DNA from: a virus | Reading direction: 5' to 3' (one strand) | Virus record (IMG/VR): IMGVR_UViG_3300009370_001221 | Coordinates: 1 to 64,000 of that record | DNA length: 64,000 nt | Shown: positions 1 through 64,000 of the stretch, piece by piece | Layout of the letters: each line of letters starts with the position of its first letter | Position numbering within the stretch: the first letter of the stretch is position 1 | The notes under the pieces: model-generated | Databases searched by the model: none | What the model saw: only the letters and a program-made list of their open reading frames with translations | What the model was told of the DNA's origin: nothing | Program-made: the position numbers and the translations under genes

Positions 1-266
1 ACATACATATCAATATGTGTGTCACCAGTATTGGTTAATCGTTGTCTAAAGGTTGCTCGTTCTGCATCTGTCCAAGTGTTAGACAAATACATTAAGGTTG
101 TATTAAACTTCTTTGACTGATCGTTAGTGAAAGGTCCTATCTTACCTAATAAAAAGGAAGACCTTACACCATGCAACGAGTGTATTTTATCGTATGCTTG
201 ACTGATACTAGGTACTAGTAATATACTAGAAAGTACCAGTGAAACCAAAAAAGATTTTGTTTTCAT
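1..266 (-). CDS. Secreted protein, partial (runs off left edge), paralogue of the next gene
   Basis: Open frame on the minus strand from ATG at 266 to the window edge without a stop, so the C-terminus is missing. It begins with a classic signal peptide (MKTK, then a hydrophobic stretch ending near SQA). The mature start shares spaced matches with the neighbour at 226-1299: a SLHG...SF motif just after the signal peptide and a GDTHI motif about 60 residues later. The two are therefore probably tandem duplicates. The start lies 41 nt inside the end of the upstream gene, a typical translational-coupling overlap. Function unknown; exported to the periplasm or beyond by inference. Confidence 0.7.
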   Translation of the reverse strand, partial: MKTKSFLVSLVLSSILLVPSISQAYDKIHSLHGVRSSFLLGKIGPFTNDQSKKFNTTLMYLSNTWTDAERATFRQRLTNTGDTHIDMY

Positions 267-1299
267 TAAAATCATCTGCTGTAGTATGGGATAATTCCAT
301 CTTAAAATTTAATGAATTATCATTTTTTTCAAACAAGTTAAATGTTTTCTGTGTGCCATATAGTTGATAATTGTCTGTTAAATCCATTTTCAATTCAAAA
401 TCATAGTTAGTATGCAAATAATATGCACCAACGGCGATTAAAGCAACACCAGCAACTGCCATTGCTGTTTCAGCATCTCTGTTTTTCTTTTTTGGCGGCT
501 CTTCTGCACCGCACAGTGTAATACTTCTACCGTTACCTGTACCTATTGCACCTGCCGCACACGCCGCATCACCTAATGCTCTAGCGTTCGCTGATCTACT
601 TTCAAATGAGTACTCGGACGCAACAACTGGTTTACCAGTTACTGCAATTGCATGAGCCACCATGGCCTTTACTTGTTCTGCTGTCTTACCAAAGCCGGTT
701 TGTAAAAATACATAATCAGCATTAGCAAAGTATGCCGGTTGAACACCTGGTGTCAAATGCACACCAACAGGTTTATTTGTTTTTGATTTTAAATGTGCTA
801 CTAGAGCCTGCACTTGAGCGGCACTCCAATATTCATCACATTCTAGGCAAGTAACATATCCTGTAACTTTGTCGTCAAACCTAGCAACCATATTACTAAA
901 GTGTGCCTTCTGGGCATCCATGGATTGATTTGTGATAGAAGGACTGTCATCAGGTGTCAACCATAAAACTGGTTTGAGTCCCATGTTGTTGAGTTCATCT
1001 AGTCTTGCTTCCCAATCTGGTTGGGGACTTATCTGTTCTAGATTGTAACCACCACCATTGTCACCACCATTTCTGGTGTAAAGATAGATGTGGGTATCGC
1101 CATTGGCCTTTGCGGCATTTCTCATACCGACTTTGTTGGCGTTAGGGTGAAGATAATTAAGTGTCATCCACTTATTATCTAACATCAAAAAACTTGCACT
1201 GTGTCCGTGTAGTGAATAATTTGTATCATATGCATAGATATTGGGCGAGCATATCATAGAAAACACCACTACAGCCAAAGTAGTTATATACTTTTTCAT
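226..1299 (-). CDS. Secreted TIM-barrel-like protein with C-terminal membrane or beta segment
   Basis: 357 aa. A signal peptide (about residues 1-23, ending IYA) is followed by a domain with alternating strands and helices (VLWLTPDD, VTGYVTCLECDEYW, VGVHLTP, YVFLQTGF, VVASEYSFE) that looks like a glycoside-hydrolase-type (beta/alpha)8 barrel; E and D residues at strand ends could be catalytic, but I cannot assign a family. Near residue 280 comes a short hydrophobic helix (MAVAGVALIAVGAYYL), then an alternating beta region ending in Phe, reminiscent of an outer-membrane beta-signal. A GAGG Shine-Dalgarno precedes the ATG. Host-envelope action is inference. Confidence 0.7.
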   Translation of the reverse strand: MKKYITTLAVVVFSMICSPNIYAYDTNYSLHGHSASFLMLDNKWMTLNYLHPNANKVGMRNAAKANGDTHIYLYTRNGGDNGGGYNLEQISPQPDWEARLDELNNMGLKPVLWLTPDDSPSITNQSMDAQKAHFSNMVARFDDKVTGYVTCLECDEYWSAAQVQALVAHLKSKTNKPVGVHLTPGVQPAYFANADYVFLQTGFGKTAEQVKAMVAHAIAVTGKPVVASEYSFESRSANARALGDAACAAGAIGTGNGRSITLCGAEEPPKKKNRDAETAMAVAGVALIAVGAYYLHTNYDFELKMDLTDNYQLYGTQKTFNLFEKNDNSLNFKMELSHTTADDFNENKIFFGFTGTF

Positions 1300-1349
1300 A
1301 ATTAAATTACCTCAAGTATTAATTATCAAAAAATAATTTTAGGAGGTAA

Positions 1350-2240
1350 CTATTCGATAGTGCCAAATGTGGCCCATGTGCCAGGGTCACCTGATTCTAT
1401 ACAAACCCAACCAATTGGTTGGCCAATTGCTGGCTCTTGATTCCAAATAATCTCACTTCTATCATGCCAGCCTGGTTTTGGTTTAGAGTAGCCTGAGGAC
1501 ATTGTGACACCATCAAACTTAATATCACCACGTACTTCTAATGTAGCAGTGGGTTCGCGAGTGCCTATGCCAATATTACCATCAGTACAAACTGTCATAT
1601 GTACTGCTTTTTCACTTCCAAGCATATTAGTACCAAATACTAAATCAGTATTTCGAGCAGTACCAACATAACTTTTATCACCTACACCATCGACTACTAA
1701 TTCAGCACCACTGTCATTTTGTATATGTAGTGCGCCAACAGGTTCAGAAGTATTAATACCAACACGATTGGTTAATGAATTAACGTGGAAACTATATCCT
1801 GCATCTAGATTGCCAATTACAATCAACTTTTCTAAATGTCCCACTGTCCTTAAATTACTAAAGGCAATACCTGGACCTAATTCACTACGAGATAACACAG
1901 TATCATGTCCCATATGAATTAATCCTTGTTTACCTAAATGAATGCCATCTACTATCTCTTCTTGTGTAAATTTGTATTTGAGATTTTCTACAGTCATTGT
2001 ACCACTAACTGTAATATTAGTAACTTCTATATCATTACTAGTGATATTATCAACACTTAAACCATTATCATCTAGGTGTAAGGCAGGCTTGGTCGCTTCA
2101 TCTTTAATACCAGTACTGGAAAAATTCGTTATCGTACCACCATCTATATAGTCACCACTTAGATCATTGGCGTCAAAATTGATATGTTCTATTTTAATAG
2201 AACTTGGTGACATTAATGTTTCAAATGTTGCTATGCTCAT
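1350..2240 (-). CDS. Tail-fibre-like virion protein
   Basis: 296 aa. The middle holds two copies of a pattern seen in phage fibre shafts (VGINTSEP-x-GALHI and IGIGTREP-x-ATLEV), each pairing a GI(N/G)T turn with a following beta strand. The N-terminal half has regular beta repeats around V.NIT/V.NIT motifs. The C-terminus (WHDRSEI...GQPIGWVCIESG) resembles the end domain of marine T4-like phage fibres. No protease or enzyme motif is visible. Probable role in host recognition or fibre structure; the specific fibre is not assignable. Confidence 0.6.
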   Translation of the reverse strand: MSIATFETLMSPSSIKIEHINFDANDLSGDYIDGGTITNFSSTGIKDEATKPALHLDDNGLSVDNITSNDIEVTNITVSGTMTVENLKYKFTQEEIVDGIHLGKQGLIHMGHDTVLSRSELGPGIAFSNLRTVGHLEKLIVIGNLDAGYSFHVNSLTNRVGINTSEPVGALHIQNDSGAELVVDGVGDKSYVGTARNTDLVFGTNMLGSEKAVHMTVCTDGNIGIGTREPTATLEVRGDIKFDGVTMSSGYSKPKPGWHDRSEIIWNQEPAIGQPIGWVCIESGDPGTWATFGTIE

Positions 2241-2248
2241 AATTTTTC

Positions 2249-3022
2249 CTATTGTGTCACTGATATAATATACTGACCACTATTACTATATATCGGTTTA
2301 TACAATAATTTTTTATGCACTGTAAAATTAGTCCAACCGGCTGAAGCAGTATGATATGCCAGTTGTTTAAAAAACATTGCTTGACGTTGTTGTGGTTCAA
2401 ATACTGTCATTTTTTTATTTGTTTGATCAATAGCATAAGAATAGTGCATCCACTTCTTTCTATCTTCCTGATCCCATTTTCTATAAGATACTAATATATA
2501 TTCTACTCCAGCAGTACTAATATAAAATGGTTCAGTAAACATTTTATTATTGAATTTAATATTCTTATAATCCATTAAAGATGTTAATAAAATACCTTCT
2601 GTATGTAATAAAGACAACGCATTATGTAAATTAGTTCTTTGTTGATCTTCACTATTAGCATATGTAAAATATTGATCCAATGCTAATACAGCATCATATG
2701 GTTCTTGTTTATCTTTATTCATATGATACTTAACACAAAATGCATCTAATGGCATATTGTGATTTTTAATTTTAACATCAAATTCCTTACACAAATTATT
2801 TACATATTTGACAAGTTTTTTATTCTCAGAAATATAACTTACATCTAAACCTTGTAAGGCAAAATCTACTAATATACTATGAAATTCAAGACTTATAATT
2901 CTTTCAGGCGCTTTATGTTTTTCTTCAAATGCTCTTTGAATTATTGACGCCTTTCGCTGAATTACTTTTTCAATTTTTTCTTTATCAATTAGAAGTGTAG
3001 CGAAATCGTAAAAATCGTTCAT
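2249..3022 (-). CDS. Class I SAM-dependent methyltransferase-like protein
   Basis: 257 aa. Residues about 40-75 (RIISLEFHSILVDFALQ, then DVSYISE) look like strand 1, helix A and strand 2 of a Rossmann methyltransferase. DAVLALDQYFTY near residue 130 fits motif IV and HNALSLLHTEGILLTSL fits motif V. The usual GxGxG is degenerate (SLEFHS), so activity is uncertain. It follows a virion protein gene by 8 nt on the same strand. Substrate unknown. Confidence 0.5.
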   Translation of the reverse strand: MNDFYDFATLLIDKEKIEKVIQRKASIIQRAFEEKHKAPERIISLEFHSILVDFALQGLDVSYISENKKLVKYVNNLCKEFDVKIKNHNMPLDAFCVKYHMNKDKQEPYDAVLALDQYFTYANSEDQQRTNLHNALSLLHTEGILLTSLMDYKNIKFNNKMFTEPFYISTAGVEYILVSYRKWDQEDRKKWMHYSYAIDQTNKKMTVFEPQQRQAMFFKQLAYHTASAGWTNFTVHKKLLYKPIYSNSGQYIISVTQ

Positions 3023-3097
3023 TAAACGTAGGTTGCTCCATTAAAGTAATATCTACCAGTATTTAGTTAAAATACCAATAATATTACTCGGAAAAAC

Positions 3098-3304
3098 CTA
3101 CGTTTTAGGTGGTTCGCCTGTTGATGTAAACTCTAAACCAGCATATCTACCATGATATACCTTAGCATCGGGAGTTTTTTTAAATAATTTTATAGGGGTA
3201 TCTGTGCCTACAATAGCAACTTCCAGCATTTTATCATTTTTATGTAAAATATCTGCTGGAGCAACTTGCCCATTATCTACACAATGTATTTCAGTTCTAT
3301 CCAT
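3098..3304 (-). CDS. Small conserved-looking protein, unknown
   Basis: 68 aa, no recognised domain. It reads as a compact beta protein (ILHKNDKMLEVAIVGTDTPIKLFKK). Its start overlaps the end of the nucleoside deoxyribosyltransferase-like gene by 8 nt, so the two are translationally coupled. The stop codon lies in one arm of a 10-bp inverted repeat (3095-3104). Confidence 0.55.
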   Translation of the reverse strand: MDRTEIHCVDNGQVAPADILHKNDKMLEVAIVGTDTPIKLFKKTPDAKVYHGRYAGLEFTSTGEPPKT

Positions 3305-3761
3305 TGCCTACGTAATCGTCAAATAATCCATGTATAACATCTACAGCATTTTGAAAATCTTCAAATACCCAATTAACATTTGCCCTAATTAAAGGATGCT
3401 CTGTTAAGTACTCATCATCTGTTACTAATATAATAGGTTTCTTTAAACCAATTGCCCAACCAATCTCAATAGTTGTACCATAAGATGGCCGACGTTGGTT
3501 TAATTCACGTGGCATATATGCAAGAATTAAATCACACTTTTCTGTGTCATACCAATTCTTTGCCGCTATTGCTCCGGGGGAATTGTAACGTGGGTCGTTA
3601 CCTGGGCCGTATGTTTCTCCTTCCATAGGCTCACAACGTAGTGGGGAAATTCCAATTATGTTTGTGTGTAATTTATCACGAACATAACTGCGCCAGTCGT
3701 TTGCTTCCTGATAATTGCATTGCGCTATCGGGCCAGCAAGGTAAATATATTTTTTAGTCAT
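3297..3761 (-). CDS. Nucleoside 2-deoxyribosyltransferase-like protein
   Basis: 154 aa. The N-terminus YIYLAGPI is the signature strand-loop of the nucleoside 2-deoxyribosyltransferase / DUF4406 family, followed by WR (residues 23-24) and, later, CDLILAYMPRELNQRRPSYGTTIEIGWAIG, where the E of the TTIE(I/M)GWA motif is the family's nucleophile. The family cleaves or transfers N-glycosidic bonds of deoxynucleosides or nucleotides. In a phage this suggests nucleotide salvage or processing of modified bases. A sigma70-type promoter lies just upstream (3768-3796). Confidence 0.7.
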   Translation of the reverse strand: MTKKYIYLAGPIAQCNYQEANDWRSYVRDKLHTNIIGISPLRCEPMEGETYGPGNDPRYNSPGAIAAKNWYDTEKCDLILAYMPRELNQRRPSYGTTIEIGWAIGLKKPIILVTDDEYLTEHPLIRANVNWVFEDFQNAVDVIHGLFDDYVGNG

Positions 3762-3767
3762 GCTATG

Positions 3768-3796
3768 ATTCTATAGCAAATCGTGTAAAATGTCAA
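3768..3796 (-). promoter_or_regulatory. Sigma70-type promoter
   Basis: On the minus strand, -35 TTGACA (3796-3791), a 17-bp spacer and -10 TAGAAT (3773-3768), 7 bp before the start at 3761. The initiation point would fall about at the start codon. Confidence 0.55.
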
Positions 3797-3797
3797 G

Positions 3798-4070
3798 TTA
3801 TTTGTATTTCTCGTCGTTCCAGTTATCTAACTCTTTCCAGCCTTCCCAATTTGGGATAGATCTACGGATATTATTAGTATTACGTACAATTAATTTTGCT
3901 AATCCAAATCCAGCATATACAAATGGAAAAAATGCGTGAACAAATGACATTATTGACAAATAACCCAATAAAGCACCTGCTCTACATGCTATCCATGCGT
4001 GATAGCAGTAATAAGAAAAATTACATTTACGATTCGCCGCGATCGCGGCATTTTTTAAGTGTCCAGCCAT
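3798..4070 (-). CDS. Small membrane protein, DUF6356-like
   Basis: 90 aa. The order HL..., YY.HAW..., then a hydrophobic stretch with FVHAFFPFVYAGFG is like small alphaproteobacterial membrane proteins of the DUF6356 type (HL...H...A..G......HA.FPF.F...G). One or two membrane segments at about residues 25-60. The start has a GGGAG Shine-Dalgarno. Function unknown. Confidence 0.5.
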   Translation of the reverse strand: MAGHLKNAAIAANRKCNFSYYCYHAWIACRAGALLGYLSIMSFVHAFFPFVYAGFGLAKLIVRNTNNIRRSIPNWEGWKELDNWNDEKYK

Positions 4071-4100
4071 TAACCATCTCCCTTAATTAATGTTATTGAG

Positions 4101-4535
4101 TTATACTGACTCTGCTAAACCACGACCAGGATGACCTTGTAAGAAAGCATCTACTTCAGATGGTCTAATTTGATGTACACTCCCATGTTCATCATATACA
4201 AGTTCTGTTTTTTCATCAGCAGTATCAATACCTGCGGCTTGTAGAAACATTTCTTTATTAAAGCGAGGATTATCCTTCTCAAACATTGCTACTAAACGAC
4301 TCGCATAGTCATCACGAGTATCATTATCACTAATACTTTTTAACATATCAGCAAATAATTCAAAATGTTGCTTGGTAAATGCTTCGTCTAATTGCTGGCC
4401 AGGCAACAATTCTCCATCTTCATCTAACTTAAGAGTTTGTTCTATTTCACCCTCTTCTAATATTGTTTCAGGATCAATTTTTTCTTTCGTAAGTAACTCT
4501 AACGTTGTTAGAATATCTTTCATCTGTGTGCTCAT
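4101..4535 (-). CDS. Acidic protein of unknown function
   Basis: 144 aa, rich in Glu and Asp, predicted largely helical (LKSISDNDTRDDYASRLVAMF). No recognised domain. Divergent from the plus-strand gene at 4575, with only about 40 bp between the start codons. Confidence 0.55.
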   Translation of the reverse strand: MSTQMKDILTTLELLTKEKIDPETILEEGEIEQTLKLDEDGELLPGQQLDEAFTKQHFELFADMLKSISDNDTRDDYASRLVAMFEKDNPRFNKEMFLQAAGIDTADEKTELVYDEHGSVHQIRPSEVDAFLQGHPGRGLAESV

Positions 4536-4561
4536 AATAATGTTTCCATTTATATGTATTT

Positions 4562-4569
4562 ATTAAATA
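4562..4569 (+). promoter_or_regulatory. Late-type promoter octamer ATTAAATA, 5 nt before start
   Basis: ATTAAATA ends at 4569 and the ATG is at 4575, the same 5-nt gap seen at many genes in this window. It supports ATG 4575 over the upstream in-frame ATG at 4554. Confidence 0.45.
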
Positions 4570-4574
4570 TTAAT

Positions 4575-5498
4575 ATGAAGTTAGATTTAACCAAACAATA
4601 TATTGACTTAGAAACTGTTAATAAATTTATTGAATACAATTCTGATTTTTCTGACGTAAGACCTATACCAAATCCACATTTAGACGTAGTGTTTATGAGT
4701 TATAATGAGAAAGATGCTGATAAACATTATAAATTATTAAAAAAACGTGTACCTAACGCTAAACGTGTAAATGGTGTTAAAGGAATACTTAATGCGTATA
4801 ATGCGTGTAGGGAAATAACAGAAACTCCATACTACTTTATAGTTGAAGGAGATTCTATGGTATGTAAGGATTTTAACTTTAAACCACCGCAAAAATGGAC
4901 TAAACACTTAACCACATTAACTAATGACGAAATTAGTTATGAATATGTTAAAAGAAAACATAATATTAATTGGAATTCATTAAATCCGGTAAATGGTGAG
5001 ATACTTAATCATAGTCCTGTGGCTTTAGTTTGTAAAAGCACAAACAATTATAACTTATTTGAAAAATTCAAACTGCCTAATAATTATGACATCGATAATA
5101 CATATGAAATATTTGATGAAACTATAATTGAGGAAGATTATTGGAAAATGTGGGGTTCATGGCAAGAAAATAACATAGCAAGCATAAGTTTTTTTAATAC
5201 CTCGCCATATGACTCATGGAAAACAGGATTTAGAATTGGAAATAGACTAACTTATAAACTTCTTAATGAGACAAATAAACAAAACCATAATGATTATACT
5301 ATAAGATTAGATAAATGGTCTAGTGTAGGATATGAGCAAAAAAATGGTAAATACTGTATAGAAGGAGTGACATACGGCATAAAATGTGCTAAAATATGTA
5401 ATAATTGGATAGAGGAATACAGAAATACTTCAGACAATTATGATTGGTTAAGAGAAACTTTTGAGAAAGAATATGGAACACAACATAATACTAACTGA
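4575..5498 (+). CDS. Glycosyltransferase-like protein (paralogue of 12812-13549)
   Basis: 307 aa from ATG 4575; an in-frame ATG at 4554 exists, but the late-promoter-like octamer lies between the two. The N-terminal core LDVVFMSYNEKDAD ... NAKRVNGVKGILNAYN ... YYFIVEGDS matches the gene at 12812-13549 motif by motif (I.FISY.E...A ... AKRVHGVRGIYEAY ... CFITVDGD). This fits a GT-A nucleotide-sugar fold with a DxD-like E-G-D metal site. Substrate unknown; it could modify phage DNA, virion or host glycans. Confidence 0.55.
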   Translation: MKLDLTKQYIDLETVNKFIEYNSDFSDVRPIPNPHLDVVFMSYNEKDADKHYKLLKKRVPNAKRVNGVKGILNAYNACREITETPYYFIVEGDSMVCKDFNFKPPQKWTKHLTTLTNDEISYEYVKRKHNINWNSLNPVNGEILNHSPVALVCKSTNNYNLFEKFKLPNNYDIDNTYEIFDETIIEEDYWKMWGSWQENNIASISFFNTSPYDSWKTGFRIGNRLTYKLLNETNKQNHNDYTIRLDKWSSVGYEQKNGKYCIEGVTYGIKCAKICNNWIEEYRNTSDNYDWLRETFEKEYGTQHNTN

Positions 5499-5802
5499 AA
5501 CAGCAAAAAAACAGTTACTAACAGTTGCTACTAAAAATGACGTACCATACGTCCGCTATTCACTTGATGGCGGCGGGTGCTCAGGCTTAATTGGCAAATG
5601 GGAAAATTCTGACGAGTTAGAAGATGGTGATATTACTTTTGATTTAGGTGAGAGTAAACAATTCCTCATTGATAAATTTACAATTACACATATGACTGGT
5701 GCAACAATTGATTATACTGGTGATTTTATGCCAGCATTTAAAGTTACCATCCCAGATACTGCATCTTGTGGGTGTGGTGAATCCTTTATGATGAAGGGTT
5801 AG
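5473..5802 (+). CDS. A-type iron-sulfur carrier (IscA/ErpA/SufA family)
   Basis: About 109 aa. It starts at ATG 5473 after GAGAAAG; an in-frame TTG at 5461 is possible. Family features are visible: ILTETAKKQL at the start, the first ligand Cys in GGGCSG and the C-terminal CGCGESF pair, giving the canonical three cysteines. A-type carriers deliver Fe-S clusters to apo-enzymes, for which the phage's radical SAM proteins are plausible clients (inference). Overlaps the preceding gene by 26 nt and ends convergent with the HAD gene. Confidence 0.85.
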   Translation: MEHNIILTETAKKQLLTVATKNDVPYVRYSLDGGGCSGLIGKWENSDELEDGDITFDLGESKQFLIDKFTITHMTGATIDYTGDFMPAFKVTIPDTASCGCGESFMMKG

Positions 5803-6433
5803 TAATAAAGTTGTAAATATCTTTCCAATTTTTAGCAACTAAAGCAGGGCCTGGATAATCCATATTATGACCATGTTCCATTAGTATACCACGCAACCCC
5901 ATTTTTTCGCCAGTATCTACATTTTTCATTTTATCTTCTATCCACCAGCATCCTGAGTCCCTATAAGGTTCTAATGCGTCATCTTTATCAACGCCAGTAT
6001 CTAAACAAACTACTTTTTCAAATGCGGTTTCACCAAACAATTTGGCTAAATTCTGTTCTCTTAAACGTATCGCGTGTCTATTCAAACTTAATGATGTAAT
6101 TGCGTGAAATGCGTAACCATGTTGCTCATGTAATTTTTTTACATAAAACATAGCATCTCGTAATGGGGGGAGGAAACCTATTGAAGCACTCTCATTAAAA
6201 AACTCTGTTAATTTTTTAGCATTTGTACCAGTTATACCAAAACGCTTTGCTACGCTATAAACTAGTTTATGCCCATCTTCTGCTGTGTGTCCGTGCTCTT
6301 CCATCCACGTATGAAACGCGAATTCCCAGTCTAGCAAGACACCATCAACATCGGTTAATATGATTCTATCTTTCTTCATTGTTGAGTGACTTGTGAGTAG
6401 TGTTGCCAAAGAATTTACTTCTAAGGTAACCAT
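5786..6433 (-). CDS. HAD-superfamily phosphatase (deoxyribonucleotidase-like)
   Basis: 215 aa, or 197 aa if it starts at the internal ATG 6379, whose product begins directly with the HAD core. ILTDVDGVLLDWE is HAD motif I, with two Asp as nucleophile and acid/base. FHAITSLS fits motif II (Ser/Thr) and the WIEDKMKN region fits motif IV with acidic metal ligands. The family dephosphorylates small metabolites; the D-G-V-L-L-D-W pattern is seen in 5'(3')-deoxyribonucleotidases. No clear Shine-Dalgarno decides the start; the 11-bp gap to the upstream gene slightly favours 6433. Confidence 0.7.
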   Translation of the reverse strand: MVTLEVNSLATLLTSHSTMKKDRIILTDVDGVLLDWEFAFHTWMEEHGHTAEDGHKLVYSVAKRFGITGTNAKKLTEFFNESASIGFLPPLRDAMFYVKKLHEQHGYAFHAITSLSLNRHAIRLREQNLAKLFGETAFEKVVCLDTGVDKDDALEPYRDSGCWWIEDKMKNVDTGEKMGLRGILMEHGHNMDYPGPALVAKNWKDIYNFITNPSS

Positions 6434-6444
6434 TATATTCGTAT

Positions 6445-6648
6445 TTACGAGTCATTGCTAGAAGGTTTAGTGGTGTTTTTATACCAACCATCTCCTTTTA
6501 AAATAAATGATGATAATGAGGGTACTCTTTTAAATGTTTTCTCGCCACAATTTGGGCAAAATTCTATTGGCTCATCCTTAATGGATTGTGTTATTTCTAG
6601 GGTATGTTCGCAATTATCGTCTTCACATTTGTATTCATAAGTTGGCAT
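6445..6648 (-). CDS. FmdB-type zinc-ribbon protein
   Basis: 67 aa from ATG 6648 (GAGG upstream). MPTYEYKC...C...F CPNCGEKT..R is the FmdB/CxxC_CxxC_SSSS signature, with Cys ligands in two pairs followed by a short tail. These small proteins are thought to act as regulators or adaptors, but the role is not established. The start overlaps the preceding stop by one base (TGATG). Confidence 0.75.
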   Translation of the reverse strand: MPTYEYKCEDDNCEHTLEITQSIKDEPIEFCPNCGEKTFKRVPSLSSFILKGDGWYKNTTKPSSNDS

Positions 6649-6941
6649 CAATCATCCTCTCGAATAATTACTCTATGTTTAATTACTGGGTCTGCTAATT
6701 GTATCATTGTTACTTCTTTTAATGAACCTGCATAAATTTTAGTATCACCTTCAAACTTTCTCATAACACGTTCTAACCATATCACTTGATTAGAGTGTTC
6801 TAACATTTGTACTTCTTTCTGTGTTCTATGGGATTTTCTTGGATTTAATTTCCACATGCGTATTGGACGCCACGCAAACCATTCATGCCATTGGCTCAGT
6901 CTAATTGCTCGTTCTTCTCTTGTTTCTCGTGTCCAGCGCAT
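6648..6941 (-). CDS. Basic protein of unknown function
   Basis: 97 aa, rich in Arg and Trp in its N-terminal half (RWTRETREERAIRLSQWHEWF), then a beta-rich C-terminus. No family recognised. In a tight minus-strand run with the FmdB-like gene. Confidence 0.55.
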   Translation of the reverse strand: MRWTRETREERAIRLSQWHEWFAWRPIRMWKLNPRKSHRTQKEVQMLEHSNQVIWLERVMRKFEGDTKIYAGSLKEVTMIQLADPVIKHRVIIREDD

Positions 6942-6954
6942 AAACTATTTAGTT

Positions 6955-7767
6955 TCATAAAAATGCTGTGCTTGTAATAGGAACGGGATTGTAATAATTC
7001 TCAATTAGTTCGCAGTCATCATCAAATCTAACATCTGCTGTAGGACTGTATTCCATAACTAATATTTTGCAAGGGAGTTTTGTTTCGTTATATATACGGT
7101 GAAATTGTCCTGATGGAACATAAAAATGCATATACTTTGTTAATGAGCGGGTTTTTAGTTTATTAACATCTTCTGGCCAAGCATATTCTACTTGACAATC
7201 ACCTTTAGCAACAAACCAAAATTCACTTTTCTTCTTATGACGTTCCATTTGCATTGTTGCGCCGGGATCTAAATGTACTTCCTTTACACGACATGTTGTG
7301 TCATTGTACAATACATTATAATAACCAAATTCCTCATACGACATACCAAATTTATAATTCTTAATTAAGTCACTTGAGGAGTTTTTCTTGTCATCACCGC
7401 CAATACTAAACACAAATTCTACACCCTCTACTTCTTGTTCTGGAACATTATCTTTACCACGATCTCCACCATTAGCAAATACAATTGTGTCATCAGGGTA
7501 ATGTCTTTTAACTTTGTTTAATGCATCTATAGCAGTATTGTCATTATCATTAAACGAGAAAACTTCATCCACCATTTGTAAATTGCGTACAATAAGGCGT
7601 CTTTCCTCAAATAACATAAAAGACCTGCCTTTTTTGCGTTGAAGCCACTTATCACTGTTTAACGCCACTACGAGTTTATCTCCTAGTGCTTTGGCTGAAT
7701 TAAATAAAGCGATATGTCCTTTGTGAATAGGATCGAAACCGCCTGAGACTACTATAATCTTTGACAT
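6955..7767 (-). CDS. Cytidylyltransferase-cupin fusion
   Basis: 270 aa. Residues 1-130 are a nucleotidyltransferase of the cytidylyltransferase/RfaE type: VVSGGFDPIHKGHIALF carries the HxGH motif (H16, H19), with KWLQRKKGR and a later SSSDLIK as the ATP-site signature. Residues about 150-255 are a cupin (EVHLDPGATMQMERHKKKSE...VPSGQFHRIYN), as in phosphomannose isomerase/GDP-mannose pyrophosphorylase. The fusion suggests activation of a sugar or polyol phosphate. Two promoters lie upstream: a sigma70 type (7804-7832) and a late type (7773-7780). Confidence 0.75.
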   Translation of the reverse strand: MSKIIVVSGGFDPIHKGHIALFNSAKALGDKLVVALNSDKWLQRKKGRSFMLFEERRLIVRNLQMVDEVFSFNDNDNTAIDALNKVKRHYPDDTIVFANGGDRGKDNVPEQEVEGVEFVFSIGGDDKKNSSSDLIKNYKFGMSYEEFGYYNVLYNDTTCRVKEVHLDPGATMQMERHKKKSEFWFVAKGDCQVEYAWPEDVNKLKTRSLTKYMHFYVPSGQFHRIYNETKLPCKILVMEYSPTADVRFDDDCELIENYYNPVPITSTAFL

Positions 7768-7772
7768 GTTAA

Positions 7773-7780
7773 TATTTAAC
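7773..7780 (-). promoter_or_regulatory. Late-type octamer GTTAAATA 5 nt before ATG
   Basis: The minus-strand octamer ends 5 nt before the start at 7767, one instance of the spacing class described in the findings. Confidence 0.4.
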
Positions 7781-7788
7781 TATAAATA
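7781..7788 (+). promoter_or_regulatory. T4-type late promoter TATAAATA
   Basis: Exact TATAAATA on the plus strand, about 60 bp upstream of the gene at 7849, which has a strong Shine-Dalgarno (AGAGGA). It probably drives the plus-strand transporter block. Confidence 0.55.
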
Positions 7789-7803
7789 TACTTAACATAT
7801 ACT

Positions 7804-7832
7804 ATTATATTATATTTCAATGATATTGTCAA
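7804..7832 (-). promoter_or_regulatory. Consensus sigma70 promoter
   Basis: Minus strand: TTGACA (7832-7827), 17-bp spacer, TATAAT (7809-7804). A perfect match at both hexamers, directed at the cytidylyltransferase-cupin gene. Confidence 0.75.
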
Positions 7833-7848
7833 GGAAAGAGGAATAATA

Positions 7849-8148
7849 ATGCCACACACAGTCAAATATAAAATAACATCTCTATTAGATGCAGAAAAAG
7901 TTTACAGTTCAACTACTGATTTTTGGAATGATCATAGCGAATATTTAGATGATGTATCTTCTAAAAGAGAAGAATATGAAACTGACAGAGTAATATCTAA
8001 AAGTCAAGAATTAGCAGAAGATGGATTATCAGTTATAACTACAAGAGAATTTGTAGATGAAGCAAAATATAATGAATATATGTCTCTGGTTATGGGAATA
8101 ACACCATCTAAAGATACTACACTAAAGTTTGAGAAAATTTCTTTATAA
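7849..8148 (+). CDS. Small protein of unknown function
   Basis: 99 aa, acidic, with a mixed alpha/beta look (HTVKYKITSLLDAEKVYSS ... VISKSQELAEDGLSVITTREFVD). No domain recognised. Good Shine-Dalgarno (AAAGAGGA) and a TATAAATA promoter upstream. First gene of the plus-strand block 7.8-11.6 kb. Confidence 0.6.
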   Translation: MPHTVKYKITSLLDAEKVYSSTTDFWNDHSEYLDDVSSKREEYETDRVISKSQELAEDGLSVITTREFVDEAKYNEYMSLVMGITPSKDTTLKFEKISL

Positions 8149-8165
8149 ATTTACATTATAAACGT

Positions 8166-8804
8166 ATGAATGATGATGATAAAGCACTTTTACGATTATA
8201 TTCTATGGTTGATTGGATTGAACTGAATAGATTTAACCATAAAAAGTTATTAAAAGAATTAGAAATATTCAAACTTAACTGGAAACGTTATAACCCTAGT
8301 AAACCAAATAACAGATGGGGATTAAGTGTGACCAGCATTGATGGTGGTCTTCACGGTGTCCCTGATTTAACAAGTTTAAGAGATTATGAAATAGAAACAG
8401 GGCAAGTAATACATAATCATGATATTAACGTAACAACCCCTGTATATGATCATTGCGAGGAATTACAAAATCTTTTAGAACCATGGAAACCATGGTTAGG
8501 TCGATGTCATTTTCTTCGTATGGATACAGGAAGTTTTTTTCCAGACCATTTTGATATTAATAAAGAAGATTATACTTACGAAGAAATTAGACTAGTTGGC
8601 TTTGTTAATACTAACGAATATCAATTCAAATGGATATATGATGATAAAATCATAAAAGGCAGAAACGGCAGTATTTGGTATTTTAATGGTAACAAAAGAC
8701 ACAGTGTTCACTCAGTAGCAGATAATATGATGTTATTAGTTATTTGTTTAAAATTTGATAAACATTTATTTCAAAAAGTATTAGATCTTGGTCATGTACA
8801 GTGA
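8166..8804 (+). CDS. Aspartyl/asparaginyl beta-hydroxylase-like 2OG oxygenase
   Basis: 212 aa. The double-stranded beta-helix iron site is visible as HFD (in FFPDHFDINKED) and a distal H in KRHSVHSV, with RGSIWYFNG-like strands between. This arrangement matches aspartyl/asparaginyl hydroxylase-type 2-oxoglutarate/Fe(II) oxygenases. Substrate unknown. The stop overlaps the TctA start by 4 nt, so it is coupled to the transporter gene. Confidence 0.6.
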   Translation: MNDDDKALLRLYSMVDWIELNRFNHKKLLKELEIFKLNWKRYNPSKPNNRWGLSVTSIDGGLHGVPDLTSLRDYEIETGQVIHNHDINVTTPVYDHCEELQNLLEPWKPWLGRCHFLRMDTGSFFPDHFDINKEDYTYEEIRLVGFVNTNEYQFKWIYDDKIIKGRNGSIWYFNGNKRHSVHSVADNMMLLVICLKFDKHLFQKVLDLGHVQ

Positions 8805-10087
8805 TTCTATTATTGTGGTCTTTATTTGGCATAGCAAGTGGAATAATTTTTGGAATCATTCCCGGCGCTGGTCCATTTTTAGCAATAGCAACAGTTTATG
8901 CTATATTAGCAAACACAGAGCCAATTAATATTTTAGCATTTTATATAGCACTCATAATAACATCAAATTATACAAACAGTGTTACTGCTATACTTTATGG
9001 AATTCCTGGTGACGCGACAGCAGTTACCACTGCAAGAATTGGTCATAAATTATTTACAAAAGGAGTTGGCCATCTTGCTGTAAGTAGCAACGCAATAGCA
9101 AGCAGTATAGGTTCTATATTTGCCGTAGGAGTATTTCTACTATTTTTCCCACAAATATTACATATTTTTAAATTTTACAATAGTACTATTCAATTAATTG
9201 TTATTGGTTTAGCAATTATATTAATAACATTATACACAAAACAACAAATATATAAAACATTACTTCTTTTTATATTAGGGGGTGTGCTTGCCAAAATTGG
9301 ATTTAATAATACTACATATGAAACATGGGGCACATTTGGTATAGATTACTTAACTTTGGGCATACCTTTTAGTAGTGTAATGATAGGCTTGTATATTATT
9401 CCTGAAATATTAAAATTTAAAAATTTAACTATCAGTACACCTAAAAAAATAACTAAATTTGCTATAGGAAAAAATACGTTACCTGCAACAATGTTAGGAA
9501 GTGTTGTTGGATTCTGGTGCGGACTTATACCTGGCATTACTAATATTCTAGGAAGTTTTGTTAGTGCGAATTTAGTAAAAAAATTCTTTAGAATGCCAAA
9601 CTTAAAAAGTATTTCAGCGGCCGAGGCGGCAAATAACAGTGGAGCATTGAGTAGTTTATTACCATTACTGATACTTGGCATACCAATTGTAGGAAGTGAG
9701 GTACTAATATACTATTTGATGATGTCTCAAGGTTATATATTCAATTTAGAGACAATTAAATCAGAATTTTTCTCTATACTTTATTGTATTCCAGTTATAA
9801 TACTAATTTGTCTATTATTATCATGGACAGGTTTTAACATGTTAGGTAAAATAGCATATCTTTATAAAGAACACAAAAATATAGTGAGCATTGGTATTGT
9901 AAGCATAATATGTATAATGAGTATTCAAATTTATCCAGTAGCAGAGTGGATGCTTATTTGTTTAATAGTATTAACTATACTAGGATATTATATGAGAAAT
10001 TTAGATACATTTCCAGTAATATATGGGTTCTTTTTAACTGACTTATTTTGGGATAACGCAATAAGAATAATAATAATATATCAATGA
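8801..10087 (+). CDS. tctA: TctA-type large membrane subunit of a tripartite tricarboxylate transporter
   Basis: 428 aa, strongly hydrophobic with about 10-12 membrane segments. The N-terminal FGIIPGAGPFLAIATVYAI and the central WCGLIPGITNILGSFVSANL repeat are the two inverted G-x-I-P-G motifs of TctA. Family proteins are about 500 aa, so this one is somewhat short. TctA forms the transport channel with TctB and uses the periplasmic TctC. A TctC-like protein is encoded 0.7 kb downstream (10813); no TctB-like gene is visible between. It likely imports a carboxylate during infection (inference). Confidence 0.85.
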   Translation: MILLLWSLFGIASGIIFGIIPGAGPFLAIATVYAILANTEPINILAFYIALIITSNYTNSVTAILYGIPGDATAVTTARIGHKLFTKGVGHLAVSSNAIASSIGSIFAVGVFLLFFPQILHIFKFYNSTIQLIVIGLAIILITLYTKQQIYKTLLLFILGGVLAKIGFNNTTYETWGTFGIDYLTLGIPFSSVMIGLYIIPEILKFKNLTISTPKKITKFAIGKNTLPATMLGSVVGFWCGLIPGITNILGSFVSANLVKKFFRMPNLKSISAAEAANNSGALSSLLPLLILGIPIVGSEVLIYYLMMSQGYIFNLETIKSEFFSILYCIPVIILICLLLSWTGFNMLGKIAYLYKEHKNIVSIGIVSIICIMSIQIYPVAEWMLICLIVLTILGYYMRNLDTFPVIYGFFLTDLFWDNAIRIIIIYQ

Positions 10088-10734
10088 AATTAACAAACGA
10101 TAAACATTTTTATATACCAGAAGAAGATCATTGTGGTTGGCGTTGGAGTGCTAATTACGAATTTAATCCTTACTTATCTACAATAAAACAAATTGTTAAT
10201 AAGAATATAGCTTTAGATATTGGTGCTCATGTAGGCATTTGGTCCAAAAGACTTGCCTATGAATTTACAAAAGTGATAGCATTTGAACCAATACCACAAC
10301 ATATAGAATGTTGGGAAACAAATGTATTAGAAAAGAATGCAAGTTTAAACAAAGTGGCAATTTCTGACAGGGCAGGCACAGCAACTATGAAATATATAAA
10401 TTATTTCACTGGTATGTCTACCTTACACTATAATGCTGAAGAAATGGAAATAGAATTTAAAAAACTTACAAAGAAAAAAGTTATACAGACTCCAAAAGAT
10501 ATATCTGTTAACACTAAAACAATAGATAGTTATGATTTTCATAATGTGGATTTTATTAAAATGGATGTGGAAAGTCACGAATTAGAGGCATTAAAAGGTG
10601 CAGAGAAAACAATAAGAAAATTTAAACCACCAATTTACATTGAGATAGTAAATAAGGATGCCTACATTTTTTTAACAGAATTAGGATATAGACAAAAGGA
10701 AGATTTTGGTAACGATCATTATCTATTTAACTAA
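10084..10734 (+). CDS. FkbM-family methyltransferase
   Basis: 216 aa. ALDIGAHVGIWSKRLA is motif I (SAM-binding GxG-like), VIAFEPIPQHIE is motif II with an acidic residue, and VDFIKMDVESHELEALKGAE is the FkbM hallmark (KxDVEGxExxxLxG). FkbM enzymes often O-methylate sugars or secondary metabolites. Overlaps the end of tctA by 4 nt; its place between TctA and TctC-like genes is odd and may be coincidental. Confidence 0.8.
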   Translation: MKLTNDKHFYIPEEDHCGWRWSANYEFNPYLSTIKQIVNKNIALDIGAHVGIWSKRLAYEFTKVIAFEPIPQHIECWETNVLEKNASLNKVAISDRAGTATMKYINYFTGMSTLHYNAEEMEIEFKKLTKKKVIQTPKDISVNTKTIDSYDFHNVDFIKMDVESHELEALKGAEKTIRKFKPPIYIEIVNKDAYIFLTELGYRQKEDFGNDHYLFN

Positions 10735-10812
10735 TACCAAGAATTGGTACCATATATCAATAATAAAGTAAATAAAATTAGTTGATATCAATTACAACAA
10801 GGAGTTAAATCA

Positions 10813-11583
10813 ATGAAAAAAGTTATAGTAGCACTATCTATGCTTTTAACTTCTTTTTCAGCTACAGCAGATGACAGTTATACAATCGTAAATGCTGGTA
10901 GCGACTCAGGAGATTTTAAAGCAGTATTGTCAATGATTGGCAATCAAGTTGATAGTAAATTTATACAGGCCAATAATCCTGTAGTTGCGGCCAGTCATTT
11001 TAATAATAAAAATGTACTTACTATGTGGAGTACAGAGTGGCCAGGCGATTCATCTATGCCATCAGTAGAAATGAATGAAAATACAATTATCGGTATTATG
11101 ACATATGAAACAATAATGTGTTCTCGCACTTTTACTTCAATGTCAGACATGTCTGGTAAAACAATTAAAATAGCAACATGGGGGAAATCACCCCCTGTTA
11201 AAAAATTCCTTGATAGGGTAGGAAAAGACAATAATATAAATTTTGTTATTGTTCCTTATGACGGAAGTGGTGCAACTACCAGAGGTTATCTAGGAAACGA
11301 CACTGATACTATTTTTACAACTCAAACTAAACAAGCTAAAGTAGAAGCGGATGGTAAATGCTTTGCATTTAGTGCAAATGGAGATTTAGATTTTGCATTT
11401 GTTGATGTTATTGTATCTATCAACGCATCTAAAACTGCCGTAAACAATGCTCGAAGTGTTGTTGCTAAACTAGTACAATCAGAAGCATGGGAAACTGCAT
11501 TTGGTGGAACTATGACATATATAATTAATAGTGGTGCTATAACTTCTAAAGTTAATAGTGCTATTAGTAATTTTTCAAATTAA
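10813..11583 (+). CDS. TctC-like periplasmic solute-binding protein
   Basis: 256 aa. Signal peptide (about residues 1-19, ending ATA), then a TctC-like body: the SDMSGKTIKIATWGKSPP segment and VPYDGSGATTRGYLGNDTD match the TctC pattern (VPYKGGGPALTDLLGGQVD) that lines the binding cleft. Shorter than the usual 320 aa. It would capture substrate in the periplasm for the TctA channel at 8801-10087. Good AAGGAG Shine-Dalgarno. Convergent with the minus-strand ATP-grasp gene, overlapping by 4 nt. Confidence 0.75.
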   Translation: MKKVIVALSMLLTSFSATADDSYTIVNAGSDSGDFKAVLSMIGNQVDSKFIQANNPVVAASHFNNKNVLTMWSTEWPGDSSMPSVEMNENTIIGIMTYETIMCSRTFTSMSDMSGKTIKIATWGKSPPVKKFLDRVGKDNNINFVIVPYDGSGATTRGYLGNDTDTIFTTQTKQAKVEADGKCFAFSANGDLDFAFVDVIVSINASKTAVNNARSVVAKLVQSEAWETAFGGTMTYIINSGAITSKVNSAISNFSN

Positions 11584-12815
11584 TTTTCATATATAATACA
11601 CGCCTGTAACTGTTCTGAAATGGATCTATGTTTACTATCTAAACTAGATCCATTTTTTTCATCTGTTGACAACATAATCTCAATCCCTTTTGGTATATAC
11701 ATATTTTCAGGCAACGTATAACCAGGTTTTAATTGATGCAAACTTGTATCTCTTATATAAGGTTTTAAATGAGATATATCACTAATACTTTTAATTTTTC
11801 CTGGTTTTATATTAGCAATAGTCCATAGAAAATGTTTCCTTAAAGGAATAAACTTATCTTGTAATATAGATGAAAACAATTCATTATCATGTATTTGATC
11901 CATAAAAGATATACCACCACCAGGACGAGGATTTAAATCAATTATTTTTATATTACCATCATACATATAAAAGTCTGGGCCAGAAAATATCATATCTTTT
12001 ATTTCTAATGAAGTAACAAATGTACTTAAAAAATGTTTAGCAATTTCTACTAATTTAATAGGTACTTCATTTTCATTAATACTACGATGCGAAATAACTT
12101 GATTATCTTCTAACTTTATTGATAACCAAAATATTATTTCAGGAATACCTTTTTTCGTAATACGAGTATAAAGTCCAAACACTTGTGTACTAATCGATAA
12201 ACATTCTTGTGCCATTAAATGATATCTTATATTATTGAAATCTGGATGGGCAAATCCTTGTTTATTATCTTTAAAAAATGTTGGCCCTAACTCTTTCATA
12301 AAACTATTTTTATTTTTAAAACTTGTATATTCATAATCTTTATAAGGAGTTAAACATCTCATACCTGATCCAACAGTAGGTTTAACAAATATTCCTTTAT
12401 CTTTAAATATATCTAAATCTTCATGACATACAGGTATAACACTATCTGGTATAAGTTCTCCAAACCCTATTTCTTTACAATGATTATCAAACTTTTGTTT
12501 ATCAGACAACACTTGTGCTGTTTCATAATATAAATTACTTAACCCATAATATTGCTCAAGTTTGCATTGTAATGGCAACAGATCTTCAGTAAGACTGTAA
12601 ACTACATCTACTTCTTTTACATCTAATAGAATTTGTTTAATATCATATGTCGAGTTTATAAACAACTCCGCCCTATATATTTCAAAACTTTCAATTTGAT
12701 CTGGCCAATAATGATCTGACACAAGAAATACTCTATGATTTAAAAGTTTTAACCCTTTAATCATACCAGTACATTTATTCCAACCTCTACTATGGCACAA
12801 TAATAATATGTTCAT
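11580..12815 (-). CDS. ATP-grasp-family ligase
   Basis: 411 aa. The N-terminal preATP-grasp Rossmann fold (MNILLLCHSRGW...) is followed by an ATP-grasp core: GIFVKPTVGSGMRC (ATP-binding Lys and glycine loop), then FSGPDFYMYDGNIKIIDLNPRPGGG with the metal-binding D...N. This is the carbamoyl-phosphate-synthetase-like branch that joins a carboxylate to an amine. Substrate unknown. It overlaps the glycosyltransferase-like gene start by 4 nt, forming a three-gene run with 12812 and 13551. Confidence 0.75.
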   Translation of the reverse strand: MNILLLCHSRGWNKCTGMIKGLKLLNHRVFLVSDHYWPDQIESFEIYRAELFINSTYDIKQILLDVKEVDVVYSLTEDLLPLQCKLEQYYGLSNLYYETAQVLSDKQKFDNHCKEIGFGELIPDSVIPVCHEDLDIFKDKGIFVKPTVGSGMRCLTPYKDYEYTSFKNKNSFMKELGPTFFKDNKQGFAHPDFNNIRYHLMAQECLSISTQVFGLYTRITKKGIPEIIFWLSIKLEDNQVISHRSINENEVPIKLVEIAKHFLSTFVTSLEIKDMIFSGPDFYMYDGNIKIIDLNPRPGGGISFMDQIHDNELFSSILQDKFIPLRKHFLWTIANIKPGKIKSISDISHLKPYIRDTSLHQLKPGYTLPENMYIPKGIEIMLSTDEKNGSSLDSKHRSISEQLQACIIYEN

Positions 12816-13549
12816 ATAGTAATTTTTATTTTATACTGTTTTTGATATAATTTTTCTTTTAATTCATTAGTTACATCTATATAGTTTTCAATATTAGAAT
12901 TTGTAAATAACTCTTCTAAAAATTTAAAATCATTAACGTCTTGAAGACTAATTTTATTATCTATAGCATATAAAAAGCCAAGTCTTGCTCCAAACGCACA
13001 AGATTTTCCATTTTTTACTTCTCGTTTTATACACCATGAAAGTGTATAATTTATTCTAGGTTCACCAAACAACGAATGTGTTTTAAATGCTTCTCTAAAC
13101 CCTGCACAAAATGCTTGATATGTAGAACTATTAATGACAGTTTCACCAACACAAACATTTCCATCAGTTTGTTCAATATTATCACATCTATACCATTCTA
13201 AATTTTTATTAAAGTTATCTTTTGTTATATAGTTAAATGTATTTTTAGTCCAACATTTTATAGATCCACTTGCATCTGTAGCACCTAATATACTATTTTT
13301 TGTAGGATATCTAATTAATTGATTATCATTAGTAAAATTAAACTCTATATCTTTTAAATTATCCCAAACCACTGTATCACCATCTACAGTAATAAAGCAA
13401 TCAGACTCATTTAATTTAGATGCTTTATAATATGCCTCATAAATCCCTCTTACTCCATGAACCCTTTTAGCATGAGGAAATTTACTTAACAAATCTTGAT
13501 AATTTACTTCAGCATTGGGTTCTTTATAAGAAATGAAAATAATATCCAA
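12812..13549 (-). CDS. Glycosyltransferase-like protein (paralogue of 4575-5498)
   Basis: 245 aa. It starts MDIIFISYKEPNAEVNY, then AKRVHGVRGIYEAYYKAS and CFITVDGDTVVWDN, where DGD is a DxD-type metal site. The same three blocks occur in the gene at 4575-5498. Probably a GT-A nucleotide-sugar transferase of unknown acceptor. Positioned between the ATP-grasp gene and a methyltransferase-like gene, suggesting a shared small pathway. Confidence 0.55.
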   Translation of the reverse strand: MDIIFISYKEPNAEVNYQDLLSKFPHAKRVHGVRGIYEAYYKASKLNESDCFITVDGDTVVWDNLKDIEFNFTNDNQLIRYPTKNSILGATDASGSIKCWTKNTFNYITKDNFNKNLEWYRCDNIEQTDGNVCVGETVINSSTYQAFCAGFREAFKTHSLFGEPRINYTLSWCIKREVKNGKSCAFGARLGFLYAIDNKISLQDVNDFKFLEELFTNSNIENYIDVTNELKEKLYQKQYKIKITI

Positions 13550-13550
13550 T

Positions 13551-14159
13551 TCATTTTCTACCTATTAACATATAACGAGTATATCCTGCAACATTAATAT
13601 CCAACTCCCCACCGTATAAGAGATTACTTATATAACATTGTTGTTTAAATTCCTCTAAACTATCAACACAATTAACATGTTCTTCTAATTCATTAAAATT
13701 ATTACTTTGCAATACTAATAATTTGTTATCTGGAATATTATCATACCAATCACTAAAGTTTTTTATATGTTCACAGGATGTATTAATAATAGTATCACAC
13801 TTATTGTAGTCTAAATTATGTATATCTTCTGTTATTGCCATAAACCTATTAACGTATTTGAAAGAATTCATATCATTTGCTATTTGGGTGCAAAATGAAT
13901 CTATGTCATACGAATAAATTCTAATAATAGGAAGTTTACTAATAAACAGCATAGAAGCCAATTGGCCATACCAACCACCACATATATACACAATGCCTAA
14001 ATCCACATCCCAGTGTAGTAATTTATCAACAAGCCATGATTTACTTTCTAACTGTCCTTTACTAAAAACATTTTCCCAATTAGCATTTGGATACTTGCTT
14101 GTTAATTTATCTATACTATGCGATCGTAGCGTATTTGTCAAGGTTTCGTTCGAATTCAT
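13551..14159 (-). CDS. SAM methyltransferase-like protein
   Basis: 202 aa. LGIVYICGGWYGQLASMLF resembles motif I (strand, GGWYG turn, helix), IRIYSYDIDSFCTQIAN motif II with the acidic ribose ligand, and CDTIINTSCEHI motif IV. The GGWYG form is seen in phage-associated methyltransferase-like proteins. Its N-terminus overlaps the SbmA-like gene's end by 44 nt. Confidence 0.6.
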   Translation of the reverse strand: MNSNETLTNTLRSHSIDKLTSKYPNANWENVFSKGQLESKSWLVDKLLHWDVDLGIVYICGGWYGQLASMLFISKLPIIRIYSYDIDSFCTQIANDMNSFKYVNRFMAITEDIHNLDYNKCDTIINTSCEHIKNFSDWYDNIPDNKLLVLQSNNFNELEEHVNCVDSLEEFKQQCYISNLLYGGELDINVAGYTRYMLIGRK

Positions 14160-15150
14160 GCAAACGTTTCCATATGCTTCTTAGTTCTGTAATTGTAGTC
14201 CAGTTATGTAAGAACAATGCAAATCCACCATGTACTTTCTGGAATGCATTAGATACTTGTACTACTACACCTAACAATATTGCACCAGTAAACAAACCCG
14301 GGCCTACTATTAAGTATGGAACAATAATCATAAATTGATCATACATAATCATCCACGTATCAAAATATCCATAATGAAGATATAGTCTCTGATAGTTAAA
14401 ACGTATGCCAGTAAATAAACTCCACAGTGTTTCTGGCTGTGCATAATTTACTTTGTCATCCTCACCTAATACAAGGTCTTTTCTAAATGCCGCTTCTACT
14501 TTTTGGTTATTGTATTCAAGTCCAGGCAGTTTCCAACCCACAAACCATGAAATAATTATACCACCAACCGATACTGTTAACGCAGTCCAAACTAATGAGC
14601 CGGGTATATCACTAAAGAATGGAATAGCAACGTGCTCACTTAATCCCCACAATACTGGAATAAATGCTACAAGTGTCATAATTGCTCTTACTACTTGGAG
14701 TCCCAATGATTCTACAATTCGTGCAAACCGGTTGCAGTCTTCTTGAATACGTTGAGACGCACCTTCTATTTCTTCTTTAACTGTGCGCCAACGCGGAATA
14801 TAATCAAATGTCATTGCTTGTCGCCAACGCAATCCATATATACGGGTAAACCATCCAGTTAGCACCGCCAAAATAACATATGGGAACGCTAAAACTGCGA
14901 ATGACGGCTCGCCTTCAAAGCCATTAAGCCAATAATCAAAACTGAGTAACTTGTCGTAAAATAGTGCAATACCTTCTGCTGAGTTGTCTTTGTATGTACC
15001 CGATGTTTGTAGTAAGTTATAAAAGCCACCGTACCATTTGTTTATTGCTACAGTTATTTGTACTTGTACCCACAATGATAAAACTAATAATCCCCCACCA
15101 CCATATGCCCATAAGGCCCATTTTTTACTTCTAAAAAATGCCTTAATCAT
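14116..15150 (-). CDS. sbmA: SbmA/BacA-type peptide transporter
   Basis: 344 aa with about 6-7 membrane segments. It carries conserved blocks of the SbmA/BacA family: WYGGFYNLLQT near residue 37, the loop RWRQAMTFDYIPRWRTV, EGASQRIQEDCNRFA, and FNYQRLYLHYGYFDTWMIMYDQ. E. coli SbmA is about 406 aa, so this is a short form with complete core blocks. The family is a proton-driven inner-membrane importer of antimicrobial peptides and other cargo. A phage copy might import peptides or alter the host envelope (inference). Confidence 0.85.
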   Translation of the reverse strand: MIKAFFRSKKWALWAYGGGGLLVLSLWVQVQITVAINKWYGGFYNLLQTSGTYKDNSAEGIALFYDKLLSFDYWLNGFEGEPSFAVLAFPYVILAVLTGWFTRIYGLRWRQAMTFDYIPRWRTVKEEIEGASQRIQEDCNRFARIVESLGLQVVRAIMTLVAFIPVLWGLSEHVAIPFFSDIPGSLVWTALTVSVGGIIISWFVGWKLPGLEYNNQKVEAAFRKDLVLGEDDKVNYAQPETLWSLFTGIRFNYQRLYLHYGYFDTWMIMYDQFMIIVPYLIVGPGLFTGAILLGVVVQVSNAFQKVHGGFALFLHNWTTITELRSIWKRLHEFERNLDKYATIA

Positions 15151-15418
15151 GCTTTTTATCCTTGTATCGATATATTAGTGTATCTATTAATTGAAGTATA
15201 ATTGTTAAGTCATGGTTGAAATCATTATTTGTAGTATCGATACCGTGCTCATCTAATAAAGCTAACGTATCCCACAACCAAACTTCGGATATTACGCGAG
15301 TTGTTTCATCATTGAAAATGTCATCTCCTTTGCCGTGAAAGTCAGTTTCAATAATTTCCTTTAACGGAATTCTGTCTGCTTTCTTCCCTTCAAAGTCAAT
15401 AACATTATCGTCACTCAT
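15143..15418 (-). CDS. Small acidic protein, unknown
   Basis: 91 aa from ATG 15418 (MSDDNVIDF...). The longer frame from 15478 lies inside the upstream gene; 15418 gives the usual 8-nt overlap. No domain recognised. C-terminal helix DLTIILQLIDTLIYRY. Overlaps the SbmA-like start by 8 nt. Confidence 0.55.
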   Translation of the reverse strand: MSDDNVIDFEGKKADRIPLKEIIETDFHGKGDDIFNDETTRVISEVWLWDTLALLDEHGIDTTNNDFNHDLTIILQLIDTLIYRYKDKKHD

Positions 15419-15764
15419 CAGGCCAATCTCTGAATAATGCGTGTTGTATATTGTCTGCAACATGCTGATTAAAGGCATGATGCTTTGTTTTAAGTTGACT
15501 TTCTATTTCGTCTAATGCATGATGTTCTACTTTAGCGACTCTCTGAAAAGCATTTTCTAATTGAGACATGTCTTTTGTTTCAATCATAATATGCCATTCA
15601 GGCAAATCTTGTATACTACGAAAGCCTAATTTACACCGAGTAATACGATAAGACTCGATTTTGTGTTCTTCTTTGAGTGATTTTAAAAATTCTCGAAGGT
15701 TATGTGCCCATTCTTTATCGGTAATATCACCTTCGATATCACACCAAACATGATAGATATCCAT
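15411..15764 (-). CDS. DUF6614-like protein
   Basis: 117 aa. The pattern MDIYHVWCDI...R.FL..LK.E..IE.YR.TR.KLGF...LPEWHIMIE..D..QL..AF.RV and a C-terminal ALFRDWPDE resembles DUF6614 proteins of marine bacteria; I recall this family and cannot run a profile. Ferredoxin-like alpha/beta fold by eye. Leaderless-type start: the late octamer ends 5 nt before ATG. Confidence 0.6.
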   Translation of the reverse strand: MDIYHVWCDIEGDITDKEWAHNLREFLKSLKEEHKIESYRITRCKLGFRSIQDLPEWHIMIETKDMSQLENAFQRVAKVEHHALDEIESQLKTKHHAFNQHVADNIQHALFRDWPDE

Positions 15765-15769
15765 ATAGA

Positions 15770-15776
15770 TATTTAG
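15770..15776 (-). promoter_or_regulatory. Late-type element CTAAATA 5 nt before ATG
   Basis: Minus-strand CTAAATA ends 5 nt upstream of the start at 15764. Confidence 0.4.
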
Positions 15777-15790
15777 TGTAGGATTTAGTC

Positions 15791-16222
15791 TTATGGTTGG
15801 TTTTGTGGTATGGGACCGAGATTAAAACTTTCGCAGTGGCCGACCGCTTCACAGTCTATTATGCTAATATCTGCTTTTAATTTAGCACGTTCTAGCATTT
15901 CATACCAATGTTCTTCACTTTGATAACCTGCCCAACGTACTAGTTCGCGTTTATTAACTTCATCCCATATAATAAACGTAGGAACAGCATATAATCTCTT
16001 TATATTGCCTTCCCAATAATGCTCTAAATATTCTTGATTTGCAATAATACCATTAGTGATGTCTATTTTTATCATTGGTAAATCAATATCATCATAAAAC
16101 TCTGGAATTTCGTCTATCCAACGAGCACAAACAGGGCACCAGTTAGCAGTAACTACTAACAATTCCAATGCTTGTGCGGGCATAGCCACTAATAATAGCA
16201 ATACAAATAGGAACTTTTTCAT
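15791..16222 (-). CDS. Periplasmic thioredoxin-fold protein (WCPVC)
   Basis: 143 aa from ATG 16222, which begins a signal peptide (MKKFLFVLLLLVAMPAQA). The mature part opens LELLVVTANWCPVCARW, a CxxC thioredoxin active site after the first strand, and later has AVPTFIIWDE with the cis-Pro. It probably acts as a thiol oxidoreductase in the periplasm. A further Cys pair (CEAVGHC) near the end may form a disulfide. The start overlaps the upstream stop by TGATATG spacing. Confidence 0.75.
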   Translation of the reverse strand: MKKFLFVLLLLVAMPAQALELLVVTANWCPVCARWIDEIPEFYDDIDLPMIKIDITNGIIANQEYLEHYWEGNIKRLYAVPTFIIWDEVNKRELVRWAGYQSEEHWYEMLERAKLKADISIIDCEAVGHCESFNLGPIPQNQP

Positions 16223-16223
16223 A

Positions 16224-16595
16224 TCAATTTGATTTAACTTCAATTGCGTTCATTTGTTCACGCAGATTAACTTCTTCACTTACTTGTTTATAAATTTTAA
16301 TATTTTCTTGAATTTCTTTTAATTCGTTCTCTAGATGATTTAATCTCATATTCTGTTCAGCATCATCAGGTAATGAACCCAATTCACCACGAGGCCATTT
16401 AACACGAAATTCATTATTTGCTTTAACATGGACATCTTGAATTGCTAGATTATGCTCTAAAAACGTAATACGTCCTGTTACATTAAAATAACCAGTAATA
16501 GCAAGACCTACAAAGACGAACAATGCTATCAAATTACGAACTGGGATAGTTATCATTGATGAATCACTAACTGTCATACTTGTTTGTTTACTCAT
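16224..16595 (-). CDS. Membrane-anchored coiled-coil protein
   Basis: 123 aa. One membrane helix (about residues 18-40, NLIALFVFVGLAITGYF) followed by a periplasmic or cytosolic region ending in a coiled coil (residues about 80-115). No family. Leaderless-type start with octamer TTTAAATA 5 nt upstream. Confidence 0.6.
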   Translation of the reverse strand: MSKQTSMTVSDSSMITIPVRNLIALFVFVGLAITGYFNVTGRITFLEHNLAIQDVHVKANNEFRVKWPRGELGSLPDDAEQNMRLNHLENELKEIQENIKIYKQVSEEVNLREQMNAIEVKSN

Positions 16596-16600
16596 GCCAA

Positions 16601-16608
16601 TATTTAAA
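16601..16608 (-). promoter_or_regulatory. Late-type octamer TTTAAATA 5 nt before ATG
   Basis: Ends 5 nt upstream of the start at 16595. The same TAAATATTGGCATG string recurs at the gene starting at 58851. Confidence 0.4.
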
Positions 16609-16662
16609 GTGATGTTTTAATGATTAAAGCACTACTATATTACTGCTGTAAATTATCCACTA

Positions 16663-17196
16663 TTATTTCATATTAGCTTGTTCATTTTCTAAAACTATTG
16701 GATTACCATCTTTATCGGTTTTAGCGTACATAATATAAAGACTTAATCTTTTATAATTACATTTGGGAACCGAATGAACAATTCTTGGTTCAAGATAATT
16801 ATGATTAATATAACCCCTATTTAAACCATATTTTATTATTTTGTCTGAACCATCCATTTTAAATATAGTTCCAAAATTATCATTATCATTTAAATAAATT
16901 TGTATTGCAAGATGAACTTTATAATTATCAACATGATTACTCATAGAGAATCCTGGTTCATCCTTCCACAAAAAGGCATTATTAATAATAACAGGGTGAT
17001 CAACTGCGGTTTTTATAACAGAATCACAAAATTTCTCAATATCTTGTTTAACATCTAAATCCCAAAGATCTAATTTTTTACGAATACCACTCGCAACAGA
17101 ATAATTTATATCCACAAATTCATTATTGTTTGCAATCGATAAGATTTTATCAAGAATTTCTTGAGGAAAGAAATCTTTTACTTCAGTAACACGCAT
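16663..17196 (-). CDS. 2-oxoglutarate/Fe(II) oxygenase-like protein
   Basis: 177 aa. The iron triad is visible as HVD (SNHVDNYKVHLAIQIYLN) and a distal His (RIVHSVPKC), followed by KRLSLYIMYAK, where Arg would bind 2-oxoglutarate. A prolyl-hydroxylase-like double-stranded beta-helix is the likely fold. Substrate unknown. A sigma70-type promoter lies upstream (17240-17268). Confidence 0.65.
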   Translation of the reverse strand: MRVTEVKDFFPQEILDKILSIANNNEFVDINYSVASGIRKKLDLWDLDVKQDIEKFCDSVIKTAVDHPVIINNAFLWKDEPGFSMSNHVDNYKVHLAIQIYLNDNDNFGTIFKMDGSDKIIKYGLNRGYINHNYLEPRIVHSVPKCNYKRLSLYIMYAKTDKDGNPIVLENEQANMK

Positions 17197-17239
17197 AAAT
17201 CGTCCTCCATTATTAATAAAATGGTAGTCGATTATGATT

Positions 17240-17268
17240 AATATATAGCTATGTTACCGCCATGTCAA
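17240..17268 (-). promoter_or_regulatory. Sigma70-type promoter
   Basis: Minus strand TTGACA (17268-17263), 17-bp spacer, TATATT (17245-17240), ahead of the oxygenase gene at 17196. Confidence 0.55.
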
Positions 17269-17303
17269 TATTTAACGTAATACTGCTATAAGTTATCCAC
17301 TAT

Positions 17304-17311
17304 TATAAATA
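17304..17311 (+). promoter_or_regulatory. Late promoter TATAAATA
   Basis: Exact octamer on the plus strand 12 nt before the TTG start at 17324. Confidence 0.5.
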
Positions 17312-17323
17312 GAACTTTACAGG

Positions 17324-17905
17324 TTGCTACCTAAATTGAATAACTTTTTCATTGACCCTGATATTTGCTTTGACGTGAGCAAATTACAGGATGCATTGCG
17401 CGAAGTTGATTCGCGAGTCGCAAGACAATCTCCTTTAGGCAAAAGAGACATCAATGCTATTTGTCTGACACAAATTCCCGGTGATCCAAACTCTATCACA
17501 GGTGGTAATGTAAGAGGATTATTTTGGACACGCCCAACAAGCAGTGGTGAAGAGGTCCAACGAGAAAATCCAATAGACGAATCCCAATATACTGAGTTTG
17601 TTAAACTATTTGAAGATACTTACTTCAAAGAAGTATACGATACACTTATTCCCAATTATAAATTAGGCAGAGTAAGATTGCTTTGGAAAATGCCACGCAC
17701 AACATTGAGTTGGCACAGGGATCCTGAACGCAGATTACACATACCTATCGTAACCAACCCAGGCGCACTAATGATTATTGATGATGAAGTAAAACATATG
17801 CCCGCAGATGGCAAAGTATGGATTACTGATAATACAAAATATCATAATGCGTTTAACGGAGGCGAGGAAGATCGCGTCCATTTAGTTGCTACAGTTATAG
17901 AATAA
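17324..17905 (+). CDS. Aspartyl/asparaginyl beta-hydroxylase-like protein
   Basis: 193 aa from TTG 17324; a second TTG at 17336 is as plausible, and there is no early ATG. The C-terminal half has LSWHRDPERRLHIPIVTN (H-x-D with the downstream R/H characteristic of Asp/Asn hydroxylases), then TKYHNAFNGGEEDRVHLVATV with the distal His and the Arg for 2-oxoglutarate. Likely Fe(II)-dependent hydroxylase, substrate unknown. Its stop is 1 nt from the hairpin that closes the converging tmRNA unit. Confidence 0.6.
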   Translation: MLPKLNNFFIDPDICFDVSKLQDALREVDSRVARQSPLGKRDINAICLTQIPGDPNSITGGNVRGLFWTRPTSSGEEVQRENPIDESQYTEFVKLFEDTYFKEVYDTLIPNYKLGRVRLLWKMPRTTLSWHRDPERRLHIPIVTNPGALMIIDDEVKHMPADGKVWITDNTKYHNAFNGGEEDRVHLVATVIE

Positions 17906-17906
17906 G

Positions 17907-17931
17907 GAAAGGCCCTAAACGGGCCCTTCCA
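17907..17931. other. GC-rich hairpin between the convergent hydroxylase gene and tmRNA
   Basis: Near-perfect inverted repeat with arms GGAAAGGCCC and GGGCCCTTCC. It marks the end of both convergent units. Neither side has a clean downstream U-run (the six Ts precede it on the minus strand), so it may be an RNA end or processing structure rather than a standard intrinsic terminator. Confidence 0.5.
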
Positions 17932-17984
17932 AAAAAGCAGATTGGGTAACAAGGTATGCTCTATACCCCGGAATACTGCCGTGA

Positions 17985-18023
17985 TTAAGCGGCTAATGCG
18001 TATTCGTAATAATCGTCGTTTGC
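17985..18023 (-). other. tmRNA proteolysis-tag reading frame
   Basis: From the resume codon GCA at 18023 the frame reads ANDDYYEYALAA then TAA at 17987-17985. The AND start and ALAA end are typical of tmRNA tags, and the ...LAA end is the ClpXP-type degron. The sequence upstream (AATAATT then GCAAACGACGA) matches the conserved resume region. Confidence 0.92.
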
Positions 18024-18114
18024 AATTATTTTAGTTTGCTGTTTTTTAACATGGAACTGCTCCCATGTGTCGTCCGTATATCGTCCTCACCCTGTCGAAG
18101 CCATGTCACCCCCG

Positions 18115-18258
18115 TCAAAAAAAGATTAAGTATACTATACCACCAATAATAATTATGTCGGCACAGATACTCCATGCGACATATATTTTAAACATATATT
18201 CTATAGCTTTCCTGAAAGGCCTTGGTAATGTTTTTATCTTGTTCCGGAGGAATCGCAT
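18115..18258 (-). CDS. Small single-span membrane protein encoded in the tmRNA spacer
   Basis: 47 aa. The N-terminus is basic (MRFLRNKIKTLPRPFRKA), then a hydrophobic span (about residues 24-47, with ICADIIIIGGIVYLIFF). AGGAGG lies 8 nt before the ATG, a very strong Shine-Dalgarno. The TGA stop (18117-18115) is 1 nt before the 5' end of the tmRNA coding RNA. It overlaps the upstream ORF 18188-18292 in another frame. Function unknown; context suggests translation and tmRNA maturation are entangled. Confidence 0.6.
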   Translation of the reverse strand: MRFLRNKIKTLPRPFRKAIEYMFKIYVAWSICADIIIIGGIVYLIFF

Positions 18259-18292
18259 CGTCGCTTCCTCCTATCAATGTATTATAGTTCAT
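18188..18292 (-). CDS. 34-aa ORF in the tmRNA spacer
   Basis: It encodes MNYNTLIGGSDD...QESYRIYV, soluble and mildly acidic. The start has AAAGGAGA at proper spacing, beginning right after the acceptor CCA at 18306. No family recognised. It could be a leader that couples translation to the membrane-peptide ORF inside it. Confidence 0.5.
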   Translation of the reverse strand: MNYNTLIGGSDDAIPPEQDKNITKAFQESYRIYV

Positions 18293-18372
18293 TTTAATCT
18301 CCTTTTGGTGGAGGTGGTGGGGATCGAACCCACGTCCAGAATGCATATTGTCTACATCATACGACAATAAAG

Positions 18373-18546
18373 TTACTTACTTATTTTCTTTTCTTCATAT
18401 AAAACATGTTTGCGTACAACTGGGTCATACTTTTTTAATTTAAGTTTATTGCCACCCATCTTTCTTTTATTAACGGTTGTGGTATAATAATGCCCGGTAC
18501 CAGCAGTTGATACTAATTTAATAATTGTAATATTTTTACTTGCCAT
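18373..18546 (-). CDS. rpmG: Ribosomal protein bL33
   Basis: 57 aa. [23 protein letters not shown] ... [22 protein letters not shown] matches bL33 along its whole length (KLVSSAGTGHFYTT.KNKR...KLELKK.DPVVR.HV.Y.E.K). It is the cysteine-free form. It would enter the 50S subunit near the E site. The start overlaps the preceding stop (TAATG) and the stop lies next to the acceptor piece of the tmRNA, so both share a transcript. Confidence 0.93.
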
Positions 18547-18890
18547 TACCATGCATCCTTAAATTGTGGTTTAGCGAAATTATCATTTTCTATAACATGT
18601 TCTTTTACTTCTTCTTTATCACCATAAGATATATTTTGCGGTGGCACATCTACAGAACTTCCTGTAGTATAAAATCTTGATGCTGTTTGTACATCATCAA
18701 AACTTTGTGATTTTTGTCCCATTGCTTTATCGAAAATGTCTTTATAGTCATTATAAATTTCCATATAGCTAGAAGGACCATATTTTTTCTCGGCCTCATC
18801 TGTGACAAACTTAACATACTCTGATGCTAAAGTCAAATCACCACCTGCTAATTTAAGACATTCTAATCTTATATGTGTTGAATCAATCAT
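18546..18890 (-). CDS. Protein of unknown function
   Basis: 114 aa. The first 65 residues look helical ([32 protein letters not shown]) and the rest looks disordered. The same kind of N-terminus is common in small phage proteins, without known function. Joined to the genes on both sides by 1-4 nt overlaps. Confidence 0.6.
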
Positions 18891-19048
18891 TCTTCGCCTT
18901 TAAATAGTGTCCATGCACCATAAATTATTGCGCCCCAGGCCGCCCACTTAACCAGTGGTGAAAATAAGAGGCATACTACACCAACAGCGACTAATACGCC
19001 GCCATCCCATGATGATCTTTCTGCCCATCGTGCTTTTAAATAGTCCAT
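18887..19048 (-). CDS. Small membrane protein
   Basis: 53 aa: MDYLKARWAERSSWDGG, then two short hydrophobic stretches (VLVAVGVVCLLFSPLV and WAAWGAIIYGAWTLF), likely a membrane hairpin. AGGAG Shine-Dalgarno and a TATAAATA late promoter at 19071-19078. First gene of the unit ending in bL33 and the tmRNA. Confidence 0.7.
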   Translation of the reverse strand: MDYLKARWAERSSWDGGVLVAVGVVCLLFSPLVKWAAWGAIIYGAWTLFKGEE

Positions 19049-19070
19049 ATTGTTATTCTCCTATGGTTTA

Positions 19071-19078
19071 TATTTATA
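19071..19078 (-). promoter_or_regulatory. Late promoter TATAAATA for the bL33-tmRNA unit
   Basis: Exact octamer on the minus strand, 22 bp before the start at 19048, which has AGGAG. Implies late expression of the small membrane protein, bL33 and the tmRNA. Confidence 0.6.
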
Positions 19079-19083
19079 AAATA

Positions 19084-19386
19084 TTAATTATCTGCTTCTA
19101 TTTTTACTTGTAACGGGTAATTATTGTTACGAGATAGTACAGTGGTTTCAATACCTTTTTGTTCTGCTATTTCATACGGCAATACTGCTACTATAGCAAA
19201 CCCTTCTTGATGTATTTTATGTGTCAAATCTTGTGCGGCATCAATGGCATGCATAAAAATAGACATTAAACAATTTACAACAAAATCCATTGGTGTAACA
19301 TCATCATTAATAAAAACTACCTTATACAAAGGTGGTTCTTTTAACTTTAAATTTTCTTCTATTTTAGTTGCAGTATCTGACATCAT
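19084..19386 (-). CDS. clpS: ClpS adaptor
   Basis: 100 aa. LYKVVFINDDVTPMDFVVNCLMSIF carries the NDD.TPM motif that binds N-degrons, and LTHKIHQEG supplies the conserved His of the amino-acid pocket. The C-terminus (PLQVKIE) matches the ClpS end. ClpS delivers N-end-rule substrates to ClpAP and blocks ssrA-tagged substrates there, so its location 1 kb from the phage tmRNA is suggestive. A phage version could redirect host proteolysis (inference). Confidence 0.92.
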   Translation of the reverse strand: MMSDTATKIEENLKLKEPPLYKVVFINDDVTPMDFVVNCLMSIFMHAIDAAQDLTHKIHQEGFAIVAVLPYEIAEQKGIETTVLSRNNNYPLQVKIEADN

Positions 19387-20033
19387 TGTTGCTCATAATT
19401 CTTTTTTGGCCCTTCCATTAAGTCACGTAAATTATATACTATAAATTTTCCTGGATTACGTTGCCCTGCTCGTCCTTTATGTTTAGCGGCTCTCTTCCAT
19501 TCTAAGACCATTGGATTACCTTGTTCTCGTGCTTCTTTTGCTTGCTTTAACTTTTTCTGCAATTTTTTAGTATACGGTAATTTATATAATCGAGTATCTG
19601 TTTTACCTAAATGTTTAACCCATAATTCAATAACTTTACCTTGTCTTTGGCCGTCCATTACAATTACTTTTCCAACAGGAATCGTAGGATAAGCATACCC
19701 TAGAACGTCATTTAACTTATCCATTGTACTATATAATAAGAAAAAAAGCAAGGGAATTGTTAAGAATTTGATGTAAAGTTTCGCAGGAGTACGTATTAAT
19801 ATATAACTAACAAGAATAATTAACAACACCGCAGTAATAAACTCAATATTAAACGCATATAGTATATCATACCAAGCATTCCATTCAAGTTTCTCATCAC
19901 CTGCTATTGTGGAAAAATCTATTGCTTTTTCTTGTGCTGTTGCCATAATATTTGCCTCTGCATTGTTTTGATGATGACTTGCGTCTGTAATGTTTTGAGT
20001 TTCTTGTTGTTCATCAATCATCAATATCCCCAT
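19383..20033 (-). CDS. Membrane protein of the ExbB/ExbD-like unit
   Basis: 216 aa. Cytosolic-looking N-terminus (about 55 aa, polar), two or three hydrophobic segments (FITAVLLIILVSYILIRT and FLTIPLLFFLLYSTM), then a basic C-terminal region (YTKKLQKKLKQAKEAREQ). No family recognised. Overlaps the ExbD-like gene by 13 nt and the ClpS gene by 4 nt. Confidence 0.65.
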   Translation of the reverse strand: MGILMIDEQQETQNITDASHHQNNAEANIMATAQEKAIDFSTIAGDEKLEWNAWYDILYAFNIEFITAVLLIILVSYILIRTPAKLYIKFLTIPLLFFLLYSTMDKLNDVLGYAYPTIPVGKVIVMDGQRQGKVIELWVKHLGKTDTRLYKLPYTKKLQKKLKQAKEAREQGNPMVLEWKRAAKHKGRAGQRNPGKFIVYNLRDLMEGPKKNYEQQ

Positions 20034-20845
20034 AAGTGTAAAAATTCTTCTTTAATACCAGCAAAATTGCCAGCAGGATCAGGGGGCACTGGTGACTCAG
20101 GTGTTTGGTCTCCATGTGTACGTTCAATTAAATTTCCGTCAGGGCCTTCATGATATGTTGATTGCCACCTTTGGTCATATACAAATGGTGTCATATATGT
20201 ATTAACATCTGTTATATGATAAATCTTTTCTTCAGTTAGTTCTCCACCTTTTCGTTTAGTATATGTTTCTTCTACTACAGTAAAATTAAACGCTGTTTTT
20301 TCTTGCCCTGGTTTAACCAAATCAAATTTAATTAAACCTTTAGATTTATATGGATTAATTCTAATTAATTCCACTGTGACAGGTGCAGTTATTTCTTCTT
20401 GTGGTACATCTGCAGTAGAGCCTTGCCTATACGCATAATAATGAATATTAACAGTCCATTCGCCTGGAAGGAAACCACGTATTGTAACAATCTCTTGATT
20501 CATATCACTTGTTACATAACGACCATCTGCTAATTGAACAGTGTCATTACTAGTACCTAGATCATCTCGATCCAAATGCATCAGTCCTCTATCCCTGCCT
20601 CTAAAACTAACAATTTGTCCTAATGGATCTCTAACCCACATGTCAATATCTTTAGACGATCCTTCAGGCCAAGTTAATATGAGCAATATCTCTGCCTTTG
20701 GATCTATTTTTTTATCTGTGGGGACAGGAGGTGCTATAAGCAAGAATGCTATAACAAAAAGGAACACAAAACCGATTAAAGTATTAAACAATAAATCAGT
20801 AAATCCTAATCCTGATAGATATCTGTTACGCTTTCCTGTGGTCAT
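20021..20845 (-). CDS. ExbD/TolR/MotB-like stator subunit with extra domain
   Basis: 274 aa. The single N-terminal membrane segment is GFTDLLFNTLIGFVFLFVIA; the Asp (residue 17) sits at the position of the proton-carrying Asp of ExbD and MotB. After it comes a large non-family beta domain (SKDIDMWVRDP, WTVNIHYYAYR). Encoded directly after, and overlapping by 20 nt, an ExbB/TolQ-like gene, so the two likely form a proton channel whose long C-terminal domain sets its target. Confidence 0.7.
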   Translation of the reverse strand: MTTGKRNRYLSGLGFTDLLFNTLIGFVFLFVIAFLLIAPPVPTDKKIDPKAEILLILTWPEGSSKDIDMWVRDPLGQIVSFRGRDRGLMHLDRDDLGTSNDTVQLADGRYVTSDMNQEIVTIRGFLPGEWTVNIHYYAYRQGSTADVPQEEITAPVTVELIRINPYKSKGLIKFDLVKPGQEKTAFNFTVVEETYTKRKGGELTEEKIYHITDVNTYMTPFVYDQRWQSTYHEGPDGNLIERTHGDQTPESPVPPDPAGNFAGIKEEFLHLWGY

Positions 20846-21296
20846 ATTCTAAGTTCATCAATTGTAATTTGGTAATAATTGAGCACACAAGGCCTACCAA
20901 TGTAGTTGTTAACGCGGTACTCATTCCCGCGGCCATATCTCGTATAACTTCCTTGGCTTGTCCTATATTAGTTAAATCTAAGTCAGCAAAAGCGCCACCT
21001 AGCATTATGATAAAACCTGTTACTGTACCAATTAACCCCAAAGTTATCATTGATTCAGCAAAGAACCATGATACTTCTATTGTGCGGAAATTTAAAGGTC
21101 GGCTTTTATAGAGTTTGTATGATTGATGTCCTAAATGGGCAGTTAAACCATAAAACAGTATTAATATACCAAAGCTTATCTTGGTTTGGTCTAAATGCCA
21201 GAGGGTGACCCACATATCGAAATAATGTACTACTGCCGTTGAGGCAAGTACAGCACATGTTATTAGCCACCACTTGAGAAAGCAATTTGATCGCAT
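20826..21296 (-). CDS. ExbB/TolQ/MotA-like proton channel subunit
   Basis: 156 aa with about 4 membrane segments. Key blocks: MITLGLIGTVTGFIIMLGG and MAAGMSTALTTTLVGLVCSII, equivalent to the two Thr-bearing helices of TolQ/ExbB/MotA that face the proton path. Shorter than TolQ (230 aa), lacking part of the cytosolic loop. AGGAG Shine-Dalgarno and a divergent late element at 21321-21327. With the ExbD-like gene it should form an inner-membrane proton-motive-force motor or channel. Confidence 0.8.
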   Translation of the reverse strand: MRSNCFLKWWLITCAVLASTAVVHYFDMWVTLWHLDQTKISFGILILFYGLTAHLGHQSYKLYKSRPLNFRTIEVSWFFAESMITLGLIGTVTGFIIMLGGAFADLDLTNIGQAKEVIRDMAAGMSTALTTTLVGLVCSIITKLQLMNLEYDHRKA

Positions 21297-21334
21297 TCGT
21301 CGCTCCTAATCCGTCTTCAGTATTTAGCGCAATC

Positions 21335-21342
21335 TATAAATA
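21335..21342 (+). promoter_or_regulatory. Late promoter TATAAATA 5 nt before ATG
   Basis: Plus-strand octamer ends 5 nt upstream of ATG 21348, so the late mRNA would be leaderless. No Shine-Dalgarno is present. Confidence 0.6.
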
Positions 21343-21347
21343 TTGGA

Positions 21348-22427
21348 ATGAATCCAAATCATAAATTCTTCTGCATAGAACCATATGTTAGTATGTCAAT
21401 AACAGAACCTGGCAAGGTATTTTGTTGTTGTTTACATGAAGGAGGTAAAGTAACTACTCCTGACGATGTATGGAATGATCCTTACCTTAAAGATATTAGA
21501 GCAAAATTTGACCGGGGAGAAATACCAGAAGAATGTGAAGGTTGCGTCGAAAACGAAAAACATAGTGACGGACGCTCGAGTAGAAGACTAGACGTTAACA
21601 GAAATTGGTTAAAACTACATAATAATTATGAAGATTACATCGATTCTGATGCTCCATATAGATTTGATTTTTGGGTAGGTAATTTATGTAATTTAGCATG
21701 TAATACATGTACATCTTATTATAGTTCAACATGGAATACGTTACTACAAAGACCGGCTGGCCATGATAGAAATCACAGAAACAGCATTGATATAAAAGAA
21801 TGGAAACCTATTACTGAAGATCCTCCAAACATTGATTATAAAAATTTAGAATGGATACATTTTAATGGTGGAGAACCATTACTCACAGCTACTCATCTTA
21901 AAACTTTAGAAAAAATACCAAAAGAACAACGAAGTTCAGTACGAGTAGAATATAATACTAATGGTACAGTAAAAGTAGATACTAATAGTGAAAAATACAA
22001 AATCTTTAAAGAATTTAGATCAGTTACCATGACATACAGCATAGATGGCATAGATGATGTTTTTGAAGAAATTCGTTGGCCGGCAAAATGGAATAAAGTA
22101 AGAGATAATATAGATAATTGGGTTGATCAAGTATGTGCAACTAAAGTAAGTGACAATTGGTTTTTTATGATAGGATTCAATTTAACAAAATCAGCATATA
22201 ATTACGATTCAATTAATGAAACAATAGACTACATCAAAGAAAGATGGACTGAACCTGTAAAAAATTATCTCATTCCGGAATACAAAAATTGGAACTATTA
22301 TGATATGATATTCTTATGCAACGATCACAGATCTATGAATTTTACCGATAAAGATTTTGAAGAATTTACACAAACCAAAGAGTTCATACGTGAAAAAGAG
22401 TTAATTGATCGGTTAAGAAAACGATAA
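21348..22427 (+). CDS. Twitch-type radical SAM protein
   Basis: 359 aa. CNLACNTC (about residue 118) is the CxxxCxxC 4Fe-4S motif that binds SAM. IHFNGGEPLL is the GGE motif for the SAM amino group. N-terminal cysteines (CCCLHEGG and CEGC..NEKH) could hold an auxiliary cluster, as in the twitch/SPASM group. Reaction unknown; relatives modify peptides or sugars. A second radical SAM gene is at 36327. The phage IscA-like protein might supply clusters. Confidence 0.8.
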   Translation: MNPNHKFFCIEPYVSMSITEPGKVFCCCLHEGGKVTTPDDVWNDPYLKDIRAKFDRGEIPEECEGCVENEKHSDGRSSRRLDVNRNWLKLHNNYEDYIDSDAPYRFDFWVGNLCNLACNTCTSYYSSTWNTLLQRPAGHDRNHRNSIDIKEWKPITEDPPNIDYKNLEWIHFNGGEPLLTATHLKTLEKIPKEQRSSVRVEYNTNGTVKVDTNSEKYKIFKEFRSVTMTYSIDGIDDVFEEIRWPAKWNKVRDNIDNWVDQVCATKVSDNWFFMIGFNLTKSAYNYDSINETIDYIKERWTEPVKNYLIPEYKNWNYYDMIFLCNDHRSMNFTDKDFEEFTQTKEFIREKELIDRLRKR

Positions 22428-22432
22428 ATATA

Positions 22433-22461
22433 TTGACATATCATAGTAATGGTGCTATAAT
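22433..22461 (+). promoter_or_regulatory. Perfect sigma70 promoter for hsp20
   Basis: TTGACA (22433-22438), 17-bp spacer, TATAAT (22456-22461), both exact consensus. The hsp20 start is 65 nt further, with AGGAGG. Confidence 0.8.
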
Positions 22462-22526
22462 ATGTATATGAGTGCTCAATTTGGAGGCTCATAAACTTAC
22501 TCGCTTAACATAAGGAGGAACTTAAA

Positions 22527-22958
22527 ATGACTGAGTATAGAATCACTGCGGGAAATCTTATCCCCACACTTAACCGACACATGGTCGGATTCGATCGCTT
22601 ATTTGGCGATATGGACAGGCTTTTTACACATCAAGCACCGTCCTACCCACCCTACAATATTGAACGCATCAGCGACTCTGAGTATGTAATTACCATTGCC
22701 GTTGCTGGGTTTTCTCAGGGTGATCTTTCAGTAACTGTTGATAATGGACAATTGACTGTCGCTGGTCACAAAGAGGACTCAGACGAACAGAATTGGCTAC
22801 ACAAGGGCATCGCAACACGCGACTTCAGACGCTCTTGGAACTTGGCAGAATATGTCGAAGTTGTATCGGCAGTATGCAAGGACGGAATGTTAAAGGTTAG
22901 TCTTAAACAGGAAGTACCTGAAGCACTGAAGCCAAAGGAGATCGAAATTAAGTTCTAA
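22527..22958 (+). CDS. hsp20: Small heat shock protein Hsp20 (IbpA-like)
   Basis: 143 aa. Short N-terminal arm (FDRLFGDMDRLF), then the alpha-crystallin domain (YNIERISDSEYVITIAVAGF ... QLTVAGHKED ... RSWNLAEYVEVVSAVCKDGMLKVSL), ending in a C-terminal IEI motif (KEIEIKF) that binds neighbouring dimers. It is a holdase chaperone; such genes are frequent in T4-like marine phages. GC content is visibly higher than in neighbouring genes, and it has its own sigma70 promoter and terminator, suggesting strong, early expression. Confidence 0.93.
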   Translation: MTEYRITAGNLIPTLNRHMVGFDRLFGDMDRLFTHQAPSYPPYNIERISDSEYVITIAVAGFSQGDLSVTVDNGQLTVAGHKEDSDEQNWLHKGIATRDFRRSWNLAEYVEVVSAVCKDGMLKVSLKQEVPEALKPKEIEIKF

Positions 22959-22981
22959 GTTTCGCTAACCCAAAGAGGAGA

Positions 22982-23005
22982 GGGGGGCATTGTGCCCCCC
23001 TTTTT
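22982..23005 (+). terminator. Intrinsic terminator after hsp20
   Basis: Stem GGGGGGCA/TGCCCCCC with a 3-nt loop followed by five Ts. Confidence 0.85.
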
Positions 23006-23020
23006 CTTCACACGGCAGGG

Positions 23021-23341
23021 TTAATATTTTCGTTTACGATGGATGGAATTTTCAGCAACTTCTTTTAAATGTCGCTTACGGGCAATGTCTTTAGCACGTT
23101 TTCTTGCAATACTAGGTTTTTCATATTGTTCACGAGCTTTTAAATCTTGTAATTTACCGGAATTGGCTACTTTCTTTTTAAATTTGCGTAAGGCTTTATC
23201 CACATCACCATTTTGCACCCAAACTTTAAGTCCAGATATTTTTACTGGACTAACTTTATAATCTATTGGTTTTCTATAAGGTTTCTTTCCACCTCTATTT
23301 TTATCCCAACTTGTATTTTTATTATTCCAATCCCGTGCCAT
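23021..23341 (-). CDS. rpsU: Ribosomal protein bS21
   Basis: 106 aa. The C-terminal 70 residues match bS21: V.ISGLKVWVQNGDVDKALRKFKKKV...YEKPSIARKRAKDIARKRH, with the basic tail HRKRKY. It has about 35 extra basic N-terminal residues. bS21 sits on the 30S platform near the anti-Shine-Dalgarno; phage copies are known and may bias initiation towards phage mRNAs. Overlaps the next gene upstream by one base. Confidence 0.9.
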   Translation of the reverse strand: MARDWNNKNTSWDKNRGGKKPYRKPIDYKVSPVKISGLKVWVQNGDVDKALRKFKKKVANSGKLQDLKAREQYEKPSIARKRAKDIARKRHLKEVAENSIHRKRKY

Positions 23342-23733
23342 TATTCCTCCAATTGTTTTATAGGCTCTATAATACTTTCTATTCTATTTGTGTTAAATAA
23401 TCCTACTAGTTTAGCAGTTTTATCATCACACTTATAATAACAATTACTCTTACTTAATAACCAACCAAAGCATATTGCATCTCTCTCTACTTTTGCCCAT
23501 TTAAGATTAAATATTATTATACTACATCTTAGAGCTGTGTCAAGCATCCATTCTGTATCTCTCTCGGGAGTCATATCATTTATTGCTAAACAGCACTCTG
23601 CATCTATATTATCAAGTACTAATATTAATTCACTTTGTTCGTCTTTACTAAAACCTGATATTAATATGTTTACATCAGCACCATAATATCTATCTGGTGG
23701 TGTTATTATTGTTAATTTATCCGCCGAGGACAT
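23341..23733 (-). CDS. Protein of unknown function
   Basis: 130 aa, mixed alpha/beta (KLTIITPPDRY...NILISGFSKDEQSELILVLDNI). It resembles a small Rossmann-like domain with no active-site motif I can name. Overlaps the end of the coiled-coil gene by 17 nt. Confidence 0.55.
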   Translation of the reverse strand: MSSADKLTIITPPDRYYGADVNILISGFSKDEQSELILVLDNIDAECCLAINDMTPERDTEWMLDTALRCSIIIFNLKWAKVERDAICFGWLLSKSNCYYKCDDKTAKLVGLFNTNRIESIIEPIKQLEE

Positions 23734-25723
23734 CTTGTCTGCTTAAATAATTTTGTAAGAACTCTTGTTCCTCATCTGTAAACTCTTCTATGTTTACACC
23801 ACTATTTAAGCGAGTAAGTAAATTATCTACCTGTTCCTGATTAAAATTAGCAGTATTTTCAGCACCAGTTAGTTTAGTTTTTAATTGTGCTATTTCTTTT
23901 TCTAACTTTTTAACTTTTTTCTTATCCTCTTTTAATACTACTATGGGAGTGCCTTCTAATTGCTCTGTTTCTACTACAGTTTTTTCTACTATTTTTTCAA
24001 CTTCTACCGGAACTTCCTTAATTACTTCTACTTCCTTAATTACTTCTACAGGAACTTCCTTCTCTACTATTTTCTCAACTTCTACAATTTTTTCTACAAT
24101 CTTTTCAACAGGAACTTCTACCTCTTTAATAACTTCTTTAATAACTTCTACTGGCACTTCTTTTTCTACAATTTTTTCAACAATTTTCTCTACTTCTACT
24201 TCTTTAATTACTTCTACTGGAACTTCCTTCTCTACTATTTTCTCAACAATAACTTCTTTCTCAACAGGAACTTTTACTTCTTTAATGATTTCTTTAATTA
24301 CTTCTACAGGAACTTCTTTTTCAACAACTACTTCCTTTTCAACAACAACTTCCTCTATTCTCACTGTTTCTTCCTGGTTAGAATCCTGCTTCGGCCCAGC
24401 GTGGATCGGTCTTTTTTTTTCGGAAGGATCTCTAAAACGTTTTAATGTCATATTACCAGCAACAACTAATAATACTGCAAGTGGATCAAATACAAATATA
24501 ATTGTAATAATTACCCAACGTACTGCTTCTTCTAATAAATCACGTGTAACATTAGATCCGTATACTAAACCAGCAATGTATTTAATAGGCCCTACTTCTA
24601 CTTCTAACTGGCGTACTTCTGTAGCAAGTACAAAACGTTGCTCTTTAAGTGTATCTATCTGTGTATAGTAATCTTCTATTACTACTTCTAATTCATTTAC
24701 TTTTGTTTCTACTTCATCTGCTTTCATACCCATTTGTTCTTGAAGTTGTTTAATTTCAGCATTAGCTTCATCAATTTCTGATTGGGTATTTTCACGCAAT
24801 TGTGCTATTTTATTTTGATGTGGTCGAATAGCAACTGCTAATGCTTCGCGCAATGCAGTAATTTCTGTTTGCACTTCATTTGAGATGGCAAGTTCATCCT
24901 GCCTTATACCATCTATCTCTTGCTCAATCTCTCTAATTTTAAATGCCAAGGCCTCTCGCTCGGGTTTTTGTTTTTCACGCAATTCTTTACCACGCTTAAT
25001 CCAATCAATCGGTTGTCCCCATGTCCGCTTCTCTACGCCTTTATCTACATATGCTTGAACTTCTTTATCTAATTGTGCTAATTGTTGATTTATACGGTCT
25101 ATTGCTTGTTGTTTAACAGCAACATCATCACGCACACGATCTATAGCATTAGACACTCGTTGTTCTTGTATAGCAATATCTTTTTCTAATTGCGCTCTTA
25201 ATGCTGTTATTTGTTGATTCTCTTGGCTAATACTACTGCTGACTCTACCCCAAGCACCATCACGTATTTCTTCTTGTTGTTCAATAGCTGAGGCAATATT
25301 TGTATTATGCTGACCGTGATCTTTACTTTGCAACCGCTCTATTTTCTCTTTAGTAACATTTACTCGCCCAGTAAATCGATTAATCTTTTCATTAATACGC
25401 TCTACTTTTGCTTCTGCTTGTGTTGTATTACTTGTTTGCTCTACGTGTGCTTTGGATAAAAAGCCAAAGATACCCATAGACGTAATGAACATTAAGACAA
25501 CAACTGCTATAGTAAGATAATACTTTAGAAATTTTGGTATGCGAGCCCAAAACTGGTAGAGCCACGAGGCAGTTACTAACTTACCTATCTCTAATACTAC
25601 ACCCATAATTGCTATAGGCACAGCGGCCGCGGCAAATATTGCCATTAAGCCAATAATACTATAATATGCGGCAACGGCGCTGATCGACAGCGCCGTCAAC
25701 AGAACAAATATTCCAAACTTCAT
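23717..25723 (-). CDS. Long coiled-coil membrane protein with VPVEVIKEV repeats
   Basis: 668 aa. Three membrane segments in residues 1-90 (FGIFVLLTALSISAVAAYY; AVPIAIMGVVLEIG; YYLTIAVVVLMFITSMG). A coiled coil of about 290 residues follows, then another hydrophobic segment (WVIITIIFVFDPLAVLLVV) near residue 405. Next is a low-complexity region with many EKEVPVEVIKEV-type repeats (about residues 455-610) and a final coil. Possibly spans or scaffolds the host membrane. No enzymatic motif. A late octamer overlaps its leader (25730-25737). Confidence 0.7.
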   Translation of the reverse strand: MKFGIFVLLTALSISAVAAYYSIIGLMAIFAAAAVPIAIMGVVLEIGKLVTASWLYQFWARIPKFLKYYLTIAVVVLMFITSMGIFGFLSKAHVEQTSNTTQAEAKVERINEKINRFTGRVNVTKEKIERLQSKDHGQHNTNIASAIEQQEEIRDGAWGRVSSSISQENQQITALRAQLEKDIAIQEQRVSNAIDRVRDDVAVKQQAIDRINQQLAQLDKEVQAYVDKGVEKRTWGQPIDWIKRGKELREKQKPEREALAFKIREIEQEIDGIRQDELAISNEVQTEITALREALAVAIRPHQNKIAQLRENTQSEIDEANAEIKQLQEQMGMKADEVETKVNELEVVIEDYYTQIDTLKEQRFVLATEVRQLEVEVGPIKYIAGLVYGSNVTRDLLEEAVRWVIITIIFVFDPLAVLLVVAGNMTLKRFRDPSEKKRPIHAGPKQDSNQEETVRIEEVVVEKEVVVEKEVPVEVIKEIIKEVKVPVEKEVIVEKIVEKEVPVEVIKEVEVEKIVEKIVEKEVPVEVIKEVIKEVEVPVEKIVEKIVEVEKIVEKEVPVEVIKEVEVIKEVPVEVEKIVEKTVVETEQLEGTPIVVLKEDKKKVKKLEKEIAQLKTKLTGAENTANFNQEQVDNLLTRLNSGVNIEEFTDEEQEFLQNYLSRQDVLGG
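23985..24350 (-). repeat. Degenerate tandem repeat coding for (E)KEVPVEVIKEV units
   Basis: Inside the coiled-coil gene, units of about 20-40 bp code for alternating KIVEKEVPVEV and IKEVEVPVEK phrases, many times over. It probably evolved by slippage and unequal recombination. Confidence 0.8.
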
Positions 25724-25729
25724 AATACA

Positions 25730-25737
25730 TATTTATG
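25730..25737 (-). promoter_or_regulatory. Late promoter CATAAATA in an inverted repeat
   Basis: Minus CATAAATA ends 6 nt before the start at 25723. It lies in a 10-bp inverted repeat (25730-25739 with 25747-25756), whose other arm also reads CATAAATA on the plus strand. Confidence 0.45.
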
Positions 25738-25758
25738 CTATTTCCAAGCATAAATAAT

Positions 25759-25845
25759 TGGCTCCGGGGGTTGGGATCGAACCAACATTGCCCATTGGGC
25801 ACCCTATAAACGGTAGGGCCTGTATACCTATTCCAGCACCCCGGA
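25759..25845 (-). tRNA. Class II tRNA, GUU anticodon position, Leu-like body, non-canonical loop
   Basis: 87 nt with encoded CCA. Acceptor TCCGGGG/CCCCGGA, T arm GTTGG/TTCGATC/CCAAC and a long variable arm (TGCCC-AAT-GGGCA) make it class II. The D arm CTG-GAATAGGTATA-CAG is of the Leu type. The anticodon stem is CCCTA/TAGGG with loop CCGTTTA, so positions 34-36 read GUU (Asn), with C33 and U37 instead of U33 and a purine. The discriminator is G73, not the A73 of Leu. It lies 7 bp downstream of an Asx-type synthetase-like gene on the same strand. Confidence 0.85.
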
Positions 25846-25852
25846 TCATTTT

Positions 25853-26710
25853 TTATCGGTGCATATTTGCTACTATACCACGCAACTTATATTGTTCCAT
25901 CGCATGAATAAAACGTGTCATGCCTATTCCACCACCTACTCTTGGAATAAAATCTAATTGTAAAAAGTCATCTAGTTCTTTTGTTACACGATCTTTACCA
26001 AATGTTCCAAACAATAAATCTGCATACATACCATCACTAATTGTATGAAACATTTCTCGCATTTCAGTAGTGTCACTACTGCGCTCTGCTGAACCAATAG
26101 TTTCCATGCCCGCTATAATTACATCAATTTTTGCGGCCGTTCCGTCACCATTTTGTTTCATGTTCCAAAAAGGACTTGTGTAATTAGGGAAGTTTTTAAT
26201 CATGCAAACTCTACCTTGCCAATTCTTACACATTGCGTCTTCGTGCTCATGCTCGAGTTCTTGAACACCAAAATCCTCGCACCATGCAAGATAATCCTTT
26301 GCAACAACTCCACCCTTAGAACACCAACCTAAGTATTCCATAAGTTCTTTTTCCATTTTTTCTAAATCATTCATGTCACCTGGCATTTCAAATTCAAACA
26401 TTGGGAAAATTAAATCATGTCTACCTTCTACAACATTAGGTTCTTGCCTATAGGATGTTGAAACACAAAAAAACCCCGGGACATGGGGTTTAGTTAAAAG
26501 CTCGTACTCGAGCCACATTTGGCCAGTTTGTGGAAGTGGCCAAACTTCTCCGGCATAGTTATATGTTGCTACAGTTGTTGGATCTTCACACGCGGCTAAT
26601 ATTGATAATCTATTTTGAGTATGTACCTCTTCAAATCCTTTAGCCATAAAAAAAGACCTTAATAGGCCTGTGGCTTCAGTAAACTGTTGAGGGTTAATTA
26701 ATTGCGTCAT
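25853..26710 (-). CDS. Class II aminoacyl-tRNA-synthetase-like catalytic core (Asn/Asp family)
   Basis: 285 aa from ATG 26710 (GGAG at good spacing; the longer frame to 26743 is less likely). Motif 2: GFFCVSTSYRQEPNVVEGRH, with F.x.SYRxE and the RH of Asx enzymes, then FPMFEFEM. Motif 3: GGGIGMTRFIHAM. KIDVIIAGMETIGSAER corresponds to the Asx/Lys core strand. The N-terminal OB-fold anticodon domain is missing (AsnRS is about 460 aa), as in stand-alone paralogues such as AsnA or EpmA. The adjacent GUU-type tRNA makes a tRNA substrate attractive but unproven. Confidence 0.75.
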   Translation of the reverse strand: MTQLINPQQFTEATGLLRSFFMAKGFEEVHTQNRLSILAACEDPTTVATYNYAGEVWPLPQTGQMWLEYELLTKPHVPGFFCVSTSYRQEPNVVEGRHDLIFPMFEFEMPGDMNDLEKMEKELMEYLGWCSKGGVVAKDYLAWCEDFGVQELEHEHEDAMCKNWQGRVCMIKNFPNYTSPFWNMKQNGDGTAAKIDVIIAGMETIGSAERSSDTTEMREMFHTISDGMYADLLFGTFGKDRVTKELDDFLQLDFIPRVGGGIGMTRFIHAMEQYKLRGIVANMHR

Positions 26711-26732
26711 TCTTATTCTCCAGTCAAATTTT

Positions 26733-26758
26733 TTTAGGCGCAAGACAAGCCGCCTAAA
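26733..26758 (-). promoter_or_regulatory. 5' leader hairpin of the synthetase-like mRNA
   Basis: 8-bp stem TTTAGGCG/CGCCTAAA with a 10-nt loop, located between the predicted late start site (about 26760) and the Shine-Dalgarno. It could protect or regulate the mRNA. No downstream U-run on the minus strand, so it is not a terminator for this direction. Confidence 0.5.
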
Positions 26759-26765
26759 CTGTTTT

Positions 26766-26773
26766 TATTTATA
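26766..26773 (-). promoter_or_regulatory. Late promoter TATAAATA of the synthetase-like gene
   Basis: Exact octamer on the minus strand 56 bp before ATG 26710. Confidence 0.6.
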
Positions 26774-26827
26774 CCTTTTCTTTATTATAGTACAATTAAG
26801 TCAAGTTATTATTATATCAGAAACCAC

Positions 26828-26835
26828 TTTAAATA
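26828..26835 (+). promoter_or_regulatory. Late-type octamer TTTAAATA 4 nt before ATG
   Basis: Plus-strand octamer ahead of ATG 26840; no Shine-Dalgarno. Confidence 0.4.
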
Positions 26836-26839
26836 TTAT

Positions 26840-27202
26840 ATGTTACCTACATTCTTAACAATACGAAAAAAGAAAGGCGTTTTTGTCCTATGCGCCGCAG
26901 AAGATATACCACATAGAAGATTTGTCGGAATAACTTCAGTTACTCATCCTCACATTCATGTGGGGCAAGGTCGCGGCCATGCTGGCGAGGGTTCTTTAAT
27001 AACTACAGAATTAGGTGCATTTTTAACAACATCAGACAACCCCAACTGCTCACTGCGAGAAATGATGTTATCAGGTGGTTATGATTGGGGACTACGGTAT
27101 GAAGAAGCATGGTGCTTACATTTATCTATTAACCGACCACTTAAAAAAGGTGAGATATTAACTGTACGATCTTTAACGGAAGGTGATAAAACTATTGATT
27201 AG
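26840..27202 (+). CDS. SET-domain-like protein
   Basis: 120 aa. IRKKKGVFVLCAAEDIPHRR resembles the SET start (GxGvFA..dIp.g), ELGAFLTTSDNPNCSL resembles the NHS.xPN block (here with TSDNPN), and INRPLKKGEILTVRSL resembles the I..GEELT.dY end. The catalytic Tyr is not obvious. SET enzymes methylate lysines; some phage and bacterial copies exist. Substrate unknown. Confidence 0.55.
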   Translation: MLPTFLTIRKKKGVFVLCAAEDIPHRRFVGITSVTHPHIHVGQGRGHAGEGSLITTELGAFLTTSDNPNCSLREMMLSGGYDWGLRYEEAWCLHLSINRPLKKGEILTVRSLTEGDKTID

Positions 27203-27205
27203 ATT

Positions 27206-27760
27206 TTAATCTTCGTCTTGAAACTCTGCAGGATTTTCTTTATCATAATCCCACTTCATTTTATCTTTATCTAATTTTTTTATTGCTCGTTTTTTATATG
27301 CATCAAGTACACCAAGTTCTTTAGCACGAACAATAATTGCTTTTGCTATTTCTACTTCTTGTCTTGATGGTGGATTTGTTTTTGACCTGCCATTAAATGA
27401 CATTAATACATTTGCTATGTCATCATCCAATTGGCCAGGCACATCACGTAGCATATGTAATGCTATTGCCATATCACCTGCTTCGGCAGCTATTAAATTT
27501 GTACTTGTACCAACACCAAACTCGGCTGTTTTAATTCTTGACAACATATCATCATGACTAGATTGTCGAGCCGCTTGTTGTTTTTCTGCCTGGTAATCAG
27601 CAAAATCAGGAAAAGCCGTTACTAAACGATCAAGTTCTTTTTGTAATTTAGCAGGCGCCTTGCCAGTTTTTTCTTTAGCAATCTCTATTTCTTGATTGAG
27701 TTTTTCAATCTTTTTAGCAAGGCGATCTTTATTCTCAAGTATTACTTCATTAATTTTCAT
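27206..27760 (-). CDS. Helical protein with MKINEVI leader, possible internal virion protein
   Basis: 184 aa. Coiled-coil N-terminus (KKIEKLNQEIEIAKEKTGKA) and a helical remainder. Its first residues (MKINEVILEN) follow the short N-terminal pattern shared by many proteins of this region. No domain. Stop of the next gene overlaps by one base. Confidence 0.6.
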   Translation of the reverse strand: MKINEVILENKDRLAKKIEKLNQEIEIAKEKTGKAPAKLQKELDRLVTAFPDFADYQAEKQQAARQSSHDDMLSRIKTAEFGVGTSTNLIAAEAGDMAIALHMLRDVPGQLDDDIANVLMSFNGRSKTNPPSRQEVEIAKAIIVRAKELGVLDAYKKRAIKKLDKDKMKWDYDKENPAEFQDED

Positions 27761-28680
27761 TACTTATTAACGTTATCTTGATCAAATGCTTTAGGTTGTG
27801 TTGCATTTTTCTTCATCCACTTCAGTAAATTCGGCTTTGCTGTTTTAGTATTGCCTTTATTATACCATTCTGGACTATCATCACCTCTTTTTGGTGTGCC
27901 GCGGCCGATCAAGTTCCGGCCGCCGCCGATATCGCCACCGATAGGTTTTTCCATCTGTTGTCGGATCTTATCTAGCCAGTTCTGATCCATCGTCCCAGAG
28001 CCAATGCGTGTCGGCCGTTGTAAAATTCCTGGAGGAGGAGTGTTAGGCATTGCTTGTTTTCTATCCAACCCAGCATTCTTCATCATACTGTCCAATTGAT
28101 TTTGAAGTCCTGGACGAACGCCTTGTGCTGGTTTTGGTGTTGCATAACCTGGTGGAGGTGTGTTTGGACCACTTGCCACTTGTGTACCTGGTGGAGGAGT
28201 ATTTGGTAACTCCGCTACCTTTGTTCCTGGTGGAGGAGTATTTGGTAAATTACTTGGTTTTGGTGTTGCATAATTTCTACCTGGAGGGCCACTTGCTCCT
28301 GTACCTGCGGCTACTTGTTTAGGGGCATATCGTCCTGCTGGGCCATCTGCACCCGTGCCTGCGGCTACCTGTCTTGGTGCATAATTCCTTCCTGGAGGGC
28401 CACTTGCTCCTGTGCCTGCGGCTACCTGTCTTGGTGCATAATTCCTTCCTGGAGGGCCACTTGCTCCTGTGCCAGCGGCTGGTACCCTTGTCGGTGTCAT
28501 AATGCCAGCGGCGCCCATATTGCCGCCGCTTGGTCCTTCAGCGTCATGCTTAGGATCAAATTCACCACCACTTTGAAGATCTGGATCACCACCACCCAAT
28601 GCGGCTTTCTCGGCGCGCAATGCGGCAATTTGCTTATCAATTTCTTCAGCTCTACCTTCTAAAATTTGCTTAATTTTCAT
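27760..28680 (-). CDS. Pro/Gly-rich repeat protein
   Basis: 306 aa. After an N-terminal coil (MKIKQILEGRAEEIDKQI) come tandem phrases GTGASGPPGRNYAPRQVAA (three to four copies) and P-N-T-P-P-P-G-T units, which are extended and low-complexity. Possibly an internal or neck linker protein of the virion (inference). Late octamer GATAAATA at 28707-28714. Confidence 0.65.
   Translation of the reverse strand: MKIKQILEGRAEEIDKQIAALRAEKAALGGGDPDLQSGGEFDPKHDAEGPSGGNMGAAGIMTPTRVPAAGTGASGPPGRNYAPRQVAAGTGASGPPGRNYAPRQVAAGTGADGPAGRYAPKQVAAGTGASGPPGRNYATPKPSNLPNTPPPGTKVAELPNTPPPGTQVASGPNTPPPGYATPKPAQGVRPGLQNQLDSMMKNAGLDRKQAMPNTPPPGILQRPTRIGSGTMDQNWLDKIRQQMEKPIGGDIGGGRNLIGRGTPKRGDDSPEWYNKGNTKTAKPNLLKWMKKNATQPKAFDQDNVNK
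28225..28485 (-). repeat. Tandem repeat coding GTGASGPPGRNYAPRQVAA
   Basis: Near-identical 57-60 bp units within the Pro/Gly-rich gene; the third unit varies (GADGPAGRYAPK). Suggests recent duplication. Confidence 0.8.
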
Positions 28681-28706
28681 AATAATAAATCCAAGTATAT
28701 TTAATA

Positions 28707-28714
28707 TATTTATC
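28707..28714 (-). promoter_or_regulatory. Late promoter GATAAATA
   Basis: Minus octamer 26 bp before the start at 28680, overlapping the stop of the upstream nuclease gene. Confidence 0.45.
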
Positions 28715-29060
28715 TACTACCACCTGAATATTTAGTTGCAAAGCCATGTTCTACAAGGTAATTATTAAGATTTACTTCTTCTATCATAATTTCACCTAGT
28801 AATCTACCAAACTTACCTTTCTTATCCAAGTATGTTTTAATAACAACATTAGATCCTACTGGGCACATTTCTTGCACTTTTGCTTTAGCGGCGAGTCCTT
28901 TTTCTTTTTCTACTAAATCGCGTGTTCTACTTTCAGGGGCGTTGATACCTAATAAGCGAACTCGTTGCTTTTTAAGTATAATACTAAATCCTAAGTCAAT
29001 ATCAACATCTATTGTGTCACCATCTACAACACGATCTATTGTTGCAGGATACTCATACAT
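28710..29060 (-). CDS. Staphylococcal-nuclease-like (thermonuclease) protein
   Basis: 116 aa. VDGDTIDVDI (Asp ligands), RLLGINAPESR (catalytic Arg and Glu) and KGKFGRLLGEI (second Arg) match the SNase triad, with a slightly compact OB fold. There is no signal peptide, so it acts in the cytosol or within the virion. Degrades DNA or RNA using Ca2+. TAATG overlap with the small basic gene upstream. Confidence 0.9.
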   Translation of the reverse strand: MYEYPATIDRVVDGDTIDVDIDLGFSIILKKQRVRLLGINAPESRTRDLVEKEKGLAAKAKVQEMCPVGSNVVIKTYLDKKGKFGRLLGEIMIEEVNLNNYLVEHGFATKYSGGSR

Positions 29061-29194
29061 TACTTTCCCTGCCCTCTATATTTTTTCCAACTGCGCTTTT
29101 TATGTTTGTTTGTTGGACGTGATCTTGTACTATTCCCTATAGATGTTTTCTTTTTAACATAGATTCTCTTTTGAAACCCTATACTTTTTGCCAT
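29060..29194 (-). CDS. Small, very basic protein
   Basis: 44 aa: MAKSIGFQKRIYVKKKTS ... KHKKRSWKKYRGQGK, about 40% Lys and Arg. It could bind nucleic acid. Its stop overlaps the nuclease start. No family recognised. Confidence 0.65.
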   Translation of the reverse strand: MAKSIGFQKRIYVKKKTSIGNSTRSRPTNKHKKRSWKKYRGQGK

Positions 29195-29203
29195 GATTGA
29201 TTC

Positions 29204-30853
29204 CTAGTGTGGTCCTGGACGTGGAGATAACGTATTTGTCCCTGTTACGCCCGCTTTATTTTGTAATGCATCATCAAATACTTGACTATCTGCTAATGCT
29301 TTAGTAGCACCGGATAAACATTCTCCTAATGCTTTTTTAATTTCTGGATTTGCCATTTTAGATGACAATGAAGATGCAAACCCTGATAATGCACCTTGAC
29401 TTTGTATTTTTTTAGCCGCATCCGACATCGCTAAACTCATATCTTTCATCGTAGCATTTTCCTTTGTCATTATTGAAGTAATTTCACTAGCCGACGATTG
29501 CATAGCTGCACTGGCAGACGCGGCGGCCGCTTCAGCATCTGGTATTAATTTAGTTAATACTGCTTGTAAAGATGTTTGATCAGCTGCATCAGTTCCTAAT
29601 TCTACTTCAGCTGCTCCTGGCCCTGTTATTGTTTCACCAGTATCACTAGTTGATGTAACACTACTCCAATCTCCATTGCAGGCATTTGCTATATCTGAAA
29701 AAACTGTTGTACTAATGCCACTCATAGCACTTTTATAGTTCGTTAAAGCCGCATCCATTGGGCCATTTTTACCCATTACTGAACCCATGACATCTTTAAA
29801 CGTCTTTGCACCATTAGTTCCGCTACCACCACCAAATTGTGATGTTAAATTGGTAGCAGTTGCGGCAGTTACTTTTTCTGTTCCTGCTGGGAAATTAGGA
29901 TTTGCAGTGGCACTTAAATCTTTAACAACTGTTCCCATATCACTAGCAGTATTTAATTGTCCAAAATCATCACCAAAATCTTTAGTCATTGCTGAGAAGT
30001 TTTCTACTGCACCACCTGATGCTTTAGCATAATCCATAATATCACTACCTGATGTTAATGTAGCATCTGGTGTCTTTAATATTGTCTTTACTTCATCCAT
30101 TGCTTTAGAACTTTTAAGTGAAGAAAGAACAGATGTTGCTTGGGCAGATGTGATGCTATCTGTGTCTAAACTACCATGAGCCGCCATAAAAGCTGCTTTT
30201 GCTTCTACTGCATTACCTGCTATAAGTTTATCTACAACATCAACTGGATTTTGATCAAGTGGTAATTCTCCTAGTTTTGCTAAATTTGCTCCAGCCGTAG
30301 CACCACTAAATCCACCTTCAGGACCTCCTTCCATCATTGGGCCAAATTGTCCTGCTACTTTAGCAAGAGGAGAAGATACTGTTTCTGTAGCACCTACTAC
30401 AGCGGCATGCATTGCTTGAGCAGATTGTTCCATTGCTTGTTCCATTTGCCCAAAATTCTCAGCAAATTTTGATGGATCACCACCACCAAGTATTTTATCT
30501 GTATGTGCTTGAACTGAATCCATTAAAGTACCAGTATCTCCCAAACCACCGCCAGCAATTTTACTAGCTATTGATTTTAATTGGTCCGCTTGGGCGGATG
30601 GTATACCAAACATACCACCTTCTTGTCCGGTACATTCTAGATTAGCAATAGCATCTACCATATCTTTAGCGGCTTTCTGAATTGGCAATTCTTTAATAGA
30701 ATCTATTAATGCTTTGGTAGTTGTTGGCATAGCCAAACCATTACCTTCCATTAATTCTGCCAATGCTTCAGATTCTAAACATTTGTCTCCAACTTCGCAA
30801 CTGCCCTGGGCACCTACGCCGCCTTCTCCATAAATGCTTTCACCGCCTGCCAT
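29204..30853 (-). CDS. Large Ala/Ser-rich helical virion protein candidate
   Basis: 549 aa with long helical stretches of Ala, Ser, Met and Gly, low in Arg and His. It is followed upstream by a PAAR-type spike protein gene (4 nt gap) with the same strand and Shine-Dalgarno, so a baseplate or hub role is plausible, but no motif confirms it. An alternative would be a tape-like or internal core protein. Confidence 0.55.
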   Translation of the reverse strand: MAGGESIYGEGGVGAQGSCEVGDKCLESEALAELMEGNGLAMPTTTKALIDSIKELPIQKAAKDMVDAIANLECTGQEGGMFGIPSAQADQLKSIASKIAGGGLGDTGTLMDSVQAHTDKILGGGDPSKFAENFGQMEQAMEQSAQAMHAAVVGATETVSSPLAKVAGQFGPMMEGGPEGGFSGATAGANLAKLGELPLDQNPVDVVDKLIAGNAVEAKAAFMAAHGSLDTDSITSAQATSVLSSLKSSKAMDEVKTILKTPDATLTSGSDIMDYAKASGGAVENFSAMTKDFGDDFGQLNTASDMGTVVKDLSATANPNFPAGTEKVTAATATNLTSQFGGGSGTNGAKTFKDVMGSVMGKNGPMDAALTNYKSAMSGISTTVFSDIANACNGDWSSVTSTSDTGETITGPGAAEVELGTDAADQTSLQAVLTKLIPDAEAAAASASAAMQSSASEITSIMTKENATMKDMSLAMSDAAKKIQSQGALSGFASSLSSKMANPEIKKALGECLSGATKALADSQVFDDALQNKAGVTGTNTLSPRPGPH

Positions 30854-30856
30854 GTC

Positions 30857-31147
30857 CTATTCTCCTATAATAACGTCTTCACTGCCCACAGCACGTGGAT
30901 GGCCACAAGTATCTTTATCAATTTTAGTTCGCAATGCTGGCTTTCCTTCAATAATAACTGACTTACATGTTGATACAGTTTTAGCACTACAATGAGGTGG
31001 GGATGGTAATGGACAAGGTGCATGAGGAGTGACATCCATTTGAGGTATGCCTGCTTTTCGTCCATTAATTAAGACAGATTCAGCACCGCCTTGAGCGATG
31101 CCGCCTGCTGAATTAGGGTCTTTGTCCCGCTGTGCTTTCCATGCCAT
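30857..31147 (-). CDS. PAAR-type spike tip protein
   Basis: 96 aa. P-H-A-P-C-P-L-P-S-P-P-H-C, plus regular Gly/Pro turns and repeated V.I.G..A / SVIIEGKPALR strands, is the PAAR cone architecture; His and Cys could bind the apical metal ion. In T4-like phages it caps the central tail spike. Leaderless-type start with AATAAATA 5 nt upstream. Confidence 0.75.
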   Translation of the reverse strand: MAWKAQRDKDPNSAGGIAQGGAESVLINGRKAGIPQMDVTPHAPCPLPSPPHCSAKTVSTCKSVIIEGKPALRTKIDKDTCGHPRAVGSEDVIIGE

Positions 31148-31152
31148 ACTAC

Positions 31153-31160
31153 TATTTATT
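31153..31160 (-). promoter_or_regulatory. Late promoter AATAAATA 5 nt before ATG
   Basis: Minus octamer ends 5 nt upstream of the PAAR gene start at 31147. Confidence 0.5.
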
Positions 31161-31453
31161 TAACTTGGCATGGCAAGACCAGTAGTTCCTTGGATATACT
31201 GGTCAGACATTTCTTTTCTTGTTGGTGCAATTACTATACAATTATGTTTAGAAAGAGTTACAGTGGTATCCATTTCCATTGTTAACATAAATTGACTAAT
31301 ACCTACACCTTGCGGTCCTACTTGTAGAGACATTGGCTTGTCTACTGTAATATGAGTATCTGTTTCTTCTTCAAATCTAGCAACTAATTCTTCACCAGTT
31401 ACTAACTTAATTGATATTACATCACCTTTTTTATGATTGATTTCGATTAACAT
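31160..31453 (-). CDS. LSm-like protein
   Basis: 97 aa from ATG 31453 (AAGGAA upstream; a GTG at 31483 is the longer option). KKGDVISIKLVTGEELVARFEEETDTHITVDKPM resembles the Sm1 motif (V.V.L..G....G.....D..); the rest has a beta strand pattern. It might bind RNA like Hfq or be a structural beta barrel. Next to the CDF gene, with a 23-nt overlap. Confidence 0.5.
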   Translation of the reverse strand: MLIEINHKKGDVISIKLVTGEELVARFEEETDTHITVDKPMSLQVGPQGVGISQFMLTMEMDTTVTLSKHNCIVIAPTRKEMSDQYIQGTTGLAMPS

Positions 31454-32051
31454 CCATACTTTCCTTAAAAATTCTAATAGCACTATAACATATTAATAGG
31501 CCTATACCACCACCAATTACGACATCTGGTATATTGCTCTGCGTTAGTCCTACTAATATACCAGCAATAATAATACCAACACTTGATATGGCATCATTTC
31601 TACAACAAATATATGCACTCTTTAAATTAATGTCTTTATTTTTATAATATAACAATAACATAGCAGATGCTATATTACCTATTAATACAAAAACTCCTAC
31701 TAAAGTAATAGGCGTAGCATTAGGCACATATCCTGTTATTACATTTTGAATAACATACCATAACGCTAATATACCAAAACTTAACATTATTATTGCTTTT
31801 AATAATGCGACTTTTGCTTTTACTATCAGACTAGAACTCATAACAAATATACTGCCTAATAGGATTAAAGCATCACCTATATTATGAGCACTATCACCAA
31901 GTAAACTAGCAGAATGGGATATTACACCAAAATATAACTCAACAACAAACATCAACGCATTAATTAAAAAACATATAATTAAAGCATTGCGTTCACATGC
32001 GCCACATTCTTCTAAATCATGACAGTCATCGTCTAAACATATTCGAAACAT
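31431..32051 (-). CDS. Cation diffusion facilitator (CDF) transporter
   Basis: 206 aa, six membrane segments. The Cys-rich N-terminus (CLDDDCHDLEECGACERN) may bind metal. SLLGDSAHNIGDALILL contains the HxxxD metal site of TM2; the TM5 block is CCRNDAISSVG, where the usual His is replaced by Asn. It lacks the C-terminal cytosolic domain (short form). CDF proteins export Zn, Cd, Co or Fe using protons. The cluster with glutaredoxin and a metallothionein-like peptide suggests metal or thiol handling. Confidence 0.8.
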   Translation of the reverse strand: MFRICLDDDCHDLEECGACERNALIICFLINALMFVVELYFGVISHSASLLGDSAHNIGDALILLGSIFVMSSSLIVKAKVALLKAIIMLSFGILALWYVIQNVITGYVPNATPITLVGVFVLIGNIASAMLLLYYKNKDINLKSAYICCRNDAISSVGIIIAGILVGLTQSNIPDVVIGGGIGLLICYSAIRIFKESMDVNRNQS

Positions 32052-32284
32052 TATCCCAGTAGTAGAGTATCTGGTGTCTCCACTAGTCCATTAAATCCGC
32101 CTTCTACTAATCGATCATTGATATAAATTTGTGGAACGGTTCTATGACCTTGTTCCAAAATCCATTGGCGTGCTTCTAGATCTTGTTCGATATTTACCTC
32201 TTCATATGTTATATTTTTTGATTCTAGATACTGCTTTGCTCTTACGCAGAAAGCGCAAGAGTTCTTACTATAAATTTTGATCAT
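32051..32284 (-). CDS. grx: Glutaredoxin
   Basis: 77 aa. KNSCAFCVRAKQYLE has the CxxC active site (CAFC), RTVPQIYIND holds the cis-Pro and GGFNGL the glutathione-binding tail. Likely electron donor for the phage ribonucleotide reductase encoded two genes upstream. Its start overlaps the metallothionein-like stop (ATGA). Confidence 0.9.
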   Translation of the reverse strand: MIKIYSKNSCAFCVRAKQYLESKNITYEEVNIEQDLEARQWILEQGHRTVPQIYINDRLVEGGFNGLVETPDTLLLG

Positions 32285-32412
32285 ATTAAACCTTTCCAGT
32301 CTTTACTATGATCTACTTTGTGGCAATCACAGCCACAATCTTCACAGGTACAAATTCCTGTCTCATCGCATTTACAATCTGGATTAGTGCATCCACAATC
32401 CTTTTCTATCAT
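32281..32412 (-). CDS. Cysteine-rich metallothionein-like peptide
   Basis: 43 aa with nine Cys packed in CGC, CKC, CTC and CEDCGCDC, plus nearby His. This is metal-binding-peptide composition, without sequence identity to a named metallothionein family. It joins the RNR stop (ATGA) and the glutaredoxin start (ATGA), so all three are one transcript. May buffer Zn or Cu, or provide thiols (inference). Confidence 0.75.
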   Translation of the reverse strand: MIEKDCGCTNPDCKCDETGICTCEDCGCDCHKVDHSKDWKGLI

Positions 32413-34322
32413 ATTTCGCATCCTCCGGCTACACATGCTAATTCTTGACTGCTTGTAGTCATATCTTGTTGTTCATATTCGCTTAAAGTTTCCCAACTTA
32501 CATTTTTGGGCATACTTTGCATTGCTTGTTCATACTGTTCTTTAGTGCAATCTTGGTATGGTGCTTGCCGATACGTATGATCACTAAACGGTAAAAACGA
32601 TACACCAGACATTTGATCAAAGTGTTCATAAACCCACGCTCCGACCTCCAACCACTCGTGTTCTTTGACACTAATTGTTACTGAGGGTTTGTGTTCACAC
32701 CAATTATCTTGATAAATTTTCCATAATTCTAACTGTTCTATGGCTGTCATATCTTTTCTATAAACACCATATTGTGGCCCTTTCATTGGAAAGGAAAATA
32801 CTACAGTATGTTCTGGTTTTGTTACATCATCTTCTACAGGAAATCCTGCTTCTATCATCATTTTTGCTAATGGATCTTTTTTATCTGCTCTAACTGTTCG
32901 AATATAATATTGATTATGTCTTGCATGTATTCCACTTGCGCTATCTACTAATTGACTTACTGTACCTGATGGTTTTACACAAGTAATTGCAACAGATTGA
33001 TTAATACCAAGTCTCTTTGCCCAATCCTTATTAGTAGCAACAGCAACTTTTTTAAGTTCTGTGAGTAATTCCTCTAAACCTTTCTTTTTACCATTTGTTA
33101 ATGGATTATCCATAATACCTGTTAAAGAAACACCCAATAAACGCTCTTCATCACAATTCTGTAACCATCTCTTATTAAGATATCTAAAATTAGTAAGTGT
33201 TGATTGGAATGTGCCTAAAATAGTTGCATTAATAACTTTATCTTTTAATGTTTCAAAAGTATCGTTTGGACGAATTACTACTTCAGATAAATTACAAAAT
33301 TCTTCTGATCTTAAAATAATTTCACTGCAAGGGTTGGTGCCAAAATTATGATTTGGATCTCTACGTTCATTTTTGCCTGCTTGTTCTTTAGCGGCACGTC
33401 TGTTAAATATGCCACGCTCACCGGATTTGGACTCATAGAGAGATTTCCATTCTTCCATAAAAATACCAATATCAGGACGTTCAGTGTAACAAGCAGAATT
33501 ATTTGCTAATGCTCGTTGAGTTTGTGTTTCCCACCACTGTCCTGATTTTGCTAAACGCATTCTGTCGTCAGACAAATTTGACAAACTGATCAACGCAGAA
33601 CGCCTTACACCACCTACTACTACTATCTCCGCAATTTTACATGTAATATCATGACACTCTAAGGATGTTAGTCTACGTCCAGCGGCGCCTTTGAAAATAC
33701 CTACACAAAAATTAAATAAGTCTTCTAAAGGTTCTGGACCTGATGCTCTACCACCAAATGTTTTTAATGGAGAACCTGCGGCTCTAACTCGCGTCAAATC
33801 CCATACAGGAATTTGTCCGCCGTACAATAGATGAACTAATTCTTTGAGTGCTTTGGCCCAACCCAATTTAGAGTCACTTACTACAATAGTAGTTTCTGTT
33901 GGATAAAAATCATCAGCAACTCGGGGCATTTCATTAATCATTTGGCGTTCAACACTAAAGCCAACGCCCGTACCATTCATTAAGATATAAAGTATTTCGT
34001 CAAATGCACGTGGGTTATCAATTGCTACAAATGAACAATTATAACCCGCGACATTCTCGCGATGTAATGCCTCTCCAGCAGTCATAAGACAGCGCATAGA
34101 AGGCATTGTTTCTAAATTTAATACAGAATCTTGAAGTTTTTCTTTAAGATCTTTTGACAAATTATAACTACATGTCTCCTTTAAATGTTCTGCGAAGAAA
34201 GTAAAGTATCTGTCTACTGTTTCTTCCCATGTTTCTCGTCGATTGTCTTCATAACGGTAACGAGAGTATCTTGATAAATGAATGTATTGCTGGTATAGGG
34301 AGGGTAATTGATTATCTGCCAT
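32409..34322 (-). CDS. nrdJ: Class II (B12-dependent) ribonucleotide reductase, monomeric type
   Basis: 637 aa. GYNCSFVAID near residue 96 gives the first redox Cys, NPCSEIILRSEEFCNLSE near 330 the second and the thiyl-radical Cys block, and CVAGGCEI at the C-terminus the external redox pair. No NrdB partner is encoded nearby. The family resembles Lactobacillus RTPR. It makes dNTPs for phage DNA, needing adenosylcobalamin. A near-consensus sigma70 promoter (34349-34377) fits early expression. Glutaredoxin follows in the same transcript. Confidence 0.9.
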   Translation of the reverse strand: MADNQLPSLYQQYIHLSRYSRYRYEDNRRETWEETVDRYFTFFAEHLKETCSYNLSKDLKEKLQDSVLNLETMPSMRCLMTAGEALHRENVAGYNCSFVAIDNPRAFDEILYILMNGTGVGFSVERQMINEMPRVADDFYPTETTIVVSDSKLGWAKALKELVHLLYGGQIPVWDLTRVRAAGSPLKTFGGRASGPEPLEDLFNFCVGIFKGAAGRRLTSLECHDITCKIAEIVVVGGVRRSALISLSNLSDDRMRLAKSGQWWETQTQRALANNSACYTERPDIGIFMEEWKSLYESKSGERGIFNRRAAKEQAGKNERRDPNHNFGTNPCSEIILRSEEFCNLSEVVIRPNDTFETLKDKVINATILGTFQSTLTNFRYLNKRWLQNCDEERLLGVSLTGIMDNPLTNGKKKGLEELLTELKKVAVATNKDWAKRLGINQSVAITCVKPSGTVSQLVDSASGIHARHNQYYIRTVRADKKDPLAKMMIEAGFPVEDDVTKPEHTVVFSFPMKGPQYGVYRKDMTAIEQLELWKIYQDNWCEHKPSVTISVKEHEWLEVGAWVYEHFDQMSGVSFLPFSDHTYRQAPYQDCTKEQYEQAMQSMPKNVSWETLSEYEQQDMTTSSQELACVAGGCEI

Positions 34323-34348
34323 AGTTGAGATCCTTAATTATAATATCT

Positions 34349-34377
34349 ATTATACAATAAAACGCTTTGATTGTCAC
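34349..34377 (-). promoter_or_regulatory. Sigma70-type promoter of the RNR gene
   Basis: Minus strand GTGACA (34377-34372), 17-bp spacer, TATAAT (34354-34349). Confidence 0.65.
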
Positions 34378-34481
34378 GCCTTATATGTATATATCGAGAA
34401 AATGATATTTGAAGTATTTACCTGGTCTGTAACCAGATTATCCACGTGTTTAACATTTGCTAATATTAACTTCTAGGTATT

Positions 34482-36311
34482 TTAATTAATGATTTCTATT
34501 GCGTTTACAAACGAGGCCACGGTACCAGTGTTTGTAGTAGTATACTTCAACGTTGCAATACCACCACTATGAGTAACTGTAAACGAAACTCCAGTTGCGG
34601 CTGTTTCTTCATATTCATCACTAATACTTGATGCACCTGTTTTAATTGCTATATCTAAAGTACCTACTCTAGACTCTGAACCACGTGTAATTTTATAAGA
34701 AATTTTAACATCTTTTATTGAAGCTTCAGCAAAAGTAAGTCCAGTTGTAACAGCAGTTTGATTATCTGCCAATGTTATTGTTGTAGGAATACGTGCTTCA
34801 TGTTTACCCCATACTTGTTTTTCATTAGGTATATTGTAATAAACATCAGCATTATTTGTAGCAATTCTATCAAATGTTCCTACATCTCCATCTGGACGTT
34901 TAAAGTTATCTGAAATACTAGTACAATTAGATACATTTGAACTAGCATAGTTAATTACATCAGCAACAGCACTAGTAGTACCATCACCTGAGTTATTATT
35001 ACCTACATCATCAAATGTGTTGCCAACTGAATAAATGGCTGAACCATAGTCTACGTTAATGGCTTCATAATCTATATCACGAAATAAAGACCCCATTACT
35101 TTAAAACTTGTCGGGCCAGTTCCTGATGATGTTGATTCACCTAACCATATACCTCTGTTTGCAATGTCAAAATTACAATTTGTAAAATTAAAACCTTCAA
35201 TGGCGTCATTTGAATATACTCCAATTGGAACGCCCAAAAACTGACAATTGTTAAATGTAATATTTCGTGTTTTTAATGCATTTGTTTGTGTAACTTTTAC
35301 AGCAGCTGGTCTATCAGTACTATTTAAACCATCACCATTAGTATATGTGCCCATAAATGCCACATTTTCAAAATATGAATTAAGTGTTGAATCAATTTGA
35401 ATACAATCTTGTAGTAAATGTGTTGTATCTGTCGTTTTAATACATAGGTTGCTAACTACTAAACTCTGTGGTTGTATAGCACTGTTATTACCAATATTTG
35501 GTGCGATTTGATTTTTAGAATCTGATGTACGCATTACACAACTATCATGTCCTGCCGTTGTTGAAGAAGTAATAGTTACTGTAGCACTTGAATAACCTGA
35601 ACCACCATTTGTAACAGTAATTGCTGTAACTACTCCACCAACAATTGTTGCTGTTGCTGTTGCACTACTACCATCACCTGTAATTGTTACTACTGGAGCA
35701 GTTGTATAACCTGCACCACCAGCACTAACAGCAATACTCGCCACAGCACCTGAACTTAAAGTAGCGGTAGCAGTTGCATTAGTTTGTGTTTCATTATACT
35801 GTATAAGTGATTTACCTGGACCATCACCAAAAATAGTTGCCCAAGTTGGTATTTTTATTGGAGCAGTTACTTTATAAACACCTGCAGGGAAATATAAACT
35901 TCTACGTGCTTTTTGTGTAGTATCTTTAACAAACAATTCATACATTGCCCTATCAATTGCGGCGGTGTCATCTACTGAACCATTACCACTTGCACCAAAA
36001 TCCATTACACTAACATAATCATCTAACCTATCTTGCAATTTTCTAACAGTTGGTGCGCCTGCTGTGGCTCCTGTTTGAACTGTTGATGTTGCATTTCCCT
36101 CGTAAGTATAGTTTAACAATGACACAATATTACTGTGTTCTGTTAATACTTGTGTATTACCTACAATTGGCGCGCCGGCACTCGTTGGGCCGTTGCCAAT
36201 ATATAATTTACGAGAATCAGTAACCCAACCTAATTCTGCATGTGATAGTTGTGGAAGATTTGATTCCAATCCTCTACGATGTTGTATTCTTGAAATTTGT
36301 ACTATTGCCAT
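34482..36311 (-). CDS. Tail spike with pectate-lyase-type beta helix
   Basis: 609 aa. The N-terminal IQHRRGLESNLPQLSHAELGWVTD is a common virion-attachment module. Residues about 95-165 (SVMDFGASGNGSVDDTAAIDRAM ... LYFPAGVYKV) are the pectate lyase-superfamily start. Right-handed beta-helix turns follow (NCTSISDNF etc.). An insert near residues 185-250 holds two copies of a GGxGYTxAPxVTI-type repeat. Probably binds or degrades surface glycans. Leaderless start with TATAAATA 5 nt upstream. Confidence 0.75.
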   Translation of the reverse strand: MAIVQISRIQHRRGLESNLPQLSHAELGWVTDSRKLYIGNGPTSAGAPIVGNTQVLTEHSNIVSLLNYTYEGNATSTVQTGATAGAPTVRKLQDRLDDYVSVMDFGASGNGSVDDTAAIDRAMYELFVKDTTQKARRSLYFPAGVYKVTAPIKIPTWATIFGDGPGKSLIQYNETQTNATATATLSSGAVASIAVSAGGAGYTTAPVVTITGDGSSATATATIVGGVVTAITVTNGGSGYSSATVTITSSTTAGHDSCVMRTSDSKNQIAPNIGNNSAIQPQSLVVSNLCIKTTDTTHLLQDCIQIDSTLNSYFENVAFMGTYTNGDGLNSTDRPAAVKVTQTNALKTRNITFNNCQFLGVPIGVYSNDAIEGFNFTNCNFDIANRGIWLGESTSSGTGPTSFKVMGSLFRDIDYEAINVDYGSAIYSVGNTFDDVGNNNSGDGTTSAVADVINYASSNVSNCTSISDNFKRPDGDVGTFDRIATNNADVYYNIPNEKQVWGKHEARIPTTITLADNQTAVTTGLTFAEASIKDVKISYKITRGSESRVGTLDIAIKTGASSISDEYEETAATGVSFTVTHSGGIATLKYTTTNTGTVASFVNAIEIIN

Positions 36312-36316
36312 ATCTA

Positions 36317-36324
36317 TATTTATA
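36317..36324 (-). promoter_or_regulatory. Late promoter TATAAATA 5 nt before ATG
   Basis: Minus exact octamer ends 5 nt before the tail spike start at 36311. Confidence 0.6.
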
Positions 36325-36326
36325 CT

Positions 36327-37607
36327 TTAACTGTAATTACAATTACTACAGGTTGAAGCACAAATATGTAAATTTCCATTTTTACTATTATATGGTGCAT
36401 TTACTGTTTGGAGAAATATATTTTCTGATGTATCTGGTTTCCAAGTTTGTTTGACAAGATTCATAAATCCACTATCAAATACTGCTTTAATACTTCCATG
36501 CTTTAATGCATCATTTACATCTTGTTGTAAGCCTGCGTATTTTAAAAGTTCTCGAGTATCATATGTATATTCATTTGCTATTCTTGTATGGTTCAATCCC
36601 ATCATGCAACATGGATATACATAACCATCTGCTGTAATAAAAATTCGTTGTAAATCAACTGCCATACAATCTATTTTACGATTCTCAATAAAACGAGCTT
36701 CTCCTCCACCACGTAAAATATTATTAATATCTACATTATCAAAATTATTAGTAATATTGGCATATCCACCTAAATAACCTTCAAGCCAAGATTTCTCTGT
36801 AATATCTTTCTCCCAAGACTTTTCTTGATTTAAATATTTTTTACTGACAATTTTACCAAATTCTATTGTTTGTTTCATATCAACAGTATGCCCATCAAGT
36901 GCATCTACATTAGTATTTTCTTTTAAATTTGTTGTAGCATTCATATAACCATATTCATCTATAGTTGAGTCTTCCAATTGTCCAACATATACTCCTTTGT
37001 TATCCATAACAGGAGTACCATTAGGACGATCTGATTTAATAACATCAATATTATTAAAATTATATGCTTTAGCTAATCTTTTTACTTCTTCTAATTGATG
37101 TTGATTATGCTTAAACAATATAAATTGCCAACATGCATTTCCTCCAGCATCAATAAATGCTGTTGCATTACTTAATACTTTAAGATAACTTGTATTACGC
37201 CTATAAAACGAATGCACTTCTTCTGTAGTGCCATCAATTGCCCATATTATTTTCATCCCTTTACCATACTTTGCAAACTCTGCCCAATAATGTTGCTCAT
37301 ACATTGAACCATTAGTATTGAGGGTTGCCCAAATCTCTGGATTAACACTAAACAAATATTCTACCATATCGTGCAAATAAGGATTCATTTGGGCATCACC
37401 CAGATTACCACAAAAACTTATATCGTTTAATTGTTGCAAAAATTCTTCGGGCAATAGTATTTTAAACTGCTCAAGTGTCATATTGCCTTTATATATACCG
37501 GGTTTTGCCCCATAACCAAAATAATTTCGCGGACAGGCAGGACAAGCGGCATTGCACCGCTCTGTTATTTCTATTTGAACACTTTTAATATCGTTGAGAT
37601 TATACAT
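36327..37607 (-). CDS. Radical SAM protein
   Basis: 426 aa from ATG 37607. CNAACPACPRN is the CxxxCxxC motif near residue 18; ISFCGNLGDAQMN and IWATLNTNG fit the GGE-like and substrate strands. The C-terminal CCMMGLNH and CASTCSNC cysteines could hold an auxiliary SPASM-like cluster. The region near residue 277 is a GGYANI loop of unknown role. Target unknown; it may modify a phage peptide or carbohydrate. Overlaps the nuclease gene by 8 nt. Confidence 0.8.
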   Translation of the reverse strand: MYNLNDIKSVQIEITERCNAACPACPRNYFGYGAKPGIYKGNMTLEQFKILLPEEFLQQLNDISFCGNLGDAQMNPYLHDMVEYLFSVNPEIWATLNTNGSMYEQHYWAEFAKYGKGMKIIWAIDGTTEEVHSFYRRNTSYLKVLSNATAFIDAGGNACWQFILFKHNQHQLEEVKRLAKAYNFNNIDVIKSDRPNGTPVMDNKGVYVGQLEDSTIDEYGYMNATTNLKENTNVDALDGHTVDMKQTIEFGKIVSKKYLNQEKSWEKDITEKSWLEGYLGGYANITNNFDNVDINNILRGGGEARFIENRKIDCMAVDLQRIFITADGYVYPCCMMGLNHTRIANEYTYDTRELLKYAGLQQDVNDALKHGSIKAVFDSGFMNLVKQTWKPDTSENIFLQTVNAPYNSKNGNLHICASTCSNCNYS

Positions 37608-38280
37608 TATAATACTGGGCGACTTTATCATTCCAACCTTCAGCCACGGTGTCAAACTCCTCACCTTCAATAACAAATTCTTGATATGTTAAATCACGAC
37701 TGCACATTAGTATAACTCCAGTATTTATTTCTGTATCAAACATCTCATTATGAGCCTGAGCATAAGCAGTAAGTTGGCAAAAGTAATCATCAACCCATTC
37801 TCTTTTCTTTGGTTTATTTGTTTGCTTAAAATCTAAAATTGCTAACTTACCATTCCATAAACCAACACAATCTGTTGTGCCGGCATATAAACCACTGGCA
37901 TACAACGAAACTTCTGTGCCATATATCTCTGCTACTTGCCTAAAACCTTCCGCTATAATAACATTAGACATACTATATGCTTGCTGATGTATTTGATTAC
38001 TGCCTACTTTTCTCTTTTCACTGTTAATGTATAATTCTAAATTTTTATGCATTAACGTGCCAACATTAGCAGCTTCTGTAGTAATTTGCTGTGCTTGCTC
38101 TGTGCCAACACGCTTTCTCCAATTTGCTAATGCTTCTCTTTTTTCTTTTGATTTTGTTGCATCTAGTATAGTTGTAACACTAGGAACACTTGAGCCATCA
38201 GGTAACTTATAATGGCGTTTTCTGTCTATTGTTGTTACTCTGTCAATAGGAGAGTATTCGTATTTCTCTAATAATAGCAT
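37600..38280 (-). CDS. PD-(D/E)XK-type exonuclease
   Basis: 226 aa. SVPSVTTILDATKSKE at the start, GTLMHKNLELYI (motif H), then YAGTTDCVGLWNGKLAILDFKQTN, the D...D-x-K catalytic motif, with QLTAYAQAHNE as the following Q-x-x-x-Y. This matches the RecB/MGME1-like nuclease group common in T4-like marine phages. Probable role in DNA degradation or recombination. It has a consensus sigma70 promoter (38287-38315). Confidence 0.85.
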   Translation of the reverse strand: MLLLEKYEYSPIDRVTTIDRKRHYKLPDGSSVPSVTTILDATKSKEKREALANWRKRVGTEQAQQITTEAANVGTLMHKNLELYINSEKRKVGSNQIHQQAYSMSNVIIAEGFRQVAEIYGTEVSLYASGLYAGTTDCVGLWNGKLAILDFKQTNKPKKREWVDDYFCQLTAYAQAHNEMFDTEINTGVILMCSRDLTYQEFVIEGEEFDTVAEGWNDKVAQYYNV

Positions 38281-38286
38281 TGTTAT

Positions 38287-38315
38287 ATTATAGTTGATTT
38301 ATATTTAAATGTCAA
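38287..38315 (-). promoter_or_regulatory. Consensus sigma70 promoter of the nuclease gene
   Basis: Minus TTGACA (38315-38310), 17-bp spacer, TATAAT (38292-38287). Confidence 0.75.
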
Positions 38316-38319
38316 GTAT

Positions 38320-39639
38320 TTAAGACAAAGGTCTTGTATGCGGATTATTTGTAGGTTGGGTGAGCCGCCACTCATCCCATTCTTTGGCTGTCATTGTACC
38401 ACCAGGAACTGCATCACCTTTCGCTTTAAAGGCCGCTAACTGGTCCGCCATTGATGAGTGTTCTTTATCATCATCATAATTTGGGTGGAATGGCATATCC
38501 AGTGTATTACCTACAGGACCAAATGTCTCAGGATTCTCTGCAAAAAAGTCATTTAATTTTTCAATATATGGTTTATATTTGTCAAGAGCTTGTTTATTTT
38601 GTTTGCCTAATGCTTCTATTGGCTCTATATTATTCATATCCATCTCTGGATCATATTCTGCAGATATATGAGACTCTCCATGTTTATCACGCAAACTATA
38701 AATTAAATGGCCGCCGGGTGATTCTCCAGTTTCTATATCAGCATCGGCTTCTATAATCCGGTGTGCCATCCAATCAAGTGCTTCTTCATCACTCATCTCT
38801 ACTACTAGATCTGCACCTATCTCTTCCTCCCACGGATCTACGCGGTCCAATTTATCCTCTATATAATCTTGAATGGAGCCGTTATCTTCTATCCAGTTTT
38901 CGAGGAACTCATAAACATTATCGTCAGTATGGTCTACTGGATCGTATTCGGCAGCAAATTCATTTCTTAATCCAAACGTTGGATCCATGGCTTCCTCTTG
39001 ACCAACTGGACAATAACCACTAATGCAATTTTGCATCATTTCGCCTTCGCGTTCCATTTCTTGTTTTGAGTCTAAACGCACCCACATAAAACCATTATCA
39101 AATCTCATTATAATTGGTGCTTCAGTTTCTAAACGTTGCCTTTCTACTTTATCATGTTTCCATTTTTGAGCACCTAATTGAGTCATAACATTCAGTGCTT
39201 TTTTTATGCCTTGGAAATCATATTTTCCTTGTTGATAAGCATTTTTAATAGGAGCAAGTTTATTTTTAATATCTATGTCAGTGTCCGGATCAGATAACTT
39301 TTCATGAAATTTGGAAAAGTTTGCGTTGTAAAGTGCCATTAAATCAACATGCAATTGATTTAAATCTTTTTCTTCAATTGTATATACTTGGTCTGTAGCG
39401 TTTTGAATATAATCTGGATCTTTTTCTGTTGGTGTGTAAGTTGTTAGCGCATACTCTACGTAGTTGCCATTAATAATATCCTTTCTCATTCTTTTTAAGA
39501 AAGCGTTGTGATTGATATCCATATCCAAATTTGACAAGTCAACACTTAAATCACGTATGAACTTGTCAAGACGTGCTAAACCCTGTGGCTCAACGTTTGC
39601 TTCAATTAGTATTGGATTAAAAAATTCGGCTAATAGCAT
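38320..39639 (-). CDS. PcfJ-like protein, possibly internal virion component
   Basis: 439 aa. EMMQNCISGYCP (Cys and Gly), HLIYSLRDKHGESHISAEY and EALGKQNKQALDKYKPYI resemble the PcfJ-like pattern of large phage proteins; the function of that family is unknown. The first residues MLLAEFFNPILIEA fit the shared N-terminal pattern. It has a late octamer 6 nt before ATG. Confidence 0.5.
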   Translation of the reverse strand: MLLAEFFNPILIEANVEPQGLARLDKFIRDLSVDLSNLDMDINHNAFLKRMRKDIINGNYVEYALTTYTPTEKDPDYIQNATDQVYTIEEKDLNQLHVDLMALYNANFSKFHEKLSDPDTDIDIKNKLAPIKNAYQQGKYDFQGIKKALNVMTQLGAQKWKHDKVERQRLETEAPIIMRFDNGFMWVRLDSKQEMEREGEMMQNCISGYCPVGQEEAMDPTFGLRNEFAAEYDPVDHTDDNVYEFLENWIEDNGSIQDYIEDKLDRVDPWEEEIGADLVVEMSDEEALDWMAHRIIEADADIETGESPGGHLIYSLRDKHGESHISAEYDPEMDMNNIEPIEALGKQNKQALDKYKPYIEKLNDFFAENPETFGPVGNTLDMPFHPNYDDDKEHSSMADQLAAFKAKGDAVPGGTMTAKEWDEWRLTQPTNNPHTRPLS

Positions 39640-39645
39640 ATAACA

Positions 39646-39653
39646 TATTTATT
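39646..39653 (-). promoter_or_regulatory. Late promoter AATAAATA 6 nt before ATG
   Basis: Minus octamer immediately upstream of the start at 39639. Confidence 0.5.
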
Positions 39654-39658
39654 CCGCA

Positions 39659-41017
39659 TTAACCTCTACGTGTGGCTGGATTATCCACTGTAAAAGAAGT
39701 ATCACCAATTGAAACCCTTACTGCTGGTTCATACCCAGCACCTGGTTTTGGAAAACGGTATGTTCCACGATTGCCATTTGTAAATCCAGAAAAACTGCCA
39801 GTATCACCACCTACAATAACAGTTGTTTGGGCATATTTGGAAGGCAACAATACAACAAGATTGCCATCACCTTCAGATATTGGTTTCCAAACTGCTCCAG
39901 TTCCCAAAGCACCGAATGAAGTAATCCCTGAAAAAGTTGTAATAGATCCGCCACCGCCACCGCTGCCATGTGTGGTACTACTACCACCAGGATGTTCAGG
40001 AGTGCCAGAATCACCTGGCCGGCCAGCATTACCAGTTTCTGGTTTTCCTGCTGGATTATATGTATTATAATGATCTAAATCTTGTGTTACACCATCTCCT
40101 GTGTTTACTTTACCGGCTTGCAAGGCAAAATCGGACCCCACTTCACTACGTAATAAACCAGTCTGCGTCATGTGTCCAAAAGAAGTATCTAATGCACCAA
40201 TTAGTCCATTAACAACACCCATTACTTGTGCTATAGCAGCTCCTGCCGATGTTTCACTACTTCCACCCACATTAAATGCAGAACCATCACCAATATCAGC
40301 AGTTGCTTTAACTGCTGTATCATTTTTTGTACCGGCGGCCGCGGGACGCATAACTGTTTGCCCAGTACCTTTATTGCCTAAGCCATAAAATTCTATTTTT
40401 GTTTGATGATGTATTGGTTCAATTAATCCTGCAACGGGATGAACTTGTAATCCTGACGGCATGAGAGCCGAAGGATCTGCTGTTTTAGCACCAACTGGTG
40501 CTAGTTGATCTGGCTTGCCAATAACCAAAGTATCATCTATAACCGTTACATGATCAAATACAGTATTATTCCAGTTAAGAACCCATTTAATTTTATTTGT
40601 TGTTGTAGCATCAAACCAATTGCCTGGATGTATTTGATAACCAAACTTTCTAAAATGAGATAATACTGCGTTAATACGTTTATGATTAACAAATATATTT
40701 GGATCTATCTCTTTTATTGCCGCTTGTACTTCTTTCATGGTCATTTCTGTAATACCAGGAATACGTTGAACAGAAGTAAAATCTGTTCGTCCTTTCCACC
40801 CAGCACCGTACATATAAACTTCTTCCAATAACCACCAATCACCATAATTGTAAGCACCGGCCATACCGGCACCGGTAGAAATAACTGTTTTTACTTTGCC
40901 TGCATCAGAAGCATCTTCAATAGCATCATTGATAAACTCAATTTCTGCTTTTACTACTGAATCGCCTAGAATTACTTTGCCGCGCACATCGGCGGCTGAT
41001 TTAGTATGACTTGCCAT
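39659..41017 (-). CDS. Virion structural protein candidate with Gly/Ser-rich linker
   Basis: 452 aa. The N-terminal half is compact alpha/beta; a Gly/Ser-rich linker (HPGGSSTTHGSGGGGGS) leads to a beta-rich C-terminal domain (TTVIVGGDTGSFSGF...RVSIGDTSFTV). This modular layout is typical for phage appendage proteins. TATAAATA ends 5 nt upstream of ATG. Confidence 0.55.
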   Translation of the reverse strand: MASHTKSAADVRGKVILGDSVVKAEIEFINDAIEDASDAGKVKTVISTGAGMAGAYNYGDWWLLEEVYMYGAGWKGRTDFTSVQRIPGITEMTMKEVQAAIKEIDPNIFVNHKRINAVLSHFRKFGYQIHPGNWFDATTTNKIKWVLNWNNTVFDHVTVIDDTLVIGKPDQLAPVGAKTADPSALMPSGLQVHPVAGLIEPIHHQTKIEFYGLGNKGTGQTVMRPAAAGTKNDTAVKATADIGDGSAFNVGGSSETSAGAAIAQVMGVVNGLIGALDTSFGHMTQTGLLRSEVGSDFALQAGKVNTGDGVTQDLDHYNTYNPAGKPETGNAGRPGDSGTPEHPGGSSTTHGSGGGGGSITTFSGITSFGALGTGAVWKPISEGDGNLVVLLPSKYAQTTVIVGGDTGSFSGFTNGNRGTYRFPKPGAGYEPAVRVSIGDTSFTVDNPATRRG

Positions 41018-41022
41018 ACTAT

Positions 41023-41030
41023 TATTTATA
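41023..41030 (-). promoter_or_regulatory. Late promoter TATAAATA 5 nt before ATG
   Basis: Minus exact octamer upstream of 41017; leaderless spacing. Confidence 0.6.
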
Positions 41031-41038
41031 TGGGATTA

Positions 41039-41251
41039 TTATTGGGACTTCTGTTTTATCTTTTCTTTAACTGCTTTATCTACTTCAACTGCGTGATTAG
41101 CAGTTAGTGGGGTTGGGCGTTCTTGTTCTGTGCCGAGAGGACTAAACTTACCGTCAGGACTTTTAATATCAGAATCTACATCTGGGTTGGGATTTATGCC
41201 TGCTTGCGTTAAGACTGTGTCTTTAGGCGCGGTGAATTCTTTTAGTCTCAC
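41039..41251 (-). CDS. Short polar protein, unknown
   Basis: 70 aa, disordered-looking (Pro, Asp, Lys). N-terminus MRLKEF fits the shared N-terminal pattern; possibly packaged in the virion. Overlaps the next gene by 4 nt. Confidence 0.5.
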   Translation of the reverse strand: MRLKEFTAPKDTVLTQAGINPNPDVDSDIKSPDGKFSPLGTEQERPTPLTANHAVEVDKAVKEKIKQKSQ

Positions 41252-41613
41252 CAGCTTATTTCCCAGTAAAAAGTATCGTTAGTTGTGGTGTTTTTCTTTC
41301 TAACAATAGTATATTTTTTACTGGTAAAGTGGGACATTACTTCGCTCATCTGTTCTGTTTTTAATGTGCTAGTAGAAGTACCTTTCCAAACTTTATAATA
41401 AGATTCTCCAGTAGCATCGTTTTTTGTCATTGGACTACCAGTAATTGTTGTGCCTGCGATTGTAACAGTTGTTGTATCTGTTGAAGTGGTTGTTAATGCG
41501 TTAGCTGCAATTGCCGCTAATACACGCAATTCTAATATTGAGATTTCTTGAGCAATTAGACTATTATCTTGTCCACGTTCTCTTGCTAATGTTGCTGTAG
41601 GGAAATATGCCAT
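41248..41613 (-). CDS. Virion structural protein candidate, Thr-rich
   Basis: 121 aa. After a helix (SLIAQEISILELRVLAAIAANAL) comes a Thr-rich beta region (TTTSTDTTTVTIAGTTITGS), the look of small fibre or decoration proteins in marine T4-like phages. Function not assigned. Confidence 0.5.
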   Translation of the reverse strand: MAYFPTATLARERGQDNSLIAQEISILELRVLAAIAANALTTTSTDTTTVTIAGTTITGSPMTKNDATGESYYKVWKGTSTSTLKTEQMSEVMSHFTSKKYTIVRKKNTTTNDTFYWEISW

Positions 41614-42000
41614 TTAAATTCTCTTTTTCATTGCTCGTTTAGCCATGTCATCTACTGTATTCTGACTTGGCTCATCTATATTCTCTGGATCTGAAAAACT
41701 TATTTCTTCTCCTGAATCGGTATTAAGTACAATTTCTTGGTCATTATGATCACGAATTAAATTTTCAAATGCACCTGGATCCATATCTTTTAATTGCAAA
41801 AATGCTTCATAATCCATAGGTATACCTGTTACATTATACACTTCTGCAGACAATACAGAAAAAGGCACTACTGCATCATTTGGATTTGTTGAGGATTCAG
41901 CTGAACTTAATTCATTAACCAAAATAGTAAGCAATGCATCCTGCTGTTCTTTAGCTCCTGAATCTTCAGTAACTTTATTAATGACCTCAACAATTCGCAT
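41614..42000 (-). CDS. Acidic protein, unknown
   Basis: 128 aa, Asp and Glu rich, mostly helical (DALLTILVNELSS; YEAFLQLKDMDPGAFENLI). N-terminus MRIVEVI fits the shared pattern. Lies 1 nt from the next gene, in the minus-strand virion block. Confidence 0.55.
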   Translation of the reverse strand: MRIVEVINKVTEDSGAKEQQDALLTILVNELSSAESSTNPNDAVVPFSVLSAEVYNVTGIPMDYEAFLQLKDMDPGAFENLIRDHNDQEIVLNTDSGEEISFSDPENIDEPSQNTVDDMAKRAMKKRI

Positions 42001-42001
42001 G

Positions 42002-43132
42002 TTACTCGCGCTCTGCTCTGCCTATTTCTTCTTCCGCACCAGCTGCTACATCAGCAGTTTCAAAATCTTCTTCTGGCATTGGTTCTGCATCCATAGGCAC
42101 TTCTTCAACTGGTGCTTCTACACCCATTGCTTGTGGTACTTGCTCTTCACCAGTAAGTATTCTGCTTGCTTGTGAAAGTGTTTCACGTGCTGTGCCATTA
42201 GCTGCAACTAGTTCATCTAATGTTGGAATAACAATGTTAGCATATGCTGTACTAATTTCTGCACCAACTTCATCACGCATTGCATCTAGCAATGGTGGGA
42301 GATCTTCGTTGCGTAATTTACTTAAATCATCAACTGCTTTTTGTACTCTATCTACAACATCTTTTGATGCTAGTAATAGTTCTGCTTGGTCTTCTTGACT
42401 TTCATATAAGCCACGTAATCTATCTGATATTTCTTCTTTACTTTCGTCAACACCCAACTGTTTCCTTGCACGTTTTGTAAGATTATTAAGCATTTGAACG
42501 TTTGCCATTCCACTCATCATAATATCATCTAGCATGTCTATCAATGGAAGAAATGATTTTACAAACATTGCTGGTACTGCTTTACCATCATGGGCCATTT
42601 CAATTGCCCTTTTAGCTCGCATCATATTTGCTGAGCCAACTAATTTACGTAGTGCTACAAATCCTTTTGGATCAAAAACAAAATGTCCTTTATCTTCATC
42701 AAGTTTTTCTTCATCAACCTTTTTATTTTTTTCGTCAACTTGAGCTGCTACTTTTTCCCATTTAGTACCGGCCGGCTTTATTTTCTTACCTGCGCCAAAT
42801 CCACCTTTGCTTGAACCACCTTGGCCTGGAATTGGTTGTGCATCTGCGGCGGCAGTATTTTCTTTGTTAAATTCATTAAGTTTAAGTTCAGCAATGTGCT
42901 TTTCTAAATTTTCTTTGATGAAAATTTTAGCCAAATAAGATTTTGTTTTATGTAAGTTGTGTCTATCTTCTGATAAACGTTGCTTCTGTATTTCTTCGTT
43001 AACAGAAAGTAGTAGTTGTGCTGACTTATCTAAGTCTAGTTTACTAATATCTACTTTCACACCAAACGTATTTTGCATACTATTTGCAAATTGGTTCGCT
43101 GTTTGCGTTGGTTTAATATCAGTTAAATTCAT
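42002..43132 (-). CDS. Helical virion-associated protein candidate
   Basis: 376 aa, long helices separated by an acidic and Gly-rich linker (GQGGSSKGGFGAGKK) near residue 110. The C-terminus is strongly acidic (PMDAEPMPEEDFETADVAAG). Could be a prohead core or scaffold-like protein (inference from composition). Late octamer AATAAATA at 43169-43176. Confidence 0.5.
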   Translation of the reverse strand: MNLTDIKPTQTANQFANSMQNTFGVKVDISKLDLDKSAQLLLSVNEEIQKQRLSEDRHNLHKTKSYLAKIFIKENLEKHIAELKLNEFNKENTAAADAQPIPGQGGSSKGGFGAGKKIKPAGTKWEKVAAQVDEKNKKVDEEKLDEDKGHFVFDPKGFVALRKLVGSANMMRAKRAIEMAHDGKAVPAMFVKSFLPLIDMLDDIMMSGMANVQMLNNLTKRARKQLGVDESKEEISDRLRGLYESQEDQAELLLASKDVVDRVQKAVDDLSKLRNEDLPPLLDAMRDEVGAEISTAYANIVIPTLDELVAANGTARETLSQASRILTGEEQVPQAMGVEAPVEEVPMDAEPMPEEDFETADVAAGAEEEIGRAERE

Positions 43133-43168
43133 AGTTGTGTATCCAAATATTGTAAAATAAGTTATATG

Positions 43169-43176
43169 TATTTATT
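43169..43176 (-). promoter_or_regulatory. Late promoter AATAAATA
   Basis: Minus octamer 36 bp before the start at 43132; predicted leader of about 30 nt. Confidence 0.45.
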
Positions 43177-43657
43177 AAAAAACATGATTAAAATACATCG
43201 TGTTTAATTGTTTTAGAGCATATCTAGCCTTATACATGTATGTTTTCAGTCTATCTTCAAACAAATTGACTTTGAACCAATCTCCTTCATCTGCATATTG
43301 CCTCATTCTTTCCTTTGCAAATTTTAATTTTTCAATGTTTATTGAAAACTGCTCATCCAATTCTTTCACTTCTTTATACAACACACTATTTTGATTATTA
43401 TAAAAAATTGACAGCATAATTGCTGATTTTTTGTGTACAATATCTTTCTCTATTATAGAAAATCCACGATTAAACCCTTTCTTTAAAATATAGCCAGACT
43501 TGTTTTTTTGTATACGAATATCACCTACTTTAATACCTTTGTTTATTTTTTTAACTTTTAAATAATGAAGACGCTTCTCTTTCTTTAACTTATCAATTAA
43601 AGAATCGTATACATCAACGAATTTTTTATCAATTTTTTTCTTTGATTGCTGTTGCAT
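43175..43657 (-). CDS. Lys-rich protein, unknown
   Basis: 160 aa, strongly basic N-terminus (QQQSKKKIDKKFVDVYDSL), helical C-terminal half. Possibly nucleic-acid binding or an internal protein. ATTAAATA ends 5 nt before ATG. Confidence 0.55.
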   Translation of the reverse strand: MQQQSKKKIDKKFVDVYDSLIDKLKKEKRLHYLKVKKINKGIKVGDIRIQKNKSGYILKKGFNRGFSIIEKDIVHKKSAIMLSIFYNNQNSVLYKEVKELDEQFSINIEKLKFAKERMRQYADEGDWFKVNLFEDRLKTYMYKARYALKQLNTMYFNHVF

Positions 43658-43662
43658 AGTAT

Positions 43663-43670
43663 TATTTAAT
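43663..43670 (-). promoter_or_regulatory. Late-type octamer ATTAAATA 5 nt before ATG
   Basis: Minus octamer upstream of 43657. Confidence 0.4.
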
Positions 43671-43699
43671 TATAATTTAATAATTAGATTAATTACTGA

Positions 43700-44536
43700 T
43701 TAAGCATCAAAGGCTGGATTTGGATCGGTACCGTATTTTTTATACCACTCTACTGTGCCATATTTAGGTTTAGATACTTGTGCCACTGGCTCATCTCGCC
43801 GAGGTTCAGGTGCGTCTACACCTTGTGTTTTTTGTTTTGGTATTGGTGTAGCATAGTCTTGTTTTTGTTTGTATAACTCCATTTTATCAATGATATCTTG
43901 TTGATATTGTAATCCAGCATCTCCTTTAGGAGTTGGACCAGCATTATACATTCGTGATGCTTGATCATCTGTTTTTGCACCATATTTTTCTTTTTGTAAT
44001 TTCCAATATACTCCAGCAACTCTTATATTATCTTCAGGATCATGTAAATCTACTTTTCGACCAAGATACTTTTCTACATCTTTTCTTGCTAATTCTCTAA
44101 TTTGTCCTATACCAATTGCAGTACCTTTATCACCTGTAAGTGTTTTTCCAGTTTTATCATCTGTATGATTAAAACTTGATTCTTGATGTAAATGAGCAGC
44201 TAATCTCGCATATGGAATACCAAGTTCTTTTGCAATTTTAGCAATGCGTTCTTTATATATTTTATATGACCTAGGAATTTCTGAAGATTCAGTTAAAGGC
44301 ATTCTAACTTTTATATTAGATTCATTTATTTGGGTATTACGAACAAAAGCAATTTCACCTTCTCTTTTAACACGCTTAAATACAGACTTATTAACCAACC
44401 CATTAGCAGTATGAACTTCTCGTTCTGTTAAATCTTTTTTGTATATCGGCTCATTGGAATAAGAAAGTAAAAACTCACTTTCCACAAGACTAATATAAAC
44501 TAATGCTGTTAAACCTGCTACTTGTGCAAATCTCAT
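43700..44536 (-). CDS. Lytic transglycosylase (SLT type)
   Basis: 278 aa. Residues about 93-215 form the SLT fold: IAKELGIPYARLAAHLHQESSFN with catalytic Glu, GDKGTAIGIGQI, NIRVAGVYWKLQKEKYG, and YNAGPTPKG. The C-terminal 60 aa are low-complexity. The first 20 residues are hydrophobic (FAQVAGLTALVYISLVESEF), either an N-terminal anchor or the shared leader. It cuts peptidoglycan at infection or lysis. The stop overlaps the next start by 4 nt. Confidence 0.85.
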   Translation of the reverse strand: MRFAQVAGLTALVYISLVESEFLLSYSNEPIYKKDLTEREVHTANGLVNKSVFKRVKREGEIAFVRNTQINESNIKVRMPLTESSEIPRSYKIYKERIAKIAKELGIPYARLAAHLHQESSFNHTDDKTGKTLTGDKGTAIGIGQIRELARKDVEKYLGRKVDLHDPEDNIRVAGVYWKLQKEKYGAKTDDQASRMYNAGPTPKGDAGLQYQQDIIDKMELYKQKQDYATPIPKQKTQGVDAPEPRRDEPVAQVSKPKYGTVEWYKKYGTDPNPAFDA

Positions 44537-45051
44537 CGTATGTCCAGTGGAATCCCTTGCCGTTTCATTTTTCTTACAAGTTGTGCCTGCTCTGCTGGAC
44601 TACGCTCTATTTCAAGTGCAATGCCATTAGGACTCATAGTCACAAAATAATCTTTCCAACTTATTATTTTAGGACGTTTTGCTATATTATTTGGATCTGA
44701 AACATATAACCGGCCACTTCTTATTAAATTAGCTTGCGATTGTGCTATCCCTAATTGTAATAATTGTTCATCAGGTGTTATAATATATATTGTAGGATTT
44801 GCAGGCCATGGTTGCTCACGTATAGATATAGGATTACCAATTTGTCCTATTAAACCTAATGCTAATTTTGCTTCATCTGCTTCGGAAGGTTCAGTTGTCA
44901 TTTCACCAGTATCTGGATCAATACGCATATCACGCCCAGTACTATCTAAATCAACAGAAGTATCAACACCAGGTTGACCATGCAATTCAATATCATGTCC
45001 TGATACGCCTTTAATACTTAATGGTGCTTCAAATAATTCTGCTAATTTCAT
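44533..45051 (-). CDS. Protein of unknown function with MKLAELFEAP leader
   Basis: 172 aa. Short beta-rich centre (NPTIYIITPDEQLLQLG; GRLYVSD). No domain recognised. The first residues (MKLAELFEAP) are one of the clearest copies of the shared N-terminal pattern. In the block with the SLT gene. Confidence 0.55.
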   Translation of the reverse strand: MKLAELFEAPLSIKGVSGHDIELHGQPGVDTSVDLDSTGRDMRIDPDTGEMTTEPSEADEAKLALGLIGQIGNPISIREQPWPANPTIYIITPDEQLLQLGIAQSQANLIRSGRLYVSDPNNIAKRPKIISWKDYFVTMSPNGIALEIERSPAEQAQLVRKMKRQGIPLDIR

Positions 45052-45323
45052 CGTTTGCCAGCCTTATTTAATTTTTGTTTCATTATACTTGCTGGATTAG
45101 TTCTTTTTGTTCTCTTTGATTTTCGAGCAATTTTTGCACCAATCTTTGCTTTAAGCATTTTTAATTTAAAACGCTTTTTAATATCTGGTGCCGCAAAACA
45201 CTGTGCTGGCTTCGCAACAATCCTTCCTTTACGTCGGCCAGAAGTACACCGGTACTTACGAACGAGTTTTTTACCCGCCCTATGCCAAGCCATTTTTACT
45301 TCAAAGAGTTCTTCCAAATACAT
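45048..45323 (-). CDS. Highly basic protein, possible DNA-binding internal protein
   Basis: 91 aa, with Lys and Arg throughout (VRKYRCTSGRRKGRIVAKP; KLKMLKAKIGAKIARKSKR). The leader MYLEELFEV fits the shared N-terminal pattern. A packaged DNA-binding protein is a fitting, but untested, role. Late octamer 8 nt upstream. Confidence 0.6.
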   Translation of the reverse strand: MYLEELFEVKMAWHRAGKKLVRKYRCTSGRRKGRIVAKPAQCFAAPDIKKRFKLKMLKAKIGAKIARKSKRTKRTNPASIMKQKLNKAGKR

Positions 45324-45331
45324 TGTATATG

Positions 45332-45339
45332 TATTTATT
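45332..45339 (-). promoter_or_regulatory. Late promoter AATAAATA close to ATG
   Basis: Minus octamer 8 nt before 45323. Confidence 0.45.
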
Positions 45340-45342
45340 GAT

Positions 45343-45591
45343 TTATGCTATAGTTAATAGATAGATGACTGCTGAAAATAGAGCAGTAATGATGGAACCA
45401 CTTAAAATGTACATAGATTTATACTTATTTTTTTCGTTGACTAGTAGATTATGTCTAATTTCATCGAGTTGCTGTTCAATGACCGTTAAACGACTTTCAA
45501 TTCGTTCCATATTCTCCTCCAAGTAACCGTAGCGTTCACTGCAGATTTCTACGTGTGCCTCGAGGCTCTGTTTTTCAATCTCTGATGGCAT
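45343..45591 (-). CDS. Holin-like (XhlA-type) membrane protein
   Basis: 82 aa. A coiled coil (ENMERIESRLTVIEQQLDEI) followed by a single C-terminal membrane segment (MYILSGSIITALFSAVIYLL). XhlA-type lysis proteins have this layout. One gene from the lytic transglycosylase block. An alternative is a generic small membrane protein. Its long leader holds the TAGGC repeat array. Confidence 0.5.
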   Translation of the reverse strand: MPSEIEKQSLEAHVEICSERYGYLEENMERIESRLTVIEQQLDEIRHNLLVNEKNKYKSMYILSGSIITALFSAVIYLLTIA

Positions 45592-45618
45592 AATAATCCT
45601 TTAATGTCATACAAAAAA

Positions 45619-45700
45619 TGCCTACCGCCCGCCCTTTAATTTGTGCCTTTACAAATGCCTATCATTTCGCCTAAAATGAGCCTAAGTCTCTGCCTAGTAC
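45619..45700 (-). repeat. Seven-fold (T)AGGC repeat array in the leader of the holin-like gene
   Basis: On the minus strand AGGC (one GGGC) recurs seven times, with 11-14 nt spacing, GCC/GGC positions near 45692, 45680, 45669, 45657, 45645, 45631 and 45620. It lies between the late octamer 45704-45711 and the ATG at 45591, inside the predicted mRNA leader. Confidence 0.75.
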
Positions 45701-45703
45701 GAG

Positions 45704-45711
45704 TATTTATG
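45704..45711 (-). promoter_or_regulatory. Late promoter CATAAATA
   Basis: Minus octamer; +1 about 45698, giving a leader of about 107 nt for the gene at 45591. Confidence 0.5.
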
Positions 45712-45720
45712 AAGGGTGGG

Positions 45721-46278
45721 TTATAGATTAAAAGGTATTTTTTCGTTTAAAACAAAATATATATTTTTATTACGAGGATTACTAGCATCCCAAATGGGGG
45801 TTTTTAGTTTAATTGATTCTGTTAAATTAGCAATTACAGGAACATTAGTGAAATCATTTATCAGGCCTGATAATAGTTGATCTTCTTGTCCACGCTCGGT
45901 ATAAAGTCCAACTTGCTCTACACTAAAAGAAGTAGACCAAAATATATGTTTTCCTTTATATGAGGAACCAAAATTTAATTGCTTAATATCATCTACTGTA
46001 TATTTCCGTGGAAGTTCAATATACATAGGGTTTCCACGTAAACTAATAGTTTGTATAAATGTTTCACAATTGCTTTGTTGGTTTCTACTTTTATTCCAAG
46101 ACTGTTCATTATTGACTACTTGTTTTGCATCATCAATAAATGCAGAAATGTCTGCTCTGTAAGGTGACACCACGCCTGTTTGTGTAATATCTACTAGGGT
46201 ATATACAGTAATAAACTCACCAACGCCACTTCCAAACTTGCCTTCGCCAGCAATACCATGTGCTCTTTCTTTTGCCAT
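45721..46278 (-). CDS. Virion structural protein candidate
   Basis: 185 aa, beta-rich (FITVYTLVDITQTGVVSPY; PMYIELPRKYTVDDIKQL). No named family. Long enough to be a tail tube or baseplate protein, but nothing confirms it. Located downstream (in transcription) of the strongly expressed gene 46406-46699 but separated by its terminator. Confidence 0.5.
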   Translation of the reverse strand: MAKERAHGIAGEGKFGSGVGEFITVYTLVDITQTGVVSPYRADISAFIDDAKQVVNNEQSWNKSRNQQSNCETFIQTISLRGNPMYIELPRKYTVDDIKQLNFGSSYKGKHIFWSTSFSVEQVGLYTERGQEDQLLSGLINDFTNVPVIANLTESIKLKTPIWDASNPRNKNIYFVLNEKIPFNL

Positions 46279-46318
46279 AACTTACCTATAATATGCTATT
46301 ATAATATTTAGTGTAGGC

Positions 46319-46346
46319 AAAAAAAAGCGGAGCATTTATGCTCCGC
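46319..46346 (-). terminator. Intrinsic terminator
   Basis: Minus strand: stem GCGGAGCAT/ATGCTCCGC (46346-46338 with 46335-46327), 2-nt loop, followed by seven to eight Ts. Placed 59 nt after the stop of the gene at 46406-46699. Confidence 0.85.
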
Positions 46347-46405
46347 TCTTTAAATCTACTAGTCTTTAGAAATTTCTAAAAACTGGGTGATTTTACGCTA
46401 GTATC

Positions 46406-46699
46406 TTATTCAAAGAAACATGCTACAGCTGCCGCTGTTACACCTGTTGCGCCACCATAGTTAGCACCTACTGCTGGGACTGGGCCTTCTACTAGTACGT
46501 GAACAACATCTGTTTCAGCTGTATTAAAACCGCCTGCTGTGTCATCACCAATACCTACAATAGTTGCTGTTGTCTGTATGTGTTGAGAACATTTATCAAG
46601 TTCTGCTTGAGTAATGTTTGTCTTTGATAGTGTGATCAAAGTTACCATTTTGCCTGCATAAACTACGCCGGCTTTTGCGGGGTTTGTTAAACTCGCCAT
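46406..46699 (-). CDS. Small abundant virion protein candidate (decoration type)
   Basis: 97 aa, Ala/Val/Gly/Thr rich (GKMVTLITLSKTNITQAELD; GPVPAVGANYGGATGVTAAAV). It has its own late promoter (GATAAATA, 46751-46758), AAGGAG Shine-Dalgarno and strong terminator, an arrangement expected for a highly expressed structural protein. A capsid-decoration role is inference. Confidence 0.6.
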   Translation of the reverse strand: MASLTNPAKAGVVYAGKMVTLITLSKTNITQAELDKCSQHIQTTATIVGIGDDTAGGFNTAETDVVHVLVEGPVPAVGANYGGATGVTAAAVACFFE

Positions 46700-46750
46700 T
46701 TTAAATCTCCTTTATCTTGTAGTGTGTAAACTAATTTACACCGTTAATAT

Positions 46751-46758
46751 TATTTATC
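46751..46758 (-). promoter_or_regulatory. Late promoter GATAAATA
   Basis: Minus octamer 52 bp before the start at 46699, which has a strong AAGGAGAT Shine-Dalgarno. Confidence 0.55.
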
Positions 46759-46785
46759 CCAAAAATAAGAAATTATTGGCTAATA

Positions 46786-47514
46786 TTAATATTTTTCGTA
46801 ATCATCAGCGTGTCCTTTTAAAGGACCGCCTGTAATTTTTCGAGCAATGCCTTTACCAATAAGGGCACCAGCACCAAACGCAGCCAAAGCACCCCAGGCA
46901 CCACCACCTGCACGAACTTTTTCAGGATTATCAACACCCTTAATCTCATAACCACCCTTACGAACAAATGATTCATATGGACTACGCAAATCACTACGAG
47001 CAGACTTTGCTTTCATTGCTTGTAATAAACGAGTTGCGCCAAGTTTACGTTCACTACCATATAATCTATTCCAATCACTCAATAATCTTCGTGTTGCACT
47101 ATATTGAGAATTGCGAATACCTAAATTTCTTTCAAGAGTCATCAAAAATTGTTTATCAAAGTTTGGATTTACTTTACCACTTGCAACTTGTCGTAAATAA
47201 TTTTTAAATTGCAATGTAGGCATACTCGCTCGTCCCATTGGTCCAATTTTATCCGCATAACGCTCTGGTTGGTTAAGTATAGCAACCCAATTATGCAAAT
47301 CAGTACCAGTAGTACGAATATTGTCGAATCCTGGATACGCTAATGTCTTTTTTGCGTATTCTTGGGCGAATTTCATAGAATTAGGATCATTCCTCATTGC
47401 TTGTAATGATAAAATATTCATAAACACCGATTCTGCTACTTCTTCTGCAGACATGTTTATTTGTTTAGAATTACGCAATGCTTTTGATTCAAAAATATTT
47501 TTAATAAATTCCAT
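46786..47514 (-). CDS. Protein with N-terminal FIKNIFES leader, unknown
   Basis: 242 aa, mostly helical, with a Gly/Ala-rich hydrophobic C-terminus (GGGAWGALAAFGAGALIGKG) that may be membrane active, and leader MEFIKNIFES matching the shared pattern. GTAAATA-type late element 5 nt before ATG. Could be an internal virion protein with membrane activity. Confidence 0.5.
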   Translation of the reverse strand: MEFIKNIFESKALRNSKQINMSAEEVAESVFMNILSLQAMRNDPNSMKFAQEYAKKTLAYPGFDNIRTTGTDLHNWVAILNQPERYADKIGPMGRASMPTLQFKNYLRQVASGKVNPNFDKQFLMTLERNLGIRNSQYSATRRLLSDWNRLYGSERKLGATRLLQAMKAKSARSDLRSPYESFVRKGGYEIKGVDNPEKVRAGGGAWGALAAFGAGALIGKGIARKITGGPLKGHADDYEKY

Positions 47515-47519
47515 AATAC

Positions 47520-47527
47520 TATTTACC
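47520..47527 (-). promoter_or_regulatory. Late-type octamer GGTAAATA 5 nt before ATG
   Basis: Minus octamer overlapping the stop of the upstream gene, 5 nt from the start at 47514. Confidence 0.35.
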
Positions 47528-48788
47528 CACCTGCTAAAAAGTTACGTCGGGAAAATACTAATCTATCAATTAATTTTACGGCGCCGCCAACATGATCTAT
47601 TGCTACAAACCCTTCTGGGCCGGCAACTTCATAACCATTATCTGTTTTATAAAATGCTTGTATGCCTTCTATCTCATTAAGTTTTTTAAGCAGAATATTC
47701 TTAACTTGTATAATTTGTTTATAAACTGCCAATATTGACAACAATGTATTGCTATTATCTTCAATAAATTCTCTGGTTGCGTTTATTTTAGCAATCCGTG
47801 CTTCGGCAGCCGGACTCCATCCAGATTGTGTTTTGTCAGAAACACCACCGTCTTTAAGTTTATCTATTTCTGCTTGCTTTTTACTATCATAATAATCAAT
47901 AAACTCTTTCAAAAAAGCATTAGCATTTCCAACTTGTGGTAGGTCTGCTCTAATTTTACTATTAACAAATGGTTCAATATGCTCTCTAAACTCTTCATTT
48001 CTCATTAACGCATTAAATCTATTTGCATTTATTTTTTGTAAAATTACTTGTAATTTATCAAGTCCATTTGCTACTTGTGCTGTTTCACGTCCAGTCATTG
48101 TAGCACGACCAGTTAAATCTCTATAATCAGCATCTTGTGACCATACATTTTTATTTCCTACAGGGGCGGACGCACCAAATGATGCTGTAAGATCTGACAT
48201 TTCAGGGCCACCACTATATAATGTGTGCCATACAACACCAATCTCAGCCGCAAGTAATTCTTTTGCTAAGTCACTGTCCGCTGGAACAGCATATGCTATC
48301 TCATTTGGTTTAAAAACAACATATGACTCACCATCTATATCTTCGGTTGTTAAATCACCTTTAGTAAACATAATATCGCCTTGCAATATACCGTCAAAAT
48401 TAAGTTTACGCAAATGTTTCAATGCTATATTTAATTTATGTGCTAAACCTGGTATTTTACCATGATTTTTTCTAATATCTGCCGGGGTTTTGTTTAATAA
48501 TGGAGTAGCATTAAATACACTTTTTGTTCCTACAAAAAACTTACCATCTTTAGGATCATTACCAGCAATTACAGCAGGCTTACCATCCCATTTTACAGAT
48601 ATTCTGCCCGCTTCGCTTGTTCCTGATAACATTTCTGCTGTTTGTGCAAGATGATTTATTGCTTTCTTTACACCTTGATAACCTTGATAAAATACTAAAT
48701 CCTCTATATGAGTCATATGAGTATTTTTACCGCCAGTATCTTCAACAATCATCCATTTACTTTCGCCTTGGACTTCAAATAGTTTCAT
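47523..48788 (-). CDS. DUF6267-like protein with ligase-type KWDG motif
   Basis: 421 aa. VKWDGKPAVIAG near residue 66 resembles the K-x-D-G nucleotidyl site of ligases and capping enzymes; FVGTKSVF, FDGILQGDIMF and VVFKPNEIAYAV could be motifs Ia, III and IIIa. Homologues in T4-like phages are annotated DUF6267 without function, as far as I recall. N-terminus MKLFEVQGES fits the shared leader. A DNA or RNA ligase-like fold is inference. Confidence 0.6.
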   Translation of the reverse strand: MKLFEVQGESKWMIVEDTGGKNTHMTHIEDLVFYQGYQGVKKAINHLAQTAEMLSGTSEAGRISVKWDGKPAVIAGNDPKDGKFFVGTKSVFNATPLLNKTPADIRKNHGKIPGLAHKLNIALKHLRKLNFDGILQGDIMFTKGDLTTEDIDGESYVVFKPNEIAYAVPADSDLAKELLAAEIGVVWHTLYSGGPEMSDLTASFGASAPVGNKNVWSQDADYRDLTGRATMTGRETAQVANGLDKLQVILQKINANRFNALMRNEEFREHIEPFVNSKIRADLPQVGNANAFLKEFIDYYDSKKQAEIDKLKDGGVSDKTQSGWSPAAEARIAKINATREFIEDNSNTLLSILAVYKQIIQVKNILLKKLNEIEGIQAFYKTDNGYEVAGPEGFVAIDHVGGAVKLIDRLVFSRRNFLAGG

Positions 48789-49294
48789 TCTTTTTTACCA
48801 TTAGTACTAAATCGTGATGTTCGTCCTTTAGACCGATCTACTGTACGATCAGATGATCTACTAGGTCTGTTGCCTACTCTAGGAGTTGGGGTAACGTAAT
48901 TTTGTTCATCATTATCATCTGATTGAACTAAACTATCTAAATGTTCTTTTCGTTTTTTTTCTTGGGCAGTCCAGTGCCGCAACGCGGCTTCTTGTGCTGT
49001 TTCACCATCATCCCCAGTCCATTCAGGATTCCATTGAGGGTCGCCATTATCATCAATAATAACTTGGGGTATTGCTTTATAATGCCTATGTTGCCAATCT
49101 TCTAGTTCTTCTGGAGTTACTTCCATACCAAGAGTCTGTTTTAAAGCAAGCCATTTATCAAATAAAAAATTGTTTATTTTTTGAGCGGCTCCTGATTCCC
49201 ATGAATCAGGTGATACTGCCCAAGCTCTGCCCTTATCATCAAACGGTTTCCAGCGAATACCACTTTCCTCTTTTAAAAAATCTCTTGCTCTCAT
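48785..49294 (-). CDS. Protein with MRARDFLKEES leader, unknown
   Basis: 169 aa: a conserved-looking Trp-rich centre (EDWQHRHYKAIPQVIIDD; GDPQWNPEW) and a basic disordered tail (SRSSDRTVDRSKGRTSRF). N-terminus fits the shared leader. ATGA overlaps with neighbours on both sides. Confidence 0.55.
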   Translation of the reverse strand: MRARDFLKEESGIRWKPFDDKGRAWAVSPDSWESGAAQKINNFLFDKWLALKQTLGMEVTPEELEDWQHRHYKAIPQVIIDDNGDPQWNPEWTGDDGETAQEAALRHWTAQEKKRKEHLDSLVQSDDNDEQNYVTPTPRVGNRPSRSSDRTVDRSKGRTSRFSTNGKKE

Positions 49295-49536
49295 ACTTCT
49301 TCGCTCTGAATAATCTCTAAAAGTTCTGTAATTGCATTACTAAAACGCTCTTTGGATTCAGGATTAATATCTTTCCAATCAACTTTAACCCATCTATCCA
49401 CAATATGTTCTAATTCTTCCGACATTCTATCCACAGTACCACTTTCACCACCATGTACGTGTGGATATTTTGGTTGTGGTCTATCTACGTGTATGTCGGG
49501 AGTATCTGAGAAATCAGATATTTCAATTAGTCTCAT
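49291..49536 (-). CDS. Small protein, unknown
   Basis: 81 aa from ATG 49536 (MRLIEISDF..., a shared-leader-type start); the longer frame to 49587 lies inside the upstream gene. Helical C-terminus (FSNAITELLEIIQ). Overlaps its neighbours by 4 and 14 nt. Confidence 0.5.
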   Translation of the reverse strand: MRLIEISDFSDTPDIHVDRPQPKYPHVHGGESGTVDRMSEELEHIVDRWVKVDWKDINPESKERFSNAITELLEIIQSEEV

Positions 49537-49783
49537 TATCGCCAGCCTTACGTATGCTACGGATAAACTTTTTATTATCCTGGCCACGTATGCTGTTAAG
49601 GAGACGGCGCTCTAATTCAGAAGCAATTTCATGATCATAGTGTTCATATATAGTATTCACTAAATTAATTGCACTATCAATAATATGAATAGCACGACTT
49701 TCTATAATCGCACTTTTATTGTGATCCTTATATAAGGAATTCAATTCTTCTAGTATTGTCCTAGTCTTACGTTTCATTGTCAT
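49523..49783 (-). CDS. Small basic helical protein
   Basis: 86 aa: MTMKRKTRTILEELNSLY, long helices, charged. Start is unclear among GTG 49792, ATG 49783 and ATG 49777; none has a good Shine-Dalgarno. No family recognised. Confidence 0.5.
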   Translation of the reverse strand: MTMKRKTRTILEELNSLYKDHNKSAIIESRAIHIIDSAINLVNTIYEHYDHEIASELERRLLNSIRGQDNKKFIRSIRKAGDNETN

Positions 49784-49827
49784 ACATGTCACATAGTGTT
49801 TATTATATTTAGTTAAAATGTGACTCT

Positions 49828-50316
49828 TTAATTATCAAAAACTGATGGTTTTCGTATGGCCCACCTACCAAAAGGGCGTACTGCCCAAAAGCAAGAAAAT
49901 ATTTTCCAATCTGGAATGTTAGGATCTGCATCATCCATGCCCTTCCTAAATACATTATCTGCTTGAGATCGTAATACTTTAACAGTTTGTGGATGCAATC
50001 CCTTTACTACTAAAACTTTACGTAAAGCACCATATAACACATCATGTATTACTGCCGCTCTCGCAACATCCCAGGGTGAAATAATATTCCATGTAATACG
50101 TGGTATAGATGCTAAATCTGTTTCATAACCAACTGGTGCTGTGATTAAAAGAGTACTTGGTGTAGATTTCATATCTACATTTAAATTTGTCCAACTAGAA
50201 ACCCATCTATCCATTTCAAGACTTCTACTTTTTTCTATCTCATATGTAAGAGGTTCAGTAAGTACCCAATGCTTTGCGCCGTGAAATTCTGCTTTCAATA
50301 AACCATGCCATGCCAT
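49828..50316 (-). CDS. DUF1353 protein
   Basis: 162 aa. VGYETDLASIPRITW, AAVIHDVLYGA, RSQADNVFRKGM, and AVRPFGRWA follow the DUF1353 order (GF.TDlASIPr, AAiiHDyLY, R..aD..F...m, ..vr.fG). Members occur in phages, often in tail or lysis gene areas; a zinc-peptidase-like site (H, D, D) is suspected but unproven. Late promoter TATAAATA (50343-50350) and AAGGAG Shine-Dalgarno. Confidence 0.75.
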   Translation of the reverse strand: MAWHGLLKAEFHGAKHWVLTEPLTYEIEKSRSLEMDRWVSSWTNLNVDMKSTPSTLLITAPVGYETDLASIPRITWNIISPWDVARAAVIHDVLYGALRKVLVVKGLHPQTVKVLRSQADNVFRKGMDDADPNIPDWKIFSCFWAVRPFGRWAIRKPSVFDN

Positions 50317-50342
50317 TATTGATGCTCCTTTTAATATATGTA

Positions 50343-50350
50343 TATTTATA
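50343..50350 (-). promoter_or_regulatory. Late promoter TATAAATA
   Basis: Minus exact octamer, leader about 20 nt with Shine-Dalgarno for the gene at 50316. Confidence 0.55.
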
Positions 50351-51761
50351 TTTCATCAGGAGTATTCATGTTGCGTAATAATGATCTTATCTTACTTCCA
50401 CTTGCTTCAGCAGTTACTTTTGGAGTATCCTCGTTAGGTTGCACTGTAGCACTTCTGTTTATTCTATCAAATATGTTAGTTGATTGTGTTTGTGTTGCTG
50501 TATAAGAAGTATCTTCCTCTTGTTGCCCTTCTTCTCCCAAATCTCTTATACGCAAACTGCTTATATCAAATTCTAAATCTACTTTTGAGCCAACCCCACT
50601 ACTGCTTCTTGTTTTCATAAACTGCACTTGATAACGTCCACGTTCACGCATTGCCCTACTCGTAAAAATACCAATAACATTATCTGCTGTATTAATTTTA
50701 CTAATACCACCTGCAATGTGACTATGATCAAACTCTATTTCATCAACTGCACTTCTGTTTAACTGCGATGCTGTAACAAATACAACATCTAACTCTTTAG
50801 ATAAGTTACGCAATTCTTCTGCAACATATTTGTCTTTAACATATAAATCACTTGGTGCAACTTTTGTGCTAATTGGCATACACAAATCTAAATAATCTAC
50901 TAACACCACATCTGCTTTCATACCTTTTTGCACATTTAATTCTTTAACATAACTTCTAAAATCATTAATATTACTTTGTGCTGGCATATATTTTATTTGT
51001 AAATTGCCTGCTTTTTTACTTACAAGTTTAATTTTCATTTCAACAGTATCCAAATCTTTAAATATTTCCTTTGTAGAAATATTGGACACCATACTATCAA
51101 TTCTCATTGCAGTTAATTCCTCACTCAACTCCAATGTAAAATATAATACATTGAGTCCTGCAAGCACCCAATTAACTGCTAAATTTTGCATAAACAAACT
51201 TTTACCACTACCACTACCACCTGCAAATATTTGTAACTCACCTCTATTAAATCCACCAAACAATTTTCTATCAAACATTTCCCAACCAGTGCTAACTTGC
51301 CCATTACTTGTTTTTAATGTCATTAAACGTTCGCGTGGATTGTCCCAATAATCAGTTCCCATGTCTTTTGTAAGACCAACCTGTACAGCATCTTTAATTT
51401 TGGCCTCTACTAAACCATAATCACCTTTCTCTAACAAATCCGCACTGTCTAATATTGCACGTTCTAGTTCTTTATGCCTACTAAACTGTTCAAACTCATC
51501 TAATAACCAATTACTGTGTTCTTCTAACTGCTCAGTCACAACATCTTGTAATTTGGAACCTGTTTTGCTGTTTATTTGATTTACTTCTGGCAATGTTTTG
51601 TATTGATCTACATAATTTAATACAAATGTTGCTATTGGCCGCAAACTTCTATCAAAATTCTGCGGATTGAATATATTTTGCACTCTAACAAATGCTTCTG
51701 GATTGCTTACTAGCATTTCCAAATATAATTTCTGCAATTCTACGTTATATTCTTTATTCAT
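50346..51761 (-). CDS. 41: Replicative DNA helicase (DnaB type, T4 gp41)
   Basis: 471 aa. N-terminal helical domain, then the RecA-like core: FAGGSGSGKSLFMQNLA (Walker A near residue 185), VLYFTLELSEELTAMRID, VVLVDYLDLCMP (Walker B) and a FVTASQLNRS sensor block. It forms the hexameric helicase that works with the primase encoded 13 nt upstream (51775). The C-terminal 50 aa are polar and may bind partners. Matches T4 gp41 in size (475 aa) and place in a primase-helicase pair. Confidence 0.92.
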   Translation of the reverse strand: MNKEYNVELQKLYLEMLVSNPEAFVRVQNIFNPQNFDRSLRPIATFVLNYVDQYKTLPEVNQINSKTGSKLQDVVTEQLEEHSNWLLDEFEQFSRHKELERAILDSADLLEKGDYGLVEAKIKDAVQVGLTKDMGTDYWDNPRERLMTLKTSNGQVSTGWEMFDRKLFGGFNRGELQIFAGGSGSGKSLFMQNLAVNWVLAGLNVLYFTLELSEELTAMRIDSMVSNISTKEIFKDLDTVEMKIKLVSKKAGNLQIKYMPAQSNINDFRSYVKELNVQKGMKADVVLVDYLDLCMPISTKVAPSDLYVKDKYVAEELRNLSKELDVVFVTASQLNRSAVDEIEFDHSHIAGGISKINTADNVIGIFTSRAMRERGRYQVQFMKTRSSSGVGSKVDLEFDISSLRIRDLGEEGQQEEDTSYTATQTQSTNIFDRINRSATVQPNEDTPKVTAEASGSKIRSLLRNMNTPDEI

Positions 51762-51774
51762 ATACTGTAATTAT

Positions 51775-52746
51775 CTATGTTTGTAAACGTTTTTGGTGTA
51801 ATTGAATTTTTAACCGTGTGGACTGAACATTATCCAATATATTCTTTAATGTAAACATTTTGCCGTAATTTAATACTGCTTCATTTATATCTTTGCAAGT
51901 ATCATACCAAGTTGGGAAACTAACATCCCAATTGTACTTCATTGCTTGTGTTATAAGTTTATTACCAGCACTATCATTATCTGGCACCATTATTACTTGC
52001 CTATTTAGACTTTCTATCAAGTCTACTTGTGCATCACCAATATCACTACCTAATATTGCAACTCCATCTATAGCAATTGCATCAAATGGGCCTTCTGTCA
52101 CAATAACAAACTTACGATCTTCAGTTTGCCTGTCCATATTAAACACATAACCCGCAGGCGTACTAGTAAAATATTTTGGATTACCACGAACTGCTAATCG
52201 TGCCGTGTATCCTACTATTTCATCTTGCCAAAAGAATGGAATTATTACTCGTCTATCAAATTTTGTCTCTGTAATTGGTGTCCAGTAATATGGATAATCA
52301 TTTTCATCCAATCCACGCTTATGTAAATATTCTAATATAAGTTTATTATCAGATGCTAATGGACTACTTTGTTCCGGAAAATCTTTCTTCTCAAAAGTAA
52401 ATTCAATTTCCTCTGGAATTAAGTTTTGCTCAATTGCTGTCTCTTTTAATTGTATAGCAGTTAATACAAGACGCTTTATGTCAGATTCCGGAGTACCAAG
52501 CCAATCCATAAATTGTCGCAGTTTACGACTTAATGGCCTACCTGGTTGCCACCCTGTTTTATATCCACAATTAAAACAATTATACGATATTGCCTCTCCA
52601 TTAAGTATAATACCGCCTCTACCACGTTTGTCTTGCGTTTCTCCGTTATGAACACAACATGGAGCATTAAAGGACTGCCAGCCACTGGAACTTTTCTTTA
52701 CCTTTCCTGGTAAATTACTCATAATGACTGACTGTATTTGATTCAT
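51775..52746 (-). CDS. 61: DNA primase (Toprim type, T4 gp61)
   Basis: 323 aa. Zinc-binding start: NAPCCVH near residue 30 and YNCFNCGY (second Cys pair) near residue 56. Toprim: VIVTEGPFDAIAIDG with catalytic Glu and VIMVPDNDSAGN with DxD. Size close to T4 gp61 (342 aa). It makes primers for lagging-strand synthesis with the DnaB-type helicase that follows. A sigma70-type promoter (52753-52781) marks it as an early or middle gene. Confidence 0.92.
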   Translation of the reverse strand: MNQIQSVIMSNLPGKVKKSSSGWQSFNAPCCVHNGETQDKRGRGGIILNGEAISYNCFNCGYKTGWQPGRPLSRKLRQFMDWLGTPESDIKRLVLTAIQLKETAIEQNLIPEEIEFTFEKKDFPEQSSPLASDNKLILEYLHKRGLDENDYPYYWTPITETKFDRRVIIPFFWQDEIVGYTARLAVRGNPKYFTSTPAGYVFNMDRQTEDRKFVIVTEGPFDAIAIDGVAILGSDIGDAQVDLIESLNRQVIMVPDNDSAGNKLITQAMKYNWDVSFPTWYDTCKDINEAVLNYGKMFTLKNILDNVQSTRLKIQLHQKRLQT

Positions 52747-52752
52747 ACAGTT

Positions 52753-52781
52753 ATTATATAGGAGTTACTGCTAAAAGTCAA
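52753..52781 (-). promoter_or_regulatory. Sigma70-type promoter of the primase-helicase unit
   Basis: Minus TTGACT (52781-52776), 17-bp spacer, TATAAT (52758-52753). Confidence 0.7.
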
Positions 52782-53557
52782 GGACGATAAAGTACTTTTG
52801 CTAATCCGCCTGAAGATGGAGTACATTTAATACGAATTCTACTATGAACACCGTTCCAATTTGTATAACCAACACCAGTTTCATTAGTTAGATTTAATGT
52901 CTTAATATCAAAATAATCATCATCTGCTAATGAAATATTATCATTCAATGTACCTTGTATTACAATAGTACCAGTATATGTACCTGAAAAATAAAAAGCC
53001 GCAGTTTGCAACGCAGAGTTTTGATTAAGTTTAGAATCTGCTACTAGTGGATTACTTGTATGAGTTGAACCTGATATAGTAAAGTCTGCTGTGTTCAATA
53101 CTTTACTATCTGTAAGTGTTGGGAAAACACCATCTGCAATTTGTAATTGTCCTAATACATCATATGCACCATCTACATAACCAATACTTGTATTCGCTTC
53201 ACCATCAACTACTTTTACTGAATAATTAAGATATTGAGAGTCTAAATCTAGTAAATCATTTTCTGTTATAATAACTTTTGCCGTTCCTTTTATTCCATCT
53301 ACTATTGTGGCCGTTTTACTTAATATCACGCCAGTATCACCAACATTATCTAAAATGTTAAATGTAATTGTTTTATCAGTAATTGTTAACGACTTTTGAT
53401 TATCGTTCTTTAGTGACAATTGTATGGTATTGTCAATACCCTTGTATACCTTTATAGGATGATTATACATTTCATACCCCCAATGCTCCTTATCAGTGTC
53501 CGCCTTTATTTTCAGATTAACATTTTGGTTATATAAATAGACCGTAGTAACTAACAT
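52778..53557 (-). CDS. Beta-rich virion protein candidate
   Basis: 259 aa. An Ig-like N-terminal domain (NTIQLSLKNDNQKSLTITDKT; KGTAKVIITENDLLDLDS) and a C-terminal beta-sandwich with SG.Y.GTIVIQGTL. Such two-domain proteins are known virion parts of marine T4-like phages. Late promoter TATAAATA (53577-53584). Confidence 0.6.
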   Translation of the reverse strand: MLVTTVYLYNQNVNLKIKADTDKEHWGYEMYNHPIKVYKGIDNTIQLSLKNDNQKSLTITDKTITFNILDNVGDTGVILSKTATIVDGIKGTAKVIITENDLLDLDSQYLNYSVKVVDGEANTSIGYVDGAYDVLGQLQIADGVFPTLTDSKVLNTADFTISGSTHTSNPLVADSKLNQNSALQTAAFYFSGTYTGTIVIQGTLNDNISLADDDYFDIKTLNLTNETGVGYTNWNGVHSRIRIKCTPSSGGLAKVLYRP

Positions 53558-53576
53558 ATTTTAAGACCTTTTACTA

Positions 53577-53584
53577 TATTTATA
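53577..53584 (-). promoter_or_regulatory. Late promoter TATAAATA
   Basis: Minus exact octamer; its end coincides with the ATG of the divergent plus-strand gene at 53584. Confidence 0.5.
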
Positions 53585-53958
53585 TGCCGAACATATATGA
53601 AGAGTTAACAGAAAAGTACCCTTTCATCAGTTATATCAAATATGCTGATAGGGAGATAGTAGGTATTATCCTCAATAAAGATGCAACCATTGTAAGCATT
53701 TACGACTTTAATGAGTTGCCGAACACAGAAGCAAAACAAAAATTTCTAGATCTGGGAGAAACATGGTGGTGGGAATCAAATAGAATGTTTCCTATAAACA
53801 TATTTCTTAAACAAGAATTTGCTATCTTCAAACCATTTATCAAAACATTTATGGCTAAAGATGTTGAAATAGTTCATGGTCCATATGTTAGTATGAATGA
53901 ATTAGCACAACGCCGGACCAAACGCAGGAATATACAACTAGTCCAAAAAGTTAAGTAA
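53584..53958 (+). CDS. Protein of unknown function
   Basis: 124 aa, alpha/beta (PFISYIKYADREIVGIILN; IVSIYDF), with a basic C-terminus (AQRRTKRRNIQLVQK). No motif. Directly abuts the sulfotransferase-like gene. Confidence 0.6.
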   Translation: MPNIYEELTEKYPFISYIKYADREIVGIILNKDATIVSIYDFNELPNTEAKQKFLDLGETWWWESNRMFPINIFLKQEFAIFKPFIKTFMAKDVEIVHGPYVSMNELAQRRTKRRNIQLVQKVK

Positions 53959-54516
53959 ATGATAGATACCTCTGCTGTAGTTAAAAGAGAAAATATATCC
54001 ACTAGAATATCGTGTCAAACCAAAAATTTTAGTTTTCATTATGAATATTATGTCTATCCAAAACTTCGTATCTATTATTGTAATATACCAAAATGTGCTT
54101 CTACTGCTTTAATGAAGTTCATTAGCAACAAAAATACAATACAAAAAAATCCACGATATTTCACAGTAGTTCGTGAGCCATTGAGTAGATTTAAATCATC
54201 TTTAAATTATCTTGATATGTTTTTTAGCGACTACGTAAAAAATAATTATAGTGGAGGTGTGAAAGACCAAATGGCACATCGGCTTCTGCATTTAATGCCA
54301 CAATCTTTTTTCATTAAATACTTTCCTTATACTATTAAAGAATTTTTTCATATGGGAAATGTTGATAAGATATTTAATGAAGAAGTTATCAGAAAGAATG
54401 CTAACGAATATAGTGATAAATTCAATATTGACTTTGATAATACGCTTAAAAATTATAAAAATTGGTTCGAGGACGTATATCAAAAAGATATAGAATTATA
54501 CAATAAGGTTAAGTAA
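53959..54516 (+). CDS. Sulfotransferase-like protein
   Basis: 185 aa. YCNIPKCASTALMKF is the 5'-phosphosulfate loop for PAPS and FTVVREPLSRFKSSLNY the 3'-phosphate loop (R, S), as in membrane-type sulfotransferases (Sulfotransfer_2). The acceptor is unknown; it could sulfate a host or virion glycan. Overlaps the convergent DnaE-like gene by 21 nt. Confidence 0.8.
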   Translation: MIDTSAVVKRENISTRISCQTKNFSFHYEYYVYPKLRIYYCNIPKCASTALMKFISNKNTIQKNPRYFTVVREPLSRFKSSLNYLDMFFSDYVKNNYSGGVKDQMAHRLLHLMPQSFFIKYFPYTIKEFFHMGNVDKIFNEEVIRKNANEYSDKFNIDFDNTLKNYKNWFEDVYQKDIELYNKVK

Positions 54517-55068
54517 ATTCATATGCACAACTACTAAATGTGCATAAGCAACCGCGTGTGACTTCTTAAAATAATATCCTTCATCAGGCTTCTCCCACAC
54601 TTGCTCACCAATCTCTTTCCATGTTTTACCAATCAAATAACGCTTTGCTGGACGAATTACAGACAGAAACATTGCCATCCGCGGAATAGTATCTGGCTTC
54701 ATTTTTTTAATAAGATCATATTGATTGCCTACATGAATTAATTGCTCACAATATTCTTTTTCTAATAATCTTTCCCATGGTGGTTCTGTAAACATTAAAT
54801 CAATTAAATGTGCTTCACTTTTAACTTGACTATACACGTTTACATTAAGCAAATCTAATTTAAAATAACCACGGTCTTCCGCATCTTTATGATCAAGAGA
54901 ACAAATTCCTTTTACTGGATCAGTTGGAACATCGGTAAAGTATACTCCAGTATTATGTTTCACTAATTCATTTCCCCTAATAATAGTCGCAGGAATATGA
55001 TGCTTTACTTTTTCCAGCACAGCAGTTCTATCTGCAAAATCTATATCAATATCAAACTTAAGGCTCAT
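54496..55068 (-). CDS. Miniature DnaE-like (C-family polymerase core) protein
   Basis: 190 aa from ATG 55068. LKFDIDIDFADRTAVLEKV resembles the DnaE palm strand (D-x-D-x-D-F..R..V), RGYFKLDLLNV the third catalytic Asp strand (K-F-D-F-L), and YYFKKSHAVAYAHLVV the K-S-H-A-A-A-Y-A helix of DnaE. All three catalytic Asp positions are therefore present in a very short protein (DnaE is over 1000 aa). It may be a reduced polymerase-like factor or a relic. In the replication gene area. Confidence 0.55.
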   Translation of the reverse strand: MSLKFDIDIDFADRTAVLEKVKHHIPATIIRGNELVKHNTGVYFTDVPTDPVKGICSLDHKDAEDRGYFKLDLLNVNVYSQVKSEAHLIDLMFTEPPWERLLEKEYCEQLIHVGNQYDLIKKMKPDTIPRMAMFLSVIRPAKRYLIGKTWKEIGEQVWEKPDEGYYFKKSHAVAYAHLVVVHMNLLNLIV

Positions 55069-55765
55069 ATTGGTGTCTTGCCCTTGGTACAATCGGTAAT
55101 GCTAAAAATCCTAAACGTGGCATTGGCAAATTTCCACCAGCATCGTCAAATGCTTCTATATATACATAACCATGTTTAAAATATGTTTTTTTATAATAAC
55201 TTGAATCTTCCCACCACACTATTAATTCTTTATGCTTATCTATCGGATCTGGATTGGATCGTAAGTGTACTTCTATAATATTATCATCAATACACTCTAC
55301 ATTTATACTACTTACATCTTTTAGTTCATCAAACCAGTCTGGAAGTTTAATAAACCTATTTCTCTTAACCCATTTACTCCATCTCCACAACTTTTCTTCT
55401 CCTGTTTCCCTAAAACCTTCCCAACAATTTAATTGTCGCCAACCTTTTGCATAACGAGGAGTTCTTAATGGAACTTCCCATTCTTCTTCCCATATGAAAT
55501 CATATGAGAAATGCCTCCCTTCAAACTTTTCACACCAAAAATGGCCCGGCGGCAGAGTAGTATATTCATCTGGGTCCATCTCTACAGTTTCAGCACCTAC
55601 GCCCATACCTTCTAAATTCATAATAGGACGTACAATGTATTCTTCTTTAAGTAATACATTTACACCAGCCGGGCCACATCTATAGCCTAATTTTTCACTT
55701 AACCATAACTTGTTATACCATTTATGGTGATGTGGATATTTGTCATAGGCAACTGCGTCATCCAA
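55058..55765 (-). CDS. Protein of unknown function in the replication block
   Basis: 235 aa, Trp-rich (WRQLNCWEGFRE; KLWRWSKWVKRNRF). No recognised domain, though NVLLKEEYIVRPIMNLEG looks like part of a beta sheet that could bind nucleotide. Overlaps the DnaE-like gene by 11 nt, hinting at a joint role. Confidence 0.55.
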   Translation of the reverse strand: MDDAVAYDKYPHHHKWYNKLWLSEKLGYRCGPAGVNVLLKEEYIVRPIMNLEGMGVGAETVEMDPDEYTTLPPGHFWCEKFEGRHFSYDFIWEEEWEVPLRTPRYAKGWRQLNCWEGFRETGEEKLWRWSKWVKRNRFIKLPDWFDELKDVSSINVECIDDNIIEVHLRSNPDPIDKHKELIVWWEDSSYYKKTYFKHGYVYIEAFDDAGGNLPMPRLGFLALPIVPRARHQYEP

Positions 55766-55955
55766 ATTTCTGTTCCATAAACATTATTTTATCTTTAAGC
55801 CACAATTTTTCTTTTTTCAGTTCCATTATTTTCATATGTACTTCGCCAACGTCTTGTTCCTTTTCCTCAATTTCCCATATCATCTTATCCAACTCTCTGT
55901 GTCTAATTTTCAATTTTTCCAAATCAAGGTTGTATACTACGCTTTCGTCTGTCAT
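55758..55955 (-). CDS. Short coiled-coil protein
   Basis: 65 aa, a nearly continuous charged helix (LEKLKIRHRELDKMIWEIEE ... KEKLWLKDKIMFMEQ). Strong Shine-Dalgarno (AAGGAGAC), so it is expressed. Overlaps the next gene by 8 nt. Confidence 0.65.
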   Translation of the reverse strand: MTDESVVYNLDLEKLKIRHRELDKMIWEIEEKEQDVGEVHMKIMELKKEKLWLKDKIMFMEQKFG

Positions 55956-55966
55956 TAAATGTCTCC

Positions 55967-56668
55967 TTACATTTTTGCGTCACTTAAAATATGCTTAACC
56001 CATTCTACATCGCTTACAAACGCTTCAAAACGTTTGCTCCAATATATTGGGTCTATAAAATCGTTAATCAATCCTAATTGTTCATCAGTCATTTTCTCTA
56101 ACATCTCCATACCTGTTTTACAATTATAGATTGTCCATGGACTTATTTTTCCATTTCTAATTAATGATACTGCTTTATTGAAACTTACAAACTTAAAGAA
56201 ATGATTGAATTGGGCATTATTGTCTGTTGCCCATTTTTCCATAGTTATAATACTGCGTTCTAATGCATCACGAACATTTTCAGTTTTAATATATGGCAAC
56301 AAATACTCTTCATATATTGCATCTTTACACCAATGATCCAATTTTTTATTTGCTTTTATAACATAGTCTATAAAATAGTCTGGATTTATTACGTTAATAT
56401 TAATAATGTGATTACCAAATTTTACAAAAGCATTATAATATTGACTTTGTGCAAAGTGCTCATATGTTTTAAAATTTGAACTCCCTTGTGTTAACTCATA
56501 GAACCGTTTATAAGCAATGTACGCAATTTGCACATGCTTTTCATCTCTTTGTTGATGCCTACGCTTGGGCTCACATACGTGCGCCGCTAGTGTTTTCTCT
56601 CTTGTAAAACTCCTTTTACAAAATTGGCACTCATAGTTTTTCTCTGATTGACTTATCGTCGTATCCAT
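55967..56668 (-). CDS. C2H2-type zinc finger protein
   Basis: 233 aa. N-terminal YECQFCKRSFTREKTLAAHVCEPKRR is a C2HC-like zinc finger; the rest is helical with no named domain. Known from T4-like marine phages as a conserved unknown. Overlaps the gp62-like candidate by 38 nt. Confidence 0.65.
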   Translation of the reverse strand: MDTTISQSEKNYECQFCKRSFTREKTLAAHVCEPKRRHQQRDEKHVQIAYIAYKRFYELTQGSSNFKTYEHFAQSQYYNAFVKFGNHIININVINPDYFIDYVIKANKKLDHWCKDAIYEEYLLPYIKTENVRDALERSIITMEKWATDNNAQFNHFFKFVSFNKAVSLIRNGKISPWTIYNCKTGMEMLEKMTDEQLGLINDFIDPIYWSKRFEAFVSDVEWVKHILSDAKM

Positions 56669-57101
56669 GTTCTATCGCTAACTGTTTGAGTTCTTTCTTA
56701 TCACACATCTCAGCATATGCTTCGATGTCACTTAATTTCCAAGTTGGATATAATTCCCTTAGAAACTTTGTCTTTTTATTATCTTTTACATTTTTTTTCA
56801 TTGGCAGATACTTGCGATTAAAACTGCCAATCTTGGGATTAATGGCACATAAAAGCATCCATACTAACTTTGGATGCTTACTAATTTCCCAGAAATCTTT
56901 ATTAAGTTCTTCATTTGTGGAGCGTATCATATATTCTTGCATGTCACTACTGCCTGTAGCACTTGCATTATATTTTAACTGCAAATAAGAACTAAATGCT
57001 TTTTGTTTTTCTTTTCCGATCCGCCCATAAAACCAATAATCTTTTTTATCTAATGCATTAAAGACCTCTTTAAGAGGCAATATTGGTTTTTTACTTGGCA
57101 T
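56631..57101 (-). CDS. Possible clamp-loader small subunit (gp62-like) or unknown
   Basis: 156 aa, helical. WYF/WFYGRI start, KHPKLVWMLLCAINP and KELKQLAIEHGYDDKSIREKL give the size and shape of gp62, but sequence support is weak. It lies in the replication block. A promoter-like TTGACA (57188-57183) with TAAAAT (57166-57161) precedes it inside the upstream gene. Confidence 0.35.
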   Translation of the reverse strand: MPSKKPILPLKEVFNALDKKDYWFYGRIGKEKQKAFSSYLQLKYNASATGSSDMQEYMIRSTNEELNKDFWEISKHPKLVWMLLCAINPKIGSFNRKYLPMKKNVKDNKKTKFLRELYPTWKLSDIEAYAEMCDKKELKQLAIEHGYDDKSIREKL

Positions 57102-57720
57102 TTCTTTCTCTAACGTGCATATGAAAATTATTTGTGAATACTTCTGATATGTATTCTTCTATTTTAACATGTTTCATGTATTTGTCAAGTTCAAACGGAA
57201 TATCATCAGCAATGCGTCTAATAAGTCCTATAGGATATTTCTCATTAAACCGATTACTAATCGCTTTTAAATTAAATGCATCCACAATATACCCACTCGC
57301 TGGCCTTGCTTCTGGCATATAACTAGGTGAGTTTTTATATACGTTATTAGTTAAACCATCTGGTGAGCCTAGATCAAACCCTATTAAATCTATTTCACAG
57401 TGATCCCGCATTGCTATTTGTAATGCCATACATCCAGCACTCATCATTGGCTCATACTCAGGCATATCCTCTACAAAATAAACATGCTTTGGCATACCAT
57501 AAAATGTTCTACCTTCAGGTATATTTGTAGTACGTCCTTTAAGATGAGTATTATACTCAAACTCTGTACGCATTGCTTCATCAATTATAACTAAATGATC
57601 CGCGGAAAAATCCCTATATAGTCCATTACAACCATATATTTCCCACTTGTCACGTCTAAATAAATTTAAACCAATTCGTTTACGACTCTCGCCGTTTCCT
57701 ACTACTAATGCTTTCTTCAT
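57091..57720 (-). CDS. DUF115-like protein (MptE/sialyltransferase-like)
   Basis: 209 aa. ALVVGNGESRKRIGL is the N-terminal glycine loop typical of DUF115-type proteins (LVVGNGPS), followed by WEIYGCNGLYRDFSADHLVIIDEAM. The fold relates to sugar nucleotide transferases. Specific activity unknown. Overlaps the downstream gene by 11 nt. Confidence 0.6.
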   Translation of the reverse strand: MKKALVVGNGESRKRIGLNLFRRDKWEIYGCNGLYRDFSADHLVIIDEAMRTEFEYNTHLKGRTTNIPEGRTFYGMPKHVYFVEDMPEYEPMMSAGCMALQIAMRDHCEIDLIGFDLGSPDGLTNNVYKNSPSYMPEARPASGYIVDAFNLKAISNRFNEKYPIGLIRRIADDIPFELDKYMKHVKIEEYISEVFTNNFHMHVRERNAK

Positions 57721-58220
57721 TACATTACTTGGTTAACATCTATTACCTCTGATTGTTTATTAATTTCGCTTACAAAATATGCACATTGGGGTTTTGGATT
57801 ATCGTTTAATGGTATTGCTAATAATTGTCCTGTTTTAAGTTTTGGAAAATACCATTTAACTTCTGTATAGATATCTACAATATCAATTTCTCTATACTCA
57901 TGCATATATCCACTCAAACAATTATATAAAAATGCTTCAAAACCTCTATCATTTACACTTGTTAAGGGCAAAACTTCCAAATCACCCACTTCAGGACTTC
58001 CCACTACAATATGCCAATCAACTGGCATCATTATTTTATCTTTCCCCAATTGAATTACTAGTGCTGGCGCATTAAAACTCTCTAAAAATATTAAGGGAAT
58101 AAAAAAGTAATCTGGGTCCTGTGGATTACTATTGTCCAATATACAAAAACGAACATCATCTACCTTTTCAGGCATTTCGTTCATAGCAAACGACTTATTA
58201 TCTAATGTTAAAATTCTCAA
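57720..58220 (-). CDS. Protein of unknown function near UvsW
   Basis: 166 aa, beta-rich (FFIPLIFLESFNAPALVIQLG; WHIVVGSPEVGDLEVLPL). No named domain. Shares one base with the DUF115-like gene. Confidence 0.55.
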   Translation of the reverse strand: MRILTLDNKSFAMNEMPEKVDDVRFCILDNSNPQDPDYFFIPLIFLESFNAPALVIQLGKDKIMMPVDWHIVVGSPEVGDLEVLPLTSVNDRGFEAFLYNCLSGYMHEYREIDIVDIYTEVKWYFPKLKTGQLLAIPLNDNPKPQCAYFVSEINKQSEVIDVNQVM

Positions 58221-58242
58221 TTGATTTCCTTTTGTTAATTGA

Positions 58243-58851
58243 TTAAAAAGGTGGGATTTGCTCTCCTGTCCCTTCGTCTTCTTTAAGATCGTCAGGTTTA
58301 GTCATAACATCTTTCCCCTTTTGTTTAGCATCACCGGGATTTACATATTTGGGATTTCGTACAATACCTTTAGCAGAATCATTAATCCAATAAGGTTCTT
58401 TTTTTGGATCTGCTGGCGTACCTGTTGACGTATTATTACTATCTACACTTCCAGCACTTTTAACTGTAGTATTTGCTCTCGGTGCTATACCTGGTGCAAC
58501 TGTTCCGGTTGCATAACTAGTGCCAGGTGGACTGCCTGGTGGCACTGGTTTAGGTGTAGCGTATGGCATTGGTGGTGGTACCGATACTGCTGGTCCAGTT
58601 TTAACATTTGCTTTCGCATCTTGTTCGTCTTTTTGATCTTTTAACTTTTGAGCAAGGTTTAAAGTATCAACTATTTTTTCTAATGATGCAATTTGCTTCA
58701 CTAATAAAATAATCTCAGACTGTAATCCCTTGTTCTCGGCTTTGGCCTTATCCAACTCTTCCGTAAGGTCCTTAATAGATTCTTGAATAGATTTGATGTC
58801 TTTGGACACTTCGTGATGTTTCTTATAAAGATCACTCACTTGTGTACTCAT
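58243..58851 (-). CDS. Coiled-coil/Pro-rich protein
   Basis: 202 aa from ATG 58851 (MSTQVSDLY...). N-terminal coiled coil (about residues 10-75), then a Pro/Ala/Thr-rich tail (PPPMPYATPKPVPP) like that of the 27760-28680 gene. Leaderless late element 5 nt before ATG 58851, which selects this start over the frame's upstream codon at 58866. Confidence 0.6.
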   Translation of the reverse strand: MSTQVSDLYKKHHEVSKDIKSIQESIKDLTEELDKAKAENKGLQSEIILLVKQIASLEKIVDTLNLAQKLKDQKDEQDAKANVKTGPAVSVPPPMPYATPKPVPPGSPPGTSYATGTVAPGIAPRANTTVKSAGSVDSNNTSTGTPADPKKEPYWINDSAKGIVRNPKYVNPGDAKQKGKDVMTKPDDLKEDEGTGEQIPPF

Positions 58852-58856
58852 GCCAA

Positions 58857-58864
58857 TATTTAGC
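58857..58864 (-). promoter_or_regulatory. Late-type element GCTAAATA 5 nt before ATG
   Basis: Minus element ending 5 nt before the start at 58851; the string TAAATATTGGCATG equals that at 16593-16606. Confidence 0.45.
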
Positions 58865-58865
58865 A

Positions 58866-60314
58866 CTACTGCCAGTTAATTTTATCTACTGTAAATGGAT
58901 ATTCTGCCTCCCTATAAAATCTTTTCCTTTTTGTTAAGTGGCGTTTTGCAAACTTACAAGTACTCGTTATATCCCATATTTGTACAAAGTCCTTATCTTC
59001 TGCTTTACGGACGCCACGCCCGATGCTCTGTATAACCCGCACAAAACTCTTACCTGGTTCTATTAACACAAGATTGAATATTCGTGGGATGTTAATTCCA
59101 ACTGCCGCAACACCATACGTTGCTATAATAATTTTTGCTTCTGCTGTACGTATTTCATCATAATGCTCTTTACGCTCATCTGCTTTTGTAGCACCACTAA
59201 TGAATACACTATCCTTTAATTTTAATTGTATTGCTTTGCCAGCACTAATTCTATCTACGAGTATAAGTGTATTGCCACTCTCTTTAACATCGTTTAAAAA
59301 CTCGCCTATATACGATACTCTATCCTCGTTGGTGAGCAAATACTTTAACTCGCTTTGATAGTTATTATACTCACCATAATCCTGTAACTGCACGATATTC
59401 ACGTGACAGTTTGCCAGAACGCCCTTCTCCTGCAAATCGACAGCGGCCACCCTATTGACTACTTCCCCTATGCTAACACGCAGTGACATCCATTCGAATT
59501 GCTCCTTAGGTATAGTTCCAGTTAATCCCCAACGTATAGGCACGTGGGACAACTGCTGAGTCAATAACTGCTTGAGCACGTCTGCCTTACTCTGATGTAC
59601 CTCATCCACTATCACACAGCAAACGTCCTCTATAAAGTCTCCAAACGTTATATCCACTTGAGCATTGCGAGTACGCTTCATCAGTATGTTAAGGGATTGC
59701 CAAGTACAAATAGTATGAGTGCGACCAAACTCTTTTCTATCTCCATAGAACACGCCCACATCTAATCCCAGATTAATGTAGTCTTCTTCTGTTTGCGTCA
59801 CTAAACTTTTATTAGGTACTATAACTATAGTCCGGCCATATACTTCACACTTATGGCTGAGTATTGCTGTAACAAGTGTCTTACCAGCACCTGTAGCAAC
59901 TTCTTGTATAGCATGTGGGGATTGTAAAAAGTTATTAATAACTTCTACTTGATAATCTCGCAATACAATAGGTTGCCCTTCATGCGTATGCTTTTTTGGC
60001 CACTTGACATGACTGTAACTAACTTCAGTTACTGGTTCAAATGCTAAATCAACTGGCTTGCGATAATCTATTAAATCAATTTTATAATTAGAAATGTCAT
60101 CTAATATATCTGGCAAGAGGTTGATAAACGTGCTACCACCTAATTGAAAGAAACTTACTTTGCCATCCCAACGCCCTAAACGAACCGCTGGCATAAATCG
60201 CGCATGTGGGATATCGAATTTAAACTTATTAGATAACTTTCGTCTATCTGTTAAATCTAAACCCTCAAATTTGCAATTTACTTCATCTTTTAAATATAAT
60301 TTACACTTTGGCAT
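58866..60314 (-). CDS. uvsW: UvsW-type helicase
   Basis: 482 aa from ATG 60314. N-terminal double-psi-like accessory domain (KFKFDIPHARFMPAVRLGRWDGKVSFF), then SF2 core: EVATGAGKTLVTAIL (Walker A), CVIVDEVHQSKAD (DEVH), RWGLTGTIP (motif III), ATYGVAAVGINIP and VIQSIGRGVRKAE (motifs V-VI). UvsW unwinds branched DNA and drives the switch to recombination-dependent replication in T4. Size (about 500 aa) fits. Confidence 0.93.
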   Translation of the reverse strand: MPKCKLYLKDEVNCKFEGLDLTDRRKLSNKFKFDIPHARFMPAVRLGRWDGKVSFFQLGGSTFINLLPDILDDISNYKIDLIDYRKPVDLAFEPVTEVSYSHVKWPKKHTHEGQPIVLRDYQVEVINNFLQSPHAIQEVATGAGKTLVTAILSHKCEVYGRTIVIVPNKSLVTQTEEDYINLGLDVGVFYGDRKEFGRTHTICTWQSLNILMKRTRNAQVDITFGDFIEDVCCVIVDEVHQSKADVLKQLLTQQLSHVPIRWGLTGTIPKEQFEWMSLRVSIGEVVNRVAAVDLQEKGVLANCHVNIVQLQDYGEYNNYQSELKYLLTNEDRVSYIGEFLNDVKESGNTLILVDRISAGKAIQLKLKDSVFISGATKADERKEHYDEIRTAEAKIIIATYGVAAVGINIPRIFNLVLIEPGKSFVRVIQSIGRGVRKAEDKDFVQIWDITSTCKFAKRHLTKRKRFYREAEYPFTVDKINWQ

Positions 60315-61251
60315 AGTAATTCTGACCAGGCCCAACCATTCCTTCCTTTGATTTTATATTACTATAATAACATACTTTGGGTATTTGGTCAATTAAAATG
60401 TTAAAACTATTCTCATTTACCATTCGTGTAAAGAATATCAATTGTGGTTTAATGTTACTCTGTATCAATGTTTGTATTGAATAACTGTAGTAAACATCAC
60501 AATTAGACTTCATTTTGTGGTTAGGTGGTACTAATACTACACCAATTTTACTTTTGTCTATTAATCTATTAACTACTTTGGTTACTAATTCACTATAGTG
60601 TCCTAAATTAGGATCTTGACTATTATCTGGCTTGTAGAATACTATAGGTGTTCTCTTATACTTTAAGGCATATTGTATAATTTGCTCAAGTTTAGAGCGT
60701 TCATTTTTACTGCCAGTAAACAATGTCACATATTGATTATTGAGCATTGTATGCTCTACTGAATCATTTAACAAGTTTAAAACGTTACTACTTAATCCAT
60801 AACATAACTCGATAGATTTGTCTATTAATTGCCATACATTAATAATTTCATTTTGTTTAAGATATTCTATCAATTCATCACTGGCATTTTTCATAATTGG
60901 TTTGCCATTAACAAAATCTAACTGAATAAGATGATTGTGAATTTCTGATTGTACTTTTTCTATCTCATCTAAATAATAATAAACATCATCATCAAAAATA
61001 ACATCTTCTTGCATATCATTATTACGCAAATAATTAGCAATAAAAAGTAAATTGAGTTCGCTTAAACTAAAAATCCATGAATTTTCTGCTGAATCATAAT
61101 AAACATTTTGTGCCGCTTCTTTAACATGATCAAAAAATTGCTGTGATATTTTTTGAACATACGCAGTACCCCATTGCTCTAAATCGAACTCAGGTATCTT
61201 CACATGAATACTATCGTTTTCTATAGAAACTTTCCAGCAATTATAATTCAT
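60301..61251 (-). CDS. Protein of unknown function upstream of UvsW
   Basis: 316 aa from ATG 61251 (MNYNCWKVS...). The longer frame to 61287 would run through the terminator at 61258-61283. Mixed alpha/beta with a P-loop-less C-terminal Rossmann-like part (IGVVLVPPNHKMKSNCDVYY; PQLIFFTRMVN). Overlaps UvsW by 14 nt, suggesting joint action, possibly as a helicase partner. Confidence 0.6.
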   Translation of the reverse strand: MNYNCWKVSIENDSIHVKIPEFDLEQWGTAYVQKISQQFFDHVKEAAQNVYYDSAENSWIFSLSELNLLFIANYLRNNDMQEDVIFDDDVYYYLDEIEKVQSEIHNHLIQLDFVNGKPIMKNASDELIEYLKQNEIINVWQLIDKSIELCYGLSSNVLNLLNDSVEHTMLNNQYVTLFTGSKNERSKLEQIIQYALKYKRTPIVFYKPDNSQDPNLGHYSELVTKVVNRLIDKSKIGVVLVPPNHKMKSNCDVYYSYSIQTLIQSNIKPQLIFFTRMVNENSFNILIDQIPKVCYYSNIKSKEGMVGPGQNYYAKV

Positions 61252-61257
61252 ATCAAT

Positions 61258-61283
61258 AAAAAAGGAGGCCCGGTTAGGCCTCC
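61258..61283 (-). terminator. Intrinsic terminator after the AAA ATPase gene
   Basis: Minus strand GGAGGCC/GGCCTCC stem with 6-nt loop, then six Ts. Located 65 nt after the stop of 61348-62412. Confidence 0.8.
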
Positions 61284-61347
61284 CCAAGCTTATAGATACT
61301 TATAGTTGGAGCGAGACTAAAGTATCTTTTAGGAAATTTTTATTATT

Positions 61348-62412
61348 CTAATTAGCCGACGCCTGCTTGTTGACGCGGGTCATAACCGTTGTCTCGGCTA
61401 GGCGCTTCCAGTTGTCTTTCGACATTTTACGCAGGTCACCAATCTTCAGTGCCATACGCAGGCTCATTTCCCGAAGCCTGTCCTTGTTTTCTTCCATAAA
61501 GTCCAAAATCTCATCTTGGACGGAAGATTTAAATCCGTACCCTGCGAACAGTTCACCGTTCTTGGCAATGTCCTTAATACGGAGTATTTTGTCGCGCATT
61601 GTGTCGAGCGTCAAATCCAGGTAATGGCAACGTGACTGAAGTGCGTCCAAGTGATCTTTCACCTTTTTGCTCCGGACGTTCTCAAACTTCACGTTCGTGA
61701 TAAAGATCGCTGAGCCATTAAAGTCGAAGTGATTTGGAATCCCTTCTGCTCTCAGTTTGGCACTATCAGCATTCCAGTGGATTCGGCGTCTCTTACCTGA
61801 GTCCAATGCCGCTTTCAGTATGTTGAGTGACAAGTCATCAAACAATACTGTGTCACAGTCATCAAACACCAGCACATTGTTGGCATCACTGTACTCATAC
61901 AGTTTGGCGTAAAGTCCAAGGGCAGTCATCGCGCCTTTGACTACGTCATAACGTATCTTCTTACCAGCAATCTTGTCGAACAATACGGCTTTCTCAAGAG
62001 TGGTTTCCACAATGTAGGACTTACCAACCCCTGGAGGGCCTGTTACGATCATTGCTCGGACATCACCGTCAATTGTGGCTTGGGTCATACTGCCCAAGAT
62101 CTCAAATCGTTCCGAAATGCGAGACATTACTTCGTCATCACTCTCACCCGCTTCAACAGGGTTGCCAACCATCTTGGCGGCCGCGTCTTCCGCTACTGAC
62201 TCACCCACACGCTCATAATGAAGTGGGGAATCGACCTTTACACGGATATTCCGCTGAGGGTAGGCAGGGTTGCCAGTTCCATCAACTGTGATGTACCCAC
62301 CTTTTTTGCCCACTTTATAATCGCGGACCAATGGGAATACTACATCTTCAACTATCCCACCGGGTGCATCTGCGTGGTATCCCTTCGTGACTGAAACATA
62401 TTCTTGTGACAT
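61348..62412 (-). CDS. AAA+ ATPase of the CobS/MoxR-like phage group
   Basis: 354 aa. MIVTGPPGVGKSYIVETTL (Walker A, near residue 125), NVLVFDDCDTVLF (Walker B), FITNVKFENVRSKKVKDHLDALQSRC (sensor-1 and arginine finger area). The N-terminal 100 aa are a separate beta domain. Similar AAA proteins are core genes in T4-like marine phages, sometimes called CobS-like. Visibly more GC-rich than the surrounding genes, with its own terminator. Confidence 0.85.
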   Translation of the reverse strand: MSQEYVSVTKGYHADAPGGIVEDVVFPLVRDYKVGKKGGYITVDGTGNPAYPQRNIRVKVDSPLHYERVGESVAEDAAAKMVGNPVEAGESDDEVMSRISERFEILGSMTQATIDGDVRAMIVTGPPGVGKSYIVETTLEKAVLFDKIAGKKIRYDVVKGAMTALGLYAKLYEYSDANNVLVFDDCDTVLFDDLSLNILKAALDSGKRRRIHWNADSAKLRAEGIPNHFDFNGSAIFITNVKFENVRSKKVKDHLDALQSRCHYLDLTLDTMRDKILRIKDIAKNGELFAGYGFKSSVQDEILDFMEENKDRLREMSLRMALKIGDLRKMSKDNWKRLAETTVMTRVNKQASAN

Positions 62413-62435
62413 AATTCGCTCCTGCGTGTCGTTGG

Positions 62436-62819
62436 TTAAACTAATTCGTAGGGTTTACTGTAGTTCCCTACTTCGAGGTTGAAGTAAAAAGCGGTGTGGA
62501 AATAATCCACCATCGCATCACTTTCATCGAACCATTCCCGGCCACCTTCTGCTTTTCCGGGAGCCTTCTTGATAACATCAACAATGTCATCAAAGAGGTT
62601 AGCATGTTTACCATACTGGTAAGTATGATACTGATTGATTTGGGCATAGCCATTATCACCTTCGCGCATTATATCGGAAAAATCGACATTGCCTTTCTTG
62701 ATGGTGACTTTGACTGAGGAATAATGTTCCTTCTTTACTCCAAATTTCAAATCGGGTCCAAACTCTTCTTTGAGAGCATTTCGAATCTCTCGAACTTCTG
62801 CTGTGGTAATATAAGCCAT
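62436..62819 (-). CDS. Small protein of the GC-richer early block
   Basis: 127 aa, alpha/beta (TAEVREIRNALKEEFGPDLKFGVKKEHYSSVKVTIKKG). Similar in base composition to the AAA ATPase downstream. No domain recognised. Confidence 0.6.
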   Translation of the reverse strand: MAYITTAEVREIRNALKEEFGPDLKFGVKKEHYSSVKVTIKKGNVDFSDIMREGDNGYAQINQYHTYQYGKHANLFDDIVDVIKKAPGKAEGGREWFDESDAMVDYFHTAFYFNLEVGNYSKPYELV

Positions 62820-62825
62820 TGTGCC

Positions 62826-63080
62826 TTATCTCTGTGAGTGGTGGTTGGTTTCAACTGTGCATCTTGGGACGCCATAACGGCCATCCATGTTCCAGCGATG
62901 CGTCAGTTTGCCTTCGATCCCATACCGTTCAACAGTAAGGGGTGTATCAAACCCGCCCTTGAGCAGGTTAAATTCCGCAACCGCATCCATTAGGGTGGCA
63001 GTACTGGCGGATGTAAAAACCCGAGCACCGCCCATTATGGGTTCGCGGTATAAAATTTTAAAACAGCCTTGATCTAACAC
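62826..63080 (-). CDS. Small protein of the GC-richer early block
   Basis: 84 aa from GTG 63080 (an ATG at 63035 is the alternative). Beta-rich (GCFKILYREP; VERYGIEGKLTHRWNMDGR). Shares GC-rich composition with 61348-62819. Upstream is a weak sigma70-like pair, GTGACA then TAGAGT, with 16-bp spacer. Confidence 0.5.
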   Translation of the reverse strand: MLDQGCFKILYREPIMGGARVFTSASTATLMDAVAEFNLLKGGFDTPLTVERYGIEGKLTHRWNMDGRYGVPRCTVETNHHSQR

Positions 63081-63335
63081 TTGGGTAACTCTCTGTTTCT
63101 TAACTTACAATACTACTCTAACATATTACTCAGATTTGTCACTCTTTTCGTGCCTGTAAGTGCTTGATTTCATTGAAGAATCACAAATTTCTGATATTCT
63201 GATAAGTGGTTGAAATCATTGAAGAAAAAAAGTCAATGAAATCAATGACTTACTGAAATCACTGATTTTTTATAAAATTTATATATAATTAACCCTATAT
63301 TTTGTAGGGTATTTGGGGTATTCATAAATATTCAT
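63081..63335. promoter_or_regulatory. 255-bp intergenic region with TGAAATCA-type repeats
   Basis: It contains four related elements: GATTTCATTGAAGAA, GAAATCATTGAAGAA, TCAATGAAATCAATGA and CTGAAATCACTGATT (about 63166-63270), mostly inverted TGAAATCA half-sites, followed by the inverted repeat ACCCTA/TAGGGT (63292-63311) and the late octamer CATAAATA at 63323. Could be a control region or replication origin. No protein-coding frame of merit is visible. Confidence 0.5.
63323..63330 (+). promoter_or_regulatory. Late promoter CATAAATA 5 nt before ATG
   Basis: Plus octamer; ATG 63336 follows after TTCAT. Confidence 0.55.
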
Positions 63336-63914
63336 ATGAATCTCACTGAATCCCAAATCACGCAGAAATCCCAAGAATGCTTTGATTTTTGGTTTAGGGA
63401 TGTTGGGGTAGAAGGGCACAATCACGGATACATGTCTAAATCTTGTTTTATGTTTGAACACGTATTACACGGAATGCTAAAACCTGCCTACGGGAAATAT
63501 ATGCAAATGGGCACTAATTTTGGCATTAGTTTTGACATATTGTATAGGCAATATGGCGATCGCTGTATTGGGATAGATTTATGGAATCCTCTCAATCATC
63601 CAAATATTATTGAAAAGGACATATATGATTTAGAAAATATGAATCTTGGATTCTGCAATGTTGATGCAGGAGATTTTAGATGGACTCCCGAGTTAAGAAT
63701 GTTCTCTATAGACTACGCAATGCGTAATGTTGTACTACAAGGCGGAATAATATTTACTGCTGGTGGAGATTTTGTTAATGAATGTTTAGGATTAAACTTA
63801 TACGAATATCTCGAGGATCATGGATTTACAATAGCAAATTATCATGATTTTACCGATAAAGAACCATTACCTAACATAGGTATTGAAAACGAACTAATTG
63901 CTATTTCTTCTTAG
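63336..63914 (+). CDS. Methyltransferase-like protein
   Basis: 192 aa. YGKYMQMGTNFGISFDILYR (strand and G-rich turn) then CIGIDLWNPLNH (acidic residue after strand 2) and VDAGDFRWTPELRMFSIDYA resemble a methyltransferase fold, with a degenerate GxG. Function unproven. Convergent with the Lys-rich gene, overlapping its stop by 14 nt. Confidence 0.5.
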   Translation: MNLTESQITQKSQECFDFWFRDVGVEGHNHGYMSKSCFMFEHVLHGMLKPAYGKYMQMGTNFGISFDILYRQYGDRCIGIDLWNPLNHPNIIEKDIYDLENMNLGFCNVDAGDFRWTPELRMFSIDYAMRNVVLQGGIIFTAGGDFVNECLGLNLYEYLEDHGFTIANYHDFTDKEPLPNIGIENELIAISS

Positions 63915-64000
63915 TTTTTTTCTTGGCTTTCTTTTTAGTTTTCTTCTTCGTAGTTTTCTTAAGAGTTTTCCACTTATCATTGACGCCTTTAACCTTTTTT
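63901..64000 (-). CDS. Lys-rich C-terminus of a protein, partial (runs off right edge)
   Basis: The minus frame ending TAG at 63901-63903 reads ...KKVKGVNDKWKTLKK then repeats of KKT and KKKA, almost pure Lys/Thr/Ala. Such tails occur in histone-H1-like or DNA-binding proteins. The N-terminal part lies outside the window. Confidence 0.65.
   Translation of the reverse strand, partial: KKVKGVNDKWKTLKKTTKKKTKKKAKKKTKKK

Follow-up and report, generated by a model that had tools for sequence, protein, structure and literature searches.

Permuted tmRNA genes encode the acceptor piece ahead of the coding piece, with an intervening spacer between the two. Here, we asked what it means that the spacer of one such viral gene is filled by two overlapping small ORFs: are these ORFs genes, and could the RNA that carries them serve both as an mRNA and as a tmRNA precursor? 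The locus lies in a window (the whole stretch of DNA that was analysed) of 64,000 nucleotides, positions 1 to 64,000 of IMG/VR virus record IMGVR_UViG_3300009370_001221, and its features are collected in the table.

Features of the permuted tmRNA locus and its surroundings (window positions)
Feature	Position	Strand	Basis
Intrinsic-terminator-like hairpin after coding piece	17906..17930	(-)	Sequence scan
tmRNA coding (mRNA-like) piece, starts GGGGGTG at 18113	17931..18113	(-)	Rfam; 3' end inferred from terminator
Tag reading frame ANDDYYEYALAA + stop	17985..18023	(-)	Sequence + Rfam alignment
4-nt linker UGAC with ORF2 stop codon	18114..18117	(-)	Spacer comparison
Intervening spacer, 192 nt, two overlapping ORFs	18114..18305	(-)	Sequence
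ORF2, 47-aa single-span membrane microprotein, 'WSICAD' family	18115..18258	(-)	Homologues, dN/dS, hydropathy
Closing stem, 3' strand TTAATCTTTTTT = last ORF2 codons (L-I-F-F)	18118..18129	(-)	Fold + covariation
ORF1, 34 aa, starts upstream of ORF2 and overlaps it, probably a translated leader	18188..18292	(-)	Frame constancy; sequence weakly conserved
ORF2 Shine-Dalgarno AGGAGG	18267..18272	(-)	Sequence
Closing stem, 5' strand AAAGGAGATTAA, includes first Shine-Dalgarno	18294..18305	(-)	Fold + covariation
tmRNA acceptor (tRNA-like 3') piece, CCA end at 18306	18306..18366	(-)	RF04321 match + sequence
bL33 ribosomal protein gene	18373..18552	(-)	Pfam PF00471 E=1.7e-14
ClpS adaptor gene	19084..19386	(-)	Pfam PF02617 E=2.5e-24; same gene run as tmRNA

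The preliminary description of this DNA had proposed a two-piece phage tmRNA. In agreement with that proposal, we found that the Rfam model tmRNA_permuted (RF04321) matches positions 18366-17985 with 119.7 bits, well above its cut-off of 47, and in the permuted order; the gene is present in a single copy in the 235-kb viral record. The anatomical details that had been listed were all recovered as well: the CCA end, the GGGGGTG start of the coding piece, an acceptor stem of 7 bp (GGGGGTG/CACCTCC) with G3.U70, a second pairing of the two pieces (CAGGGTG/CATTCTG) and the tag ANDDYYEYALAA, which ends in ALAA followed by a stop codon. The locus thus shares with known permuted tmRNAs (RF04321 and the alpha, beta and cyano models) the acceptor-before-coding order, G3.U70, the tag, the CCA and a score above the family cut-off. 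The covariance-model search that had been suggested with the alpha model did return a match, but to RF04321 and the beta model instead. The label 'alphaproteobacterial-type' is not specific here: of the older clade models, the one retained in the window is beta (RF01850, 99.6 bits), and the alpha model (RF01849) is not the best there, although alpha is the best model in most WSICAD relatives of the locus. From its sequence features, we conclude that the permuted phage tmRNA gene looks functional, and we predict that its two mature pieces would carry out SmpB-dependent trans-translation. ARAGORN misread the permuted gene, calling two overlapping tmRNAs with wrong tags at 17751-18845; long tmRNA spacers may lead to wholesale mis-annotation of this kind. 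Immediately around the gene, a few bases separate the bL33 stop codon from the acceptor piece that follows it, an order that is kept in L096, a locus from a different virus. The presence of clpS places genes for tagging and proteolysis together in one gene run.

Is a spacer with ORFs unusual? Two-piece tmRNAs have been reported in the T4-like marine phages Melnitz and Mosig, with no mention of the spacer (PMC9004378). Those phages resemble the loci studied here in having a permuted phage tmRNA, and similar genes surround several of our loci; the Mosig spacer, unlike that of the window, is a short hairpin without an ORF. The paper on a 2025 database of 97,179 tmRNA sequences mentions one tRNA-Ala and one repeat inside intervening sequences and nowhere uses the word 'ORF' (PMC11915505); unlike the window spacer, the intervening sequences of known permuted tmRNAs are described there without protein genes. 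A search of the open-access literature brought up no description of ORFs in the spacers of permuted tmRNAs, which within that literature upholds the earlier view that such ORFs depart from the known short, non-coding spacers. Similarly, no true case emerged when 84,980 cellular genomes were scanned for spacers of 92-151 nt with one pattern, which tests a single sequence form: the scan produced 14 matches, and those listed, judged by eye, were chance matches or one-piece genes. A protein gene is also nested in a tmRNA gene where a group I intron carries a homing-endonuclease gene (36 of 883 intron forms; PMC11915505). In that case the host is an intron; here the cargo lies between two separate RNAs, with no intron or splicing, and is mostly not an endonuclease.

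The spacer of the window holds the two ORFs exactly where the preliminary description had placed them. To collect relatives of ORF2, we searched with a two-sequence alignment (window and L096), which gave 27 loci, and a pattern scan gave many more. In total, 58 distinct spacers of viral permuted tmRNAs encode the ORF2 family, and all 15 of the spacer-borne relatives tested are Rfam permuted tmRNAs. The family consensus is approximately KWM[FL]KAYI.WSICADI.L..GI.YL[IV]FF, with one sub-family ending in GYGKISF; because the sample was drawn in part with the pattern AAAAGGA...ATG and the motif IVYLIFF, these two elements are enriched in it by construction. In-frame conservation of ORF2 among relatives, on which the case for a protein-coding spacer had been staked beforehand, was clearly seen. 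The L096 spacer is equally long and keeps the 47-aa frame, with 31 of 47 residues identical to the window; differences between the two fall 13/10/25 on the three codon positions, and dN is 0.13 over the last 24 codons. Across the family the median dN/dS is 0.166 (43 sequences) or 0.107 (15 sequences). Hydropathy (2.24) supports the single membrane span that had been claimed for the protein: we found one hydrophobic span, preceded by a basic N-terminus. The position of the stop codon, 1 nt before the coding RNA, also proved to be a feature of the whole family, lying nearly always inside a 4-nt UGAN linker (58 distinct spacers). In most phage spacers this linker is UGAU, and it provides both the stop codon and the bases that precede the cut site.

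Members of the family also occur outside tmRNA genes: no tmRNA was found at L228, L240, L246 or L247 (at L246, in a search for an intact gene). ORF2 has no significant Pfam or PHROG family, and the WSICAD family gave no tblastn match among isolate phages (50,697 phage records). For co-inheritance of the cassette with the tmRNA, we saw a weak correlation (r 0.10). In the spacers of L330, L356 and L235 (about 260 nt), an extra segment precedes the ORF1/ORF2 cassette, and in two of them it holds a further small multi-Cys ORF.

Could such ORFs have arisen by accident, in a spacer that is structured but encodes no protein? Short ORFs are indeed frequent in spacers of 80-100 nt, where we found them in 6 of 16 clusters against 3.7 expected from an interior shuffle. 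An accidental origin is nevertheless contradicted by the third-position excess, the low dN/dS and the in-frame indels, by the homologues outside tmRNA genes, and by the recognised domains that other spacers encode (an SNase-like nuclease in the 454-nt L101 spacer, PHROG E=1e-33; a domain matching phrog_4098 in L125, E=5e-11). For ORF2 and most of the long-spacer families, the selection on codons, the in-frame indels and the free-standing homologues refute this explanation, and we regard it as extremely improbable. On these comparisons, we conclude that ORF2 is a real gene.

ORF1 presents a different picture. As a reading frame the predicted 34-aa ORF stood, since it occupies the same frame relative to ORF2 in 52 of the 58 distinct spacers; as a protein sequence it is hardly conserved, with 5 of 33 residues identical between the window and L096. 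Another small first ORF is present in 2 of the remaining spacers, and 4 lack ORF1 by the criterion used. The two starts lie 22, 25, 28, 31, 34, 37, 40 or 43 nt apart, each of these distances being 1 mod 3, and the ORF1 frame remains open into ORF2. When ORF2 was synonymously recoded and the leaders were shuffled, the joint probability of ORF1 over 14 loci was about 1e-10, a value that is overstated, as this naive null ignores relatedness. The free-standing loci L228 and L246 retain ORF1 too. An assessment of ORF1 as unconserved, based on two sequences, was overturned by the constant frame in 16 and then 58 sequences. In the 120-nt spacers of L256, L315 and L337, ORF1 is absent and ORF2 starts directly at the first, stem-located Shine-Dalgarno. 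Because the frame is constant, the sequence weakly conserved and the ORF absent from these three spacers, we conclude that ORF1 is probably a translated but replaceable leader, and we infer that its translation is coupled to that of ORF2.

The two ends of the spacer pair with each other over about 10 bp, and the pairing, which the preliminary description had not noted, covaries, joining the ORF1 Shine-Dalgarno to the last codons of ORF2. In the fold of the window, a 14-bp stem prolongs the acceptor stem (z -3.7). Across 15 coding spacer types from several gene families, we found that 94% of cells were paired when the first 10 nt were set against the nucleotides preceding the 4-nt linker, but only 47-65% when the ends were slid by 1-3 nt. 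Stem positions show compensatory exchange among AU, UA, GC and CG, and the pairing score was 9.4 for true ends against 3.7 for ends swapped between spacers. Within the WSICAD spacers, all ten stem positions are paired in 50 of 58 (mean 9.8 of 10 pairs); their 5' AAAGGAG pairs, often as G.U, with final codons rich in UUU and UUC. Comparison of the spacers thus establishes that the stem is conserved. The 38 other, non-coding spacers share it (88% paired against 33-49% when slid), and the stem therefore probably serves tmRNA processing in any case; that it also covers the Shine-Dalgarno could be incidental.

Protein cargo is not confined to the WSICAD family, a second point that had gone unnoted in the preliminary description. 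Among non-redundant spacers of at least 130 nt, 9 of 20 contain a spanning ATG ORF, against 0.2-0.4 expected from shuffles (73 spacer clusters). This test counts one-ORF spacers, so that the two-ORF type of the window is left out. All the spacer comparisons draw on metagenomic contigs, with cluster counts that ignore phylogeny and pattern sampling that favours CACCTCCACCA/GGGGGTG and AAAAGGA...ATG. Some ten further spacer types encode other products: a nuclease, other membrane microproteins (41 aa in L047/L159, 26-27 aa in L118/L098) and Cys-rich peptides. The 41-aa family had no convincing tblastn match in isolate phages. The L132 type (17 contigs, spacers of 133-134 nt) encodes a 40-aa peptide with CxC and CCxxC motifs that is under purifying selection, and its frame continues into the tmRNA coding piece; Pfam gave no support for reading this Cys4 peptide as a Bfd-like ferredoxin. 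In a further type, which encodes a WYYTENEW-type peptide (L005, L016, L017, L019, L070, L099, L141, L197 and L214), there is no closing stem, and a conserved open frame enters from the acceptor piece, crosses the spacer and continues into the coding piece, making it a possible dual-coding tmRNA. Together, these comparisons show that protein genes nested in a permuted tmRNA spacer, whether related to one another or quite different, recur in many marine viruses.

Such diversity is well explained if the genes are passive passengers, that is, if the spacer tolerates insertions and phages that are pressed to keep their genomes small place short genes in it, while the stem serves tmRNA processing alone, with no regulatory link. 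The cargo is unrelated from type to type (SNase, Cys4 peptide, several membrane microproteins, the phrog_4098-like domain), and non-coding spacers retain the same stem. Moreover, relatives carry some of these genes immediately ahead of the tmRNA: the 41-aa type at L012, the L179 type at L078 and SNase homologues at several related-phage loci, with another SNase homologue at window positions 28710-29060. These upstream homologues of three cargo types suggest that movement has occurred, and it seems that neighbour genes crossed the acceptor piece or the acceptor piece crossed them. Against a purely passive role, a Shine-Dalgarno-like 4-mer stands at the spacer start in 6 of 14 other coding spacers but in 1 of 38 non-coding ones, and the ORF1/ORF2 overlap is conserved in many lineages. 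This contrast and the conserved overlap suggest more than tolerance, at least for the WSICAD family; we consider passive carriage a serious alternative, yet a rather doubtful one.

Are the ORFs and the tmRNA pieces made as one RNA? Most WSICAD relatives have a promoter-like TTGAC-TATAAA at a fixed distance, ending 70 nt before the CCA, which makes it probable that transcription starts at the acceptor piece and that the ORFs are read from the tmRNA precursor. In the window, no clear promoter like that of the relatives was found, the promoter scan being at chance level; because of this, co-transcription of the acceptor piece, ORFs and coding piece rests there on gene order and the downstream terminator, from which we infer it. 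ORF2 would accordingly be translated from the tmRNA precursor in this sequence-based reconstruction.

We propose, as a probable though far from certain account, that the nested cassette and the tmRNA precursor belong to one transcript, in which translation and processing compete for one stem. The elements of this proposal that comparison of sequences supports are the tmRNA anatomy, coding selection, the conserved frame overlap, stem covariation and the stop in the linker; competition itself is predicted, and the mutual influence of translation and processing that the preliminary description had suggested would fit the anatomy. A single transcript comprising the acceptor piece, ORF1/ORF2 and the coding piece would be both the microprotein mRNA and the precursor of the two-piece tmRNA. 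The spacer-end stem would extend the tRNA-like acceptor stem, with the UGA stop of ORF2 in the linker at the 5' cut site. With the stem open, ribosomes would enter ORF1, and ORF2 would be read along with it; with the stem closed, the ribosome site would be hidden, and RNase P and 3' processing would free the tmRNA pieces. Conversely, a ribosome starting ORF1 or finishing at the UGA would upset the region around the acceptor stem, on which the maturation enzymes depend for recognition. Transcription reaches the Shine-Dalgarno about 170 nt earlier than the strand that pairs with it, and for this reason we propose that the RNA is translated for a few rounds before it matures into tmRNA, an order that would be followed molecule by molecule.

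The same anatomy invites comparison with toxin modules. The hok/mok mRNAs have an overlapping upstream ORF, a small membrane protein and a hidden upstream ribosome site, all of which have counterparts here (the overlap and pairing by comparison, the span by hydropathy). In type I toxins generally, structure hides an upstream ribosome site until processing (PMC11228461), and the cassette might be a module of this sort for a membrane toxin, with the tmRNA precursor providing the inhibitory fold, given that its small single-span protein follows an overlapping upstream ORF and that end-to-end pairing hides the ORF1 Shine-Dalgarno. The window cassette, however, lacks homology to hok/mok, its RNA doubles as a tmRNA precursor, and ORF2 has no significant Pfam or PHROG match that would link it to a known toxin. 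In addition, 3' trimming to free the ribosome site would destroy the end of ORF2. We judge a toxin module unlikely.

Competition for the stem could also be part of a broader scheme, which we put forward tentatively and would not call probable: a bifunctional RNA switch, widespread in marine phages, in which the precursor acts first as a microprotein mRNA and then as a two-piece tmRNA that could tag its own cargo. The trigger would be the end of ORF2 folding back onto the Shine-Dalgarno, upon which the precursor becomes the tmRNA. As maturation would leave the excised RNA ending in the stop codon of the cargo, the tmRNA could tag and limit its own nested protein. The system of PMC10107115 offers a parallel: an RNA cut in the linker would have the ORF2 stop codon at its very terminus, or no stop at all where the frame of the cargo continues into the coding piece. 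In contrast to that system, the cut here would be made by the tmRNA maturation enzymes, and the gene is nested in the tmRNA itself.

These findings show that protein genes can reside within a permuted structural RNA gene, in a segment regarded as discarded, and they add a phage family of membrane microproteins that is likely to escape standard annotation. They raise the testable question of how, in an infected cell, a single RNA can serve both translation and tmRNA maturation, and they may help to explain why the permuted form of tmRNA persists in phages.
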